A stretch of 64,000 bases of DNA, taken from contig JAOAPN010000006.1 in NCBI GenBank assembly GCA_025462885.1, positions 124,001-188,000 of the forward strand. Reading direction: 5' to 3'. Position 1 is the first letter of the stretch. Every line of letters starts with the position of its first letter. Shown here piece after piece: positions 1-64,000 of this stretch. Under the pieces are notes generated by a model. That model was not told the origin of the DNA and did not search any database. It saw nothing but the letters and a program-made list of their open reading frames with translations. This DNA comes from Acidobacteriaceae bacterium. Lineage in GTDB: Bacteria > Acidobacteriota > Terriglobia > Terriglobales > Acidobacteriaceae. The position numbers and the translations under genes are program-made.

Positions 1-1
1 A

Positions 2-454
2 GGATGGGCCGGGATACTGCTTTCCAGCGTCTTCATGCTGACGGCTTCGTGCGTCTTTATCGCGATCCCTGGAACGATCGCCCGGGGATTCACGCCGTCG
101 CCTGTGGTCATTGCGGCGGCTGTTCCATTGATGTTTATCGTGGCGGTCTTCCAGCTCTTCGACGGTCTCCAGGTGACTGCGACCGGAGCCCTGCGCGGTG
201 CGGGCAACACCAGCATCGGACTCTATGTACACTTCTGTGCTTACTGGGTCGTCGGGTTGCCGGTGGGTCTTTACTTCGGCATCCACCATCACCTTGGCGC
301 GGCTGGCCTATGGTCCGGATTGTGCCTCGGATTGATCCTCGCCGGCATCGTGCTTACGACTATCTGGTATCGAACCACGAAGCTACTGCCGACTATCATT
401 GCGGACCACAATGTGCATCCGGCAATGGCGAATCCTGCTCCGATTCCGAACTAG
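2..454 (+). CDS. MATE-family efflux protein, C-terminal part
   Basis: The window opens inside this gene, and only about the last 150 residues are present. They form hydrophobic segments separated by short loops. The segment with FDGLQVTATGALRGAGNT resembles the conserved stretch of MATE multidrug/Na+(H+)-coupled exporters shortly before the last helices, so the protein probably exports drugs or metabolites across the inner membrane. The tail (IIADHNVHPAMANPAPIPN) is soluble. Its TAG stop lies in the palindrome CTAG, which also holds the stop of the convergent M20 peptidase gene, so the two genes overlap tail to tail by 4 bases. The start is outside the window. Family assignment is fairly secure; substrate unknown. 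Confidence 0.8.
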   Translation, partial: GWAGILLSSVFMLTASCVFIAIPGTIARGFTPSPVVIAAAVPLMFIVAVFQLFDGLQVTATGALRGAGNTSIGLYVHFCAYWVVGLPVGLYFGIHHHLGAAGLWSGLCLGLILAGIVLTTIWYRTTKLLPTIIADHNVHPAMANPAPIPN

Positions 455-1800
455 TTCTTGCCGAGCCTGTACATCAGCACTGCCATGCGCTTTGCCTGGC
501 GAGGCAACGAATCCAGGAAGACTGTCTCACCCTCGGCATGTGCGCCTTCGCCCATCGCTCCGGTCCCGACGAGTCCCGGCACGTAGGGCGCGACGAAGGC
601 GATATCGCCGGCGCCGCCCAGTATCGGATCCATGATCTCTTCCGCGCCGAGCCCGAGGGTGGCATTGACTTCGTTCAACTGTTTCACCAGCGCACGGCTG
701 CCGTCCGTTTCGGCCATCGCCGGGTAACCTTCCTGGAAGTCGATGGTTGCGCCGGTCTTGGCGAGGTGATCGGCCACGATAGCGCGCATTTTGGCTTCTA
801 CGCGCTCCGTCTGATCATTGCTGAGGGTTCTCAGATCGCCCAGCGCGAGGGCCGTAGGCGGAATCACATTGGTCTTGCCGGTTGCGCCGCCGCCCAGTCC
901 CTTCTCATCGAGCTTTGCGGTGGCTCCGCCGAGCACCAGTCCGACGTTGAAGGTCAACCCGTGCTCGGGCAACTCGCGGCGGAACTGGTCGAGGATACGG
1001 GTCAGTTCATAGATCGCGCCGTAGCCCATGGTGTCGCGGAAGATCTGTGAGGAGTGGCCTGTGCGGCCGCTGGTCTCCAGCCGCCAGCTCAGCGAGCTGC
1101 GCCGGCTGATCCGCACCATGTCCTTGCCTTCGATGCGGGAGCTGTTCTCGAACTCGAACGCCACATCGCTATGTTTCGCCGCGTCAATCATGTCCTTGCG
1201 CGAGATGCTGGATGGCTCGCCGTGCCGCTCCTCGTCGCCGCTCAGGACGATGGTGATCTCAGCCTTGTCGAGTGTGCCCGCTGCCTTCATCGCTTTCAGC
1301 GCGGAGAGCATGACGACCAGCCCGCCCTTCATGTCGTTCACACCCGGGCCCGTCGCAACGTTGCCGTTCGTGCCGGGAACGATGGAGTACTTCTGAAAGC
1401 TGCTGGCAGGCTCGAAGACCGTATCCAGATGGCCGATCAAGAGCAGTCGCTTCCCGCATTTTCCGCTGCCCGCAGGACAGGGATGTTCCGCGACTATGTG
1501 GCCGGCACGCTTGTCGAACGCCTCCATGGGCTCCCAGTGGGTCTTGAAGCCGAGGGCTTCGATCTGCGGCATCACCACATCCTTCACCGCAATGACACCC
1601 GGCAGATTCATCGTGCCGCTGTTGATATTCACGATTTTTTCGAGCAGCGCCACCGCCGCTGGATTCTCTGCATCCACCGCGCGCACCATCGCCATCTCAG
1701 CCGTGTTCGGCTTCGCAGTTTGGGCGAAATCGCTTACGCCTGAGAACACAAACGACACACCAGCCAAAGCCAGCAGGGAAGCTACAGAAATCTTGCTCAT
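451..1800 (-). CDS. M20-family zinc carboxypeptidase (CPG2-like), exported
   Basis: Predicted metallopeptidase of the M20 family, closest in appearance to carboxypeptidase G2 / glutamate carboxypeptidase, which remove C-terminal residues from peptides or folates. LLLIGHLDTVFE carries the first metal-binding His-x-Asp. GVNDMKGG and GDEERHGEPSS supply the bridging Asp and the catalytic Glu pair. A late conserved segment (GGAGDIAFVA) occupies the place of the last metal ligand region. The N-terminus (MSKISVASLLALAGVSFVFS) is a signal peptide, so the enzyme should act in the periplasm. The ORF track starts six codons earlier (1818); I prefer the ATG at 1800 because the signal peptide then has a normal charged start. 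Length of about 449 residues is normal. Confidence 0.86.
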   Translation of the reverse strand: MSKISVASLLALAGVSFVFSGVSDFAQTAKPNTAEMAMVRAVDAENPAAVALLEKIVNINSGTMNLPGVIAVKDVVMPQIEALGFKTHWEPMEAFDKRAGHIVAEHPCPAGSGKCGKRLLLIGHLDTVFEPASSFQKYSIVPGTNGNVATGPGVNDMKGGLVVMLSALKAMKAAGTLDKAEITIVLSGDEERHGEPSSISRKDMIDAAKHSDVAFEFENSSRIEGKDMVRISRRSSLSWRLETSGRTGHSSQIFRDTMGYGAIYELTRILDQFRRELPEHGLTFNVGLVLGGATAKLDEKGLGGGATGKTNVIPPTALALGDLRTLSNDQTERVEAKMRAIVADHLAKTGATIDFQEGYPAMAETDGSRALVKQLNEVNATLGLGAEEIMDPILGGAGDIAFVAPYVPGLVGTGAMGEGAHAEGETVFLDSLPRQAKRMAVLMYRLGKN

Positions 1801-1863
1801 AATGGCGGAGAATATCACGCCCCTGCGCAGACAAAAACTCGCGACTACCGACTCCCCAGTGTC

Positions 1864-4050
1864 CTAAGCCGTTTCCTGCAGGATTGCCGTTGCTGCCCGT
1901 TCCATGACGCTTGTCTGTCGCTCCATGCGGCGAACCTGCTGCTCTGTCACACTGCCGATGCTACCTTCCGGCGCTTCATTGTCGATCTGCAGAGGAACGG
2001 TGCCTCCGCCCTGCAGGACTTTGCCCACCGACTCCAGCCGATCTGCTATGGCCTCGACGCGCCGCACCGTCGATGGCTCTGCGACGCCGACTCCCTCCAG
2101 CGTCGTTACGCTGCGCGTCAGCCGCCGAAGGTAGGTCACGAAGGTGAGGGCCGTGGTCTTCACGTCTTTGCCATCCGAGCTTCTGCGCCCGAACGATGGC
2201 TCCAGCATCAGCCGGTCCAGGGCTTCCTCCGCGTCGTTGATTGCGAGTCCGCAGCGTCGCCGCGCGGGAGCCATCAACTCGCGATCCGCCACCGGCCGCT
2301 GCTCCTGCGCGACCGACCAGAAGCGCAGCATCGCGCGCACGTAGGCTGCGTCTGCCGTTGCTCCGCGACCCAGCAGCAGGCCAAGCTGGAAGTGCTCGCG
2401 CTCACGCCACAGCAGGCGCATCGCGGCGAGGGCCACCGCCGCGCCCAGCACCGTCATCCCCATGCGAACGCCGGCGAAGTGCCAGTCCCGCAGGCGCGGC
2501 AGGCCAAGCAGTACAAACGTGGGAGTCAGAAAGAAGCTATACCAGGCGTAGTCCACTGCGTAGGTTGCGAGCGTCAGGGCCGACGTCACCGTGACGACCG
2601 CGATAATGCCAATCTGGCTGTGGATCGACACTGCCAGCAACGCTGCCAGCACACCGCCGGCGATCGTGCCGCCCACGCGTTCGAAGCTCTTGCGCAGTGT
2701 GCCCGATCCATACGGCTGCAGCACGATGATCGACGTCATCGCCAGCCACGAGCCGTGGCTCACGTGCAGCCGCTGCATCAGCAGTACATCCACCGCTCCT
2801 ACGACTGCCACGCGGAGAGCATGGCGCATCATCAGCGACTCGCGCGTCCAGTTGGCTCGCACCGCATCGGTCCATCCGGCACCTGTCTCTGCCGCTGCGC
2901 TGCGCCTTGCCAGACCCTCCCAGCGCTCTGCAGCTCCCCCGGCGCGGATCTCCGCTCCGGTCCACACGGCGCGTACGGACTCGAACGCAATCTCGATATT
3001 CTGCAGGGCGTCCCGCTCTTCCGGGATCAGGTAGCGGAGAACGGAGCCGCTCTGCGTCTCGTGTGCGCGTATCTCCGCCGTCCGCCGCCTTACATGCTCG
3101 AGCGAGTGCGATCCCTCCGGCGCAAAGGAGGCTCCGCCATCCTGGGGACGATGCTCCAGGCCGCGTGCCACGGCGCGTTCAGCGCCACTCATCCACCGGA
3201 AGCCACTCAGCAGCAAGGCTGCATCGACATCTCCGTCAGCCACATCTCCCGTCGCCTCCAGCAACTCCACCCAGCGGATCGTCTCGGAGAAGAGGATGTC
3301 TGCCGTCTCCAGCAGCACGGTCAGGTTGCGAGCCCGCACCGTCCGGGCTGTGGTCCGCGCCGCAGTCGTTTCGAGGGCACCGCGTGCTGCCTCCATCGTG
3401 ATCCGCATGGCTCGCTGGAAGTCGTGGATCCGCAGCCGCTCGGCCTCACGCTCGGAACTATGCGGGGCGGTTCGCGTGGCGCTCGCGGCGAACTCCGCGA
3501 GGACGCCGTAGCACTCGCCCACGGCACGCCGTGCGGGACGAAACGGATCGACCGGCCATAGCCCAAGGCTCAACACCGCCGCCCATGCACCGCCGAGTAC
3601 GAAGGCCAGCGCATTCCAGAGTGCGCCCCGCAGATCGTGCGTCCCGCCCCCGTAGCCTGCAAAGTAAATGACCAGAATGATGACGCTGGTGGAAGCCACC
3701 GGCTGGGCCACCACCCGCGCAAACGTCGTGGCAAAGGAGAACGCTGCCGTCACCCCGCACGCGAGGATCAATCCCAAGGCAACATTCTCAAGCGGAGTCG
3801 AGGCCAGCGCCCCCACTACACAACCCAGGGCTCCGCCTAGCATCAAGGTCGAAATTGTCGTCAGTCGGCTGCGGTAGGGGCCGCCGTTGTCCACCAGGAT
3901 TGCCTCAAACCCACCGAGTGCGGCCCAGCCCATCGGCTTGCCCAGGAGATGACACACGATCATCGCCGCTGCCACCGCGACGCCCGCCCGCAGTCCACGC
4001 GTCCACTGCAGACGTCGCAGCCCGGCCCCCACCTTCACCCAAACTCCCAT
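1864..4050 (-). CDS. FUSC-family inner-membrane transporter (aromatic acid exporter-like)
   Basis: A 728-residue membrane protein with two similar halves, as in the FUSC/YccS/AaeB family. Each half has a hydrophobic block (about residues 20-160 and 400-540) followed by a long soluble cytoplasmic stretch rich in Arg and Glu. Motifs such as GWAALGGFEAILVDNGGPYRSRL in the first half and SHGSWLAMTSIIVLQPYGSGT in the second match the repeated FUSC core. Family members are linked to efflux of aromatic carboxylic acids or other toxic metabolites. It lies between the M20 peptidase and a DMT transporter on the same strand, with gaps of about 60 bases on each side. The substrate cannot be read from the sequence. 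Confidence 0.82.
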   Translation of the reverse strand: MGVWVKVGAGLRRLQWTRGLRAGVAVAAAMIVCHLLGKPMGWAALGGFEAILVDNGGPYRSRLTTISTLMLGGALGCVVGALASTPLENVALGLILACGVTAAFSFATTFARVVAQPVASTSVIILVIYFAGYGGGTHDLRGALWNALAFVLGGAWAAVLSLGLWPVDPFRPARRAVGECYGVLAEFAASATRTAPHSSEREAERLRIHDFQRAMRITMEAARGALETTAARTTARTVRARNLTVLLETADILFSETIRWVELLEATGDVADGDVDAALLLSGFRWMSGAERAVARGLEHRPQDGGASFAPEGSHSLEHVRRRTAEIRAHETQSGSVLRYLIPEERDALQNIEIAFESVRAVWTGAEIRAGGAAERWEGLARRSAAAETGAGWTDAVRANWTRESLMMRHALRVAVVGAVDVLLMQRLHVSHGSWLAMTSIIVLQPYGSGTLRKSFERVGGTIAGGVLAALLAVSIHSQIGIIAVVTVTSALTLATYAVDYAWYSFFLTPTFVLLGLPRLRDWHFAGVRMGMTVLGAAVALAAMRLLWREREHFQLGLLLGRGATADAAYVRAMLRFWSVAQEQRPVADRELMAPARRRCGLAINDAEEALDRLMLEPSFGRRSSDGKDVKTTALTFVTYLRRLTRSVTTLEGVGVAEPSTVRRVEAIADRLESVGKVLQGGGTVPLQIDNEAPEGSIGSVTEQQVRRMERQTSVMERAATAILQETA

Positions 4051-4112
4051 ATACCAAGTCTATGCGCCAGTCCCAGAAGCACTCACTCACAACTACCAAC
4101 TCACAACTGTTT

Positions 4113-5048
4113 TTAAACCAGCATCTCCGGCACCGCCGCATTCCCTCCGCCGACATGCGTCTTCGAGTGCGTCGTCAAGGTAATCGCCGCCGCCAGGATC
4201 AACCCGCCGCCCGCCCATGCGCTGGGCCCCAGGTGTTCTCCCAGAACCAGCACGCCGAGCAGGCTTCCGATCAGCGGTTCCATGTTCAGCAGGACGCCTG
4301 CCTGCGAGGCTGGAACCTGCGTCATCCCCCAGTTCCACAGCAGTGTCGTCGAGGCAGTACACAGCACCCCGCTGGCCGCCAGCGCTAACCACGCCTTGGT
4401 CGAGATACCGGACACTGGAGGCATTCCATACCGCAACGGTACCCACACGGATAGCATCAACGTGCCGAGCAAAATCCCATAGACGGTCACCACGATGTGA
4501 CTGTGCCGCGCCATCAGCTTCTTGTTCAGCAGGATCCAGAACAGTGCGATTGCCAATGACAGCACCACGAGCAGATCCCCGGCCAGCGAAGCCTCGTTCT
4601 TGCCGGCATGATGCTTGCCGCCCAGCGCAATCAGCGCGGCACCGCAGGTCGAACCGGCCAGCGCGATCCAGCCCACGCCATCCATGCGCTCGTGGGCGAA
4701 GATCGCGGCACCCACTGCCAGGATTACCGGCATCGTTCCGACCATCAAAGCAGCATGGCTGACCGTCGTCAGCGAAAGCCCGTAAAACTGAAGCAGGAAT
4801 TGCAACGGCACTCCGAGAAACGAAGCTACAGTCAGCAAGCCCCACTCCCGCCCGCTCAGGTTGGGCCGATGCGTCACCAACAAGGGCAGCAGCCCCACCA
4901 TGCCAAACAGGAACCGGTACAGCACCATGTGCGCGAAGCTCATCTCTGCCAGCGCGATCTTTCCAAAGAAGAACCCGCAGCCCCACAGCGAACTCGCGAT
5001 TGCACACGCGCCGAATCCAAGCGTCTTATGTCTCTCCAATCCAGCCAT
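4113..5048 (-). CDS. DMT-superfamily EamA transporter
   Basis: About 311 residues with roughly ten hydrophobic helices arranged as two EamA repeats. The first starts at GFGACAIASSLWGCGFFFGK and the second near LVVLSLAIALFWILLNKK. Members export amino acids or other small metabolites across the inner membrane. The ORF track starts 20 codons upstream (5108), but the extra stretch is polar and unconvincing. The ATG at 5048 puts a short cytoplasmic tail directly before the first helix, so I use it. The conserved feature PLIGSLLGVLVLGEHLGPSAWAGG, typical of the last repeat, is present. Substrate unknown. Confidence 0.85.
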   Translation of the reverse strand: MAGLERHKTLGFGACAIASSLWGCGFFFGKIALAEMSFAHMVLYRFLFGMVGLLPLLVTHRPNLSGREWGLLTVASFLGVPLQFLLQFYGLSLTTVSHAALMVGTMPVILAVGAAIFAHERMDGVGWIALAGSTCGAALIALGGKHHAGKNEASLAGDLLVVLSLAIALFWILLNKKLMARHSHIVVTVYGILLGTLMLSVWVPLRYGMPPVSGISTKAWLALAASGVLCTASTTLLWNWGMTQVPASQAGVLLNMEPLIGSLLGVLVLGEHLGPSAWAGGGLILAAAITLTTHSKTHVGGGNAAVPEMLV

Positions 5049-5141
5049 CCTTCCACTCTCGCACACCAAAACGCAAAAGCGGAGACCGAAGTCTCCGCGA
5101 TAGCTCACAGCTCACAACTACTAACTCACAACTGTACTTAC

Positions 5142-7235
5142 TTACCAGACCCGGCAGCTATCCGCAGGAACCATCGGTGCGCCCTTCTTGCATCCGAAGG
5201 CCGCCGCAAATCCTGGCTGATTCACGATCGCGCCGTTTGCCCGGAAGTGGTCGGGCGAGTGCGGATCGGTCAGCACCTGGTTTCGCACCTGCTCGGGACG
5301 GCTGTTTTCGCACCAATTCTGCGCGTAGCCGATATAGAACCGCTGCGGAGCCGTATAGCCGTCCTGCTTTGTCGTCAGATCGACGTTGTTCGCCTTCGCC
5401 CGGTCGAGGTACGCCATATACGCGAGCAGCAGGCCGCCGTTATCCGCGGTGTTCTCGCCCAGCGTCAGCTTGCCGTTGACCTTCACGTCATCGACCGCGG
5501 TAAAGCCGCCGTACTCCTTCACCAGGCAATCGGTTCGCGACTCGAACTTCTTCGTGTCCTCGGCGGTCCACCAGTCCGACAGGTTACCCTTGGCGTCGAA
5601 CTTCTTGCCCTCATCGTCGAAGCCGTGGGTCAGTTCATGCCCAATCACCGCACCGATATGGCCGTAGTTCACCGCGTCGTCCTGCTTCTTGTCGTAGAAG
5701 GACGGCTGCAGAATTCCGGCAGGGAAGTTGATGTCGTTCATGCTCGGATCGTAGTAGGCGTTCACCGTGGGAGGCGTCATGCCCCACTCGCTGTGGTCCA
5801 CCGGCTGGCCGATCTTGGCCAACTGGCGGTCGTTCTCGAATCCCGTCGCCCGCAGCGAGTTGCCCAGCGCATCGTCCGGCTTCACCTCCAGTTTGGAGTA
5901 GTCGCGCCACTTGTCTGGGTAGCCGATCTTGTTGGCCACGCCGTGCAGTTTTTCCTTGGCCCGTACCTTGGTTGGGGCGGACATCCAGTCCAGTTGGTCG
6001 ATATCGTGGTCCATCGCCGTCTCGATGTCGTGGACCATCTCCAGCATCTTGGCCTTGCTGTCTCCGGCGAAGTACTGCTCGACATAGACCTTGCCCAGCG
6101 CCTCGCCCAGCGCGCCGTTCACGGAGTTCGAGCACCGCTTCCACATCGCGGGCTGCTCCGGTTGTCCGTTCAGCTTGCGCCCGTAGAAGTCGAAGTTTTC
6201 CTGGTCGAACGCCTTCGGCAGCCGCCCCGCCGTAGTCGTCAGCAGGTGGTACTTCATATAAGCCTTCAGAGTGCTGAGGTCGGTCGAGTTTACCGAGGCC
6301 AGCAGGGCAGGGAAGAACTCCGGCGTCTGGTTGTTGAGTTCCGTCACCTTCGGCGATCCGATGCCTTCTTCGAAAGCCGCGAAGTTCACCCCGCGGATGC
6401 TCTTTTCAAAGGTCGCAATCGGCTGCAGGTGATAGATCTTCTCCGGATCGCGCAGATCGACGACTCCCAGCGAGGCCTTTGCCAGTGACGTCTCGAACGC
6501 CAGGATGCCTGTGGCCTCTTTCGACGCCTGTGCGGGTGTCATCCCGGCCAGCGTCAGCATCTTGGTGACGTGTTCGACGTACTGCTTGCGGAGGGCGACA
6601 TCCTTCTCGCCCGTCCGCAGGTAGTAGTCCTTCTCGGGAAGCCCCAGTCCGCCCTGCCCGATGCTTGCAATCTGCTTGCTTGCATCCTTGAAGTCCTGCT
6701 GCTCTCCGTAGCTGAAGAACGCGTCCACTCCGTACTTCTGTAGCCGTCCGATCAGCCCTGCTAGCTGCGTCTTGCTCTTTACCGCGTCGATCTGCTCCAG
6801 CCACGGCTGCAGCGGCGCAAGCCCCTTCTGTTCGATCGCGTCGCGATTCATGCAGGCGGCGAAGTAGTCGCCGATCTTCTGCTCGTCGGCGGAACGTCCC
6901 GCGCCGCCGGTTGAGGCCTTGGCCAGGATTCCGCGCAGGCTCTGGGTATTCACGTTATAGAGGGCGTAAAACTGGTCCACGCCCGTCTGGTCGGCTGGAA
7001 TCGGGTGGTTCGCGGCAAACTTGCCGCACGCGAACTTGTAAAAATCGTTGCAGGGGTCGGTCGCCGCATCGATCGAGCTGGTATCGAAGCCCGGGACGGG
7101 AAGGTACACCTGTTCGGCTGGTTTCGGGGGGGCAACCGCCCCACTCTGCGCCATCCCCTGCGTGGTTCCCGCACTCAGACCCACTGCCGCAGCCGCGACC
7201 GCAGCCATCCATCCCTTACCGAAACTCTTATCCAT
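5142..7235 (-). CDS. M13-family (neprilysin-like) zinc endopeptidase, secreted
   Basis: About 697 residues beginning with a signal peptide (MDKSFGKGWMAAVAAAAVGLSAG), followed by the N-terminal helical M13 domain (ACMNRDAIE; FSYGEQQD) and the catalytic M13 domain. The zinc-binding HExxH motif is visible in VIGHELTHGFDDEGKKFD, the third ligand in LGENTADNGGLL, and the C-terminus ends in SCRVW, close to the CxxW end of the family. VNAYYDPSMNDINFPAGILQPSFYD is the substrate-binding NAYY-type motif. These enzymes degrade oligopeptides outside the cytoplasm and are numerous in Acidobacteria. The ORF track start (7280) adds 15 residues before the signal peptide; I chose the ATG at 7235. Confidence 0.92.
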   Translation of the reverse strand: MDKSFGKGWMAAVAAAAVGLSAGTTQGMAQSGAVAPPKPAEQVYLPVPGFDTSSIDAATDPCNDFYKFACGKFAANHPIPADQTGVDQFYALYNVNTQSLRGILAKASTGGAGRSADEQKIGDYFAACMNRDAIEQKGLAPLQPWLEQIDAVKSKTQLAGLIGRLQKYGVDAFFSYGEQQDFKDASKQIASIGQGGLGLPEKDYYLRTGEKDVALRKQYVEHVTKMLTLAGMTPAQASKEATGILAFETSLAKASLGVVDLRDPEKIYHLQPIATFEKSIRGVNFAAFEEGIGSPKVTELNNQTPEFFPALLASVNSTDLSTLKAYMKYHLLTTTAGRLPKAFDQENFDFYGRKLNGQPEQPAMWKRCSNSVNGALGEALGKVYVEQYFAGDSKAKMLEMVHDIETAMDHDIDQLDWMSAPTKVRAKEKLHGVANKIGYPDKWRDYSKLEVKPDDALGNSLRATGFENDRQLAKIGQPVDHSEWGMTPPTVNAYYDPSMNDINFPAGILQPSFYDKKQDDAVNYGHIGAVIGHELTHGFDDEGKKFDAKGNLSDWWTAEDTKKFESRTDCLVKEYGGFTAVDDVKVNGKLTLGENTADNGGLLLAYMAYLDRAKANNVDLTTKQDGYTAPQRFYIGYAQNWCENSRPEQVRNQVLTDPHSPDHFRANGAIVNQPGFAAAFGCKKGAPMVPADSCRVW

Positions 7236-7474
7236 GTATATCTCCAAAAATAGGGTCTTCCCTATGAGCCTTTGTACCACCGTACCTTGGTGCGGCGCAC
7301 AATGCTTTCATCCCATCCAAATTCACGAAGGGGCCGCTTCCATTGTCGCCTTTTCGCCGTCTGTGAAACAGTAGTGCTACGGGTGCGTCGGAACTCCACA
7401 TGCACAACCGAAGCAGACGCAGCCAGGCCCAGTAATCCCGCACGTTGGACGAAAGATAGTACGCAGCCCAGGCC

Positions 7475-9160
7475 ATGCCGGTTCCCACACCCATCTCCGA
7501 CCCGTTTCATCCTGCCAGACACGGTCGCCCCGCCCTGCGACGTCAGATCATCGCACTCTTTCTTTGCGTAGCCTTTCTATCCCCCACTTTGGCGCGGGCT
7601 GCCCGTCCTCCCCAGCCTGCCACACGCGTTCTGCTCGAGCCCCTGGGTCTGCAACCTATTTCTTCGCGCTACCTCCTCGCCGGCAGCTCGATGCTGACCC
7701 TGCACTACGTCGACGACACTCACCTCCTCGTAACCTTCGCTGCGCGCAGGCTTATTCGCCGCACCCCAAACGACCCGCCCACCGATCAGGACCACAACAT
7801 CGACGCACTTCTGCTCGAGTTGCCCTCCGGCCGTGTCCTGGCTCGCGCTGAGTGGCTCCTCCACGATCACGGCCAATATCTGTGGAACCTCGGCCACGGC
7901 CAGTTCATGATGCGGGTCCGCGATACGTTCACCACCTTCGTGCCGCTGGCGAATCTCAAGCGGGGAGAATCTTTTCTCCAGCGGCCCTTCCTGAACTCCA
8001 ACCGCCCGGTCGTCGCCGTGATTCTCTCCTCCGATACCGGCCTGCTGACCATCGAAACCATCGATCCTCTACCGGAGCCCTCTGACCCGGACAGTATCGC
8101 TCCACCGCCTCCGCCGAGGAGCTCCAGTGTTCAGCTCAATCTTTACCGCGTCGATCCGCCGTCCGATCCTGCGGGCCGCCCGCTGATCCGGGTTGCCGGG
8201 CGAGCCCTCGCACCCCGGCCTGTGGAACTTCCCGTCAGTCCCGCTGGAATGTTGCGTATCCTCGATCAGGGCCGCGGGCGCTGGGCGTTCGACTTCCGCA
8301 CCCATACCGGCAAAACCTCCGAGCTTGCCCTCTTCGACTCGACCTGCCGCCCTCAGCCGATCTTTGTCAGCGCCAGCGAGTTCCTGGCCTTTGGCTGCCG
8401 CGGCGGAGGCATTCGCCAGCAGCTTGGAGCCTTCAATCTCCGCGGCGATGAGATGTGGGAGCAGACGCTGGTGGGTTCGTACATCTCACCCTCTTTCGTC
8501 TATGCTCCGAGCGTAGGCCGCTTCGCCTTTGGCCGCCTGTCCATGAACTCAGCCGCGATTGCGACCGATACGCTGGTTCCGGCCCAACTGAGCGGACAAG
8601 TTGTCGATGTCTACCAGATCGATAGCGGCAAGCTGCTGTTGCACATCGACTGCACTCCCATCGCGCGCTCCGGTCAGAATTTCGCTCTTTCGCCGGACGG
8701 GATGAGCCTCGCCGTCGTTCGCGAGGGAGCGGTGGAGATCTACCGCCTGCCCGAACTGGGTCCCAAGGATAGGGCCGCTGTGCAACTCGCCAAATCCACA
8801 GCACCGCCACCGGTGGACGGTTTGGTGGACCTCTCGCCAGCCTCCGATCCCTCGTCCCGCACGGCGAATGGAACAAAGGGGCAGCCCCAGAACTCCTCTG
8901 CCGAGTCTGTTGCAGCTTCGGACGCTTCCGACGCAGGCGGAGCCGATCCAACGCTCCAACTCTCCGCGCCAGCCCCTGCCGCTTCGACCGCGCCCGCAGA
9001 TAATCCGCAGGCAAAGCCGGCGACTGCCCAAAGTTCTGGCACCCAAAGTTCTGCGACCCAACCCCCGGCCAGCCCGGAGGAGAGTGAGCCAGCAAAGCCG
9101 CGCAAGCCGCCCACCCTCTATAACCCGTCCGCCCCCGATCCCAACCAGCCGCCCCACTAG
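7475..9160 (+). CDS. secreted/anchored protein of unknown function with beta-propeller-like body
   Basis: A 561-residue protein I do not recognise as a named family. Residues about 25-42 (IIALFLCVAFLSPTLARAA) form a signal peptide after an unusually long, Pro/Arg-containing leader; a later internal start could be real. The central 400 residues contain repeated short strands (LLVTFAARRLI; LLELPSGRVLARAEW; GQNFALSPDGMSLAVVREG) that suggest a WD40-like beta-propeller. The C-terminal 120 residues are low-complexity, rich in Ala, Pro, Ser and Gln, and could span or bind the cell wall. It stands alone, divergent from the M13 peptidase. A palindromic repeat follows directly after its stop. Likely a lineage-specific envelope protein. 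Confidence 0.65.
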   Translation: MPVPTPISDPFHPARHGRPALRRQIIALFLCVAFLSPTLARAARPPQPATRVLLEPLGLQPISSRYLLAGSSMLTLHYVDDTHLLVTFAARRLIRRTPNDPPTDQDHNIDALLLELPSGRVLARAEWLLHDHGQYLWNLGHGQFMMRVRDTFTTFVPLANLKRGESFLQRPFLNSNRPVVAVILSSDTGLLTIETIDPLPEPSDPDSIAPPPPPRSSSVQLNLYRVDPPSDPAGRPLIRVAGRALAPRPVELPVSPAGMLRILDQGRGRWAFDFRTHTGKTSELALFDSTCRPQPIFVSASEFLAFGCRGGGIRQQLGAFNLRGDEMWEQTLVGSYISPSFVYAPSVGRFAFGRLSMNSAAIATDTLVPAQLSGQVVDVYQIDSGKLLLHIDCTPIARSGQNFALSPDGMSLAVVREGAVEIYRLPELGPKDRAAVQLAKSTAPPPVDGLVDLSPASDPSSRTANGTKGQPQNSSAESVAASDASDAGGADPTLQLSAPAPAASTAPADNPQAKPATAQSSGTQSSATQPPASPEESEPAKPRKPPTLYNPSAPDPNQPPH

Positions 9161-9268
9161 GCAGTATCGACATATGGCGCTTGGAAGGGCGCACCTGAAG
9201 GTGTGCCCTTCCGAATCCTCTGAATTTTCCCAAGTCTCTGACAACGTATCGCTGATATATGTCGATAC
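9161..9268. repeat. palindromic repeat element bounded by a 12-bp inverted repeat (copy 1)
   Basis: GTATCGACATAT (9164-9175) and its exact reverse complement ATATGTCGATAC (9257-9268) bound about 105 bases. Inside, AAGGGCGCACCT is followed after a short gap by AGGTGTGCCCTT, a hairpin with one non-Watson-Crick pair. The left boundary TAGGCAGTATCGACATAT recurs exactly at 15257-15274, again next to an AAGGGCACACCT hairpin. Short ORFs through these elements encode the recurring peptide AHLKVCPS, which is a by-product of the repeat and not a gene. It looks like a REP/MITE-type intergenic element. Confidence 0.6.
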
Positions 9269-9355
9269 GCCCTAGAGCCCACGCGAAGCGTCCAATACCC
9301 CACGAAGTGGCGCCCGCCCGGCGTCAGGGCGCCTTGGCACTTGCCTGTACATCAC

Positions 9356-9395
9356 AAACAAAAGGGCTGGCTCCGGTCTCCCGGAAGCCAGCCCC
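9356..9395 (-). terminator. rho-independent terminator of rpsT
   Basis: Read on the minus strand, a GC-rich stem (GGGGCTGGCTTCCGG pairing with CCGGAGCCAGCCC around a GAGA-like loop) is followed by TTTTGTTTG. It lies about 40 bases downstream of the rpsT stop and in the right orientation to end that transcript. Confidence 0.75.
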
Positions 9396-9434
9396 ATCTC
9401 TAATGAACCACTCGCCGGACGAGCCGGCAGAAGA

Positions 9435-9713
9435 CTAAGCAGCCTTCTTGGTAACGGCAGCCTTGACGCGTGCATTCAGGCGGCTCTTGTAGCGGCTCGC
9501 GGTGTTCTTGTGCAGGATGCCCTTCTGAACGCTCTTATCGAGGACCGAGACGGTCGAACGGTAGACTTCGCCCAGTGTGGTGGCGTTGCCACCGGCGATC
9601 GCCTCACGCAGGACGCGCAGGGTGCCGCGCAGCTTGCTCTTGTTGGCGCGGTTTACCGCGGTCTTGGTGATGGTCTGACGCGAGCGCTTCAAGGACGAAA
9701 CATGATTTGCCAT
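9435..9713 (-). CDS. rpsT: 30S ribosomal protein S20
   Basis: A 92-residue, Lys/Arg/Ala-rich helical protein that begins [33 protein letters not shown], matching the S20 family along its full length. S20 binds 16S rRNA early in small-subunit assembly. The second half ([23 protein letters not shown]) is the usual basic C-terminus. It is a single-gene unit: its own terminator follows, and the nearest upstream gene is more than 500 bases away and points in the other direction. The short ORFs on the opposite strand here are shadows. Confidence 0.97.
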
Positions 9714-10244
9714 AAACTCTCTTCTCTAAACCCTGAACTAATGTCGGGGGAAATTGGGGTAGCAGGCCAGAAAGCTGGTAACGGTCACAGCCTTAGGCTA
9801 CAGAAACAGCCCGCCGCACACCCTGCAATCACTAAGTCTACGGAAGTACCGCTCGAAGGTCAAGAAAATGGCACAGGAATCGGATTCGGGGGCTTTTTGT
9901 GAAGCTGAGGAAAAATCCGAAATCCGAAGAACGATGAGCGCGTGTTCAATGAACTCCCCTGCGGTGGTGTCAGCGCAAGGGAGTTGGAGCGTCTCTTCAT
10001 CCCTTCCTCTTGCCCGATTCGTCTCTGCATGAGTCTTTTTCTCCCGATTTAGACGTAGATCAGGGCGTGTTTCGATGGAGTTCTCTCGACGCCCTCCGAT
10101 CCAAATCTTGTTGAGTCGCGACGTCTTCGACGGATGTCAGGCATTGACACCAACGCGCCTGCGCCCTACCGTGAGAGGCAGGGCGCAGCATCCGCGTCCA
10201 TTCCCCGACAGAAAATCCATCCAGAGAAGACAAGAAGACACCTT
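9714..10244. other. intergenic region between rpsT and the DinB-like gene
   Basis: About 530 bases with no convincing gene. It must hold the rpsT promoter and the start of the rightward DinB-like gene. Two hairpins can be seen: AACTCCC with TGCG pairing to CGCA and GGGAGTT (about 9952-9985), and TGCGCCCT pairing with AGGGCGCA (10160-10187), the latter 58 bases before the DinB start. Neither is followed by a T-run, so they are not obvious terminators. No known riboswitch pattern was recognised. Confidence 0.5.
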
Positions 10245-10775
10245 ATGAAGATCGTCCTCGCACTGACCTTGATCGGTAGCGCCATATGTCCGGCTCTCCA
10301 TGCCCAGGCTCCCGCCAACCCTGTGGTCTCCAGCGCTCGCGAGATCTACGACCGCCAGTCGAAGTTCATCGTTGCCGCCGCCGAGCAGATGCCCTCGGAC
10401 AAGTACACCTACAAGCCCACCCCGGACCAATGGACTTACGCCAAGATCATCGCCCACGTGGCCCAGTCCAATAATGCGGTTTGCGCGATGCTTAGCGACA
10501 CCCCCGCTCCGACGGGCGCCAAAATCAGCGAGACAGATACCAAGGAAGTCCTCGGCACTGCCCTCAAGGCGTCCTTCGACTTCTGCGGAAAAGCGCTCGC
10601 GAACCTTCAGGACGCCAAACTCGGCGATACCATCACCTACTTCCGCAATACCCACCCGCCCCGGGCACGTGCCCTCTTTGAGATCACCGACGATCTCGAA
10701 GATCACTACTCCCAGATGGCCAGCTACCTGCGCCTGAACGGCATGTTGCCGCCCTCCGCCGCACCGAGGAAGTAA
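10245..10775 (+). CDS. secreted DinB-family (four-helix, putative metal-binding) protein
   Basis: 176 residues: a signal peptide (MKIVLALTLIGSAICPALHAQ) and then a DinB/YfiT-like helical domain. Histidines in IIAHVAQSNN and in DDLEDHYSQMASYLRLNG sit where this superfamily usually places its metal ligands; YLRLNGMLPPS is a common ending in acidobacterial members. Family members include thiol-dependent transferases and stress proteins, but the exported acidobacterial ones have no defined reaction. The ORF track begins 37 codons upstream (10134); the ATG at 10245 gives the signal peptide and is preferred. It converges with the orphan VapB-like gene. Confidence 0.8.
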   Translation: MKIVLALTLIGSAICPALHAQAPANPVVSSAREIYDRQSKFIVAAAEQMPSDKYTYKPTPDQWTYAKIIAHVAQSNNAVCAMLSDTPAPTGAKISETDTKEVLGTALKASFDFCGKALANLQDAKLGDTITYFRNTHPPRARALFEITDDLEDHYSQMASYLRLNGMLPPSAAPRK

Positions 10776-10778
10776 GAG

Positions 10779-10970
10779 TTAGAGAGCGCACCGCCGCGGC
10801 ATCGGAGTTAATGCCGGCTCGCTTCTGCCAAGGAGCGAGAGCCGCCGGGCGCTCTCCCGTTCGATTAGCGCCTGAAGGGCCACTTGGAGGAGAGTCGATA
10901 TTTCTTTGATCCCGGTAAGCGAAATTGCCTTCGCGATCTGCACTTCGTCCAACACAATGTTCATATACAT
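10779..10970 (-). CDS. orphan VapB-type antitoxin
   Basis: 63 residues: MYMNIVLDEVQIAKAISLTGIKE is the N-terminal DNA-binding segment common to VapB antitoxins (NIVLD...A..LTG), and RESARRLSLLGRSEP...PMPRR closely follows the usual toxin-binding tail of the same family. A VapC PIN toxin gene would normally start directly at its stop, but here the stop is 3 bases from the end of the convergent DinB gene and no toxin ORF exists. It may be a solitary antitoxin kept for regulation or cross-neutralisation, or a remnant. The gene is small, so expression is uncertain. Confidence 0.65.
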   Translation of the reverse strand: MYMNIVLDEVQIAKAISLTGIKEISTLLQVALQALIERESARRLSLLGRSEPALTPMPRRCAL

Positions 10971-11253
10971 AGAGTTCTCTCGCTCCCTCGGTCCGCAAAA
11001 GTCACTTTTGACTGGGTCAGCGCGCCACCGGAAAGTATCCGATCCGCTGCAACCATCATTTCACTTGACGGCCTCTTCCCTAAGTTCTAATCTGTGCCCA
11101 TCTTCGACATTCGTTTGGCACTACCAGCCAATCCGGTCGCAGTCCAGAAGCGCTACCCACGCGCCGCTACCTCCCGCCCGTCCCTTCTACCCATCCCAGC
11201 GTCCCATATGCAGTCAACCACCCCGCACATCCTGACGGAGGTCAGATCACTCA

Positions 11254-12291
11254 TTGAATAAAAAGGCCATCGAAATCACGCCCGGTATTGAGCCCCTGTA
11301 CGGGACCCGCGACGAAAACCTTCGCCTCATGGAAGATGGCCTTCACGTCAACATCGATCTCCGCTCTGACGCCATCCACGTCACGGGGCCGGACGATGCG
11401 GTGAATCGTGTGGTCGGGATCTTCTCTGACTTCGACTCCCTTCGCAAATCCGGCGTTCACCTGCATAACGGCGAACTCCACGGCATGCTCAAACTCGTCA
11501 TCGCCGACCCTGCTGTCACACTCCGCTCCCTTATGGACGCCGGCAAGCAGCGCTCCGCTGGCGTCAAGCGCATGGTCCAGCCTCGCAGCCCGAACCAGCG
11601 CAAGTATGTTGAATCCATCGAGCAGTCCGATATGACCTTCGGCCTCGGACCCGCCGGTACCGGCAAGACCTACCTCGCTGTCGCCATGGCCGTCTCCGCG
11701 CTGGTCGCGAAGAAAGTCAGCCGCATCATCCTGGTTCGGCCTGCGGTTGAGGCAGGGGAGCGCCTCGGCTTCCTGCCCGGCTCGCTGCAGGAGAAGGTCG
11801 ATCCCTACCTGCGTCCGCTCTACGACGCGCTCTACGACCTGCTCGACCCGATGAAGGTCGACAAGCTGTTGGAGTCCAACGTCATCGAGGTCGCCCCGCT
11901 CGCTTTCATGCGCGGCCGCACCCTGTCCGATGCCTTCATCATTATGGACGAGGCCCAGAACACCACCATCGAGCAGATGAAGATGTTCGTCACCCGCCTC
12001 GGCAATAACTCCAAGGCCGTCATCACCGGCGACCTCACCCAGACCGATCTACCCAACCCGAAGAAGTCCGGCCTGCTCGACGCCCTCAACGTGCTCTCTG
12101 GCGTGGAGGGGATCAAGTTCTGCCACTTCGAGGATGTGGACGTCGTCCGGCACCATCTGGTCCAACGCATCGTCCGCGCCTACGACAGCTACGGCAAGGC
12201 CCAGCAGCAGCTTCCGCTTCCCATCGGCGAGGCTGTCCTGGCTGGTTCACCATTAGCTGCCGAGGCAAAGCACATCCCCAAACCCCAGTAG
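11254..12291 (+). CDS. PhoH-like ATPase (PhoH/YbeZ)
   Basis: 345 residues with an N-terminal KH-like/PhoH-L region and a C-terminal P-loop ATPase: Walker A in [17 protein letters not shown] (about residue 135) and Walker B in [11 protein letters not shown]. YbeZ-type proteins bind RNA and work with the RNase YbeY, whose gene follows two genes later, in 16S rRNA maturation and ribosome quality control. The start is TTG (11254), preceded by GGAGG at about 11237; the upstream ATG at 11208 is out of frame. The tail after about residue 320 ([22 protein letters not shown]) is variable. First gene of the phoH-DUF1275-ybeY-corC group. Confidence 0.92.
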
Positions 12292-12342
12292 AGCGAACAG
12301 AAGTGACCAGTCCAGCGGCGCGCGTACGAGTATCGTGGTCTT

Positions 12343-13089
12343 ATGCCCATCTCGTACGTGCGTCGACTGACGGGGAGCGAACGAAGTCAGCAATCCAACC
12401 GTCACCTTGCCCTCGTCCTGGCCTTCGTCGCGGGCAGCATCAATGCGGGCGGCTACCTGGCCGTCCGGCAATACACCTCCCACATGTCGGGGATCGTCTC
12501 CTCGATCGCAGATAATCTTGCTTTAGGCGATGTCGGCTTGATGCTTGCCGGAGTTGGCGCTCTGTTGGCGTTTATTGCCGGAGCCGCCTGCACCGCGCTG
12601 CTGGTCAACTGGGGTCGAAGGCGGCATCTCCACAGCGAGTACGCCTTTCCTCTGATGCTGGAGTCTGCGCTGCTCATCTGCTTCGGCCTGATGAGCGGAT
12701 ACCTCGAACATCGCCAATGGCTCTTCTTCTCCTCTGTCACCGTCCTCCTCTGCTTCACCATGGGTCTCCAGAACGCCATTATCACCAAGATCTCCCATGC
12801 CGAGATCCGCACCACCCACGTCACCGGCATTGTGACCGACATCGGCATCGAGTTAGGCAAGCTATTTTATTGGAACCGCTCCCCCGGCCAGCGCGTTACA
12901 GCCGACTGGCAGAAGCTGCGGCTGCTCTCCTCGCTCTTCGGCCTCTTCATCTTCGGAGGGCTGGTCGGAGCCCTCGGCTTCAAACATATTGGTTTTCTGT
13001 CGGCACTTCCTCTGGCTGTCCTGCTCTTCGTCCTGGCAGCAATCCCGATCGTCGATGATCTACGCGCCATCCATGTTTCCGCACATTGA
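12343..13089 (+). CDS. DUF1275 (YoaK-like) membrane protein
   Basis: 248 residues with about six hydrophobic helices and the recognisable DUF1275 pattern: LAFVAGSINAGGYLAVRQYTSHMSG near the N-terminus and TTHVTGIVTDIGIELGK in the middle. The function of this integral membrane family is not established. It sits between phoH and ybeY, which are commonly adjacent, so it looks like an insertion into a conserved gene set. The start ATG is 51 bases after the phoH stop. Confidence 0.85.
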   Translation: MPISYVRRLTGSERSQQSNRHLALVLAFVAGSINAGGYLAVRQYTSHMSGIVSSIADNLALGDVGLMLAGVGALLAFIAGAACTALLVNWGRRRHLHSEYAFPLMLESALLICFGLMSGYLEHRQWLFFSSVTVLLCFTMGLQNAIITKISHAEIRTTHVTGIVTDIGIELGKLFYWNRSPGQRVTADWQKLRLLSSLFGLFIFGGLVGALGFKHIGFLSALPLAVLLFVLAAIPIVDDLRAIHVSAH

Positions 13090-13191
13090 ACTGCGCCCGG
13101 ACGACCCGATTCCTGCATGAAGTTCGCGCCGATGCGATACCATCGATAGTAGAGACCGGATCCAGCGCAAGCCTCGATCTCTCCGTCGCCG

Positions 13192-13770
13192 ATGATCACC
13201 ATCGAACCCCCCAGTACTATTCCCATTCCCGTGCTGTCGAAGCCCAGCCTGACGCGCTTCCTGAGCCGCGCCCGCGCTGCGGTCGGTCTCGTTGGTCAAG
13301 TCGAAGTCCTGCTTAGCTCCGACGCCGAACTCAAACGCCTGAACCGTGCCTATCGCGGCAAGAACAAGGCTACCGACGTCCTTAGCTTCCCGACTCCTCC
13401 GGAGATCGCCGATCATCATGCCGGCGACCTCGCCATCTCGATCGACACCGCCGCTCGCCAGGCCAGCTCCTTCGGCCATTCCCTCGAAGTCGAGATCAAG
13501 GTTCTGCTGCTCCACGGCCTGCTGCATCTCAGCGGGGAAGACCACGAAGTCGATGACGGCGAGATGGCAGCACTCGAGTCTGAACTCCGTACGAAGCTGA
13601 AGCTACCCGTGAGCCTCATCGACCGTGTCACCAACCCGGTCAAGCCCGTGACGAAGATCAGTGCGAAGCCAAAAACGCCATCAAAGCTGAAGACGTTTGC
13701 GAAGGCGAAGCCTAAAACTCCGGCCAAGCCAAAGCCCAAGGCTAAACTGACGAAGCGAGGTCGCGCATGA
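13192..13770 (+). CDS. ybeY: endoribonuclease YbeY with Lys/Pro-rich C-terminal tail
   Basis: 192 residues. The metal-binding H-x3-H-x5-H motif is visible in LLHGLLHLSGEDHEVDDGEM, and the preceding NRAYRGKNKATDVLSFP segment is the family signature. YbeY trims the 3' end of 16S rRNA and acts in ribosome quality control. The catalytic domain ends near residue 145. It is followed by about 45 residues made almost entirely of Lys, Pro, Ala and Thr (KPKTPSKLKTFAKAKPKTP...), which the usual enzyme of about 150-165 residues lacks. It overlaps the next gene by 4 bases (ATGA), so the two are probably translationally coupled. Confidence 0.93.
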   Translation: MITIEPPSTIPIPVLSKPSLTRFLSRARAAVGLVGQVEVLLSSDAELKRLNRAYRGKNKATDVLSFPTPPEIADHHAGDLAISIDTAARQASSFGHSLEVEIKVLLLHGLLHLSGEDHEVDDGEMAALESELRTKLKLPVSLIDRVTNPVKPVTKISAKPKTPSKLKTFAKAKPKTPAKPKPKAKLTKRGRA

Positions 13771-15248
13771 GCTTCCTATATCCCATCGCGCTTACCTTTC
13801 TCCTGGCCGTACTCGCCCTGGTCGCCTACGTCGACAGGATTTACTCCGAGATGGGTAAGTTCCTCGCCCGCGAGTATCAGGACAACATCGACGCCTGGGA
13901 ACAGGTCGTCGAGCCTCGCCTGCATCTCTCCCGCGAGTCGGTCACGCTCTCCGCATCGATCCTGCGCCAGCTTACGGTCGCGACGATTGCGCTGATGTCC
14001 GGTCTGCGTCTCTACACCCACACCACGCTGCTGCCGAAGCTCGTCCAGATCCCCGAGAACTGGGACATCGTCCGCACGGCCTGCGAACTGGTGCTGCTCA
14101 TCCTCATCTTCGACCGGCTGGTCCCGCAGATCCTCTTCACCCGCACCCGCGGTCTTTGGATCGCGCGTATTCGCGTCGTGCTGGAAGTCCTCTTCTACAT
14201 CATCCTTCCGATCACTATGCTGCTGCAGCTACTGCTCTCCATCGCCGCGCTGGCTGAGCCCGAGGACGCCACCGAAGAGGAGCATCCCTCCGAGGCCATG
14301 GACGCGCTGCTCGAAGCAGGCGAAGAGGAAGGCATCCTCGAAGAGTCCGACCGTGAGCTGGTTCGCTCTGTCATCGAGTTCGGGGACAAGGTCGTTCGCG
14401 AGGTGATGACGCCGCGCCCCGAGATCATCGCCGTGTCCGCCTCGCTGACCCTGCAGCAGTTCACCGAGGTGATTCAGCGGACCGCTTTCTCCCGCGTTCC
14501 GGTGTATATCGCCTCGCTCGATCACATCACCGGCATCGCCTTCGCCCACGATCTGCTGCATGTCGCCGATACGGACGCCCGGCACCGCACCGTGGCCCAG
14601 ATCCAGCGTCCCGTCGCCTTCGTTCCCGAGACCAAGAACGTCGCCGAACTTCTCCGCGAGATGCAGCGTGAGAAGCAGCACATGCGCATCGTCATCGACG
14701 AGTATGGCGGCGTCGCCGGCCTCGTTACGATCGAAGATCTCCTCGAAGCCATCGTGGGCAACATCGCCGACGAGCACGATGACACCGAGCCCGACGATAC
14801 CCCCATCCGTGAGGCCAACGGAGCCTATACCGTGTCCGGGTCTTTCGAGCTCTCCCGGCTACGTGACCTCTTCGCCGACCAGTTCGAGCCTGCCCACAAG
14901 CCGCACCTCACCCGGCCGCCCGAAGATCTGGAATCCACCGATCCCGACGACTCCGACGAAGCAACGGACGCGGACGAGCAGGCCCATGCCGAGTCGCAGG
15001 CCGAGGCTCTCCGCAAGCTGGAGGCCCGCGATCAGCGCGACAACCGCGACGATCCCACCGCTCTCCGGCTGCCGGAGCACTATGAATCCACCACCATCGG
15101 CGGCCTCGTCTCCGAGATCGCCGGGCACATCCCTCTACCCGGCGAAGTCGTCGAAGAAGATGGATTGCGCCTGGAAGTCCTGGCCAGCACCGACCGCCGT
15201 GTCGACCGCGTTCGCGTCAGCCTGGCCACGTCACCTGACAGCGAATAG
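13767..15248 (+). CDS. CorC/HlyC-type CBS-domain membrane protein
   Basis: 493 residues. The first 150 form three or four hydrophobic segments. Then follow two CBS domains (about residues 205-330; MTPRPEIIAVSASLTLQQF and RIVIDEYGGVAGLVTIEDLLEAIVG) and a CorC_HlyC transporter-associated domain (YTVSGSFELSRL ... LEVLASTDRRVDRVRV). Related proteins help Mg2+/Co2+ homeostasis. The CorC_HlyC domain is interrupted by about 70 residues rich in Asp, Glu and Ala (TDPDDSDEATDADEQAH...), a disordered acidic insertion. The membrane part resembles but is not a typical DUF21 domain. Last gene of the phoH-ybeY group. Confidence 0.87.
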   Translation: MSFLYPIALTFLLAVLALVAYVDRIYSEMGKFLAREYQDNIDAWEQVVEPRLHLSRESVTLSASILRQLTVATIALMSGLRLYTHTTLLPKLVQIPENWDIVRTACELVLLILIFDRLVPQILFTRTRGLWIARIRVVLEVLFYIILPITMLLQLLLSIAALAEPEDATEEEHPSEAMDALLEAGEEEGILEESDRELVRSVIEFGDKVVREVMTPRPEIIAVSASLTLQQFTEVIQRTAFSRVPVYIASLDHITGIAFAHDLLHVADTDARHRTVAQIQRPVAFVPETKNVAELLREMQREKQHMRIVIDEYGGVAGLVTIEDLLEAIVGNIADEHDDTEPDDTPIREANGAYTVSGSFELSRLRDLFADQFEPAHKPHLTRPPEDLESTDPDDSDEATDADEQAHAESQAEALRKLEARDQRDNRDDPTALRLPEHYESTTIGGLVSEIAGHIPLPGEVVEEDGLRLEVLASTDRRVDRVRVSLATSPDSE

Positions 15249-15460
15249 CGTCTCATTAGGCAGTATCGACATATAGCTTTTGGAAGGGCACACCTTCAGG
15301 TGTGCCAAAGCTATGTTTTTTAATTTGTTTCTTTGCCGGTTCGCCATAGGCGAACCGGCAAAGAAACAAGAGAATAGAGGAAAATACTCTTTCGGCACGG
15401 CTGAAGCCGTGCCCTTCCCAATCCTCAAAATTCAATCAAACCAGAGACAATCTATTGCCT
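15249..15460. repeat. cluster of palindromes, including repeat element copy 2
   Basis: After the corC stop come: TAGGCAGTATCGACATAT (15257-15274), identical to the left edge of the element at 9161; a hairpin AGCTTT..GGGCACACCT / AGGTGTGCC..AAAGCT (about 15273-15314); a perfect inverted repeat of 19 + 3 + 19 bases (15327-15367, arms starting GTTTCTTTGCCGG); and GGCACGGCTGAAGCCGTGCC (15394-15413). No T-run follows the long palindrome on either strand, so it does not look like a classical terminator. This is non-coding repeat DNA; the ORF at 15231-15428 (minus) is an artefact of it. Confidence 0.65.
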
Positions 15461-15461
15461 A

Positions 15462-15501
15462 AGCAAAAACTGCGCCGCTCCTCATAACAGGGGAGCGGCG
15501 C
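15462..15501 (-). terminator. rho-independent terminator of mreB
   Basis: On the minus strand, GCGCCGCTCCCC pairs with GGAGCGGCGC around a TGTTATGA loop and is followed by AGTTTTTGC. It lies about 30 bases after the mreB stop. Confidence 0.75.
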
Positions 15502-15530
15502 TGTCCAGTCCACCAGTCAATCTTTTGCAG

Positions 15531-16550
15531 TTAGTCGATCGAAATCTTACGCAGCAGCTTGAAGTCGGAGAGCATCTTTCCGGTTCCCAGAACCACCGAC
15601 GCCAGCGGATCGTCCGCGATCGAGACCGGCAGGCCCGTCTCCTCGCGAATCCGCTTGTCGAGATTCTTGATCAGCGCACCACCACCCGTCAGCACAATGC
15701 CGCGGTCGGAGATGTCGGCTGAAAGCTCAGGCGGGGTCCGCTCAAGCGCCACGCGGATCGCGTTGATGATGGTGGCGATGCATTCGCTCAGCGCCTCGCG
15801 AATCTCGGAGTCCTCGATGGTGATGGTCTTCGGCACGCCCTCGATGAGGTTGCGGCCCTTGACCTCCATGGTGATCGGCTTGTCCAGCGGGAAGGCCGAA
15901 CCCAGCGTGATCTTGATCATCTCTGCCGTGCGCTCGCCGATCAGCAGGTTGTACTTCCGCTTCAGGTAGGTCATCACGGCTTCGTCCATCTGGTTCCCGG
16001 CCATACGCACCGAGCGCGAGTAGACAATACCCGCCAGCGAGATCACCGCAATGTCCGTCGTACCGCCGCCGATATCGACAACCATGTTGCCGCCCGGCTC
16101 CGTAATCGGGAGTCCGGCACCGATGGCCGCGACCATCGCCTGCTCTACCAGGTGCACTTCGCTGGCCTTGGCCCGGTAGGCCGAGTCCATGACAGCGCGC
16201 TTTTCCACCTGCGTAATCTCGCTCGGCACACCGATCACGATGCGCGGATGCACCATCATCTTGCGGTTGTGCGCCTTGTGGATAAAGTAGTTGAGCATCT
16301 TTTCCGTATGGCGGAAGTCGGCGATAACGCCGTCCTTCATCGGCTTGATGGCCACGATATTGCCGGGCGTGCGGCCCAACATCTCCTTGGCTTCCTTGCC
16401 GACGGCCTCGACCTCGTTCGTCAGCTTATTGACGGCGATGATGGAGGGCTCATTAACGATAATGCCCTTGCCATGCGCGAACACCAGCGTATTCGCTGTG
16501 CCGAGATCGATCGCCAGGTCGCTCGAAAAGAGGCTGAAGAGGGACCGCAT
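15531..16550 (-). CDS. mreB: rod-shape-determining actin-like protein MreB
   Basis: About 339 residues of the bacterial actin family: IDLGTANTLVF (phosphate 1), VVDIGGGTTDIAVISLAG (phosphate 2) and GIVLTGGGALIKNLD (adenosine motif) are all present. MreB polymerises under the membrane and guides peptidoglycan synthesis along the cell length. The ORF track start is 15 codons upstream; MRSLFSLFSSDLAIDLG is the family's normal beginning, with an amphipathic membrane-binding N-terminus, so 16550 is preferred. No mreC, mreD, pbp2 or rodA is next to it, and it has its own terminator, so it is transcribed alone here. Confidence 0.95.
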   Translation of the reverse strand: MRSLFSLFSSDLAIDLGTANTLVFAHGKGIIVNEPSIIAVNKLTNEVEAVGKEAKEMLGRTPGNIVAIKPMKDGVIADFRHTEKMLNYFIHKAHNRKMMVHPRIVIGVPSEITQVEKRAVMDSAYRAKASEVHLVEQAMVAAIGAGLPITEPGGNMVVDIGGGTTDIAVISLAGIVYSRSVRMAGNQMDEAVMTYLKRKYNLLIGERTAEMIKITLGSAFPLDKPITMEVKGRNLIEGVPKTITIEDSEIREALSECIATIINAIRVALERTPPELSADISDRGIVLTGGGALIKNLDKRIREETGLPVSIADDPLASVVLGTGKMLSDFKLLRKISID

Positions 16551-16896
16551 GTTGTGTATGCGGGAGTAACGCATCTGAAAGTTGTTCGAAGACATTCTGC
16601 GGGATCATTCCTGAAAGCGGGTCTTAGTCGGTATTGTACGGCTTTGTGTGGCTTACTGTGCCATGCCGCTTCGCGTCGGAGGAAAACTGGTCCTTCAATC
16701 GTAGAAACCGCACCTCGAACTGCCCGCCCTTGCGCATTTCCACCGGTTCCCGATTCGGAACGTCTTCCAAAATCGGGCTGAGATCCCTCCTCTCCATTGC
16801 TGTATGCGACCGGAAATCCCCGGCCGCATCAAACTCGATACAATCGAGTAAACAAATTAACCTCAAAACCTTAGCGGCAAAGCACCGGAGAAGATC

Positions 16897-18009
16897 ATGA
16901 TCGTAGGCGTTCCCAAGGAAGTGAAAGACCACGAGAGCCGCGTAGGCGTCACCCCAGCCGGAGTCAAGGCTCTCGTCGAAGCTGGCCATAAAGTCCTCGT
17001 CGAGCAGGCTGCCGGCGCTCTTTCCGCCATGCCGGATGACGAGTACCAGGCTGCCGGCGCCGAAATCGTCGGCTCGGCCTATGACGTCTGGCGCCTCGCC
17101 GACATGGTCGTCAAGGTCAAGGAGCCCGTCGAGAAGGAGTACAAACACTTCCGCCCCGGCCTGGTCCTTTTCACCTACCTCCACCTTGCCCCGCTCACCG
17201 ATCTCACCAACGCCCTGCTCGACAACAAGGTCACCGGCATCGCCTACGAGACCGTCCGTGACCGCTTCGGCGCGCTCCCCCTCCTGACTCCCATGAGCGA
17301 GGTCGCAGGTCGCATGTCTGTCCAGGTAGGCGCAACCTATCTCGAAAAGGAACACGGCGGCCGCGGTGTCCTGCTCGGCGGGGTCCCCGGCGTCGCTCCC
17401 GGCAACGTCTGCATTATTGGCGGAGGCATCGTCGGCACCAACGCAGCGAAGATCGCTCTCGGCATGGGCGCGAAGGTCACCCTCATCGATCTCAACCTGA
17501 ACCGCCTGCGCGAACTGGACGACATCTTCGGCGGCCGCCTCTACACGGTCGCCTCGAACAGCTACAACATCGAGCGCGCGACTTCCGAGGCTGACCTCGT
17601 CATCGGCGGCGTCCTGATCCCCGGAGCCGCAGCCCCCAAGATCGTCACCAAGGCGATGGTCTCGAAGATGAAGAAGGGCGCAGTAATCGTAGACGTCGCC
17701 ATCGACCAGGGCGGATGCATCGAGACGGCTCGTCCGACCACCCACTCCGACCCGTCATACGAAGTCGACGGCGTCGTCCACTATTGTGTCACCAACATGC
17801 CGGCGGCCGTGCCTAATACTTCGACCCTGGCTCTCACTAACGCCACCTTCCCCTACGTCCTGAAGCTCGCCCGTCTCGGAGCCAAGGCTGCGATCGCGGA
17901 AGACAAGGGCATCGCGGAAGGCGTCAACACCTACGAAGGAACCCTCACCTATGGCGCAGTTGCGGAAGCACAGCAGCGTGAGTGGAAGGCTATCGCCGAA
18001 CTGGTCTAG
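16897..18009 (+). CDS. ald: alanine dehydrogenase
   Basis: 370 residues, the normal length. It interconverts L-alanine and pyruvate + ammonia with NAD(H). Visible features: N-terminal [17 protein letters not shown], substrate-binding VKVKEP and YLHLAP, the Rossmann motif [20 protein letters not shown] (about residue 170), a dinucleotide-binding acidic residue in LIDLNLNRL, and the catalytic [18 protein letters not shown] segment. The start ATG is the obvious one. Divergent from mreB, single gene. The gene may be tied to nitrogen handling, as the adjacent NtrY/NtrX-like pair hints, but no operator is visible. Confidence 0.96.
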
Positions 18010-18086
18010 CTTTTGCGGGGGCTCACTCACGGCCCATGGAATGACATAGCCGCGCCTATAATCGGTTCACGGAGAACGGCGCGGAC

Positions 18087-20711
18087 ATGCCCCAAAACCA
18101 GAACCGGAACGCGAATCGCAGAAAGGGGCTGATCATCGCCCTGGGGGCTCTTTTGCTGCTCCTCTTCTGTACGCTTGCCGCGCTCAACGCCTTCAATATC
18201 AAGTTCCTCAATCCTGCCACTACAGAACAGATCTTCGTCTTCACCGGCCTTTCGATCGTGGCCTTCATCCTGTTCGTTGCGGTTTTGATGATGCTGGTCC
18301 GCAACGTTTTGAAGCTCTATGCCGACCAGCGCAGCCGCGTGATGGGGGCTCGCCTTCGTACCCGCATGTTGTGGGGAGCGGTGCTGGTCAGCCTCATTCC
18401 CATCGTCTTCATGTTTGCCTTCAGCTACGGCCTGATGAACCGCGCCGTCGAGCGCTGGTTCTCTGGCCCAGTCAGCCAGATGCGCGACGACAGCAATAAC
18501 ATGGCGCTCGAGCTCTCCCGCTATACGACCGCGAACGCGCGCGCCGAAGCCGATTCTATTGCAACCACGCTCCCGTCCGAAGCGCAGCCGGTTCCAACAC
18601 CTGCCGCCGCGAAACCTGCCGCGGTTCCCGCGAAGAAGGCGGCCTCGCGCAACTCCCCGCGTACCCCGGCCCATATTTCGAACCGGGCACCGGCGCTGTC
18701 CGCGGCCCGCCGCAACCGCGATGCGATTGAAGCGGTGCTGCGTCAGCACGAGATCACCCTTCAGAACGGCTTCGCCATCGTCTACCGGAACGGTCGTGCG
18801 GTGGCTGCCATGCAGATGCCGCAGCGCGACGGCGCTCCCGTCCAGCTCAAGACGTGGCTCCCTGAGGTCGCTGCCGATGAAGAAGCACCCGCCAGCTCTA
18901 CCCGCGCAATCGTTCCTCGCTCTGAAGTTGAAGCGACCGATACCGCGATCCTCGACGCTGCCCGGCGCAACGATCAGCCCGTTTTTTCTGTGGGGCCGAT
19001 CGACTATGCGCTGGGGGCCTCCTCGCTGAAGCCCGGCATCACGGTCGTGGTTGGACTCCCGATGCCCTTCGGTATGGCCGCCACGATGACCCGGCTCCGC
19101 AGTGCAGCCGAGGCCTACTGGACGGTCTTCCGCAGCCGCAACCAGGTCCGCTACCTGTACACCATCCTGCTGCTGATGATGACCATCCTGGCGTTGTTTG
19201 CCTCCAGTTGGCTGGCCCTGCATCTTTCAAAACAGGTCACCAAGCCGGTTGAAGCGCTGGCCGACGCCATGGAAGCCATCGCCGCCGGCGACTATGCCCA
19301 TCGCGTCAAGGAGAGCGCCACGGAGGAGCTCGGTGAACTCGTCCGCAGCTTCAATCACATGGCCTCGGACCTCGAAAACAGCCGCCGCGCCGTCGAGCAC
19401 TCCACCATCCAGCTCTCTGCCGCCAACACCGCGCTCGAGGCACGACGCGGAGAGCTTGAGACCATGCTGGAGACGATTCCCAACGGCGTCGCCACGCTCG
19501 ACCCAGGCCGCCGCATCATCCTCACCAACCGTGCCCTCTCGGAGATGATGGATCCCGGCGGCCAGCGTCCTTTCCTCGGCATGCCTATCCAGGACGTCTT
19601 CCCGGCCGAGGTCTACGAGGTTCTGGACCGTCTCATCCTGCGCAGCCACCGTATGGGCTCCGCCTCCGCCGAGATCGAACTCACCCATCCCACCAGCGAC
19701 ATGAAAGCGAGCTTTACCGGCACCACCAACCTGCTTGCAACGGTCGCGCTGCTGGAAGTGCCCGGACACGGGCATCAGCGGGAACACCAGGGCTATGTCC
19801 TTGTCCTTGAAAACGCCACCGAACTCCTCCATGCACAGAAGCAGTCCGCCTGGAAAGAAGTCGCGCGCCGCGTCGCGCACGAGATCAAGAATCCCCTCAC
19901 TCCGATCAGTCTCTCCGCCGAACAGATCCGCCGCCACATCGAACGCCTCGCCACGATGCTCAGTGACCACGCTATCGAATCGCCCTCCGTCCCCGTCATC
20001 CGCCGTTGCAGCGAGGTCATCACCTCTTCGGTCGAATCGATGCGTTCGCTGGTGGATCAGTTCGGAGCACTTGCGGAGTTTCCCACCGCCCGACCGCGTC
20101 CGGCCGATCTCAACACCATCGTTGAAAACTCCCTGGCTCTCTTTGCTGGCCGGATGAACAATATCAAGACCGTGTGCAAGCTCGCACCCGATCTGCCGCT
20201 CGTATTGGCCGACCCCGAAGCGCTCAAGCGCGCCCTCGGCAATCTCATCGACAACGCCGCCGAAGCTATGCAGCAGAGCCTCTTTCGCGAGCTGCGCATC
20301 ACTTCGTGCCTGCTCGAAACCGGCATGGTGGAGCTCAGCATCGCCGACACCGGCACCGGTCTGACCGATGCCATGCGCGAACGTCTCTTCCTGCCCTACT
20401 TCTCCACCAAGCAACGGGGCACCGGGCTTGGCCTGGCCATCGCCGCGAAGATCATCCAGGAGCACCAGGGCACCATTCGCGCCGAGAAGAACGAGCCTGC
20501 CGGCGCAAAGTTCATAGTGGAGTTGAAGCCTGCCAACGCCGCCGACAGCGATCCCGAACTGGTGCCAAATGGCTCTGAGATCGCACTCCGCCGCCGAAGC
20601 TCAGACTACGTCGAAGTCGTGGCTGCACTGGAGACAGATGCTTCTCTTGTGACGGAAAATTTTAACGACGACAAACGACCGAAGCCCAACGAACAGCCAG
20701 TAACGGGTTAG
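18087..20711 (+). CDS. NtrY-like membrane sensor histidine kinase
   Basis: 874 residues. N-terminal helices (about 13-35, 48-70, 90-112) precede an extracytoplasmic domain of about 230 residues with an Ala/Pro-rich start; a further helix (YLYTILLLMMTILALFASSW) leads into a HAMP domain, a PAS-like domain (MLETIPNGVATLDPGRRIIL), the HisKA dimerisation segment with the phospho-accepting His in VAHEIKNPLTPISLSAEQIRRH, and the ATPase domain (N box NLIDNAAEAM, G1 DTGTGL, G2 GTGLGLAIA). This order is that of NtrY, which senses nitrogen or redox status and phosphorylates NtrX. The response-regulator gene follows after 11 bases. The signal sensed here is unknown. Confidence 0.88.
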   Translation: MPQNQNRNANRRKGLIIALGALLLLLFCTLAALNAFNIKFLNPATTEQIFVFTGLSIVAFILFVAVLMMLVRNVLKLYADQRSRVMGARLRTRMLWGAVLVSLIPIVFMFAFSYGLMNRAVERWFSGPVSQMRDDSNNMALELSRYTTANARAEADSIATTLPSEAQPVPTPAAAKPAAVPAKKAASRNSPRTPAHISNRAPALSAARRNRDAIEAVLRQHEITLQNGFAIVYRNGRAVAAMQMPQRDGAPVQLKTWLPEVAADEEAPASSTRAIVPRSEVEATDTAILDAARRNDQPVFSVGPIDYALGASSLKPGITVVVGLPMPFGMAATMTRLRSAAEAYWTVFRSRNQVRYLYTILLLMMTILALFASSWLALHLSKQVTKPVEALADAMEAIAAGDYAHRVKESATEELGELVRSFNHMASDLENSRRAVEHSTIQLSAANTALEARRGELETMLETIPNGVATLDPGRRIILTNRALSEMMDPGGQRPFLGMPIQDVFPAEVYEVLDRLILRSHRMGSASAEIELTHPTSDMKASFTGTTNLLATVALLEVPGHGHQREHQGYVLVLENATELLHAQKQSAWKEVARRVAHEIKNPLTPISLSAEQIRRHIERLATMLSDHAIESPSVPVIRRCSEVITSSVESMRSLVDQFGALAEFPTARPRPADLNTIVENSLALFAGRMNNIKTVCKLAPDLPLVLADPEALKRALGNLIDNAAEAMQQSLFRELRITSCLLETGMVELSIADTGTGLTDAMRERLFLPYFSTKQRGTGLGLAIAAKIIQEHQGTIRAEKNEPAGAKFIVELKPANAADSDPELVPNGSEIALRRRSSDYVEVVAALETDASLVTENFNDDKRPKPNEQPVTG

Positions 20712-20722
20712 AAAAGAAGCGT

Positions 20723-22141
20723 ATGAATCACGTCCTTATCGTCGACGACGAAGCCGAAATCCGCGAATCGCTGGAGTCCATCCTCATGGAGGAGGGCTAC
20801 ATCGTCACCTCTGCCGCGACCGCTGCCGAGGCCCTTACCCTGCTTCGCGATGCCGCCTACGACGTCGTCCTGCTCGACATCTGGCTGCCCGATCGCGATG
20901 GCCTCGATGCGCTCTCGGAGATCCGCACCCTGGACCGCGCGAATGTTCCCGAGGTGGTTATTATCAGCGGCCACGGCACCATCGAAGCTGCCGTCCGAGC
21001 GACCAAGCTGGGCGCCTACGACTTCCTCGAAAAACCTCTGTCGCTCGATCGCACCCTCATCGTCCTCAAGAACGCGATGCGCGCCCGCCAGATGCGCGAG
21101 GACAACCAGGAGTTCTCCCGGCAACTCGCGGTGCGAGGCACGGTCACCGGCCAGTCCGTCCCGATGAAGGCGCTACGCCAGCAGATCAAGCTGATGGCTC
21201 CCACCAATGGCCGCGTCCTGATCTACGGGGAATCCGGTACCGGCAAAGAGCTCATCGGCCGCGCCATGCACGCCGAGTCTCTCCGCAAGGATCGTGTCTT
21301 CGTTGAGCTCAACTGCGCCGCTATCCCTGAGGACTACATCGAATCAGAACTATTCGGCTACCGCCACGGAGCCGTCCCGGCGGGTCAAACCTCTGCAGGC
21401 TCAAGCTTTCCAACCGAAAAGAAAGGTACCTTCGAGCGCGCCGACGGAGGCACCCTCTTCCTCGATGAGGTCGGCGACATGAGCCTGAAGACGCAAGCCA
21501 AGGTTCTGCGGGCCCTGGACGAGCAGCGTTTCTATCCGGTCGGAGCCTCGCACCCGATCCACGTCGATGTCCGCGTCATCGCGGCCACCAATAAGGACCT
21601 CGAAGAAGAGATCGCTCGCGGCAACTTCCGCGAAGACCTCTTCTACCGCCTGAACGTCATCCCGTTTTTCGTTCCGCCCCTCCGCGAGCGCAAGGAAGAC
21701 ATTCCTCTCCTGGTCAAAGAATTCCTCCACGAGTTCGGCCAGCAGTACGGCCGCCCCCACGTCGAGATGACCGAAGATGCCCTTGCAGCGCTCCGCCAGT
21801 ATCACTGGCCTGGAAACGTCCGTGAGCTGCGCAATCTCGTCGAGCGCGTCCTGATCCTGAATCCCAAGACCCAGCGGCTCGAAAGAAAACATCTCCCGAT
21901 GCTGGTCTTCCGCGATCCAAACCGAGAAGCAAATCGCGGAACCAGCCCCTCCTCCAGATCCGGGCCCGCTGAAGAGTTCACCTCGCTTCTACAGGCTCGC
22001 GAAGCCTATGAACGAGATTACATTCTGAAGAAACTGGATGAGTGCCACGGGAATGTGAGTCGCGCCGCCGAGTCCCTGGGCCTGGAACGCAGCCATCTCT
22101 ATCGCAAGATGAAGGCTCTTGGGGTTAGCGTCAAGGAGTAA
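20723..22141 (+). CDS. NtrX-like AAA+ response regulator lacking the GAFTGA motif
   Basis: 472 residues: receiver domain (VDDEAEIRESLESI; phospho-Asp in VVLLDIWLPDRDG; KP in FLEKPLS), AAA+ domain (Walker A YGESGTGKELIGRAMH, Walker B GGTLFLDEVGDM, Arg-rich sensor segments FREDLFYRLNVIP and HWPGNVRELRNLVERV) and a Fis-type HTH (GNVSRAAESLGLERSHLYRKMKALG). Where NtrC-family activators have GAFTGA after ESELFG, this protein reads ESELFGYRHGAVPAGQTS. Without that loop it probably cannot remodel sigma-54 holoenzyme in the usual way. NtrX proteins of some alphaproteobacteria also lack the motif and control sigma-70 promoters. Operon partner of the upstream kinase. Confidence 0.9.
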   Translation: MNHVLIVDDEAEIRESLESILMEEGYIVTSAATAAEALTLLRDAAYDVVLLDIWLPDRDGLDALSEIRTLDRANVPEVVIISGHGTIEAAVRATKLGAYDFLEKPLSLDRTLIVLKNAMRARQMREDNQEFSRQLAVRGTVTGQSVPMKALRQQIKLMAPTNGRVLIYGESGTGKELIGRAMHAESLRKDRVFVELNCAAIPEDYIESELFGYRHGAVPAGQTSAGSSFPTEKKGTFERADGGTLFLDEVGDMSLKTQAKVLRALDEQRFYPVGASHPIHVDVRVIAATNKDLEEEIARGNFREDLFYRLNVIPFFVPPLRERKEDIPLLVKEFLHEFGQQYGRPHVEMTEDALAALRQYHWPGNVRELRNLVERVLILNPKTQRLERKHLPMLVFRDPNREANRGTSPSSRSGPAEEFTSLLQAREAYERDYILKKLDECHGNVSRAAESLGLERSHLYRKMKALGVSVKE

Positions 22142-22189
22142 GCCTGGGGATGCGGAATCCGCGCAGGGTGGTTGGAACATGCTGCTCGT

Positions 22190-22846
22190 TTAGGTGACGT
22201 CGACATTCTGGAAGCCGAGGCTGTAAAGCAGTGTGGTTACCGTGGCGCGGGCGTTTTTGCGGGCGGCGTCGAGGATGCCGTCTGCCAGCGCGGCCTTCTG
22301 TAGCTGGTCCTGCGCCCGAATGCGAGTCTCCGACTCAAGATTCTGATCCACGGGAACGAGCAGGCCGGTGGAGCGCGCGTAGACCCGGGTGTGCTGGTTA
22401 TCCAGCGTCGTAACAAAGAGTTGCGACGCGGGCAGAGTGACGTGGATGTTCCGGGTCCCGTTGTTTTCGGTGATGCGGACGTCTTCCGGCTTCAACTGGG
22501 CGAGATCGATCCCGGCGATGGACTGACCGTGGACCACAAGCAGAATGCGGTCTCCGGCGAGTAGATCGGGGAGGATGGGGCTGGATTTGCTGCCTTCGAC
22601 TACCGTATCGAGCGAATAAACGACGGTTTCGAGGCGGTTGAGGCGCTGGATCTTCTGGACGACGGCGGGTACCGAAGTGTCGTACGAGGTGGTGCGCCCG
22701 GTCATTACCGAGGCGACACGCGCCAGAATTCCGGAGGTGGCGTGACGGATGAACACGACCATCGCGGCCGCGCCGAGGATCAGGGCCAGAAGAAAGGCGA
22801 GGAAGGTGCTGGAGGGCGCGCGGCCGGAAGAGTACTGGGTGGTCAT
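22190..22846 (-). CDS. DUF4230 membrane-anchored protein
   Basis: 218 residues with a short cytoplasmic N-terminus, one membrane helix (TFLAFLLALILGAAAMVVFI) and an extracytoplasmic domain matching DUF4230: early LNRLETVVYSLDTVVEG, middle GIDLAQLKPEDVRI and late C-terminal Ala/Arg-rich helices ending LLYSLGFQNVDVT. The role of the family is unknown. The ORF track begins at 23095, but the 83 extra residues are not conserved-looking; the ATG at 22846 directly precedes the anchor. It converges with the NtrX-like gene and is divergent from the MscS channel gene. Confidence 0.78.
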   Translation of the reverse strand: MTTQYSSGRAPSSTFLAFLLALILGAAAMVVFIRHATSGILARVASVMTGRTTSYDTSVPAVVQKIQRLNRLETVVYSLDTVVEGSKSSPILPDLLAGDRILLVVHGQSIAGIDLAQLKPEDVRITENNGTRNIHVTLPASQLFVTTLDNQHTRVYARSTGLLVPVDQNLESETRIRAQDQLQKAALADGILDAARKNARATVTTLLYSLGFQNVDVT

Positions 22847-23006
22847 GCGGTCAAAGTTCCCCTTCGCTGGTAAGCGGGTCTGCTGCCAGTGTATGCCCCG
22901 AAGTGTGTGTGCCTCGAAGTGAGTGCCAGACTGATTAGATGCGGGTTGCGGATGGCATCTAATAGAGATGTAGCAGTTTTTGTTGCATGAGTGAGGGCTA
23001 AGCGGA

Positions 23007-24848
23007 ATGAATTCGATTCGAAAGACGAGTGTGACGGTTGCGGCGGTCGTTCTGGTGTTGTGTGTGGTTGGAAGCTTTATGACCCGGGGCGTCATGGAGC
23101 ATATGCCGTTTCTGCATGGGCAGAAGTCGGGATGGGGTGGGGTTGCGAGCGGTCATGGCATCGTCGATCAACGGCCATGGCAGGCGGCGGAGACGCTGGC
23201 CGCGCTGGCTGTCTCTGCGGAAGAGCGGGAGTTTGCACGCGAGGCTGAGCGGATCGCCGACCATGAGGTGGACCAGGCCTTCGCCCAGTCGCTCCGTCAG
23301 GCCAGCGCGGTGCCGCGCGAGTTGAAGGGTGAAGCTCTCGCGTTGCAACAGCGGATCAGCGATCTGCAGAAGACGGTCAAGGAGGACCAGGCACGCGTGA
23401 CCGCCCTGACTCCAAAGCCGGGTTCGGCCGATGGCGCCATCGTCACCGGGACAGACCCCGGAGACGATCTGGACGTCGCCAAGGCACAGTTGGGCCTGGA
23501 TCAGAACGAGTTATCCGATTCGATGGACGACCTGGCGCGGGAGAGTGGCGACCAGCGCGGCAAGATTCAGGAGGAGTTGACGGCGCGCGAAGCCGGAATG
23601 AAGAAGTACGACGCGCAGATTGCAGCGGGAGACGGTCAGACGGCCGTGGTCTCCGCCGGAAAGTATCAAACTCTTGCCGGACAACTTGGAGCATGGTGGG
23701 CGCAGCGCAGCCGGATGCAGTTGATTGAGGATGCTGCAAAACTGGCGCGGGCGGACGTTGCGGCTTTGACTGAGGATCATGCACGCCTCGAAGCCGAAGC
23801 CAAAGCAGCCGAGACCGACGAGGCGGGAAAAAGGGCGGCAGGAACCTTCGTCTCCAGTGCGAGCCGGGTGAAGCAGTTGCAGCAGATGGCCTCCCAACGG
23901 AACATTCTGAGCATCATCGCCGACCGACTGGGGGCGCAGCAGCAACTGGTCGCGCTCTACGGACGCTGGGGCAACCAGGTCGAGCTGCAGCACAAGATCG
24001 TGATGCACATGATGCTGCAGTCGCTCGCCTGGATCGCGTTGATCGTATTGCTGACCTTACTGGTGGGCTGGGGTTTGCAGGTTGCGTTGGACCGGGTGTC
24101 TCAGGACCGGCGGCAAAGACAGACGCTGCGGACCATTTTGAACCTGGGTACGCAACTGGTCGGGTTGATCCTGGTACTGCTGGTGATCTTCGGCACCCCA
24201 AGCGAGATGCCGACCATCATCGGGCTGGCGACAGCGGGATTGACGGTCGTGTTCCAGGACTTCATCCTGGCGTTCTGCGGCTGGTTTGTGCTCATGGGGC
24301 GGAATGGCATCCGGGTGGGCGACTGGGTGGAGATCAACAGCGTCGGCGGCGAGGTGGTCGAGATCGGAGTCTTCCGGACCTGGCTGCTGGAGACGGGAAA
24401 TTGGACGGCGAACGGGCACCCCACGGGCCGGCGGATCTCGTTCCTGAATGGATTTGCCATTCGCGGGCAGTATTTCAACTTCTCTACTTCCGGGCAATGG
24501 ATGTGGGACGAGATCAAGGTCAGCATCCCTGCGGGAGCTCAGGCGTATCCCCTGATCGAAAAGATCCGGGTCGCCGCAGTGAAGGCGACGGAGCACGACG
24601 CCAAGATGGCCGAGGCGGAGTGGAAGCGGACGAACAAGGACGAAGGTCTCGCTCACTTCAGCGCGACGCCTTCGGTGGATATGCGTCCAGCCGGAGCGGG
24701 CGTGGATATCGTAGTGCGCTACGTGACTCGTGCCGGAGTCAGGCTGGATACGCGGAACAAGTTATTCGGAACAGTAGTGGAGCTGATGCAGGGAGCAAGA
24801 GAAGAGGGAGAGAAGGCGCTTGCTGCCGCGGCGAAGGCGGCTGGCTAA
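23007..24848 (+). CDS. MscS-family mechanosensitive channel with long coiled-coil N-terminal domain
   Basis: 613 residues. An N-terminal signal/anchor (SVTVAAVVLVLCVVGSFM) is followed by about 300 mostly charged, helical residues (Gln/Glu/Lys/Ala heptad-like runs such as ALALQQRISDLQKTVKEDQARV) that should lie in the periplasm. Then three hydrophobic helices lead to the MscS pore and beta domain: IIGLATAGLTVVFQDFILAFCGWFVLMGRNGIRVGDWVEINSVGGEVVEIG is the family core. MscS channels open on membrane tension to release solutes during osmotic downshock; the long front resembles the MscK/MscM group more than small MscS. It is transcribed alone. Confidence 0.88.
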   Translation: MNSIRKTSVTVAAVVLVLCVVGSFMTRGVMEHMPFLHGQKSGWGGVASGHGIVDQRPWQAAETLAALAVSAEEREFAREAERIADHEVDQAFAQSLRQASAVPRELKGEALALQQRISDLQKTVKEDQARVTALTPKPGSADGAIVTGTDPGDDLDVAKAQLGLDQNELSDSMDDLARESGDQRGKIQEELTAREAGMKKYDAQIAAGDGQTAVVSAGKYQTLAGQLGAWWAQRSRMQLIEDAAKLARADVAALTEDHARLEAEAKAAETDEAGKRAAGTFVSSASRVKQLQQMASQRNILSIIADRLGAQQQLVALYGRWGNQVELQHKIVMHMMLQSLAWIALIVLLTLLVGWGLQVALDRVSQDRRQRQTLRTILNLGTQLVGLILVLLVIFGTPSEMPTIIGLATAGLTVVFQDFILAFCGWFVLMGRNGIRVGDWVEINSVGGEVVEIGVFRTWLLETGNWTANGHPTGRRISFLNGFAIRGQYFNFSTSGQWMWDEIKVSIPAGAQAYPLIEKIRVAAVKATEHDAKMAEAEWKRTNKDEGLAHFSATPSVDMRPAGAGVDIVVRYVTRAGVRLDTRNKLFGTVVELMQGAREEGEKALAAAAKAAG

Positions 24849-24918
24849 GCCGCGCTTTCCGAATACTCTGTGGGAGCGTGGCTGGGCCGGTCTGCCATAA
24901 ATATGGTACGCTTCGCCT

Positions 24919-25149
24919 ATGCGAACGACGGTGGACATTCCGGATCCCAAATACAGACTGCTTAAGAGCAGGGCTGCAGCGCAGGGAAAGACGGTCAAGG
25001 AACTCGTCATGCGGGGTGTCGACGTTATTTTGGCCGAGGAAACCGCTGCCCCGAGGCGGCGGCCCAGGTTTCCATTGATCCATTCGAAGCAGCCGGGCAA
25101 ACTCAACATCGACAACGAGCGCATCTATGACATCATTGGTTTTCCCTGA
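24919..25149 (+). CDS. type II antitoxin (VapB-like, ribbon-helix-helix)
   Basis: 76 residues. The N-terminus (MRTTVDIPDPKYRLLKSRAAAQGKTVKELVMRGVDVIL) has the beta strand plus two helices of a ribbon-helix-helix DNA-binding domain. The C-terminal half (PRRRPRFPLIHSKQPGKLNIDNERIYDII) is the extended toxin-binding arm. It overlaps the next gene by 23 bases, typical of an antitoxin-toxin pair, and should repress its own promoter together with the toxin. Confidence 0.85.
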   Translation: MRTTVDIPDPKYRLLKSRAAAQGKTVKELVMRGVDVILAEETAAPRRRPRFPLIHSKQPGKLNIDNERIYDIIGFP

Positions 25150-25552
25150 TATCAACGTCTGGCTGGCGCTGAACTTTTCCCATCATATTCATCACGAACG
25201 CTCCAATCTCTGGTTTGAATCCCTCGATCAGAACGCTGAGCTGATTTTCTGCCGATTTACGCAAATGGGTCTTCTGCGACTGCTCACCACCACCGCCGTG
25301 ATGGGAGCGGAAGTGAAGACTCAGAGACAGGCCTGGCGCATGTATGACCTGCTGTTACGAGACGGCGTGCGATTCATGCAGGAGCCGCGAACGCTCGACG
25401 AAAGCTTTCGTTCACTCGCCCGGCTCAATACGGCCTCCCCAAAGGATTGGGCAGACTCGTATTTAGCTGCGTTTGCCGCCGAATCGGGTGCCGGATTGGT
25501 GACGTTCGACAAGGCCCTGGCAAAGCATGCGGAGGGGTCGATTTTGCTTTAG
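25127..25552 (+). CDS. VapC-type PIN-domain toxin
   Basis: 141 residues of the PIN ribonuclease fold. Acidic residues expected in the metal site are present: PDINVWLALNF (first Asp), the TQMGLLRLLTT segment typical of a subset of VapC proteins, PKDWADSYLAAFA and VTFDKALAKH. It likely cleaves tRNA or rRNA when the antitoxin is degraded. The ATG lies inside the antitoxin gene (23-base overlap), implying translational coupling. Catalytic residues look intact, so the pair is probably functional. Confidence 0.88.
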   Translation: MTSLVFPDINVWLALNFSHHIHHERSNLWFESLDQNAELIFCRFTQMGLLRLLTTTAVMGAEVKTQRQAWRMYDLLLRDGVRFMQEPRTLDESFRSLARLNTASPKDWADSYLAAFAAESGAGLVTFDKALAKHAEGSILL

Positions 25553-25560
25553 TATCTTCC

Positions 25561-25690
25561 ACTTAGAGCGGTTTTCCTGTTGCCGTGGAGCGGAAGATCT
25601 CAAGCGGTACCGTTTTCATTGGAGGAAACGGTCATGAATGAAATGCCACCGCTGTACACCCACAGAAAAACCGTTCTAGCTGCTCTAAGC
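25561..25690. repeat. imperfect inverted-repeat element downstream of vapC
   Basis: ACTTAGAGCGGTTTTCCTGT (25561-25580) reappears in inverted, slightly diverged form as ACAGAAAAACCGTTCTAGCT (25662-25681), enclosing about 80 bases that contain a second smaller hairpin (ACCGTTTT / AAACGGT). No ORF of note. It resembles a small non-autonomous mobile or REP-like element between vapC and pyrG; it may also reduce transcription between these convergent genes. Confidence 0.5.
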
Positions 25691-25724
25691 AGAAGGTCTC
25701 GAAGCAAATAAGATCGCATCCCGT

Positions 25725-27503
<1,779 letters not shown>

Positions 27504-27661
27504 CTAGCGGGTTAAGTCTTGGCAGGTTGGGATTTACAAGATCGGGGTGGAAATCCCATCCCCCGAAAGTAGCAGGGCTCGCCGATTGTAAACCTCGATA
27601 ATCAATCTATGTGTTACGCGTCGGACGTAAGCGATGGGTGTTCGATGTGGTAAGGAGACCT

Positions 27662-29368
27662 TTGAACTCGAGTCCGGCCACTCCGTTTGAACGAGACGAT
27701 CGCTCCATGGCAGCACTCATCTCGGGCGCCGTCGTGGGATCGCTCCTTCTCCTGCTGACGTATGGAATGATCTTCGTCCATGAACGGCAGGCGACGAAGT
27801 CACGGGAGAGGGTCGACCATACGCGCGAGGTTATCGACGGACTGGACCGAAGCAGCCGGACGCTCGACCAGATGGAAGCGGATCAAAGATTTATACGAGT
27901 CGGCGACAACGGCGAACTGTTTGAGCGGAATCGCCGTCAGGCATTGGCACTGGAAGCAGGAGCGCTGACCCTGCGACGTTTAGTTGCGGATAATCCGGTC
28001 CAAAGCCTAAGGGTCCAGGAGTTTTTGCGATGTACAACCCGGATGCGCGACTCCATAAGTTCTGTGCAGCGATTTCTGGCGGTCGAGCCCGATAGCTTTT
28101 CGGCTTGCCATCAGACGTTGGTGCTGATGCGGGATGACGAGGCAAGTCTCTTGCGAAGCCGAAGAGAACAAGCCCAGAAGAGCAGCGACAGGGCGGTATG
28201 GGAAGGGATCGTTGGAGCCGTGCTGTCTCTGACAGGGACGGTTGGACTGTTCTGGTTTCTGATTCGAAGCGCTATCCAGCGGCGCGGGCTGGCGAAGCAT
28301 CTGGAGAATGCGAACCAGGGCCTTTCGGCGATGGTGCAACAACTCGAGCAGCAGGCAGTCGATCTGCAACTCCTGGCACTGGTGCGAGACGAGCTACAGC
28401 TCTGCGGGACTCTCAAAGAGGTTGAGGCGTCAGCGGCCTTATTCCTGTCGCAACTCATGCCCGAGTCGAGTGGTGCGGTTTGCTTGATCAACGAGTCGCG
28501 GAATCTGGTGGAGCGTGTGGCGACGTGGGGGTCTGACGCCGACGCGGGTGGGATCCCCGAGGTATTCGCGCTGGACCAATGCTGTGCGCTGCGGACGGGA
28601 CGGGCTCGATGGCAGTACGAAGGGCTTTCGGAGGTGCGGTGCGGGCACTATACCGGTATCGCGGCAGCGTACTCTGCCTGCCTTCCACTCTCCGCGCAAG
28701 GTGAAGTTCTGGGGTTCGTGACGATCCGATGCGCGGATCAGGCAGCGCTGCGTGGGCTGGAGACAGGCAGCGCCAGCTTGCAGCAGATCGTGGAACTGAC
28801 AGCGATGACGATTGCGTCGTTGAAGCTGCGGGTGAAGCTGCAGTACCAGTCGATCCGCGATCCGCTGACGGAGTTGTACAACCGCAATTTCATGGAGGTC
28901 GCGTGCGACCGCGAGCTGCGACGCGCACACCGGAAACAGAGCACGCTGGCCGTGTTCATGCTGGATGTCGATCACTTCAAGACCTTCAACGATGGACTGG
29001 GCCATGCGGCAGGGGATATCACCTTGCGAGAGGTGGCGGAGGTCTTCAAGCGCTGCGTCCGGGCGGAGGATATTATCTGCCGCTATGGTGGCGAGGAGTT
29101 TGCGATCATTCTGCCCGAGATCGCGCTGGAGATTGCATTGGAACGTGCGGAGGCGATCCGGCGATCCGTGAGCGAGATGCGTCTATGGATGCACGACGTG
29201 AGGATGCCGGAGATCACGATCTCGATTGGTGTGGCGATGTACCCCGTCGATGGGACCACCATGGAGCAGTTGCTGCGGAGCGCCGATCAGGCTCTCTACC
29301 AGGCGAAGCGCACCGGCCGCAACAAGGTCCTGGTCGCTGCGAATCTCGACACCCCGGCCTTTGCCTAG
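27662..29368 (+). CDS. membrane diguanylate cyclase (CHASE3-like + GAF + GGDEF)
   Basis: About 568 residues. Two membrane helices (near residues 20-40 and 180-200) flank a helical extracytoplasmic sensor region of CHASE3 type; a GAF-like domain follows (about 245-385), then a GGDEF domain with the active-site variant GGEEF in ICRYGGEEFAIILPE. RAED, five residues before GGEEF, fits the RxxD inhibitory site, so product feedback by c-di-GMP is likely. It should synthesise c-di-GMP in response to an external or GAF-bound signal. The ORF track starts with GTG at 27611; TTG at 27662 is preferred because AAGGAG lies just upstream, but the true start is uncertain. Confidence 0.86.
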   Translation: MNSSPATPFERDDRSMAALISGAVVGSLLLLLTYGMIFVHERQATKSRERVDHTREVIDGLDRSSRTLDQMEADQRFIRVGDNGELFERNRRQALALEAGALTLRRLVADNPVQSLRVQEFLRCTTRMRDSISSVQRFLAVEPDSFSACHQTLVLMRDDEASLLRSRREQAQKSSDRAVWEGIVGAVLSLTGTVGLFWFLIRSAIQRRGLAKHLENANQGLSAMVQQLEQQAVDLQLLALVRDELQLCGTLKEVEASAALFLSQLMPESSGAVCLINESRNLVERVATWGSDADAGGIPEVFALDQCCALRTGRARWQYEGLSEVRCGHYTGIAAAYSACLPLSAQGEVLGFVTIRCADQAALRGLETGSASLQQIVELTAMTIASLKLRVKLQYQSIRDPLTELYNRNFMEVACDRELRRAHRKQSTLAVFMLDVDHFKTFNDGLGHAAGDITLREVAEVFKRCVRAEDIICRYGGEEFAIILPEIALEIALERAEAIRRSVSEMRLWMHDVRMPEITISIGVAMYPVDGTTMEQLLRSADQALYQAKRTGRNKVLVAANLDTPAFA

Positions 29369-29514
29369 TAATAGCTGTCCCTCGCGGAATGGAGTCGCAG
29401 GGTATCTCCAGAACGAGTTTGACCTTGGGTTAGTCTTTTGAAGGGGGATCCTGCAAGCGCTCCTTCATCCTGAAGAGAGCAGCGTTAGCATGGAGATACG
29501 CCCTGAGGATAGAG

Positions 29515-31392
29515 ATGAAGTCTGGACTGTGGATTGGTGGGATTCTGCTTGTTGCAGGTGCGTGCGTTGCGCAGGCGCAAGTGAGTGTCCTGACGCAGCA
29601 CAACGATAAAGAGCGCACCGGCGCAAATCTGCAGGAGACGGTGCTTACTCCCACTGACGTGAACGCACGGCAGTTCGGAATGCTGTTCAAGCGGGTGGTC
29701 GATGACCAGATCTATGGGCAGCCGTTGTATATTTCATCCGTAAAGATCGGTGGAGGGCTGCACGACGTTGTATATGTGACGACGGTCAACAACAGCGTCT
29801 ACGCCTTCGATGCTAACGATGCGAAGGCTGAGTCTCCGCTGTGGCATGTGAACTTTGGGAAGCCTGCGAATCTGTACGACGCCAAGTTTGGCTGCCTGGA
29901 CATGAACGGCAAGATGGGCATTGTCGGAACCCCCGCGATTGGGCTGGAAGCTGGAGCCGCCGCCCGAGGTGCGTTGTATGTGGTGGCGTTGACGGCGGTC
30001 GGGGACGGGTTCGTCCATCGCCTGCATGCGCTGGACCTCGCTACTGGGGCGGACGTTGCGGCCAGCCCGGTGGAGATTAAAGCGAAGGACTTCGATCCCA
30101 TCTATCAGAACCAGCGTCCGGCACTGCTGCTTGCGAACAACACGGTCTATGTGGGTTTTGCTTCGCACTGCGACAAGGGACCGTATCACGGCTTCCTGAT
30201 GGGATATGACGCGAAGACACTGCGGCAGACGGCCGTCTTCAACACCACGCCGACGGGGACATGGGGCAGCATCTGGCAGTCGGGGCAGGGGCCAGCGGTG
30301 GATGCACTAGGGAACATCTATGTCGTCTCCGGAAATGGCCCACCGCTACCGGCAGAGTCGGCGAAGTCCTGGGATGGCAAGCTCAACTTCACCGAGAGCT
30401 TTCTCAAGCTGGACGCTAAGCTTAAGTTACTGGACTGGTTTACCCCGACGGATCATACGGAGCTGGATAGGAAAGATGCGGATATAAATTCTTCCGGAGC
30501 CACGTTGATTCCTGGGACGTCACTGGTGCTCGGCGGGGGCAAGGCGGGCGTGTTGTATGTGCTGGATGCCAGGCACCTCGGGCATCTGGGGGATGAGCAT
30601 GCAGTGCAGCACTTTCAGGCGACGGCTTCGCATCTGCACAGCCTGGTCTTCTGGAAGAGCGAGGCCAAGGGAGACTTGCTGTACGTCTGGGGCCAGCGGG
30701 ATAAGGCGCGGGTGTATTCCATCCAGAACGGCAAACTGAACGAGACGCCTGTGATGACGCGCTCCGAAGTGAACGAAGGGCATCCGGGCGCGATGCTGTC
30801 GCTTTCAGCGAACGGCAAGCGCGATGGAATTCTGTGGGCCGCGATCCATGCGACAGGGGACTCATGGCACGAGTCGCGTCCCGGCGTGCTGCATGCCTAT
30901 GCCGCCGATGATATCGAGCACGAGCTTTGGAACTCGCTCCAGAGCGGCGCAAGGGATGATTGCGGGGAGTACTCCAAGATGGCTCCGCCGACGATTGCGA
31001 ATGGGAAGGTGTACCTCGCGAGCTTCGGGACGCAGAACATTGGAACCGGACAGATATGCGTGTATGGACTTCTGCCCGGCGCTACGGGCTCTGTGCCATC
31101 GGCTCCAGAGCACGTAACGGCGGTGACTCGCGACGGCCTCGTTACTTTGGAGTGGCAGGCGGTGGGTGGGGCACGGACTTATACGGTTGAACAAGTCCAG
31201 GGCGGAGAGTCTGTCCACACCCTGGCCACTGGCCTTGTCGGAACAACGTTGAGCGGAGTTCCAGCAGAGAAGGGCAGCGTTGCGTTCGTGGTGACTGCGG
31301 TCAACGCGAATGGAGGGGGCGCCCGCTCTGCGCCAGTAACTGCGGTGGCCGAGCATGCAGCAGCGACAGAGAGAGGGCACGTCTGGCACTGA
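29515..31392 (+). CDS. secreted PQQ-type beta-propeller-like protein with C-terminal fibronectin-III-like domain
   Basis: 625 residues: a signal peptide (SGLWIGGILLVAGACVAQAQ), then a region with repeated strand patterns such as QPLYISSVKIGGGLHDVVYVTTVNNSVYAFDAND, resembling pyrroloquinoline-quinone-type propeller proteins of Acidobacteria. The last 90 residues (PEHVTAVTRDGLVTLEWQAVGGARTYTVEQV...) look like a fibronectin type III module. No PQQ or calcium ligands can be assigned and the substrate is unknown; it may bind polysaccharide at the cell surface. The next gene is a TonB-dependent receptor in the same orientation, so a joint role in uptake is possible. Confidence 0.72.
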   Translation: MKSGLWIGGILLVAGACVAQAQVSVLTQHNDKERTGANLQETVLTPTDVNARQFGMLFKRVVDDQIYGQPLYISSVKIGGGLHDVVYVTTVNNSVYAFDANDAKAESPLWHVNFGKPANLYDAKFGCLDMNGKMGIVGTPAIGLEAGAAARGALYVVALTAVGDGFVHRLHALDLATGADVAASPVEIKAKDFDPIYQNQRPALLLANNTVYVGFASHCDKGPYHGFLMGYDAKTLRQTAVFNTTPTGTWGSIWQSGQGPAVDALGNIYVVSGNGPPLPAESAKSWDGKLNFTESFLKLDAKLKLLDWFTPTDHTELDRKDADINSSGATLIPGTSLVLGGGKAGVLYVLDARHLGHLGDEHAVQHFQATASHLHSLVFWKSEAKGDLLYVWGQRDKARVYSIQNGKLNETPVMTRSEVNEGHPGAMLSLSANGKRDGILWAAIHATGDSWHESRPGVLHAYAADDIEHELWNSLQSGARDDCGEYSKMAPPTIANGKVYLASFGTQNIGTGQICVYGLLPGATGSVPSAPEHVTAVTRDGLVTLEWQAVGGARTYTVEQVQGGESVHTLATGLVGTTLSGVPAEKGSVAFVVTAVNANGGGARSAPVTAVAEHAAATERGHVWH

Positions 31393-31547
31393 GTTTCGGC
31401 GGGCAAATCGCTGCTTCCGCTGCGGTCCCTTTACGAATCTTTTATGGAATCGATATGCGGCCTTTATGCCGGTGCTATCGAATCTTTATGGAGTGGATGA
31501 TGAGATGACCTTACGTCCGGCTGAGGCCGGTGTTCGCGTGAGGATTT

Positions 31548-34500
31548 ATGACCATCGTTTCGATTTGTCGTGTTTTGTATGAGGCATTTTACAAACCAGT
31601 TTCGTTCCGCAAGCTTTGCAGCTATGCCGGAGTTTGCGTATTCGCTCTCTTGTTGATTTCGGGAACGGCTTCGGCTCAATCTACCTTTGGAAGTGTGCGC
31701 GGTGTCGCACAGGATGACGCCGGCGGCGTCATGCCGGGCGCCAAAGTGACGCTGCACAACGTTGGAGAGAATACGGACCGTACCGGAGTGACGGACTCGG
31801 ACGGCGGCTTCGTCCTCGAGAACGTAAAGGCGGGACAGTACACGCTGCGCGCCTCGATGCCAGGGTTCGCCGAGACGGTTATGACCGGCGTGAATGTGGC
31901 GGCGCGCCAGGACGTTCGTCTGAGCTTGACCTTGAAGGTCGCTTCGCAGGCCACAACGGTGGAGGTCTCGGCCTCGGCAGATCAGATCAACAGTGAGAAT
32001 GCCGCGATCGGTGACTCGAAGGACAACGCTCAGATTACGCAGTTGCCTTTGAACAATCGGGCGACAACGACGAGTCCTCTTGGAGCGCTTGGACTATCGC
32101 CCAATGTGCAGACAGACAGCTCTGGAAACATTGCGCTGGGCGGAGCCAGTTCGTCGATGGTGAATTTTTCCGTCGATGGAATTTCAACAGCAAATGTCCG
32201 CCAGAACGGTGCGTTGCAGGATGCTTACCCGTCGCAGGAGGGAATCTCAGGCGTAAAGGTGACGGCCTTCAACAATAGTGCGGAGTTTTCGCAGGTTGGC
32301 GATGTGACGTTCACTACCAAAAGTGGCAGCAACGCGATGCATGGCAGCGTGTTTGAATATCTTCAAAACGACGCGTTGGATGCCAGCCCGTATGGATTCA
32401 GTGGCAAGGCTCCGAAGAAGTTCAACACGTTTGGCGGCTCGCTGAGCGGGCCGGTCTCTATTCCGCACATTTATGACGGGCGCAGCAAGACATTCTTCTT
32501 TGTGGACTATGAGGCGAATCGCCGGACGACCGCGGTGGCGCAACAGTTTCTGGTGCCGACGGCAGCGCAGCGAGGCGGCGATCTGAGCGATCTCGGTGGA
32601 GGAACCGTTGCGCCGAACAGCATCAGCCCGACGGCAAAGGCGCTGCTGGGTTACTATCCGTTGCCGAACGTCTTCGGACAGACGAACTATAACTACGAGC
32701 ACTTTGCCTCGACTCCTGCCAGAACGGATGGCGCCGACATTCGCCTGGACCAGACGATCAACTCGAAGCAGTCGATGTATGCGCGTTTCAGCCGCAAGAA
32801 CATCACCTCCAACTTTGCCAATGCGTTTCTGCCGAATGATGTGGACAGCATTCACAATCGCAGCCTGCTGGTCTCGCACACCTATGCGATTACGCCGCGT
32901 CTGCTGAACGAATTTCGCTTCGGGTTCACCAACGTTACGACCGATGTAGGGTTCGCGATCGCGGGTTCGACAGCGTTGCAGCAATTGAATCTGCAGGGTG
33001 TGGACATCAGCCAACACCCGAATGTGCATGCCTTCCCGACGTTCAACTTCAGCGCTGGAACCGGCCTGACGCCCATAGGCCGCGACAAAGCGGGCATCAC
33101 GCAGTCGAAGACGATGCAGTTCAGTGACAACGTCACCTTCACCGTGGGCAAGCATACGTTGAAGGCCGGCCTCGATGTGCGGCGCGTTCGCTACTTCGAC
33201 CTGGAGAGCTTCGCCCCGGCGTTCGCCTCGGATGACTTTGGCAGCTTCATCTTTCAGCCGACCCATACTGATCCGAATGGACAACAGGGTGTCTTCACTG
33301 GCAATGCGTTCGGCGACTTCCTTCAGGGAACTCCGACGACGCTCTCCTTCGCGGTCTCAAGCCCGGACGTAGGCGGTAAGGCGACGCAGTACAGCCTCTT
33401 CCTGCAGGACGAGTACCAGGTAAACAGCCGGTTGACGCTGAGCTATGGGTTGCGCTGGCAGATCCTGCCGGGGTTCAACCTGGATGGCGGAAACATGGCG
33501 AACTTCGACCAGAGAACCGACTCGATCGTTGTGCCAGACAGCCTCGCAGCGTATCTGACGCAGCAGAACATTGGGGCATCGAACCTGGCCTTCCAGCAGT
33601 CGATCAATGCGTGCAACCTGAACTACACCGCGCTGCCTTGTACGAAGTACGTTACGGCAAGTGCAGCGGGACTGCCGCAGAGTCTGCGCAACTCTTACAA
33701 GGGGAACTTTCAGCCGCGCGTCTCGGTGGCCTACCGGCCCTTGAACGATACGAAGACCGTCGTCCGTGCGGGCTTCGGAATCTACACGATGACGAACCTT
33801 GGGCCGCTCTCGTTCAACAACAGCGGTAACCCAACTTCGAACCTTCACACCTACTCGAACGTCAACACTGCGGGTGCGAACACGCCACAGATCGCGTTCC
33901 CCCAGACAGCACCGTCGACGGTAGGCGTGCAGTACGGAGGTGGAAGCCTGGACCAGGGCGTCGATCCGAACTATCGCGATCCGCAGTCGAACCAGTGGAG
34001 CTTCACGGTGGAGCGTCAGGTCAGCAATAGCACTTCGCTGCGGGCAAGCTACGTCGGGATGCACACGTACCGTCTCAGCGTCACTGAGGACCTTAACCAG
34101 ATCCCCGCCAGCGCAACGCCTTACAACACGGGCTCAACGGCAGGAGTTTACGTCGATGCGCGTGCACCGTACCAGAATTGGTTTTCCCTCCTGAGCACGT
34201 TCAACGCGGGCAAGGCGAACTACCGCGCCTTTGAACTGGAGGCAACGCGGAAGATGGGGCATGGCCTGTACTTCGACGTGAACTATACGTTTGCCAACAA
34301 CCAGGCGGACAACCAGGGCGACGCTCCGGGATCGTTCGCGGGTGAGGTGAACTATGGTCTACCCGTGGCAGACCGCTTCAACGTGGTTCGGAACTATGGC
34401 AACGTCTCCGGCACGCGTCACCATCGCATGTTGCTCTCTGGCGTGTATCAGCTTCCCTTCGGCAAGGGACGTCAGTTCCTGACAAGTGGTTGGGCGAACC

Positions 34501-34985
34501 AGATTCTCGGTGGATGGGATCTGACCAATGTCACGATGCTCGAGACAGGACCGTGGCTGACACCGAGCATCAGCGGTGCGAACGACGCATCCAATACGAA
34601 CGTGGCGAACCGCAGCGCGGTGCTCCGGCCGGATGTGGTCTCCAATAACTTCTACGCCGGCCAGTCCAGGTCGCAGTTCTTCAACCTCGCGGCGTTCTCG
34701 GCTACTCCTGCAGGTGCAGGACGGTTTGGCAACGCGGGCGTCGGAATCCTGCAGGGCCCCGGTACGGCCGCCGTCAGCATGGGTGTTGCGAAGTCCTTCA
34801 GCGTCACCGAGCGGGTGCATGTGCGGTTCGAGTCTACGTTTACGAACGTGCTGAACCATACGAACTTTGCTCCTCCGGCGACGGTGGTCGATAGCCCCTC
34901 GACGTTCGGGGTTCTGAGCGCTCCGCAGACGGCTGAGAATGCAGGCAATCGCACCGGGCAGGCTGCTCTGCGAGTCAGCTTCTAA
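31548..34985 (+). CDS. Oar-like TonB-dependent outer-membrane receptor with carboxypeptidase-regulatory domain
   Basis: 1145 residues. After a signal peptide (FALLLISGTASAQ) comes a carboxypeptidase-regulatory-like Ig-fold domain (STFGSVRGVAQDDAGGVMPGAKVTLHN...), then a plug-like region (NNRATTTSPLGALGLSPNV; VNFSVDGISTANV) and a large barrel. The end (ENAGNRTGQAALRVSF) finishes in an aromatic residue, as outer-membrane beta-barrels do. This is the abundant acidobacterial Oar-like family, thought to import oligosaccharides or other large nutrients, or to act in adhesion. A terminator follows directly, so its transcript ends here. Confidence 0.9.
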   Translation: MTIVSICRVLYEAFYKPVSFRKLCSYAGVCVFALLLISGTASAQSTFGSVRGVAQDDAGGVMPGAKVTLHNVGENTDRTGVTDSDGGFVLENVKAGQYTLRASMPGFAETVMTGVNVAARQDVRLSLTLKVASQATTVEVSASADQINSENAAIGDSKDNAQITQLPLNNRATTTSPLGALGLSPNVQTDSSGNIALGGASSSMVNFSVDGISTANVRQNGALQDAYPSQEGISGVKVTAFNNSAEFSQVGDVTFTTKSGSNAMHGSVFEYLQNDALDASPYGFSGKAPKKFNTFGGSLSGPVSIPHIYDGRSKTFFFVDYEANRRTTAVAQQFLVPTAAQRGGDLSDLGGGTVAPNSISPTAKALLGYYPLPNVFGQTNYNYEHFASTPARTDGADIRLDQTINSKQSMYARFSRKNITSNFANAFLPNDVDSIHNRSLLVSHTYAITPRLLNEFRFGFTNVTTDVGFAIAGSTALQQLNLQGVDISQHPNVHAFPTFNFSAGTGLTPIGRDKAGITQSKTMQFSDNVTFTVGKHTLKAGLDVRRVRYFDLESFAPAFASDDFGSFIFQPTHTDPNGQQGVFTGNAFGDFLQGTPTTLSFAVSSPDVGGKATQYSLFLQDEYQVNSRLTLSYGLRWQILPGFNLDGGNMANFDQRTDSIVVPDSLAAYLTQQNIGASNLAFQQSINACNLNYTALPCTKYVTASAAGLPQSLRNSYKGNFQPRVSVAYRPLNDTKTVVRAGFGIYTMTNLGPLSFNNSGNPTSNLHTYSNVNTAGANTPQIAFPQTAPSTVGVQYGGGSLDQGVDPNYRDPQSNQWSFTVERQVSNSTSLRASYVGMHTYRLSVTEDLNQIPASATPYNTGSTAGVYVDARAPYQNWFSLLSTFNAGKANYRAFELEATRKMGHGLYFDVNYTFANNQADNQGDAPGSFAGEVNYGLPVADRFNVVRNYGNVSGTRHHRMLLSGVYQLPFGKGRQFLTSGWANQILGGWDLTNVTMLETGPWLTPSISGANDASNTNVANRSAVLRPDVVSNNFYAGQSRSQFFNLAAFSATPAGAGRFGNAGVGILQGPGTAAVSMGVAKSFSVTERVHVRFESTFTNVLNHTNFAPPATVVDSPSTFGVLSAPQTAENAGNRTGQAALRVSF

Positions 34986-35020
34986 TCTCGCAGCGATAGT
35001 CCGACGGAAGGATGGGAATA

Positions 35021-35058
35021 GCGCACGGCAACTTCGATTGCCGTGCGCTTTTCTTTTC
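35021..35058 (+). terminator. rho-independent terminator after the TonB receptor gene
   Basis: GCGCACGGCA pairs with TGCCGTGCGC around an ACTTCGAT loop, then TTTTCTTTTC. It lies 36 bases after the receptor stop and about 35 bases before the yraN start. Confidence 0.8.
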
Positions 35059-35093
35059 AGGAGAAGGCGCTGACACGGTAAGCTGGCGAAACG

Positions 35094-35561
35094 ATGCGAG
35101 TTGCAGCGAGTTCGGCGTGGTTGGGAGTACAGCGGTGGGGTCTCGGGCGGCTGGACCGGCTGGCTTCGGGTAGGGGCAGGATTGCGCCCCATCTGGCGAC
35201 CGGCCTCACCGGCGAGCGTGAAGCCCTGTTTCACCTTCGGGCCGCTGGATATGTGGTGGTGGCACGCCGCTGGAAGAGCGTGCGGCTGCGGGGAGATGTC
35301 GATCTGATCGCGTGGGATGGGGAGTGGCTGTGTTTTATAGAAGTGAAGACGCGTTCGGGAAGAGATCCGATGGAACCGGCGGAGGCGGCCGTAGACTCCG
35401 GCAAGCAGGAGATGCTGCGGAAGATGGCGCGCGCCTACCTGAAAGGCTTCCCGCGGGAGTTGCGGGACGGGGTGCCGGTGCGGTTTGATGTGGTGTCGGT
35501 GTATCTCGTAGAGGGTAAGGTGGAGGTTGAGGTTCGGAAGGGAGCGTTTGCATGGGAATGA
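35094..35561 (+). CDS. YraN/UPF0102 family endonuclease-like protein
   Basis: 155 residues. The core GEREALFHLRAAGYVVVARRWKSVRLRGDVDLIAWDGEWLCFIEVKTRSG shows the Asp...Glu-x-Lys arrangement of the restriction-endonuclease-like fold, as in YraN (COG0792), often found near rnhB or trmD but with no proven cellular role. The first 30 residues before GEREAL are longer than usual. It overlaps the downstream DinB gene by 10 bases, suggesting translational coupling. Confidence 0.86.
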   Translation: MRVAASSAWLGVQRWGLGRLDRLASGRGRIAPHLATGLTGEREALFHLRAAGYVVVARRWKSVRLRGDVDLIAWDGEWLCFIEVKTRSGRDPMEPAEAAVDSGKQEMLRKMARAYLKGFPRELRDGVPVRFDVVSVYLVEGKVEVEVRKGAFAWE

Positions 35562-36055
35562 CGTATACGCAGGGAACGGATGTGTCGGCGCTGGAACCGG
35601 CGGAGTTAGCTGCGCGACTGGAAGATGTCGTCATGGCTGGGATGCGGTGGCTGGGAAAGCTTTCGGAAGAGGCAGCGGCGCGGCCGGAGCGTGAGGGCAA
35701 GTGGAGTGGCAAGCAGGTGATCGGGCATCTGACGGACTCTGCCGTGAATAACCTGGGCCGGATTGTGCGGATGCAGATCGCGCCGGGCCAGACGATGCAA
35801 GGATATGAGCAGGAGGAATGGGTCATTCTCCAGCATTATGCGGAGCGGGACTGGAGCCAGGTGCTCGCGGCGTGGGCGATCCTGAACGCCCAGATTGCCT
35901 GGGTGGTTGCGCATGTGGAAAAAAGCAAGTTAGGGCACACAGGCATCGTGGAGGGTGACGAGCTTACGCTGGGATTTTTGATTGAAGACTACGTCGCGCA
36001 CATGGAACACCATCTGCGTCTGTTGCGCGCCTGGACGATGGTTGAGGCCGGCTGA
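35552..36055 (+). CDS. cytoplasmic DinB-family protein
   Basis: 167 residues of the DinB/YfiT four-helix fold. KWSGKQVIGHLTDSAVNNLGRIVRM carries the first candidate metal ligand, and YVAHMEHHLRLLRAW supplies the C-terminal His pair. Unlike the DinB-like protein at 10 kb it has no signal peptide. Members can be bacillithiol or other thiol transferases or metal-dependent hydrolases; the reaction here is unknown. Its start lies within the end of yraN. Confidence 0.82.
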   Translation: MGMTYTQGTDVSALEPAELAARLEDVVMAGMRWLGKLSEEAAARPEREGKWSGKQVIGHLTDSAVNNLGRIVRMQIAPGQTMQGYEQEEWVILQHYAERDWSQVLAAWAILNAQIAWVVAHVEKSKLGHTGIVEGDELTLGFLIEDYVAHMEHHLRLLRAWTMVEAG

Positions 36056-36135
36056 CCGAATCTGTGTTGCCGGTGTCTAATAGGGTGGAAGCGGTAGGGT
36101 GGAAGCTGGATGCGATTCCTGACGAGGTTTGAGAG

Positions 36136-36624
36136 ATGACACTGCTGAATGCACCGGAGTACGACGGGCGCAAAGAGAATCTGAAACGGAACGTGCTGAT
36201 CGGCGCAGGCGCGGTCGTGGCCCTGATCGTGGTGCTTTTTTTCGGAGGCTACCTGCTGGGACATGGATGGTTCTTCTCCAACCTGCCGGCCGAGCATCGC
36301 GTCAATAATTTCTTCAAGGCCCTGGAAGCGAAGGACTATCCCAAGGCGTATGGGCTGTGGTTCAACGACGCCGATTGGCAACAGCATCAGCAGAAGTACG
36401 ACTACACGCTGAAACGTTTCACCGAGGACTGGACGACCGAAAGCCCGGTCAGCGCTCCGATCGTCTCGCACACGGTCGATATCTCGAAGACGGATGGCTC
36501 GGGTGCCTTCGGGACCGGCATCATCGTCGCGGTTCGGGTCAATGGCGACCACAAGGTCTTCATGTACTACATCCGCAAGGATGGAACGCTGGTCTGGCCC
36601 GCTCCGCACGAACTGGGGTATTGA
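36136..36624 (+). CDS. small single-pass membrane protein of unknown function
   Basis: 162 residues: a short positively charged N-terminus, one membrane helix (NVLIGAGAVVALIVVLFFGGYLLG), and a globular extracytoplasmic domain containing HRVNNFFKALEAKDYPKAYGLWFNDADW, reminiscent of NTF2-like or Sel1-like small domains but not assignable. The stop is 6 bases from the stop of the convergent MFS gene. No motif points to catalysis. It appears to be a conserved hypothetical protein. Confidence 0.7.
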   Translation: MTLLNAPEYDGRKENLKRNVLIGAGAVVALIVVLFFGGYLLGHGWFFSNLPAEHRVNNFFKALEAKDYPKAYGLWFNDADWQQHQQKYDYTLKRFTEDWTTESPVSAPIVSHTVDISKTDGSGAFGTGIIVAVRVNGDHKVFMYYIRKDGTLVWPAPHELGY

Positions 36625-36630
36625 GGTAGT

Positions 36631-37917
36631 TCAGGTTCGCTGAGGATTGAGGCGCCGCGCACCCCAGAACAAGAGCAGCGCGATGAAGAGATAGACTCCG
36701 GCGGTGGCGGAGATGCAGGCGCTCATACCGTAGCGTTGGGCGGCTACGGCGATGACGATTGGAGCGAAGCCTCCGCCCAGCCAGCCGAGGGAATTCAGCA
36801 CTCCGGCGGCTGCTCCGCGACGGGAGACGGGGACGACATCGTAGAGGCTGGCGAAGATGTTCGCGTCATACAACCCCTTGAAATAGCCGAACCCGATCAT
36901 GGCAAGGATCAGCCAGGAGACGGACGTCGTCCAGCCGGTGAGGAACAGGAAAGGCACCCCGCAGAGAAATCCCAGGGACTGGGTGAGGAGGCGGCCTCCG
37001 TAGATCTTTCTGGCAAGGGTGTCGGCCAGCAGTCCTCCCGAGATGACCCCTAAAACGGATGCAATCTGGAGATAGGCAGTGCCGTTGAGGCCCGCCATCG
37101 AGAGGCTCATGTGGAACTTCTGGAAGAGGAAGGTGGGCATCCATGTGAGGAAGACAACTGCTACGAAGTTGGCTCCGATGAAGACAGTCGCCAGGAGCAA
37201 CACCATGGGGTTGCGGAGGACTTCGCGAAGTCCCAGCAGAATGTTTCCGTCGGTGTGGACTGTCGTTTTGTCCGCATGATCCGGGTAGGGCTTGCTGTTG
37301 GAGGAGGCTGGCTCCGACATGCCGCGCGTGGGCTCTTTGAGCAGGATCCACAGGATGAGGCCGAGGAAGATTCCCGCTCCGCCGAAGAGAGTAAAACTCG
37401 ACCGCCAACCGTAAAATTGGCCGACGTAGCCGGAGACAGCACCTCCGGCAATGCTTCCAGCGTAGACCGCGGACTGATGCAGCGACATTGCGCGGGAGCG
37501 GGTCGCCGAAGCGTGATAATCGCCGATGAGCGACATCGCAGCAGGGAAGTAGAACGCCTCGCCGAGACCGCCGAGGGCGCGGCAGAGAACGAGTTGGGCA
37601 TAGGTATGGGTCAGTGCGGTGGCGGCCGTAACGATCGACCAGAACAGCAGCGCGCTCAGCACGACCGTCTTGCGCGAGAGGCGGTCGCACAGCCATCCGG
37701 CGAATGGACCGAAGAGGGCGTACATCCACATGAAGGAGGCACCCACAATTCCGAGCTGAACGTCGGAAAGATGGAGTTGCTGCCGGATCAGCGGGAAGAC
37801 CGAGAAGACGGCCTGGCGGTCAGCGTAATTGAAGAAGCAGACGAGCCAGAGCATCCCCACGACGAGCCATTTGTAGTTGGAACTGGGTTGCGCGGACGTC
37901 GTAGCAGCGAGGGTCAT
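36631..37917 (-). CDS. MFS transporter (anion:cation symporter family, sugar-acid type)
   Basis: 428 residues with twelve predicted helices. Features typical of the ACS/phthalate-permease group: FNYADRQAVFSVFPLIRQQL in the first helix region, DRLSRKTVVLSALLFWS and GEAFYFPAAMSLIGDYHASATRSRAMS. Family members import hexuronates, glucarate, galactonate or related acids with H+. It follows the GntR regulator gene on the same strand (gap 30 bases). The gene set across the divergent promoter encodes sugar-breakdown enzymes, so its substrate is likely the same sugar or sugar acid. Confidence 0.9.
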   Translation of the reverse strand: MTLAATTSAQPSSNYKWLVVGMLWLVCFFNYADRQAVFSVFPLIRQQLHLSDVQLGIVGASFMWMYALFGPFAGWLCDRLSRKTVVLSALLFWSIVTAATALTHTYAQLVLCRALGGLGEAFYFPAAMSLIGDYHASATRSRAMSLHQSAVYAGSIAGGAVSGYVGQFYGWRSSFTLFGGAGIFLGLILWILLKEPTRGMSEPASSNSKPYPDHADKTTVHTDGNILLGLREVLRNPMVLLLATVFIGANFVAVVFLTWMPTFLFQKFHMSLSMAGLNGTAYLQIASVLGVISGGLLADTLARKIYGGRLLTQSLGFLCGVPFLFLTGWTTSVSWLILAMIGFGYFKGLYDANIFASLYDVVPVSRRGAAAGVLNSLGWLGGGFAPIVIAVAAQRYGMSACISATAGVYLFIALLLFWGARRLNPQRT

Positions 37918-37947
37918 AGCTTCATCGGGTGGTCTCGTTGAGTGGCG

Positions 37948-38730
37948 CTAAAGCTGCGGAGCCATCTTGTGAATATCGAAGAAGATGGCTCCGCTCTGGC
38001 GAAGTGAGGTCTCACGTTTCCAATGGTCATAGGCGTTCAGACGTTCGCGTTGGCTGGTCTGAATGTGTTCGACGATGGCCTCCATGGCAGCATTACTGTC
38101 CTGCTGGGCGACACCATCCAGAATGCGCTGGTGATACGCGTGGATGCTTGCCAGTGCGGCGCGATCGTGGCCGCCGCGGTGCATGGCGAAGATGCTGATC
38201 AGGAGCCGCGTGTCGTTGATGATCTTCTGCAGTCGCGAGTTATCGGCCATACTCATCAGCAGAGCGTGGAAGCTGAGATCGCAATGAATGAAACGCTCCA
38301 TTTGTTTGGCATCGAGGTGGGTCTTCTTCAATTTCTCGAGTTCTTTTTCGAGGACGCGAATTTCATCCACCAGGTGTTGCAGGCGGTCCTGGTCGGCAGG
38401 GCGCAGCCCGATCCGTGCGATTTTGCCGACGGCGTGGACCTCCAGGGCTTCGCGCAGTTCGTAAAGCTCGATGATGTCTTCGCGGCTCAGTTGCGCGACA
38501 ACCATGCCTCCTCCGGGACTTTGACGTAGAAGTCCCTCGGCGGCCAGCTGGTTCATGGCTTCGCGGATCGGAGTGCGGCTGCTGCCCAGTTCCTTCGCCA
38601 GAAGAAGCTCGGAGATGCCACTGCCCGCAGGCAGGGTGCCCTGCGCGATGAGTTGCTGGATGTGGAGATACGCCTTTTCGCGGATGGAAAGGTCGCGGAC
38701 GCCATGGTGCGCTTTCGGTTTGCGGCTCAT
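37948..38730 (-). CDS. GntR-family regulator, FadR/FCD type
   Basis: About 260 residues. The N-terminal winged helix-turn-helix spans SIREKAYLHIQQLIAQGTLPAGSGISELLLAKELGSSRTPIREAMNQLAAEGLL; the C-terminal helical FCD effector domain includes ELREALEVHAVGKIA and HCDLSFHALLMSMADN, with His residues available for metal and ligand binding. It lies between the MFS gene, with which it is probably co-transcribed, and the divergent sialidase-lyase-isomerase-kinase genes, so it is the obvious local regulator. The ORF track start is 38775; ATG 38730 also fits and the choice is uncertain. Confidence 0.88.
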   Translation of the reverse strand: MSRKPKAHHGVRDLSIREKAYLHIQQLIAQGTLPAGSGISELLLAKELGSSRTPIREAMNQLAAEGLLRQSPGGGMVVAQLSREDIIELYELREALEVHAVGKIARIGLRPADQDRLQHLVDEIRVLEKELEKLKKTHLDAKQMERFIHCDLSFHALLMSMADNSRLQKIINDTRLLISIFAMHRGGHDRAALASIHAYHQRILDGVAQQDSNAAMEAIVEHIQTSQRERLNAYDHWKRETSLRQSGAIFFDIHKMAPQL

Positions 38731-38854
38731 CCGCACAGCATATAACGGCGTCTTCTTCTGAGTGGCTGTCGACATGGATTTTGATGGATACTGGTGTGGC
38801 GAATCCGCCCTACGTTTCGCTCGGATGTATCTTTATATCGCGTCGGGCATAGAT

Positions 38855-38864
38855 ATGTCGACAT
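38855..38864. promoter_or_regulatory. candidate GntR operator in the divergent promoter region
   Basis: ATGTCGACAT is a perfect palindrome between the divergently transcribed gntR and sialidase genes. It has the GT-N2-AC core seen in several FadR-subfamily operators. This is a single candidate site, and no second copy was identified. Confidence 0.3.
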
Positions 38865-38923
38865 CAAGACGACATTGCGATATATTTCGCTCATCAGCTT
38901 CGGAAACATTCCAGGAGAAGTGT

Positions 38924-40219
38924 ATGCAGCGGTCACAAGTTTTATGTGGGATGGTGTTGATACTCGCCGTCAGTTCGCTGCCGGTGGTGGCGCAGACGAA
39001 AGTCGTAAAGGAAGCGATCTTCGCGCCGGGCTCGGTCTCATTTCCCGCGAGTCACGCATCCACTGTGGTGGAGCTGAAAGGTGGAGAGTTGCTTTCAGCC
39101 TGGTTCGGGGGAACGGCGGAGGGTAAGCCCGACGTCGCGATCTGGGGTGCGCACAAGTCTACTGTCGGGTGGTCGGTGCCTGTCGAACTGGCGCGCGAGC
39201 CCGACGTCCCTTGCTGGAATCCCGTGCTCTTCCACACCCGGGATGGGATGCTCTGGCTGTACTACAAGTTCGGGCCCAGCCCCGGGACCTGGACCGCGGC
39301 GCGAAAATTCAGTACGGACGAGGGCCTGACCTGGAGCGTTCCAGACTACATCCCTGCGGGACTGGTGGGTCCGGTGCGGGCCAAGCCGCTGGTGCTCGAA
39401 GATGGCACGATCCTGAGCGGAAGTTCGGTCGAGTCGTATCGCTCCTGGGCAGTGTGGATCGAGCGGAGTACAGACGGTGGCAAGACCTGGACGAAGACCG
39501 GGCCGATTGTTCCCCCGATAGAGAGTGCCAAGGCTGAGTTGAGTCGCGGGCCGGCGCCAGTCCTTCCGGGGAGCACGAAGCCGAAGGATTCGGCAGTGAC
39601 CCGGGGGATCATTCAGCCCTCAGTGGTTTCGCTGGGCGGGAAGCATCTTCGGCTGTATGCACGGTCGACTCCGCTGACCCAGCGGGTTGTGGTGTCGGAC
39701 TCTTTCGATGCCGGTGTGACGTGGACGCAGGGGCGGGCGCTGGATGTTCCGAACCCCAACTCCGGGCTGGACGCAGTGGCGCTCCGGGACGGACGGGTAG
39801 TGATGATCTACAACAATACCTCGACTGGACGAAGCCCTCTGAATCTCGCCGTGTCGACCGACGGAGAGCACTTCCGCATGTTTTACACGCTGGAGGAGGC
39901 CGAGGGTGAGTTTTCCTATCCGGCGATCATCCAGGCAGCAAATGGAGATCTTGAGATGACCTATACCTGGCAGCGGAAGACTATCGAGCACGTTCATTTC
40001 CCGCTGGCCGAGGTTCCGAAGTATGGGTTTTCGGCCGCCGGATTTCATAAGGAAAAGGATGATTTCGATGCAAAACAAGCTGATTTACGGAGTGTATGCA
40101 GCGGTGCTTACGCCGCGGCATGGGGACGACGAAGTGGACGTCGAATCGCTCGCTGGGTTGATTCGGTTTTTGTTGTCGAAGGGTATTTCGAAGTTTGCGA
40201 TGAACGGCGCGACCGGTGA
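38924..40219 (+). CDS. sialidase-like (BNR/Asp-box) secreted protein, C-terminus possibly altered
   Basis: A signal peptide (MQRSQVLCGMVLILAVSSLPVVAQ) is followed by a six-bladed propeller of the exo-alpha-sialidase superfamily. Asp-box motifs S-x-D-x-G-x-T-W are visible in STDEGLTWS and STDGGKTWT, with a diverged one in SDSFDAGVTWT. True sialidase activity is not assured; many such proteins in environmental bacteria act on other glycans. The ORF start at 38762 is wrong: the ATG at 38924 has AGGAG before it. The propeller ends near EVPKYGF, yet the frame runs about 55 residues more, 152 bases into the next gene. A TAA in another frame (40048-40050) looks like the original stop. Confidence 0.82.
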   Translation: MQRSQVLCGMVLILAVSSLPVVAQTKVVKEAIFAPGSVSFPASHASTVVELKGGELLSAWFGGTAEGKPDVAIWGAHKSTVGWSVPVELAREPDVPCWNPVLFHTRDGMLWLYYKFGPSPGTWTAARKFSTDEGLTWSVPDYIPAGLVGPVRAKPLVLEDGTILSGSSVESYRSWAVWIERSTDGGKTWTKTGPIVPPIESAKAELSRGPAPVLPGSTKPKDSAVTRGIIQPSVVSLGGKHLRLYARSTPLTQRVVVSDSFDAGVTWTQGRALDVPNPNSGLDAVALRDGRVVMIYNNTSTGRSPLNLAVSTDGEHFRMFYTLEEAEGEFSYPAIIQAANGDLEMTYTWQRKTIEHVHFPLAEVPKYGFSAAGFHKEKDDFDAKQADLRSVCSGAYAAAWGRRSGRRIARWVDSVFVVEGYFEVCDERRDR

Positions 40220-40985
40220 GTTCTGCCTGACGACACCCGAACAGCTGAGGACGATTCTTGCGACGGTGCAACAGGCGAGCGCCGGGAAGGCGGAGATTCT
40301 CTGCGGGGTGGGAGCTGCAGGAGTCGTACAAGCTAGGGAACTGGCGTCGATTGCGGAACATGCCGGAGTGAAGGGCCTGCTGCTGCCGATGCCTTACTTC
40401 TTTCCGTATCAGCAGGAGGACCTGGAGTTGTTCTGCCGCGAGGTGGCGACGAGCACGCAACTTCCGATTCTGCTTTACAACCTGCCTCAGTTCACCTCCG
40501 GTCTTGAGAAGGAGACGGTCCGGAGGCTGATCGTCGAGGTGCCTAACATTATAGGGATCAAGGATTCGAGCGGATCGCTGGAGATTCTGCGCGACCTCAC
40601 CCAGCACGGAGTGGATGCCTGCCGGATTGTCGGGAACGACAGTGCGCTGGCTCCGGCACTGTGCGAGGCCGTCTGCGACGGGGTGGTGTCGGGCGTAGCG
40701 TGTGCTCTGCCGGAGGTGATTCTGGAGATCTACCAGTCGGAGCCGGAATCTGCGGATTTTGTGCGGGTTGACGCACTGCTGCGGGAGTTTATTGCGCAAC
40801 TGGATCCGTTCCCGACTCCGTGGGGCCTTAAGTGGGCTGCGGAGGCACGGGGAATCTTGCGAGCTACATTCTCGCAACCTATTACGGAGCATCGTACCGA
40901 GCAGCACATGGCGCTCAATGCGTGGCTGGCGGAGTGGCTCCCCGCGGCGCTTGTGCATCAGAGTGTGCAGAAGGTCTCTCGATAG
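40068..40985 (+). CDS. DapA/NanA-family class I lyase/aldolase
   Basis: 305 residues with the (beta/alpha)8 family marks: MNGATGEFCLTTPEQ (GxxGE), ILLYNLPQFTSG with the catalytic Tyr, and IIGIKDSSG with the Schiff-base Lys. Related enzymes are dihydrodipicolinate synthase, N-acetylneuraminate lyase, and 2-keto-3-deoxy-sugar-acid aldolases or dehydratases. The neighbours make a catabolic pyruvate-yielding lyase more likely than lysine synthesis. The start ATG at 40068 follows AAGGAAAAGG; the ORF track's earlier start (40023) lies inside the sialidase gene. Confidence 0.86.
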   Translation: MQNKLIYGVYAAVLTPRHGDDEVDVESLAGLIRFLLSKGISKFAMNGATGEFCLTTPEQLRTILATVQQASAGKAEILCGVGAAGVVQARELASIAEHAGVKGLLLPMPYFFPYQQEDLELFCREVATSTQLPILLYNLPQFTSGLEKETVRRLIVEVPNIIGIKDSSGSLEILRDLTQHGVDACRIVGNDSALAPALCEAVCDGVVSGVACALPEVILEIYQSEPESADFVRVDALLREFIAQLDPFPTPWGLKWAAEARGILRATFSQPITEHRTEQHMALNAWLAEWLPAALVHQSVQKVSR

Positions 40986-41039
40986 GGACCGATGCAGGCT
41001 AGAGCATGCGGATTAGAGCAGTAGAACGGAGAGATCGTT

Positions 41040-42680
41040 ATGCCTGACGGAAGAGAGACGCTGCATAGCTCACCGAACGATGTGTTTCTGGTCACAAGCG
41101 GCGATCTGCGGCTCGGCGCAAACCAGGCTTGCTGGCCCGCGCAGAAGGATCTGGAAGAGCGTTTGACGGCGGCGTTCGCGGACCAGGGGTACAACCTGGT
41201 GCGGGCGCACGCATACAACGCGACGGAGAAGCATGGGTTCATCTCGTCGCAGCGCATGGGGATGGATATCTTCATGCGAATTCCGAAGGACGCTGCCCTG
41301 GTGTTCGCGACGGCGGCGTGGCAGTACAGCCACCACGTTCTGCCGGGACTGCGCAGCCATACAGGGCCGATCCTGACGGTGGCGAACTGGTCGGGGCAGT
41401 GGCCGGGGCTGGTTGGCCTGCTGAATTTGAACGGCTCCCTGACCAAGGCGGGCGTGACCTTTTCTTCGCTCTGGAGCAAAGATTTTACGGACGAATTTTT
41501 CCTCGGCGGTCTGGCCGAGTGGTTGAAGGATGGCACGATCACGCACGATCTGACGCACGTCCATACGCTGGATGCGGCCAGGATTCCGCCAGAGGCTGAG
41601 GCGATGGGCGCTTCGCTGGCGGTCGCGCTGAAACATCGCAAGGCGATCCTCGGCGTCTTCGACGAGGGATGCATGGGAATGTACAACGCCATCATCGACG
41701 ATGAGCTTCTGAATCCGGCCGGTATCTATAAAGAGCGATTGAGCCAGTCGGCGTTAGTGGCAAAGATGCGGACCGTTCGGCAGGGGGACGCGGAGGATAT
41801 ATACCGCTGGCTGCAGACCTGGGGAGTGAAGTTTGTCTTCGGAAGCGAACCAAAGACGGAGTTGGTGCTGGCGCAGGTCCTGGAGCAGTGCAAGATGTAC
41901 ATCGCCGCAGTTCGGATCGCGAAGGAGTTTGGCTGCGATGCGATTGGGATCCAGTATCAGCAGGGTTTGAAGGATATGGTTGCGGCTTCCGACCTCGTAG
42001 AAGGGCTGCTGAATAACGCCGTCCGTCCGCCCGTGTATGCGGAGACGGGAGGCGAGGAGTTGTATGCTGGTGGCCCGCTGGTTCATTTCAACGAGGTGGA
42101 CGAGTGCGCGGGAGTGGATGGACTGGTCACGAATCTTTGCTGGACAGCGCTGGGGATCGACCCTTCGACGACCCTGCACGATGTGCGTTGGGGCGAGCAC
42201 TACACGGGCGAGGGACTGGACGAGTTCATCTGGCTGCTGCAAATCTCGGGAGCAGCACCGGCGAACCACTTCATCGGCGGGTATGGTGGTGCCAGCAGTG
42301 AGCGGCAGCCGGCGATGTACTTCCCGCTCGGCGGCGGGTCTTTTAAGGGAATTAGCCGTCCGGGGGAGATCGTCTGGAGCCGGGTGTTTGTGGAAGGCGG
42401 GCGACTTCATGCCGACATCGGACGCGGAACTGCGGTCGCATTGCCAGCGCGGGAGACGGAGCGCAGGTGGCGCGAGACGACCTACCAATGGCCCATCATG
42501 CACGCCGTATTTCACGGGGTCACCCAAAACCAGTTCATGGCCCGGCACCGGGCGAACCACGTGAATGTGGCGTACGCCCCGACAGCCGAACTGGCGGATA
42601 CTGCGCTGGCGACCAAGGCGGCGATGCTGTATGCGCTGGGTCTGGAAGTGCATGTCTGCGGCGATACCAGGATCAGCTAG
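41040..42680 (+). CDS. L-fucose/D-arabinose isomerase-family protein
   Basis: 546 residues resembling the fucose isomerase fold: an N-terminal Rossmann-like domain (FLVTSGDLRLGANQACWPAQKDLEERL), a substrate and metal region (NWSGQWPGLVGLLNLNGSL; VFDEGCMGMYNAIIDDELLNPAGIYKERLS) and a C-terminal half with CDAIGIQYQQGLKDMVAASDL. These enzymes interconvert aldoses and ketoses using Mn2+. The catalytic residues could not be pinned down, so its sugar is unknown. It is the third gene of the rightward group and is followed by an FGGY kinase, consistent with ketose production and then phosphorylation. Confidence 0.82.
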   Translation: MPDGRETLHSSPNDVFLVTSGDLRLGANQACWPAQKDLEERLTAAFADQGYNLVRAHAYNATEKHGFISSQRMGMDIFMRIPKDAALVFATAAWQYSHHVLPGLRSHTGPILTVANWSGQWPGLVGLLNLNGSLTKAGVTFSSLWSKDFTDEFFLGGLAEWLKDGTITHDLTHVHTLDAARIPPEAEAMGASLAVALKHRKAILGVFDEGCMGMYNAIIDDELLNPAGIYKERLSQSALVAKMRTVRQGDAEDIYRWLQTWGVKFVFGSEPKTELVLAQVLEQCKMYIAAVRIAKEFGCDAIGIQYQQGLKDMVAASDLVEGLLNNAVRPPVYAETGGEELYAGGPLVHFNEVDECAGVDGLVTNLCWTALGIDPSTTLHDVRWGEHYTGEGLDEFIWLLQISGAAPANHFIGGYGGASSERQPAMYFPLGGGSFKGISRPGEIVWSRVFVEGGRLHADIGRGTAVALPARETERRWRETTYQWPIMHAVFHGVTQNQFMARHRANHVNVAYAPTAELADTALATKAAMLYALGLEVHVCGDTRIS

Positions 42681-42778
42681 TAACGCACTGGCTCAGTGAG
42701 CAGCCGCTTAAGAAAACGTTATATTGAAGAGTGCCGAAACGGCGCTGACGCGGCGACGCGCCGGCATGGGAGATCACT

Positions 42779-44371
42779 GTGAGCGTAGTTGCGGGAGTTG
42801 ACTTCGGGACGCTGAGCGTTCGTATCTCTATTTTCGACAAAGAAAAGGGCAAGCTGGGATCGGCGACCGCAGAGTACCCGCTGCACCGTTCGCAGGCAGA
42901 TCCCAACTTCGCGACCCAGAGTCACGACGACCAGATGACGGCGCTAACCCGTGCGATGCACGAGGCGGTGCGGGTGAGCGGGATCGCCGGCGATTCGATC
43001 GAGGCGATTGCACTGGATACGACCGGCTCAAGCGTCATTCCGGTGGGCGAAGGCATTGTTCCGCTGGGGGAGTATTACCTGTGGTGCGATCACCGAGCGG
43101 CGGGTGAGGCAGCGGAGATCACACAGGCGGCAAAAGAGTATCGCGGCGGCGCAGGTTTTGAAGGCATCGAGTGGTGCGGCGGAGTGTACTCGTCGGAGTG
43201 GGGCTGGTCAAAGCTGCTGCACTGGCTGCGGCACAATCCGGCGCTTCGCTCGAAGTTCGTGACGGCGCTGGAGCATTGCGACATGGTGGCCGCCACCCTG
43301 TGCGGGATTGCGGACCCTAAAGAACTCCCGCGCAGCATCTGCGCCATGGGGCATAAGTGGATGTGGAATGATCGCTGGGGCGGTCTGCCACCGGAAGACT
43401 TCCTGGTTGGAATCGATCCCCTGCTGGCTGGAATCCGCGAGAAGATTACCGGGCACTATCAAACCTCGGACAAACTGGCGGGCCATCTGAGTCCAGCATG
43501 GGCAGCAAAGCTGGGTCTGAAGGCGGGGATTCCGATTCCTACCGGGGCATTCGATGCCCACTGGGATGCGGTCGGGGCGAACATCCGCCTCGGCGACGTC
43601 GTGAACGTGATTGGAACGTCGACCTGCATCATCGGATTGAGCGCCGAGCAGAGCCTAGTGCCGGGAGTCTGCGGCGTAGTCCCGGGATCGGTCTATCCGG
43701 ATAAAGTGGGCATCGAAGCCGGACTTTCAGCAGTGGGAGATATCTTCGGAGCGATCGCCGCACGCGCGGGAACAACCGTGCAGGCGCTCTCAGCCGAGAC
43801 CGAAGGATTCAAGGCCGGGCAAACGGGCCTGCTGCGCCTGACCTGGGACAATGGCGACCGCACGGTGCTGGTGAACTCGGAGCTTGGGGGTATGACGCTG
43901 GGTTGGAACCTGATGCATACGGCAGCCGACGAACTCTTCGCGGCGGTAGAAGGAACGGCTTTCCATACGCGAATCATTCTGGAACGGATGCAGGAGCACG
44001 GGACCATCATCCACCGCGTCATCAACGGCGGCGGAATCCCGAAGCGGAATGCGGCCCTCAACCAGATCTACGCGAATGTGATGAACAAGCCGGTCCTGGT
44101 GCCGGACGGGGACGTCACCAGCCTGGGGTCTGTCATCTTCGCTTTCCTGGCAGCAGGGGACTTCGCGACGGTGGAGCAGGCACAGGATGCACTCTGCCCG
44201 GCATATCGCGTCTTCGAGCCACAACCTGAAGCGGTGGCTCGCTATGACCGCCTCTACAGCCTGTACCGCGATGTTTATTTCGGACTCGGAAGCCGCGATG
44301 CCGCACCCGTTGCCCTGGGCAGGGTGCTGCCGGAGCTACGCGCGATCCAGCGGGAGTGCTTCAAGGACTGA
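42779..44371 (+). CDS. FGGY-family sugar kinase (ribulokinase-like)
   Basis: 530 residues. FGGY kinase features: AGVDFGTLSVRISIFD (phosphate 1), IALDTTGSSVIPV, YLWCDHRA, and, late, HRVINGGGIPKRNAALNQIYANVMNKPV (adenosine motif). The long form and the CDHRAAGEA segment suggest the ribulokinase subgroup, which phosphorylates L- or D-ribulose. The start is GTG at 42779. With the upstream isomerase it would convert an aldose through a ketose to a ketose phosphate. A hairpin (GAAGAGCGG / CCGCTCTTC, about 44416-44447) after the stop may terminate the operon. Confidence 0.9.
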   Translation: MSVVAGVDFGTLSVRISIFDKEKGKLGSATAEYPLHRSQADPNFATQSHDDQMTALTRAMHEAVRVSGIAGDSIEAIALDTTGSSVIPVGEGIVPLGEYYLWCDHRAAGEAAEITQAAKEYRGGAGFEGIEWCGGVYSSEWGWSKLLHWLRHNPALRSKFVTALEHCDMVAATLCGIADPKELPRSICAMGHKWMWNDRWGGLPPEDFLVGIDPLLAGIREKITGHYQTSDKLAGHLSPAWAAKLGLKAGIPIPTGAFDAHWDAVGANIRLGDVVNVIGTSTCIIGLSAEQSLVPGVCGVVPGSVYPDKVGIEAGLSAVGDIFGAIAARAGTTVQALSAETEGFKAGQTGLLRLTWDNGDRTVLVNSELGGMTLGWNLMHTAADELFAAVEGTAFHTRIILERMQEHGTIIHRVINGGGIPKRNAALNQIYANVMNKPVLVPDGDVTSLGSVIFAFLAAGDFATVEQAQDALCPAYRVFEPQPEAVARYDRLYSLYRDVYFGLGSRDAAPVALGRVLPELRAIQRECFKD

Positions 44372-44487
44372 TCGAGAGAGGTCCATGTCTATGGCCTCGG
44401 TCGCTGAGCCGGATGGAAGAGCGGTTTGGTTCGTCCGCCCGCTCTTCTGTATTCGGCTCGATTCCACCTCGACATTTCACTTGGATC

Positions 44488-44563
44488 TGGTGGGCCCACC
44501 AGGATTTGAACCTGGAACCAAAGCGTTATGAGCACTCTGCTCTAACCGTTGAGCTATGGGCCC
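44488..44563 (-). tRNA. tRNA with CAT anticodon, probably elongator tRNA-Met
   Basis: On the minus strand: acceptor GGGCCCA/TGGGCCC, D stem GCTC/GAGC, anticodon loop CTCATAA (anticodon CAT), T arm CCAGG-TTCAAAT-CCTGG, and an encoded CCA. The G1-C72 pair excludes an initiator tRNA. tRNA-Ile2 also has a CAT anticodon (with lysidine), but the GGGCCCA acceptor fits elongator Met better. Confidence 0.92.
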
Positions 44564-45136
44564 TTTTGAAGTGGAGACCGTCCTGTTGAATCGGACGGAC
44601 GTATCGTAGTCTACCGTAAATGGAGAAAGCTGGAGGTAAGGTTTTGCCTCTCGAACTCCGGATCCTGCTGCAAACACGCTATTTGGTGGTGGTAGAGCCA
44701 GGGGTGGTATTCGAGTCCTCGGGAGCGGACGGGTTCAGATGACCCTTGGCGTTTTCCGGGGTTGGGGACTTGACCCCGGTATGGCCGGGGCCGGCGGTTG
44801 CAGGGTTATCTCCTCCTGGTCCAGATGGCTCGACGGCCGGGGACTTCGAGGTCTGCTGGGCTGATTTCCCGGTTGGAGCTAGGATGCCGGTGTCTGAAAT
44901 GGGCTTGAATAAATCGGGCATGGATGGGGACATGGGAATTCACCTGAAGAGCTTTGTTCTAAATGGGATCCGTCGCGTGTTTCTGTTCTTGAGACTGGGT
45001 TAAGGCGTGTCTGGTTGTCTACTTACGCAAGGCAGACAAAGTTCGGTAAGCTGTAGCTGCAAACAGCCACACATCACGACCCTGGCCATTGGATGGTTTT
45101 AATCTGCACTTTGCAAAGAGACAGGACAAAATCAGA
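44564..45136. other. mostly non-coding stretch between the tRNA and the exopolysaccharide locus
   Basis: About 570 bases. The only reasonable ORF is the 84-codon Pro/Ser/Thr-rich one on the minus strand (listed separately). The right half should contain the promoter of the exopolysaccharide genes, but no convincing -35/-10 pair was singled out. No known riboswitch or RNA pattern was recognised. Confidence 0.4.
44679..44933 (-). CDS. small low-complexity ORF, uncertain
   Basis: 84 codons rich in Pro, Ser, Gly and Thr (SPAVEPSGPGGDNPATAGPGHTGVK), with no hydrophobic core, signal peptide or domain. AGGTGAA lies before the ATG, a modest ribosome-binding site. It could be a disordered small protein downstream-oriented to the tRNA, or chance. 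An overlapping plus-strand ORF (44746-45003) looks no better. Confidence 0.3.
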   Translation of the reverse strand: MSPSMPDLFKPISDTGILAPTGKSAQQTSKSPAVEPSGPGGDNPATAGPGHTGVKSPTPENAKGHLNPSAPEDSNTTPGSTTTK

Positions 45137-47600
45137 GTGAAAGCAGCGCGGACAACCACATTTTAGGGCAGAACAGGCCGCCGGGCTGCAGTACCGGCAC
45201 TCGTTCTGGCTTTGATGGCTTTCACTCTCCCGTCGACCCTGCGAGCGCAGATGGATGCGGCCGCCAGCATCTTTGGTGGACAGCCTGCGCAAGACGGGAC
45301 AGACGGGCCCCGACTCTACTTCTAGGGTGCCGCAGAGCAACGTAGTCACAACGACTACGACGCGGAGAGGCATCGGCTCCCAGCCCAGCGCTGCTGGTGC
45401 GGCTACTGCGGCGGAACGCCAAGTGACCCGCCCTGCCATCGCACCCACACCCGATACCGAATTTCAAAGGATGGTGTCGGCGACGACGGGAAGGCAGCTT
45501 CCGATCTTCGGGGCGTCGCTCTTTGCAGGAGACGTTCCTTCGACCTTCGCCCCCGTGGACGATATCCCTGTCGCTCCCGACTATGTAATCGGTCCCGGAG
45601 ACGAGCTCCGCCTCCAGGTCTGGGGCCAGGTGAACCAGGAAGGTTCCTTCGTAGTGGACCGGACCGGGGCAATCTCAGTGCCCCAGATGGGGACCGTCCA
45701 CGTGTCGGGACAGCGCTACGACCAATTGAGCGATTTCCTGAAGGCCCAGTTCGGACGCGTCTACCGGAACTTCAACCTGAATGTGAACATGGGCCAGTTG
45801 CGCTCCATCCAGGTCTTCATTGTCGGACAGGCCCGCCGTCCCGGAAGCTATACCATCAGTTCGCTCAGCACGCTGCTGAACGCCCTGTTTGCCTCCGGCG
45901 GTCCCATGCCACAGGGGAGCGTGCGGGATATCCAGGTAAAGCGCGGAGCGGAGACCATCGTCCACTTCGATCTCTACGATCTGCTGCTGCACGGGGATAA
46001 GAGCAAAGATATCGTCCTGTCGCCCGGGGACGTGATCTTCAGCCCTGCTGTCGGTCCGCAGGTGGCCTTACTGGGCAGCGTGAATAATGCTGCCATCTAT
46101 GAATTAAAGAAAGACCCGGCCAGTGCGACCACTGTCTCGGATCTGTTGGAATTGGCGGGTGGCCGCACCAGCAGCGCAGCCGGAACTCAGGTCCGTCTCG
46201 AACGCATCGTGAACCACCAGGTGCTCAGCATCCTCGATGTCGACCTTGGCAGCACGGCAGGAGCTGTCTTACAGGGTGGAGATATGGTCTCGGTGACCTC
46301 CATTGTCGATCACTTTAAAGATGCCGTGACCTTGCGAGGAAACGTTGCGAATCCTGGTCGGTATGTCTGGCACACGGGGATGCGGGTTAGCGATCTGATT
46401 CCGAATAAAGACTCGCTCGTAACCCGCAACTACTGGCAGAAGCGCAACGAACTCGGCCAGCTACCTCGGGAGTATCAACCGCAGGTAGACAGCGGCGCTG
46501 CAGGGTCGCTCCAGGTCCGAGGCACAACCGATCTCGCCGCGACGGATCGCGTGACCGAAGGCGGTGCAGCCCGTGCGAGTGAAGGGGGCAATGCCCTGGG
46601 CGCGGCCCTCGCTGGCGGCAGTGGAATCTTTCACGGCATTACCGATGTCGTCTTGAGTGCGCCGGATATCAACTGGAGCTACACCGTCATCGAGCGGCAG
46701 AGAGCATCGGACCTGACCACGACGCTGATCTCCTTCAACCTGGGAAAGGTCGTCCTCGACGGAGATCAGTCGCAGAACATGGAGCTTCTGCCCGGGGATA
46801 TTGTAACGATCTTCTCGACAGCGGATTTGCGCGTTCCAACAACACAGCAGACGCGCTTCGTGAGACTCGAAGGGGAGTTCATTGCGGCAGGCGTCTACAG
46901 CGTGCAGCCCGGAGAGACGCTGCGGCAGTTGCTGAAGCGATCGGGCGGACTCACCCCTGAGGCGTATCTCTATGCGTCGGAGTTTACGCGGCAGTCTACC
47001 AAGCGGGTCGAGCAGCAACGATTGAATGAGTATGCGGACCAGCTCGAAGCCCAGGTCTCGGCGGAGACAAGCGGCATGATCGCGAAGTCCGTAACCGATC
47101 GGGATGCCTCGGCCGCCACTGCTTCTGCGACCGGCGCCTAGGCGGCGATCGCCCGTCTCCGTAGAATTCAGCCGGTGGGCCGCATCGTGTTGCCTCTGAA
47201 GCCGGACACTCGGAGCATCGACGATATTCCCGACTTGGCCCTTGAGGACGGCGATCGCTTCGTGGTGCCGCAGGTGCCGTCGAACGTCAATGTCGCCGGC
47301 CAGGTCTACAGCGCAAACGCGTTCGTGTTCGAGCGAGGGCATCGCGTGAAGGACTACCTGAAGGTCGCCGGCGGACCCAGCCGGCTGGCCAACACAAATC
47401 GTACCTTCGTGCTGCGGGCGGATGGCTCGGTCTTCAGCCATCAGTATGGCAATCTTGAGAAAGCAGTAATGTTCCCAGGCGATACCCTCATCGTACCGAT
47501 GAAGATCGACAAACGAGCTGTGCTTCGCACCCTGGTCGACGTTGCAACAGTCGTTGGGCAATTTGGGATCGGCGTCGCAGCGATCAATGTCTTGAAATGA
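45137..47600 (+). pseudogene. SLBB-domain polysaccharide export protein (Wza-like), broken by in-frame stops and a frameshift
   Basis: Outer-membrane polysaccharide export protein of about 800 residues. The ORF 45255-47141 holds the export motif (PDYVIGPGDELRLQVWGQVNQEG) and several SLBB domains (GQARRPGSYTISSLSTLLNALFASGG; GEFIAAGVYSVQPGETLRQLLKRSGG). It ends at TAG 47139-47141, but the same frame continues without a gap as AAIARLRRIQPVGRIVLPL..., the normal C-terminus, in ORF 47175-47600. Upstream, another frame encodes a good signal peptide (VPALVLALMAFTLPSTLRAQ) with GTG at 45137 and a TAG at 45164; it must be joined to the main frame by a one-base shift between about 45220 and 45328. Probably non-functional unless read through. 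Confidence 0.75.
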
Positions 47601-47631
47601 AGCAAAGTGACCTGTGGAGGCTAGACCAGGG

Positions 47632-48780
47632 ATGAAGCAGGGACGCGGGCACCAACTGGATGAAGTCGAGTGGGATGTTGGGAACATCGTGCGCCGGTTG
47701 GTGGCAAAGCGGTCGACTCTACTAATATTTCTCCTTGCAGGGGCGATCGTTGGAATGGGAATTGCGCTGCTCCTGTCCCCGTGGTTCAAGGCCGAGGTGG
47801 TGTTCCTGCCGCCAAAGAATGCGGATCTGCCTGCCAGCCTCTCGGGCTCCTCACTCCTACGCAGCGAAGACACCAGCGATACCTATCTCGGTATGCTCAT
47901 GAGTCGCACGGTTGCAGAGGACGTCGTGGATCATGCCGGCCTGATGAAGGAATACAAGGCGATAACGCGCACCCAGGCAAAGAATGTTCTCTCGGCCAAC
48001 TCCAATTTCCTGGTCAACAAGAACTCGCTCATCGTGGTGGATGTGAAAGCAAAGACACCGCAGTTGGCGGCGAAGATTGCTGACGCGTATCTCGATGCAC
48101 TCTATCGCTTGAATGGTGAGATGGTCGCATCCGCGTCGTTCCATAGGCGGGAGTTTTTTGAGCAGCAACTGGACCAGCAGAAGAACGCATTGGCGCAAGC
48201 TGAGTTGGATATGAAAAAGACTTAGGAGGAGACGGGGCTTGTACTTCCCGCGGGCGAAGCGCAAGCCGGTTTGATGGCGACAGCGCAACTGCAAAGCGCC
48301 ATCGGAACAGCGGAGACGAGGCTAGCTGGCTTGTTGATGGGCGAGACGGAACAAAACCCGCAGGTGACGCAGGCGCGGGCTGAACTTGCAGCGTTGCGCG
48401 CTCAACTCCTCCGGCAGCAGGCCAATACAAAGACGCAAGCTCCTGGAGGCGGCTTGGCGTCGACGGCAAAATTGCCGGCGCTTACGCTGGAGTACATGCG
48501 AAAGGCGCGAGAACTTAAACTGAGGGAGTCGATCTACGATAGTCTCACCCAACAGTATGAAAAAGCGCGTATCGGTTCAATCGATCCTGGTCCGCAGTTG
48601 CAGGTGGTGGATCGAGCGATGATTCCCGAACAAAAGGCCGGACCGCCGCGAAGACTTTGGATGGTTGGAGGCGCTTTTGCCGGGTTGATTCTGGGATTGA
48701 TTCATGTTCTTGTGTGGACAAAATTCCAGAGGACCCTACGGGAGTTACTGTCACCTCCCACTGCCGAAGTCGAAGGGTAG
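47632..48780 (+). pseudogene. Wzz-like chain-length/polysaccharide co-polymerase, split by an in-frame TAG
   Basis: Two ORFs in one frame: 47614-48225 and 48271-48780. The first has the N-terminal helix (STLLIFLLAGAIVGMGIALLL) and the Wzz domain (FKAEVVFLPPKNADLP; VVDVKAKTPQLAAKIADAYLDAL). It stops at TAG (48223-48225) within a predicted coiled coil: AQAELDMKKT-stop-EETGLVLPAGEAQAGL. The second part continues the coiled coil and carries the second membrane helix (LWMVGGAFAGLILGLIHVLVW). CAG to TAG at this codon would explain the break. Start ATG 47632 follows GGAGG. The protein would set glycan chain length beside the SLBB exporter. Confidence 0.78.
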
Positions 48781-48783
48781 AGC

Positions 48784-50114
48784 GTGCAGGATACGAACGC
48801 TTCCATTCAAGCCCCCGAGGCTACCAATCTTTGGTGGGATAAGACTTTCCTGGTACTGGTGGCGACGCTGTCCTCCACCATCGTGCTCAAGGTCGCTCAG
48901 ATCCAATACTGGAGTGGATCTATTTCGTTCAAATCGGCGTCCTGCTGATTGCGTTTCACAGGAACCACTACAGAATCCGCCTGTTTCGGTCCCTGGCAAA
49001 ACTGGGTATTGCCTATACCTTGTTTTGCATCGTTGCCCTGATTCTGTCGCTTGCGGCGTTACGATTCGACTTTTTCTTGCCGGATATGCTGTCCGCAATG
49101 AAATATCCGGTCGTCATTACGGTGTCGCGTGTCGTAGAGCTGGTAGCTTCCGTGGTTATCATGTTTTACCTTGTGAGCGAGTTTGGCCATGACGTAATGA
49201 AGGTTCGGTTCACGATGCGCCTTTACTTCTGGGTGGGTTTCGCGAGCGCCGTCTACTCGATCGTCTGCTATCCACTGGACATCCTTGGGATTGCGAGCCT
49301 CGGAACATATTCCGATCTGCACCGCATGAGAGGGTTCATGAATGAGGGCGGTCCATATGGGTTATATATCCTCAGCGTCCTCCTGGTTGGAGTAGCTCTT
49401 TACCGCCAAGGCTGGGAGCCGACCCGGCGATTGGGTCTGTCGATGGCGGTGATCGGAATAGCATTCCTGAAGAGCGAATCGAAAGCTGCGTTAGCGGTGG
49501 CGCTTTTTTTGTTTCTTCTTAACGGTTTGATGGCTCGCAGCACAGGCAGGCGTGGCATAGTCATCGGAGCCACGATCTTGTTCCTGGCAATTTCCAGCCA
49601 GTTTGTGGACCTGGCAAGAGGGATTCGTATCTACCGGGAGGCGGGTGCGACGTATGAACGAGTTTCGCATCTGCACAAGCAGGATACGAGCTTCGTCGCA
49701 GGGTGGGTAGCAGGTGCGTTCCTTGTTCCCAGGATGATTGCTGCTCATCCCTGGAGCGGAATAGGCTGGGGGAACTATGCGACCATTAGGAATGCCCCGG
49801 AGTATCGCGGCGCTGCGGCATGGGCGAATCTCGCGGACGATCCCGGACTTGGCATCCTCGGTACAGTTGCGGAATTGGGAATCCTATTGGGTGCGTACCT
49901 GATGGTGTGTCTCATCTTTCCTTATTTGTACTTGCGGCGATTGGGAATGCCGCTCTATGTGACAAACCTGGCTTTGCTTCAACCTGTCGTTCACATTTTC
50001 GGAGCGCAGCTCAACATGACCTATCCTTGGATCGTTACCGCATTTGCCTTGGGTCTTGCCTGCGTCTTAGCAAAAAAAATAAGGCGAGATGAATTGTCGA
50101 AGGTCGCAGGCTGA
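48784..50114 (+). pseudogene. O-antigen ligase/polymerase-like membrane protein, frameshifted
   Basis: The start GTG (48784) opens a frame encoding LWWDKTFLVLVATLSSTIVLKVAQIQYW, a first helix, which then meets a stop. The adjacent frame continues with WIYFVQIGVLLIAFHRNHYRI and runs to 50114 with about ten helices (ORF 49020-50114). The two frames meet at TACTGG-AG-TGG (48910-48917), where one base appears missing. The WWDK start, many helices and the HPWSGIGWGNY motif in the periplasmic loop fit the O-antigen ligase/Wzy superfamily. Confidence 0.72.
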
Positions 50115-50196
50115 AGAAGTGATGGAAGCGGCTGAGTTATATAAGTGGGAAACTTTAAAAAAATAGTCGTCCGTATTCAGGTGCTGGGCGCGAAGG

Positions 50197-51156
50197 ATGA
50201 ACGAGAACAACATGGTTTCAAATGAGAGATATTCGGCACCAGGGGATCGAATCCTGTTGACAGGAGCATCCGGTCAGTTGGGCGGAGAATTGGTAGCCGC
50301 GCTGGCGCCGCTCGGTGAGGTGATCGCACCCGTAAGGGCGCAGATGGACCTCTCGGATGCGGCGGGCGATTTTCGTTTGCTCCGAGAGACGATTCGCGCG
50401 ATGCAACCGCGTTGGATCGTCAATCCTGCTGCGTACACGGCGGTAGACAGAGCCGAGAGTGAGCCGGAACTTGCCTATGCGGTAAACCGGGATGCGGTGC
50501 GGGCCATCGGTGAGGAGGCGCAAAGGATCGGCGCGGTCGTCCTCCATTTCTCTACCGACTATGTGTTCGACGGGCAAGGAACCACGGCCTATGCGGAGAC
50601 GGAGGCGACTGGGCCGGTGAGTGTGTACGGTGCAAGCAAGCTCGCGGGCGAGACGGCTCTGGCAAACACTGGAGCGGGACACATGATCTTTCGCACCAGT
50701 TGGGTCTATGGAAGCCGCGGGAAGAACTTTCTGCTGACGATTCTGAAGCTGGCTCGGGAAAAAGAGGTGCTGCGCATCGTAGGGGACCAGCACGGCGCTC
50801 CAACCTGGAGCAGGGATCTGGCAGGAATGACTGCGGCGGTGATGGCGCGCTGCGAGGTCGAGGCTGTCGATAGCTCGCTGGCCGACGTGATCGAGCGCGT
50901 GGGAGGGGTGTATCACGCGTCCGGAGGCGGCGAGACCACGTGGTTTGGATTTGCGGCGGAGGCGGTGCGCTTGATGAAGCTGGTCCAGCCGGAAGTGAAC
51001 TGGGCTAACATCGAGTCGATTGCAACATCAGAGTATCCGACGCCGGCGAAGCGTCCCGGAAACTCGCGACTGAACTGCGAAAAACTGAAGGAACAGTTTG
51101 GATGGTCGATGATGGATTGGCACGAGTCGCTACGTAAGGTGCTGTCGGAGTTGTGA
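50197..51156 (+). CDS. rfbD: dTDP-4-dehydrorhamnose reductase
   Basis: 319 residues, an extended short-chain dehydrogenase: ILLTGASGQLGGELVAAL (NADPH site), FSTDYVFDGQGTTAYAE, catalytic YGASKLAGE, FRTSWVYGSRGKNFLLTIL, and DQHGAPTWSRDLA. It reduces dTDP-4-dehydro-L-rhamnose to dTDP-L-rhamnose, a donor for polysaccharide synthesis. rfbA, rfbB and rfbC are not in the window. It reads intact although its upstream neighbours are damaged. The translation start may be the second Met (NNMVSN). Confidence 0.93.
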   Translation: MNENNMVSNERYSAPGDRILLTGASGQLGGELVAALAPLGEVIAPVRAQMDLSDAAGDFRLLRETIRAMQPRWIVNPAAYTAVDRAESEPELAYAVNRDAVRAIGEEAQRIGAVVLHFSTDYVFDGQGTTAYAETEATGPVSVYGASKLAGETALANTGAGHMIFRTSWVYGSRGKNFLLTILKLAREKEVLRIVGDQHGAPTWSRDLAGMTAAVMARCEVEAVDSSLADVIERVGGVYHASGGGETTWFGFAAEAVRLMKLVQPEVNWANIESIATSEYPTPAKRPGNSRLNCEKLKEQFGWSMMDWHESLRKVLSEL

Positions 51157-51210
51157 TGATTTCATTCAATTGCATCGGAACGACGAATCGAGTCGACGGA
51201 TAAGGAACGG

Positions 51211-52119
51211 ATGCAGGAAGGAACGCGAGTCTGCGCGATTGTCGTGACCTGGCAACCTGGGCAGGAGGTTGCCGGCGAACTTGCGAGACTTCTTTCCCAG
51301 GTCGATGGGATGGTGGTTGTCGATAACGGATCGCGAGTCGAATTGCTGCAAGGAGTCCGCGAAACGAGTCGCGCGTCCGGCTTCAACTTAATCGAGTTGA
51401 AAGAGAACCTCGGTATTGCAGCGGCACAAAATATGGCAATCGCATGGGCAGAGGCGCAAGGTTTCGAGCTTGCCATCTTTTTTGACCAGGACAGTGCGGT
51501 CCCCAATAATTTTGTAAAGACAATGGTTATGTTTTATGACGAAGATTCCAGTAAGAGTACGCTTGCCATCGTAGCGCCACGGTATCGCGACAGCAGACTT
51601 GGAACGGATCTCGCGGCAGCACGAGTTGCGGACGGCGGACTTGCCCTTGCGATGTGCTCTGGAAGTCTGATTCCCTTGACGGTATTGCGTCGTATCGGAG
51701 GGTTTCAAGAGGATCTGTTTATCGACTACGTCGACTATGATTTTTCCCTCCGCGCGCGCGCCGCTGGATATATTCTGAAGGAGTGCAGCGCGGCTGTTCT
51801 ATTGCATGCGCCGGCAGACCCGCAACGTCGGATGCTCTTTTCGCTACTGCCTGTTACGACCGCGAATTACAGCGCGTCTCGACGGTATTATCTCGCCCGA
51901 AACCTGATCTGGATGGTGCGTCACTATAGCTTTCGTTTTCCCGCGATCTGTCTTTGGTTTGGACTCAATTTTTTGAAAGATAGTATCAAGATCGTGCTGG
52001 TCGAAGACAGCGCCCTAGAGAAGTCGCTCGCCTCGATGCGAGGGGTTGCGGACGGACTGCGAGGGAAGATGGGGCGGGCTTCCGGAGACGTCCGGGCAGC
52101 TCGCGGGAGGGCCTTTTGA
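51211..52119 (+). CDS. GT2-family glycosyltransferase (rhamnosyltransferase-like)
   Basis: 302 residues: CAIVVTWQPGQEVAGELARLLSQVDGMVVVDNGS is the nucleotide-sugar-binding start of GT-A enzymes, and FFDQDSAVPNNF has the acidic DxD-type motif. YVDYDFSLRARAAGY is the acceptor/catalytic segment common in rhamnosyl and related transferases. It follows rfbD, which makes dTDP-rhamnose, so rhamnose transfer is plausible. It reads intact and overlaps the next gene by 4 bases. Confidence 0.88.
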   Translation: MQEGTRVCAIVVTWQPGQEVAGELARLLSQVDGMVVVDNGSRVELLQGVRETSRASGFNLIELKENLGIAAAQNMAIAWAEAQGFELAIFFDQDSAVPNNFVKTMVMFYDEDSSKSTLAIVAPRYRDSRLGTDLAAARVADGGLALAMCSGSLIPLTVLRRIGGFQEDLFIDYVDYDFSLRARAAGYILKECSAAVLLHAPADPQRRMLFSLLPVTTANYSASRRYYLARNLIWMVRHYSFRFPAICLWFGLNFLKDSIKIVLVEDSALEKSLASMRGVADGLRGKMGRASGDVRAARGRAF

Positions 52120-53318
52120 AGATAATGCTCCTGTCGTCACTCTACCCGCCGCTCGGACGAGGCGGTGCAGAGAAGGCCGCGTCCCTGCTGGCCGAGGCGC
52201 TCGTGAAGGCCGGCCATGAGGTCAGCGTCATATCGTTTCAGTCTGGAAAAGACGCATCGGTAGAGCACCGGAACGGAGTCCGCGTTCATCGCATCCCGAT
52301 GGACAGTATGTACTGGCCCTTCGGGTGCGTTGAAAAAGAGCATCCCCTCATGCGGCTCCTGTGGCACGCGATCGATATCTGGAATTGGCGCAGCGCACGA
52401 CGGGTCGGCCGCATCCTCGATCTCGAAAAGCCTGACGTAGTGCACTCACACGTGATCGCAGGCTTCTCGGTCGCGGCATGGCGCGAGGTGCGAAAAAGAA
52501 AGATCCGGCTCGTCCACACGCTGCATGACTACTACATGCTTTGCGTGAGGTCGTCGCTCTTTCGGGATGGGCGCATCTGCGAGAGACGCTGTGGCACATG
52601 CACGGTGATGACGCAGGCTCGCAAGATGGCTTCGCAGAAGGTCGACCCGGTCGTCTCCGTGAGCCAATTTGTTCTGAAGCAGCATCAAGGATTCGGGTAC
52701 TTCAAGCAGGTACCGAGCTCAGTGGTATTCAACGTCATGGATGACTCTGGCGCTATGCTGTCTGAGCGCACGCGAACAGCGGAGGATGCGTTGATCTTTG
52801 GGTATATCGGCAAGATCGAGGAGCCTAAGGGGATCGAAGTTGTGCTCACGGCGACGCGGAGTTTGCCAGGGAACGATTGACGGCTGAGGATAGCCGGGGT
52901 TGGACTTCGGGACTACGTGGAACAGTTGAAAGCGCGATTTCCGGACCCAAGGATCGATTGGCTCGGTCTCACGGAATCAAGGGACTTTTATCAATCGATC
53001 GATGTGTCGATCGTGCCGTCCCTCTGGTTCGACCCGCTTCCGTATGTCACGATCGAGAGCCTTTTTGCTGGGAAGAGTCTTATCTGCGCTCGCTCGGGCG
53101 GGATCCCGGAGATAGCAGCACTGGGGAAGGTTGTCGAAGTATTTCCGGCCGGGGATACAACAGCGCTGGCGGCAATCATGGGGCGAGCTATAGAAGAGAA
53201 GACGAGGTGGCGACAGGGGGGATTTCTCAATCCGCAGAGTGCGCTTCTTTTTGCTGACTCGACGGTAGCGGCTTCGTATGAGACGAGCTATTGCTGCGGA
53301 CCGAATGGCGCTGCGTGA
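52116..53318 (+). pseudogene. GT4-family glycosyltransferase, interrupted by an in-frame TGA
   Basis: The first ORF (52116-52880, TTG start overlapping the GT2 stop) has the GT4 N-terminal domain (SSLYPPLGRGGAEKAASLLAEALVKAGHEVSVIS). It stops at TGA 52878-52880 in SLPGND-stop-RLRIAGVGLRDYVEQL. The same frame continues as the C-terminal donor-binding domain (ORF 52917-53318), with SIVPSLWFDPLPYVTIESLFAGKSLICARSGGIPE. A TGG (Trp) to TGA change at this codon restores a complete GT4 enzyme of about 400 residues. Confidence 0.78.
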
Positions 53319-53463
53319 CATTGCATCCCCATCTGGATTTGACTATCGTGAAGAGCGTGACAGGTGGAACAATCAAGGTCCTTGCAATATGTCCCTCTTT
53401 CTCTGAGCCCGAACTGCGCTCTCGACAGATGCACAGTGCGTCGAGTAGAGGGTGGTTTGCTGC

Positions 53464-54557
53464 ATGAAGACCTTCACCGCAGATCTGCGGATGTATCGGC
53501 ATTCGGGTATCGGACGTTACCTGCGGAACATCTTCCCCTTGCTGCTGCCGCAGCTTCAGGCGGACCGGGTGCGTGTCCTGGGCGAGCGGCCCTCTTCCAG
53601 AATGCTGGATGGCTCGGCGATCCGAGGGTTGAGGTCGTGCACAGTGAGGCGGCCGTTTACAGCATCGGGGAACAGACGCTGGGTCTTCGGGAAGCTTTTA
53701 GCGGAAGTGACCTGCTGTGGATCCCTCACTTCAACGCGCCCTTCCTTTATCCAGGACGGATACTGCTGACGATCCACGACATCGCTCCCCTCGCCATGCC
53801 GGAAATATTGGGCAATACGGTCAAGCGGCGCTACGCCAAGGTTCTGATTGAACGTGCCGTGCAGCGGGCGGTGGCGATCCTTGCAGACTCCGAGTTCACC
53901 GCGTCCGAGTTGCAAGATCGTCTGCATGTGAAAGCGGAAAAGATTACGGTCTCTTATCCCGGAATCGAAGCCTCATGGCCAGAGGCCGGGACCGCCCACG
54001 TTGAGGAGGACGGCAAGCCCTATCTTCTATATGTAGGCAACGTGAAGCCGAACAAGAATCTCAGTCTTCTCTTGCGGGCGTTTGCCCGTGCCGCGAAGGA
54101 TATTCCGTACCGGCTCCTTCTGGTGGGACGCCTCAAAGGTCTTGGCACCGGAGACGAGGGAGTGGTTCGGATGGCCGAGGCAATGGGAGACCGGGTTCGG
54201 TTTGCCGGGGCGGTCTCGGATGCGCAGTTGATCTCCATGTATGCGGGAGCCAGCGCATTTGTGCTCCCATCCCTCTATGAAGGGTTTGGTCTGCCCGTCC
54301 TGGAGGCGATGCGACTGGGGTGTCCCGTACTGTGTTCGACTGCGGCTTCGTTGCCGGAAGTGGCCGGAGATGCTGCAATGTACTTCGACCCCCACTCGGA
54401 GGAGCAGCTCGCCGAGTGCCTGGTCAGAATCCAGAACACTGGGATAGCGGAAGACCTCCGCCGAACTGGTCGGGACCAGGCGCGCAGGTTTAGCTTCGAG
54501 AGGTGCGCGGAACAGTCGGCGGCGCTGATGAATCGATGGATGGAGAACGGGAAATGA
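53464..54557 (+). pseudogene. second GT4-family glycosyltransferase, frameshifted near the N-terminus
   Basis: From ATG 53464 one frame encodes MKTFTADLRMYRHSGIGRYLRNIFPLLLPQLQADRVRVLGERP, the expected GT4 start. The rest of the enzyme is in the next frame (ORF 53364-54557) from LFQNAGWLGDPRVEVVHSEAAV onward. The frames join at GAGCGGCC-CTCTTCC (about 53590), where one C seems to be missing. The C-terminal domain is intact (YLLYVGNVKPNKNLSLLLRAFARA; SAFVLPSLYEGFGLPVLEAMRLGCPVLCS). The ORF-track N-terminus from 53364 is a shadow frame. Its stop overlaps the HAD gene start by 4 bases. Confidence 0.75.
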
Positions 54558-55105
54558 AGCAACGGGCATTGTTTCTGGATCGTGACGGAGTCGTCAACGA
54601 AGAGGTCGGATACCTCCATCGCACAGAGGATGTGCGATTTGTCGACGGAGTTTTCTCCCTGTGCAGGACTGCGGCGGGGCTTGGCTACCGGTTGGTCATC
54701 GTGACCAATCAGGCCGGAATCGCGCGCGGTTATTACACCGAGGAGGCGTTCCAGGAACTGATGGCCTGGATGCGCGAGCAAGCCAGAAAGCACGGAGTGG
54801 AGTGGGATGCGATCTATCACTGTCCGTACCATCCAGAGCACGGTATCGGACACTACAAACAGGAGCACGAAGATCGAAAACCTGGTATTGGGATGCTGCT
54901 GCGTGGCCAGAAGGCGTTTGGCCTGGACCTGACGCAGTGCGTGATGGTTGGCGATCGATGTACAGATATAGTGGCCGCGAATGCGGCAGGCCTGCGGCAG
55001 GCCTTTCTCGTTGATGGCACGGAGGATAGTGCTGCTTGCGCTGGTTCCTTTATTCCCGTTTCGGGACTGCGCGACGTTGAGTCCTGGTTGGTAGAGAAGG
55101 GATAA
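54554..55105 (+). CDS. HAD-IIIA phosphatase (GmhB/HisB-N-like)
   Basis: 183 residues: RALFLDRDGVVNEEVGYL (catalytic Asp pair), LVIVTNQAGIARGYY (Thr/Ser motif), and GDRCTDIVAANAAGL (acidic motif). It resembles D-glycero-D-manno-heptose-1,7-bisphosphate 7-phosphatase. In that family a zinc loop has Cys-x-His and two later Cys; here HCPYHPEHGIGHYKQEHEDRKPG lacks the later Cys pair, so zinc binding may be lost. It would serve ADP-heptose synthesis, consistent with the heptosyltransferase-like gene downstream. ATG 54554 overlaps the preceding stop. Confidence 0.85.
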   Translation: MKQRALFLDRDGVVNEEVGYLHRTEDVRFVDGVFSLCRTAAGLGYRLVIVTNQAGIARGYYTEEAFQELMAWMREQARKHGVEWDAIYHCPYHPEHGIGHYKQEHEDRKPGIGMLLRGQKAFGLDLTQCVMVGDRCTDIVAANAAGLRQAFLVDGTEDSAACAGSFIPVSGLRDVESWLVEKG

Positions 55106-55573
55106 GCATCCGAATAAGCACTGGGCCAGGGCCTTAGCGCAGGATAAATTCTGCTCATGGCCTTCTTTTGCACGACTGTGTACGACATTTCGGGTTTTTG
55201 GCAATATCGCTTGTCAAACGCCACGTTTTTGGCTACTGTGAGCACACTTGCTTTACTTGAAGTTCTTCAATTGCAATAAGATGTACCCACTTGGTATAGT
55301 GAGTCTAAAGTTTAGGACTTTGCTAGATCCGGGGTGCCCGTTAGTAAACTGAATTGACTGAGCCATTGGCATTGCTCCTTCCGCCTTATGAATGCACTGA
55401 CGGTTCGATGACTGCTTTTCTCTACTCCCCTGCTAATAGATGATGAAGCGTAAGGTGGATAAGCAAGATTCGAGTAACGGCCCTTCAGAAGTTGTGGCCG
55501 TTTCGTGACGATGCGGGGCTGCGAGGCGGAGTGATACTAATAACTGCGAGACCATTCAAGCAAGATAACCGGC
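55106..55573. other. long intergenic region upstream of the sugar transferase
   Basis: About 470 bases, lower in GC than its surroundings, with no good ORF. It should carry a promoter for the sugar transferase gene. TTGCAA (55271-55276) and TATAGT (55295-55300), spaced by 18 bases, are a candidate pair; they would give a 5' leader of about 265 bases. No known riboswitch fold was recognised. Confidence 0.4.
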
Positions 55574-56371
55574 ATGGCATACACGGAACGTTGCCTCTCA
55601 GGGGCTGCGCCATGCAAAGACAGGACTATGATCTTGGCTGAATATCAATCTCCTGAGTCGCAGATAGCGACCGCTGAGGGCTCATTCCCCTACACAGGAA
55701 CGACCCGCCAGTCTTATTCCAGATCCTACCGTTCCAATCGCATCCCGGCGAAGCTCATTCGGTATCGCATCGTAAAGCGATGTCTGGATATATCCCTGGT
55801 GGTGGCGATGACGCCGGTCTTATTTCCCCTCCTGATCGTTATTGCAGCGATTGTAAAGTTCAATTCCCCTGGACCGGTCTTCTACTCGCATCGGCGAATT
55901 CGCCGCAACGGCGAGTTCTTCTCGATGTGGAAGTTCCGCACCATGTGTCAAAACTCGGCAGAAGTACTGGATCAACATCTGTCCAGGCATCCCGAGGCAC
56001 GGGCGGAGTGGAATAAGTCTCACAAGCTCAAGAAGGATCCCAGGGTTACTCCGATGGGGTCGTTTCTGCGTCGGTACAGTCTCGACGAGTTGCCGCAGAT
56101 GTGGAATGTGTTATCCGGACAGATGAGCCTGGTAGGGCCTCGTCCCATCGTGGCGGCAGAAGTGGAAAAGTATGGCGATTGCTTCGGATGCTATTGCCGC
56201 GTGAAACCGGGTCTTACGGGGCTGTGGCAGGTCTCGGGCAGGAGCACCTTGAGCTACGACGAGCGCGTTGCATTGGACTGCGAGTATGTAGAGCGCTGGT
56301 CGTTGAGCAGGGATTTCGTGATCCTACTTAAGACTTTTATGTCGGTCGTCAACCCGGAAGGCGCCTTCTAG
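55574..56371 (+). CDS. bacterial sugar transferase (undecaprenyl-phosphate glycosyl-1-phosphate transferase)
   Basis: 265 residues in the short form: a soluble N-terminal tail, one membrane helix ([24 protein letters not shown]) and the catalytic domain with [36 protein letters not shown] and [13 protein letters not shown]. These enzymes start polysaccharide repeat units by moving a sugar-1-phosphate to undecaprenyl phosphate. The ATG at 55574 is used; an ATG at 55628 is an alternative start. The frame is intact. Confidence 0.92.
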
Positions 56372-56417
56372 CCCATGCCTCAGTCGTATATTCGACATAT
56401 CTGGTTAGAATAACTGC

Positions 56418-57546
56418 ATGCAACGAGGCAGCCTAGCGAACAGGCAGATGGATTTCAGGCTTGGAATTCCATTGCTGAACACTTTGGCGACGTTCCGGCG
56501 GAGACGTGCGTGGCCCACTGCCATTCGCCGGGTGGGCGTAATGTGTTCTCCGGCTTTGGGAGACACCCTTCTCTTTTCGGGTGCGCTGCAGGACGTCCGC
56601 CGTCACTTTCCGGAAGCTGAGATCGTTCATTTCTGCATGAGCCAGAACCTTGCCGCCGCCGAGTTGATTCCCGGGGCTGACCGGCGCGTCGTGATCGTGT
56701 TGACCAAGCTGGGCGCGACGATTCGCCAGTTGCGAGCCGAGCGGCTGGATGTCCTGCTGGACTTCACCTCGTGGCAGCGTCTGACAGCGTTTTACAGCAT
56801 GATGGCGGGAGCTCAATTTTGTGCGGGCTTCAAGACCCCGGGACAGTACCGGTCGCGCGGATATGACCTCGCAATTCAGCATCGAGACGATCGGCACGAG
56901 GTGGAGAACTTTCGAGAGCTGCTACGAGGGTTGGGGATCGAAGTTGGATCCACGCCGCAGGCAGTCGTCCCGGACGGAGCCAGGCCGCTGGCGCACGAGC
57001 GGGATGTGGTGGTACTTCACCTTTGGCTTCCGGTGTTCGGAGCTGGCTGCGCGAGTGGCCGGAGGAGCGCTGGATCGCGTTGGCACATCGCATCGGCCGG
57101 GAGGAGACGCTGTTCGCCATCACAGCTCATCCGAGGATATGTGGAGAGCTCAGCCGTTCGTTCGCAGGATGGAGGAGGCTGGACTCAGGGCCGAAACATT
57201 CGCGGGTACTGACGGCTTTGTGAGTCTCGCACGCATGCTGGCGGGAGCTCGGGTGCTGGTGAGCGTCAATACGGGCATTATGCATTTGGGAGCGATCCTT
57301 GGAACTCCGACCGTTTCGATCAATGGACCGAATCGGAATGGACGCTGGGGACCCGTCGGGCCGCTGGCTGTGGGAGTGGAAGCGCCGGGAGAAGGGTGTG
57401 GATATTTGCACCTGGGATTCAACTTCGATGGGCAGGCGACAGACTGTATGAACCGGATTACGGTGGAGATGGTAGAAGCGGCGGCGGCGCAGGTGTCGAC
57501 TGTACCGCAGGTGACGGTGGTGGATGCTGACCTCCAGATAAATTGA
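56418..57546 (+). pseudogene. heptosyltransferase (GT9-like), broken by two frameshifts
   Basis: Three frames together give one GT9 enzyme. The first (ORF 56418-57212) has VGVMCSPALGDTLLFSGALQDVRRHFPEAEIVHFC and runs sensibly to VVVLHL. The second holds ASGVRSWLREWPEERWIALAHRIGREETLFAITAHP (within ORF 57023-57223). The third (ORF 56821-57546) continues with EDMWRAQPFVRRMEEAGLRAETFAG and the conserved VSVNTGIMHLGAILGTPTVSINGP. Each junction (57024-57027; 57131-57135) is restored by adding one G. The family transfers heptose or related sugars to LPS. Confidence 0.78.
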
Positions 57547-57577
57547 GCCATAAAGCCATACGTAGTTCGGAGGTCTG

Positions 57578-57910
57578 ATGGAAGGAATGCGTGGCATGTT
57601 GCGCGGAGTGCTGGGGCGAAGCCTGCGGGCGATGCCCGAGGAGGACCGCCTGGCTGCGGCGTGGCCGGTAGCGTGTGGGTCGGCGATGGCGGGCCATGGA
57701 GAGGTCAGTGGGTATGACGGTGGGTTGGTCCGGATCGTCGTAACCGATAAAGCGTGGCTGCAGCAGATGCAGTCGATGAGCGGCGTGCTGCAGCGGGAGT
57801 TGGGCAAGATCGCGAGCGTGGCGGTGACCGGGATACACTTTGAGGTGAAGGGTACGCGTCGGGAGGATCCAATGCCCCGGCGGTCCGACGCCCCCACGAT
57901 TCGACGGTAA
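57578..57910 (+). CDS. DUF721 (DciA-like) protein
   Basis: 110 residues with the DUF721 pattern: AAAWPVACGSAMAGHGEVSGYDGGLVRIVVTDKAWLQQMQSM. Related DciA proteins load the replicative helicase in bacteria lacking DnaC, so a role in replication is possible, but short relatives are of unknown function. It starts a small rightward set with gatC and gatA (gap 14 bases). Confidence 0.78.
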   Translation: MEGMRGMLRGVLGRSLRAMPEEDRLAAAWPVACGSAMAGHGEVSGYDGGLVRIVVTDKAWLQQMQSMSGVLQRELGKIASVAVTGIHFEVKGTRREDPMPRRSDAPTIRR

Positions 57911-57924
57911 AGAGGTAGAGGCTG

Positions 57925-58251
57925 ATGAGTTCGAGTGCAGGTGTATCACTGGACGATGTGAAGCGGGTTGCGGAGTTGGCGAACCTGGAGTTGACCGCTG
58001 AAGAAGAGCCACGGATGCAGCGGGATCTGAACGCCATCCTGGGGCATATCGCCGAGTTGAATGAGCTGGATACGACTGGCGTTCCGGCGATGGCGCAGGT
58101 CGGCGAGATCCTGGGGCTGCTGACGCAGGAGAACGGCGAAGCTCTGCGCGTCGATGCGATTCGGCCTTCGGTGGATCGCATGGCGGTGATGGCTTCGGCC
58201 CCGGAGACGGATGGCCGCTTCTTCAAGGTTCCCAAGGTGATTGAGCGTTAA
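57925..58251 (+). CDS. gatC: Asp/Glu-tRNA amidotransferase subunit C
   Basis: 108 residues with the GatC pattern: VSLDDVKRVAELANLELTAEEEPRMQRDLNAILGHIAELNELDTTGV, and the late ALRVDAIRPS...APETDGRFFKVPKVIE. GatC bridges the A and B subunits in converting Glu-tRNAGln or Asp-tRNAAsn to the amides. It precedes gatA, as is usual. No gatB is in the window. Confidence 0.94.
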   Translation: MSSSAGVSLDDVKRVAELANLELTAEEEPRMQRDLNAILGHIAELNELDTTGVPAMAQVGEILGLLTQENGEALRVDAIRPSVDRMAVMASAPETDGRFFKVPKVIER

Positions 58252-58311
58252 GAACAGTTGGTAGTTATGAGTTGATTGTTGGTAGCGAATGGTTGGGTTA
58301 GGAGATTTGGT

Positions 58312-59772
58312 TTGGAATTGTTGACGATTGATTCGGTTCGGACGGCGGTTACGGGTGGCACGAAGACGGCGGTTGCGTTTGCGGAGGAGCACTTTGCGCG
58401 GATCGTGGCAGAGGACGGCCCGGCGGGTCCGGACAGTCCAGATGCCAAGGGCATCAATAGCTATCTGACGTTGAGCCGCGAGCGGGCGCTGGCGCAGGCG
58501 GCGAAGGTCGATGCTGCGGTCGCGGCGGGCGAGACGCTTGGGCCGCTGGCCGGGGTTCCGATCGGGATCAAGGACGTGCTGACGATGGTCGGCTCGGCAG
58601 CAACGGCCGGATCGCGGATTCTCGAGGGCTATCGTCCTCCGTACGATGCGACGGCGGTGGCCAAGCTGGAGGCTGCCGGCGCGGTGCTGCTTGGCAAGCT
58701 GAACTGCGACGAGTTTGCGATGGGCAGCTCGAACGAGAACTCGGCCTACGGGCTGGTGCGGAATCCCCGGGCGCTGGATCGCGTTCCGGGCGGATCGAGC
58801 GGTGGCTCGGCGGCGGCGGTTGCGGCAGACTTCGCGGTCGCGACGCTGGGTACGGATACGGGCGGATCGATTCGTCAGCCGGCGGCGTTCTGCGGTGTGG
58901 TCGGTGTGCTGCCGACGTACGGCCGCGTGAGCCGCTATGGGCTGATTGCGTTTGCGTCCTCGCTCGACCGAGTTGGGCCGTTTACACGAACGGTGAAGGA
59001 TGCGGCGACCATGCTGGAGGTTCTCGCCGGCAAGGATGAGCGCGATGCGACCTCGTCCGACAAGGCCGTCGGAAGCTACGTCAGCGACCTGGAGAAGCCG
59101 GTTGCGGGACTACGGGTAGGAGTTCCGGCGGAGTACTTCGGCGAAGGGCTGGACTCGGAGATCCGGGCGGCGATCGAGCGGGTTCTGGATGGGCTGCGTG
59201 CTTTGGGATGCGTGGTGCAGCCGGTGAGTCTGCCGCACACCAAATACGCGGTTCCGACGTATTACGTGATCGCGACGGCAGAGGCTTCTTCGAACCTTTC
59301 GCGGTTCGACGGCGTCCGTTTCGGGCTGCGTGCCGAGGAGGCGAATACGCTTTCGGCGATGTATCGCAGGACGCGCGATGCGGGTTTTGGCCCGGAGGTA
59401 AAGCGGCGCATCCTGCTGGGAACGTATGCGCTTTCTGCCGGGTACTATGACGCGTATTACAAGAAGGCACAGCAAGTTCGTACGCTGCTGACGCGGGACT
59501 TCCTGACGGCGTTCGAGCAGGTGGATGTGATCGTCTCACCAGTCACGCCGACGCCGGCGTTCAAGCTGGGCGAGAAGACCGACGATCCGGTGAAGATGTA
59601 CCTCGAAGACATCTACTCGGTCGCGGCCAGCCTGGCGGGGATCTGCGGCGTAAGCGTGCCGTGCGGGAATACCAAGGATGGCCTGCCGATCGGAGTGCAG
59701 ATTATGGGCAAGCACTTCGACGAGGGCACCATGCTGCGGGTCGCGGCTGTGGTGGAGGATCTGGAGTTCTAG
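58312..59772 (+). CDS. gatA: Asp/Glu-tRNA amidotransferase subunit A
   Basis: About 486 residues. Amidase signature: [10 protein letters not shown] (Lys of the Ser-Ser-Lys triad), [38 protein letters not shown] (both Ser residues). The subunit releases ammonia from glutamine for transamidation of mischarged tRNA. The ORF track starts at TTG 58276; TTG at 58312 has AGGAG at a normal distance and begins [10 protein letters not shown], the usual GatA start, so it is used. Both starts are TTG. Confidence 0.95.
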
Positions 59773-59817
59773 GCCGCTCCCCCTGTTTTACGCAGGAATA
59801 CTGCTCTAAGCTCTCTC

Positions 59818-60711
59818 TTACTTCGGCATCGGAATCGACACTGCCTTGCCGGCGCCGCGTTCGGCGATCCAGATCGTGTCGCCCGCCGGCTCCACTGCGG
59901 TTGGGGTCTTGAGTCCCTCCTTGAGTACCGTAACGCTAGCCTTATCGCCAGTGACGGTAAGAATGGTGATCTTGCCGCTGCCATTTTCAGCAACGAGTAG
60001 CTTGCCATTGACTGCGCGCATACCATCCGGCCCCTTGACCGGCTGATCCATCCAGATATCGACAGGCTGCCCCGGCTTTCCGGCGGCGTCCACCGGGATG
60101 CGGTAGAGCTTGTTGAAGATCACGTTGTTCACATAGAGTGTGCCATCCAGAAAAGTGATGCCATCGACGCCCATCAGCGTCCGGTGCTCCAGGTAAAGTT
60201 CCGCTGTCGAGGCACCAGCCGGCAGCTTGAAGATCTTGCCGTTGGCGGTATCAGTTATATAGAGCGCCTTATCCGGTCCGACCGAAAAGTCGTTGCAGGT
60301 ACTGTTTTCATCGGGCAGGCTCCAACGAAGCTTCTGGGCACCCGTGGAGAGATCAAAGCCCCTGAGCGCGGTGTGACGCTTCGCAGGCGTCGTGCCTGGC
60401 ACCGGGGTTAGCTGACACGCCCACAACATGTTGGCAGCAGCATCGGCAAGCATTCCGAAGAAGAAGGTCCCAGCACCTTCAGCGCTGGCATCAACGAACT
60501 TCTCGGGAGTGGTCGAGCCCGGACGCACCTTGTAGATGAACGGAGTGCTCGCGCTCCCGACGAACAGTACCCCGCCCGGTGCGACAGTCAAACTCTCTGG
60601 CTGGGATTTCGCATCAACGATAAGAATTTCGGTGGCGGAGGCAGCCTGTGCGACACCCGCCAATAATGCGATGCAGACGGTAAGCCGTCGTGCAGTTGAA
60701 CTTGGCATCAT
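59818..60711 (-). CDS. secreted SMP-30/gluconolactonase-like propeller protein
   Basis: 297 residues: a signal peptide (TVCIALLAGVAQAASATE) and a six-bladed propeller pattern with repeats such as LTVAPGGVLFVGSASTPFIYKVRPG, DFSVGPDKALYITDTANGKIFKLPAGA and GVDGITFLDGTLYVNNVIFNKLYRIPV. Such proteins may be lactonases, but the catalytic metal residues cannot be assigned here. It is divergent from the aldo/keto reductase gene. Confidence 0.75.
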   Translation of the reverse strand: MMPSSTARRLTVCIALLAGVAQAASATEILIVDAKSQPESLTVAPGGVLFVGSASTPFIYKVRPGSTTPEKFVDASAEGAGTFFFGMLADAAANMLWACQLTPVPGTTPAKRHTALRGFDLSTGAQKLRWSLPDENSTCNDFSVGPDKALYITDTANGKIFKLPAGASTAELYLEHRTLMGVDGITFLDGTLYVNNVIFNKLYRIPVDAAGKPGQPVDIWMDQPVKGPDGMRAVNGKLLVAENGSGKITILTVTGDKASVTVLKEGLKTPTAVEPAGDTIWIAERGAGKAVSIPMPK

Positions 60712-60902
60712 CTCGTCACTCCTGGGTATAGTGCTTCATCGCTTGGACTTACCGATGGGGTAGTGCTTTGCACGATACCATAACCGATCAACGCAAGGCT
60801 GCAAAAGAGTAGGCATCCATTCCTGCCCACGCAGTCTTGTGGTTGGCTGTCGATATCGTGGACAGGTATCGAAGTGGTAGGATTTCTGGCATTGGAGGTG
60901 CT

Positions 60903-61784
60903 ATGGCTTTCTACTCCAGACGTAATTTTTTGAAGACGGGGCTGGCTGCGGGTGCGCTGGCAGGTTCCGGGACTCTTCCCCTTCTTGCGCAACGTCAGAC
61001 TGCTACCGATCTTGTTCCACTGGGTAAGAGTGGTGTGCGGGTGACTCGTCTGGCCTTTGGGACGGGGAGCTTTAGCGGGCAGGTGCAACGGCAGGTCGGG
61101 CAGGAGGGCTTCACCAAGCTGGTGCGTCATGCCTACGACCGGGGGATTCGTTTCTTTGAGACTGCGGAGACCTATGGTGAGATGCACAAGATGCTTGGGA
61201 TTGCGCTGCAGGGGATTCCGCGGGAGAGTTACCAGTTGATGTCGAAGGTGACGACGCGGCCGGGGGTGGATCCGCGGACGAAGTTCGATGAGCTGCGCAG
61301 GCTGGCGAAGACGGAGTACTTCGACATTATGCTGATGCACTGGCAGCACACGTCGTCGTGGCCGACGGATACGCATCGGTGGCAGGATGGGATTCTTGAG
61401 GCGGAGTCGAAGAAGGTGGTGATCGGGCGGGGGGCTTCGGTGCATGGGCTTCCGGCGCTGCGGCAGGTCCCGAGCAATCCTTGGCTGCAGGTGGCGATGA
61501 TTCGGGTGAATCATAGGGGCACACGGATGGATGCGGAAGACTACGACACGGACGGGTTGGGCAATGTCAGCGAGGTGGTGTCGCATGTCCACGCCGCCCG
61601 GAAGACGGGGATGGGTGTGATCAGCATGAAACTGGTTGGCGAAGGGACATTCAACCGGGAAGACCGGCAGAAGGCGATGCGGTTTGCGTTCAGAAATGCC
61701 GGGGTGGATTGCGTGACGGTGGGGTATAAGAACACCGGCGAGATCGATGAAGCAATTTCTAATTTGAATCTGGCGCTGGCGTAG
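60903..61784 (+). CDS. Tat-exported aldo/keto reductase-family protein
   Basis: 293 residues. MAFYSRRNFLKTGLAAGALAGSGTLPLL is a twin-arginine signal (SRRNFLK), so it should be folded and exported. The AKR barrel follows: GKSGVRVTRLAFGTGSF, FFETAETYGEMHKMLG, LMSKVTT (Lys) and IMLMHWQH (His). The usual catalytic Asp in FDTAxxYG is Glu here (FETAETYG); the Tyr, Lys and His remain. Start ATG 60903 with GGAGG; the earlier ORF start is unlikely. Confidence 0.82.
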   Translation: MAFYSRRNFLKTGLAAGALAGSGTLPLLAQRQTATDLVPLGKSGVRVTRLAFGTGSFSGQVQRQVGQEGFTKLVRHAYDRGIRFFETAETYGEMHKMLGIALQGIPRESYQLMSKVTTRPGVDPRTKFDELRRLAKTEYFDIMLMHWQHTSSWPTDTHRWQDGILEAESKKVVIGRGASVHGLPALRQVPSNPWLQVAMIRVNHRGTRMDAEDYDTDGLGNVSEVVSHVHAARKTGMGVISMKLVGEGTFNREDRQKAMRFAFRNAGVDCVTVGYKNTGEIDEAISNLNLALA

Positions 61785-61827
61785 TTGTCAGCCGTCAGTT
61801 CTCAGTTATCGAGCTCCAATTTTCTTG

Positions 61828-63858
61828 TTAGCGCGAGAAGCCTACCGCTCGGGCTAGTTTTTTTGTGTCGTAGAGGCGGCCGTTAGTGACTACGCTTGTC
61901 ACTTTGCGAAGATCGCTGATATTGGCGAGGGGGTTTCCGTCGATCAGCATGAGGTCGGCGCGTTTGCCGGGTTCGATGGAGCCGGAGTCCTTTTCGAGGT
62001 GCATGGCGCGGGCGGCGTTGAGAGTGGCGGTCTGGATGGCGGCCATCGGGGGAATGCCGGCCTGGACGTACAGCTCGAGTTCGCGGTCGAGGCCGTAGCC
62101 GGGGAGGTTGGTGTCGCTGCCTGCGACAATGGGGATGCCTGCTTCGTAGAGGGCGCGGACGACCTTGCCATTGGTGTCCATGCGCTCGCGAAACTTGGTA
62201 CCGTCCGCGGCGGGAACTCCGAGGGCACGGTACTTGGTGACGAGGGTGAAGGGGGCTGATTTAAGGCCGGGTTCGAAGGTATCGGGGTCGATGTCTTTGG
62301 AGTGGCCGGCCATCTCGCCCCAGGCGTTGGTGGGGTCGATGACGATGTTGTGCTGTTTGAGGAGGGTGATGAGTTTTTTGGAGCGGTCGGATTGGAGATC
62401 GACCGGGCCTACGCCGCCGTCGGGATTCATGGCTCGGATGACGAACTGAAGATGGTTAATCTGGTCCATGATGTTTTGATCTGGGCCGTCGGGGATGGCG
62501 TCGAAGGCGTTGAGGGCGGCGGGGACGTGGCCGGTGACGGTCATGCCGCGTTTGTGGGCTTCGTCGGCGATGACTTTGACGATGTCCGGCTTGATCTGGG
62601 TGTAGACCTTGATTTGCTCGAAGTGGGCGCTGGCGTAGAGATCGACGGCTTGGATCGCCTCAGCGGGGGTTTCGACGTCGACGCCGCCAAAGGCGAGGGG
62701 GCCGCCGCTGTCGATAAGGCCGGCGAGGAGGAGGCGGGGGCCGAGGGCGTGTTGCTGGTCGATGCGGTCGCGGATGGTGGTGAGGAAGCCGAACTCGCCT
62801 CCACAGTCGCGGGCAGTAGTGATGCCGGCGCTCAGGAGGGCGGGGCCGAACTCGATGCCGGAGTAGTGGAGATGCATCTCCCAGAGGCCGGGGAGGAGCG
62901 ATTTGCCCTGAGCATGGATGATTCGGGTTCCGGTGGGGATGGGGGTGGAGGCTGCGGGTCCGGCGCTGACGATGCGGCCATCGCGAATCAGGACAGCGGA
63001 GTTCTCAATGGCGGGGACGCCGGTGCCGTCGATGAGGCGTGCGCCAACGATCGCGAAGGATCCGGTGGCGAGGGGCGGGACCTGGCGGTCGAGGTCGGCG
63101 AGATCGAGGACCTGCTGGCGGACTCCGCTGCGGAGAAGCTCGCTGGCGGCGGAGTCGTACTCGTCGAGGATCTCTTCCTGGGGGAGTCCTCCGGCAAAAG
63201 TCATGACGGCGGCGAGGCGGCCGTGGTCGTTCATCCAGAGGATCTCGCGGCCCCAGATCAGGTTCTGGACGGTGTAGCGAGTGAGGCGGACAGTGTGGCC
63301 GTCGATGCTAAAGGCTTCGTGGCCGACGAGGCGAATCTCCAGCGGCAGGGCCTGGCTGCTGACGCGGAGGATGGGCAGCCGCGCGGGCGAGTGGTGCAGC
63401 TTCCAGTAGCGCATCATCAACATCTGGGTAGGCGCGGGCATGGAGGCAAAGCCGACGAACGCGACGGTCGGCTTGGGGATAGTGCGTTCCGCGGCGGCTT
63501 CTTTAATGGTCGCGGTGCGGCCGTGGATGGTGGTGGATTGGGTCTCCGATGAGGCAGGAGCTCCGCTGTGCTGTTCCAGGGATATGGGTTCGAGCTGCGA
63601 GCCGAAGGTGAGGGTAGAGGTGCTGGTGCGCCTCATACCGCGGTCCGAGGTGGTGGAGATCGCAGTGAGGATGCGCTGGACGCGCTGCTCTTTTGGAGAG
63701 CCGGGGGTGGCTTCGGTGATCGAGTAGTCCTCGGTGCCGATGGTGTGGAGCAGGAGATGAATCTTGTAGGTACCGTGTTCGAGGACGCGCGGAGTGGGCT
63801 GGGCTGGCGCGATTTTGGGTAAGACAGACAGCAGGCAAAGCAGTGCGAATTTGCGCAT
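61828..63858 (-). CDS. secreted amidohydrolase-family protein
   Basis: 676 residues. After a signal peptide (MRKFALLCLLSVLPKIAPAQ) comes an extra N-terminal domain of about 230 residues of beta character with no assignable function, then an imidazolonepropionase-like amidohydrolase: VGARLIDGTGVPAIENSAVLIRDGRIVSAG, metal pair in LWEMHLHYSG, ITTARDCGGEFGF, VTGHVPAALNAFD and AGSDTNLPGYGLDRELELYVQAG. It may hydrolyse peptides, cyclic amides or xenobiotics in the periplasm. It stands alone. Confidence 0.87.
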   Translation of the reverse strand: MRKFALLCLLSVLPKIAPAQPTPRVLEHGTYKIHLLLHTIGTEDYSITEATPGSPKEQRVQRILTAISTTSDRGMRRTSTSTLTFGSQLEPISLEQHSGAPASSETQSTTIHGRTATIKEAAAERTIPKPTVAFVGFASMPAPTQMLMMRYWKLHHSPARLPILRVSSQALPLEIRLVGHEAFSIDGHTVRLTRYTVQNLIWGREILWMNDHGRLAAVMTFAGGLPQEEILDEYDSAASELLRSGVRQQVLDLADLDRQVPPLATGSFAIVGARLIDGTGVPAIENSAVLIRDGRIVSAGPAASTPIPTGTRIIHAQGKSLLPGLWEMHLHYSGIEFGPALLSAGITTARDCGGEFGFLTTIRDRIDQQHALGPRLLLAGLIDSGGPLAFGGVDVETPAEAIQAVDLYASAHFEQIKVYTQIKPDIVKVIADEAHKRGMTVTGHVPAALNAFDAIPDGPDQNIMDQINHLQFVIRAMNPDGGVGPVDLQSDRSKKLITLLKQHNIVIDPTNAWGEMAGHSKDIDPDTFEPGLKSAPFTLVTKYRALGVPAADGTKFRERMDTNGKVVRALYEAGIPIVAGSDTNLPGYGLDRELELYVQAGIPPMAAIQTATLNAARAMHLEKDSGSIEPGKRADLMLIDGNPLANISDLRKVTSVVTNGRLYDTKKLARAVGFSR

Positions 63859-63941
63859 GAGTTGGAGGCCTTTAGGCGTTCTCTTTGATCGTAATGGAGA
63901 GAGTGCCTAAAGGCCGGCTGCGGGGCTGCATCTTAGAATTC

Positions 63942-64000
63942 TTAACGGCTTAGGCGGAGGGCCAGTTGAAGCACCCGTGGGTCGGTGGTGGTGCTGGTGA
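63942..64000 (-). CDS. C-terminal end of a probable outer-membrane receptor
   Basis: The minus strand at the window edge reads ...TSTTTDPRVLQLALRLSR-stop. This resembles the last barrel strand of acidobacterial Oar-like TonB-dependent receptors, which often end in QLALRxxF. Only about 19 residues can be seen, and the terminal residue is Arg rather than Phe, so the identification is tentative. Confidence 0.35.
   Translation of the reverse strand, partial: TSTTTDPRVLQLALRLSR

Follow-up and report, generated by a model that had tools for sequence, protein, structure and literature searches.

Introduction

Why is a polysaccharide export gene of a soil acidobacterium interrupted by an amber codon behind which its reading frame continues unchanged? 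The gene belongs to the SLBB export family and lies on a 319-kb contig of what is most likely a Granulicella genome (5.26 Mb in 16 contigs, 99.5% complete), within the 64-kb stretch of DNA analyzed here as a whole and called the window. It is split by a TAG at 47139-47141 into an open reading frame at 45255-47141 and a second one, opening with GTG, at 47175-47600. A sequence-only reading of this stretch had described two ORFs in the same frame parted by that single codon, and their frames and coordinates proved to be exactly as claimed. Exopolysaccharide is thought to aid the survival of soil acidobacteria (PMC5259719). A literature search returned precedents for inactivated capsule loci and for classes of OPX proteins, and nothing on this locus. 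By comparing the gene and its neighbors with those of congeners, we arrive at the view, to which we assign a probability of about 0.87, that the amber codon is one inactivating mutation among several in a recently silenced surface- or exo-polysaccharide cluster of the Wzx/Wzy type in a Granulicella species.

The exporter gene

The broken SLBB/Poly_export (OPX) gene extends from 45137 to 47600 on the forward strand, as delimited by its domains, by homologue alignment and, for the 5' start, by DNA alignment. Its first part matches Poly_export (68.7 bits), SLBB (85.3 bits) and SLBB_2 (67.4 bits), as well as Wza chains in the PDB (E about 1e-11), and the SLBB score rises from 85.3 to 99.1 bits when the stop is read as X. 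OPX proteins (PF02563/SLBB) have a Poly_export domain and, behind it, at least one SLBB domain, which is the order seen here. The orphaned C-terminal part, 152 codons at 47142-47600 (+) placed by alignment to congeners, matches no Pfam family by itself and, at E up to 1, nothing in the PDB. Over their full length these codons align, at 49-84% identity, with the C-terminal end of SLBB exporters, and a hydrophobic tail is visible 3' of the TAG. Members of the OPX family end either in a Wza_C-type membrane helix (class 1) or in a GfcC module (class 2). Congener SLBB exporters are single open frames of 745-1177 codons, and the gene is open through the amber point as one frame in all 24 congeners searched. 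Because the part behind the TAG aligns with these single-frame exporters, chance juxtaposition of two ORFs was rejected, and on the alignments the pair reads as one gene.

At the column of the amber codon (47139-47141, +), 17 aligned relatives have Gln (10), Arg (5), Asn (1) or Glu (1). The nearest homologue, that of G007, is 80% identical and has Gln there in a surrounding stretch that is nearly the same. A Gln codon as the ancestor, proposed earlier from the letters of this gene, is well supported since Gln occupies the column in the nearest homologue and in 10 of the 17 relatives, and the most likely origin of the amber codon would be a C-to-T change turning CAG into TAG.

A further lesion affects the beginning of the gene, where the stretch LALMAFTLPSTLRAQ (45200-45250), which resembles a signal peptide, lies in another frame than the body of the exporter, with the frame break at about 45250-45325, between signal peptide and main body. 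Additionally, a TAG at 45164 follows nine codons past a GTG that aligns with the GTG of G007. The 5' start was deduced by aligning the DNA with that of a single relative (L076/G007). Because the region is poorly conserved, this lesion is the least certain of all. The exporter lacks the in-frame N-terminal signal sequence of OPX members and, as the signal-like stretch is out of frame with the body, the gene would appear to be a remnant of an OPX member rather than a working one. Like genes of the Wza/KpsD family of OPX proteins (PF02563 + SLBB), it stands beside wzz and glycosyltransferase genes; unlike the working members, it is broken by the amber codon and the 5' frame change.

The polysaccharide cluster

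The amber codon is one of several lesions, as four further genes of the cluster, all on the forward strand, are broken too. Directly downstream lies wzz (47632-48780), which encodes a PF02706/GNVR chain-length regulator according to profile match and homologue alignment and is interrupted by an in-frame TAG (48223-48225) in a column of Gln or Glu. Both halves of wzz are conserved, and an intact homologue was found in 13 of 15 congeners searched. Comparison with homologues places a frame change, net -1 mod 3, near 48908-48942 in the O-antigen ligase/Wzy-like membrane gene that follows (48784-50114); this gene is intact in G022 and G006 (443-465 codons), which share the order SLBB-wzz-ligase, and also in G015. 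A GT4-fold glycosyltransferase gene (52116-53318) is cut midway through its group-1 domain by an in-frame TGA (52878-52880), and the domain match spans the stop only with both halves joined. Homologue matches to this gene within the genus were only marginal, so the residue at the TGA is unreadable from relatives. Finally, the family-9 glycosyltransferase gene (56418-57530) has two frame changes (about 57049; 57110-57135) and crosses three frames relative to an intact 381-codon homologue in G015.

Among these broken genes lie intact rmlD (dTDP-4-dehydrorhamnose reductase, 50197-51156), a family-2 glycosyltransferase gene (51211-52119) and a group-1 glycosyltransferase gene (53364-54557), both with open frames, and intact genes for a HAD-family phosphatase (54503-55105) and a bacterial sugar transferase, the initiating phosphoglycosyltransferase (55574-56371). 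The last two are separated by about 470 bases (55105-55574) in which no long frame is open, possibly a promoter or a gene remnant.

Relatives thus retain intact orthologues of the SLBB, wzz, ligase-like and family-9 glycosyltransferase genes, and the several independent disabling lesions are confined to the locus, as in a pseudogene cluster. Lesions affect 5 of about 10 cluster genes, compared with none of about 30 recognizable genes elsewhere in the 64-kb window, and the chance of all five falling inside the cluster is 252/658008, about 4e-4 (Fisher). When same-frame ORF pairs along the 319-kb contig were judged by eye, the only recognizable split genes were those of this cluster. A lesion-rate control against contig C50 of G015 offered little synteny and only 19 comparable genes, with most of its flags being likely antisense or upstream artefacts. 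Since the lesions are concentrated in the cluster, a generally poor assembly is disfavored; the concentration argues against that, yet not against a locally poor one.

Age of the probable inactivation and the possibility of sequence error

Against G007, dS is about 2.4, near saturation, and dN/dS is about 0.05, so purifying selection has acted on the genes for nearly all their history. Lineage-specific amino-acid changes over the SLBB gene number 44 here and 34 in the nearest homologue, no significant excess, and the changes 3' of the exporter stop (11 here versus 4) do not differ significantly either. Invariant columns are kept at 150 of 152 positions, with 2 changed. From three nonsense changes one expects that roughly 75-95 neutral point changes have accumulated across the cluster, a number that would bring with it only about two to three violations of invariant columns. 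Residues outside the lesions show no excess decay, which by itself speaks against an inactivated cluster unless the inactivation is recent; the residue data are consistent with a very recent inactivation, and local sequence errors would fit them too.

The main rival to recent silencing is that sequencing or assembly went wrong locally and that the organism itself has an intact cluster. Several of the lesions are single-base, they come without an accompanying excess of missense changes, and they are known from one assembly only. Error is improbable, because the lesions are confined to one functional cluster of a genome that is 99.5% complete in 16 contigs, because about 30 genes beside that cluster in the window are clean, and because the lesions mix C-to-T-type stops with frame changes and lie outside long homopolymers.

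Natural division and read-through

A natural division of the gene into two working proteins, the second starting at GTG 47175, would account for a second ORF that is open and conserved, and we consider it very unlikely. The sequence-only reading had named homologues ending at this point and followed by a separate C-terminal gene as the observation that would speak against a single interrupted gene, and the split form occurs in none of the 24 congeners. No Shine-Dalgarno-like sequence was seen by eye before GTG 47175, the second part is without a signal peptide, and no promoter-like site was found in the region; a separate C-terminal gene was rejected on the absence of a split congener form and of a promoter-like site.

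Still less likely is that a suppressor tRNA or programmed read-through inserts glutamine at TAG and yields full-length exporter and Wzz, a proposal that would suit the Gln or Gln/Glu columns at which both TAGs stand and the conserved halves downstream of them. The interrupted gene had been presented earlier as a lone amber and a candidate for read-through, a description that is not supported in view of the break at the exporter's 5' end, the broken wzz, ligase/Wzy-like and two glycosyltransferase genes, and the translation apparatus of the genome. Among the 45 tRNAs found, no CUA anticodon occurs, so that a suppressor tRNA is missing from this set, and the gene for RF1 (prfA) is present at 514.6 bits, above the curated cut-off. 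TAG is moreover the commonest stop on the contig, ending 85 of 206 long ORFs. The marks of TAG reassignment, namely a CUA tRNA together with a lost RF1 or a rare TAG, are thus all absent. The contig holds no other recognizable TAG-split gene, and RNA structure after the two TAGs is not unusual (z 1.7 and -0.8). Read-through would also leave the frameshifts and the TGA of the cluster unexplained, the former not being suppressible in this way. Amber suppression and a change of code were therefore rejected, the grounds being the tRNA set, the presence of RF1, the use of stops, RNA folding and the frameshifts. Simple mutation models predict that about one in two nonsense changes in these genes yields TAG; with three nonsense changes, two that give TAG are to be expected (P about 0.5). 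Because neighboring genes are broken as well, the amber codon should not be read as recoding. Least probable of all is a conditional form of the idea, in which UAG read as Gln in exporter and Wzz is a switch on polysaccharide export.

Predicted consequences and related systems

Under the preferred reading, recent silencing of the cluster, translation would end at the TAG, and the resulting exporter would lack 152 C-terminal residues with the last SLBB-like part and the hydrophobic tail; at the opposite end the signal peptide would be out of frame. In KpsD, an OPX protein, C-terminal truncation by 11 residues abolished function (PMC9603273). By analogy with that small truncation, an exporter that has lost 152 residues and whose signal peptide stands in another frame should be defunct. 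Breaks in wzz, in the ligase/polymerase-like gene and in two glycosyltransferase genes add to this, so that we predict a silent pathway. Both the loss of function and the order of events are inferred from the DNA. Besides the broken copies, two wzz homologues and two SLBB exporter genes (989 and 1007 codons) are intact in the genome; presumably the organism gets by with its other SLBB loci, or tolerates loss of the polymer.

A recently inactivated polysaccharide locus with several pseudogenes is of a known kind. Inactivated capsule loci with several pseudogenes have been surveyed in Klebsiella (PMC8259999), and as in those loci several genes of one polysaccharide locus are disrupted here while other genes remain intact. 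In contrast to that survey, the present case concerns a soil acidobacterium and a single genome rather than a population, and the gene that Klebsiella loses most often (PMC8259999), that of the initiating sugar transferase, is intact here. The locus may offer a case for how polysaccharide loci get lost while paralogous exporters persist.

Directly 5' of the cluster, a tRNA-Met (CAT) gene occupies 44488-44563 on the reverse strand. On the same strand, a short frame at 44682-44837 shares 74-77% identity with frames that lie upstream of the SLBB gene in both G006 and G020, and is possibly a small conserved gene.
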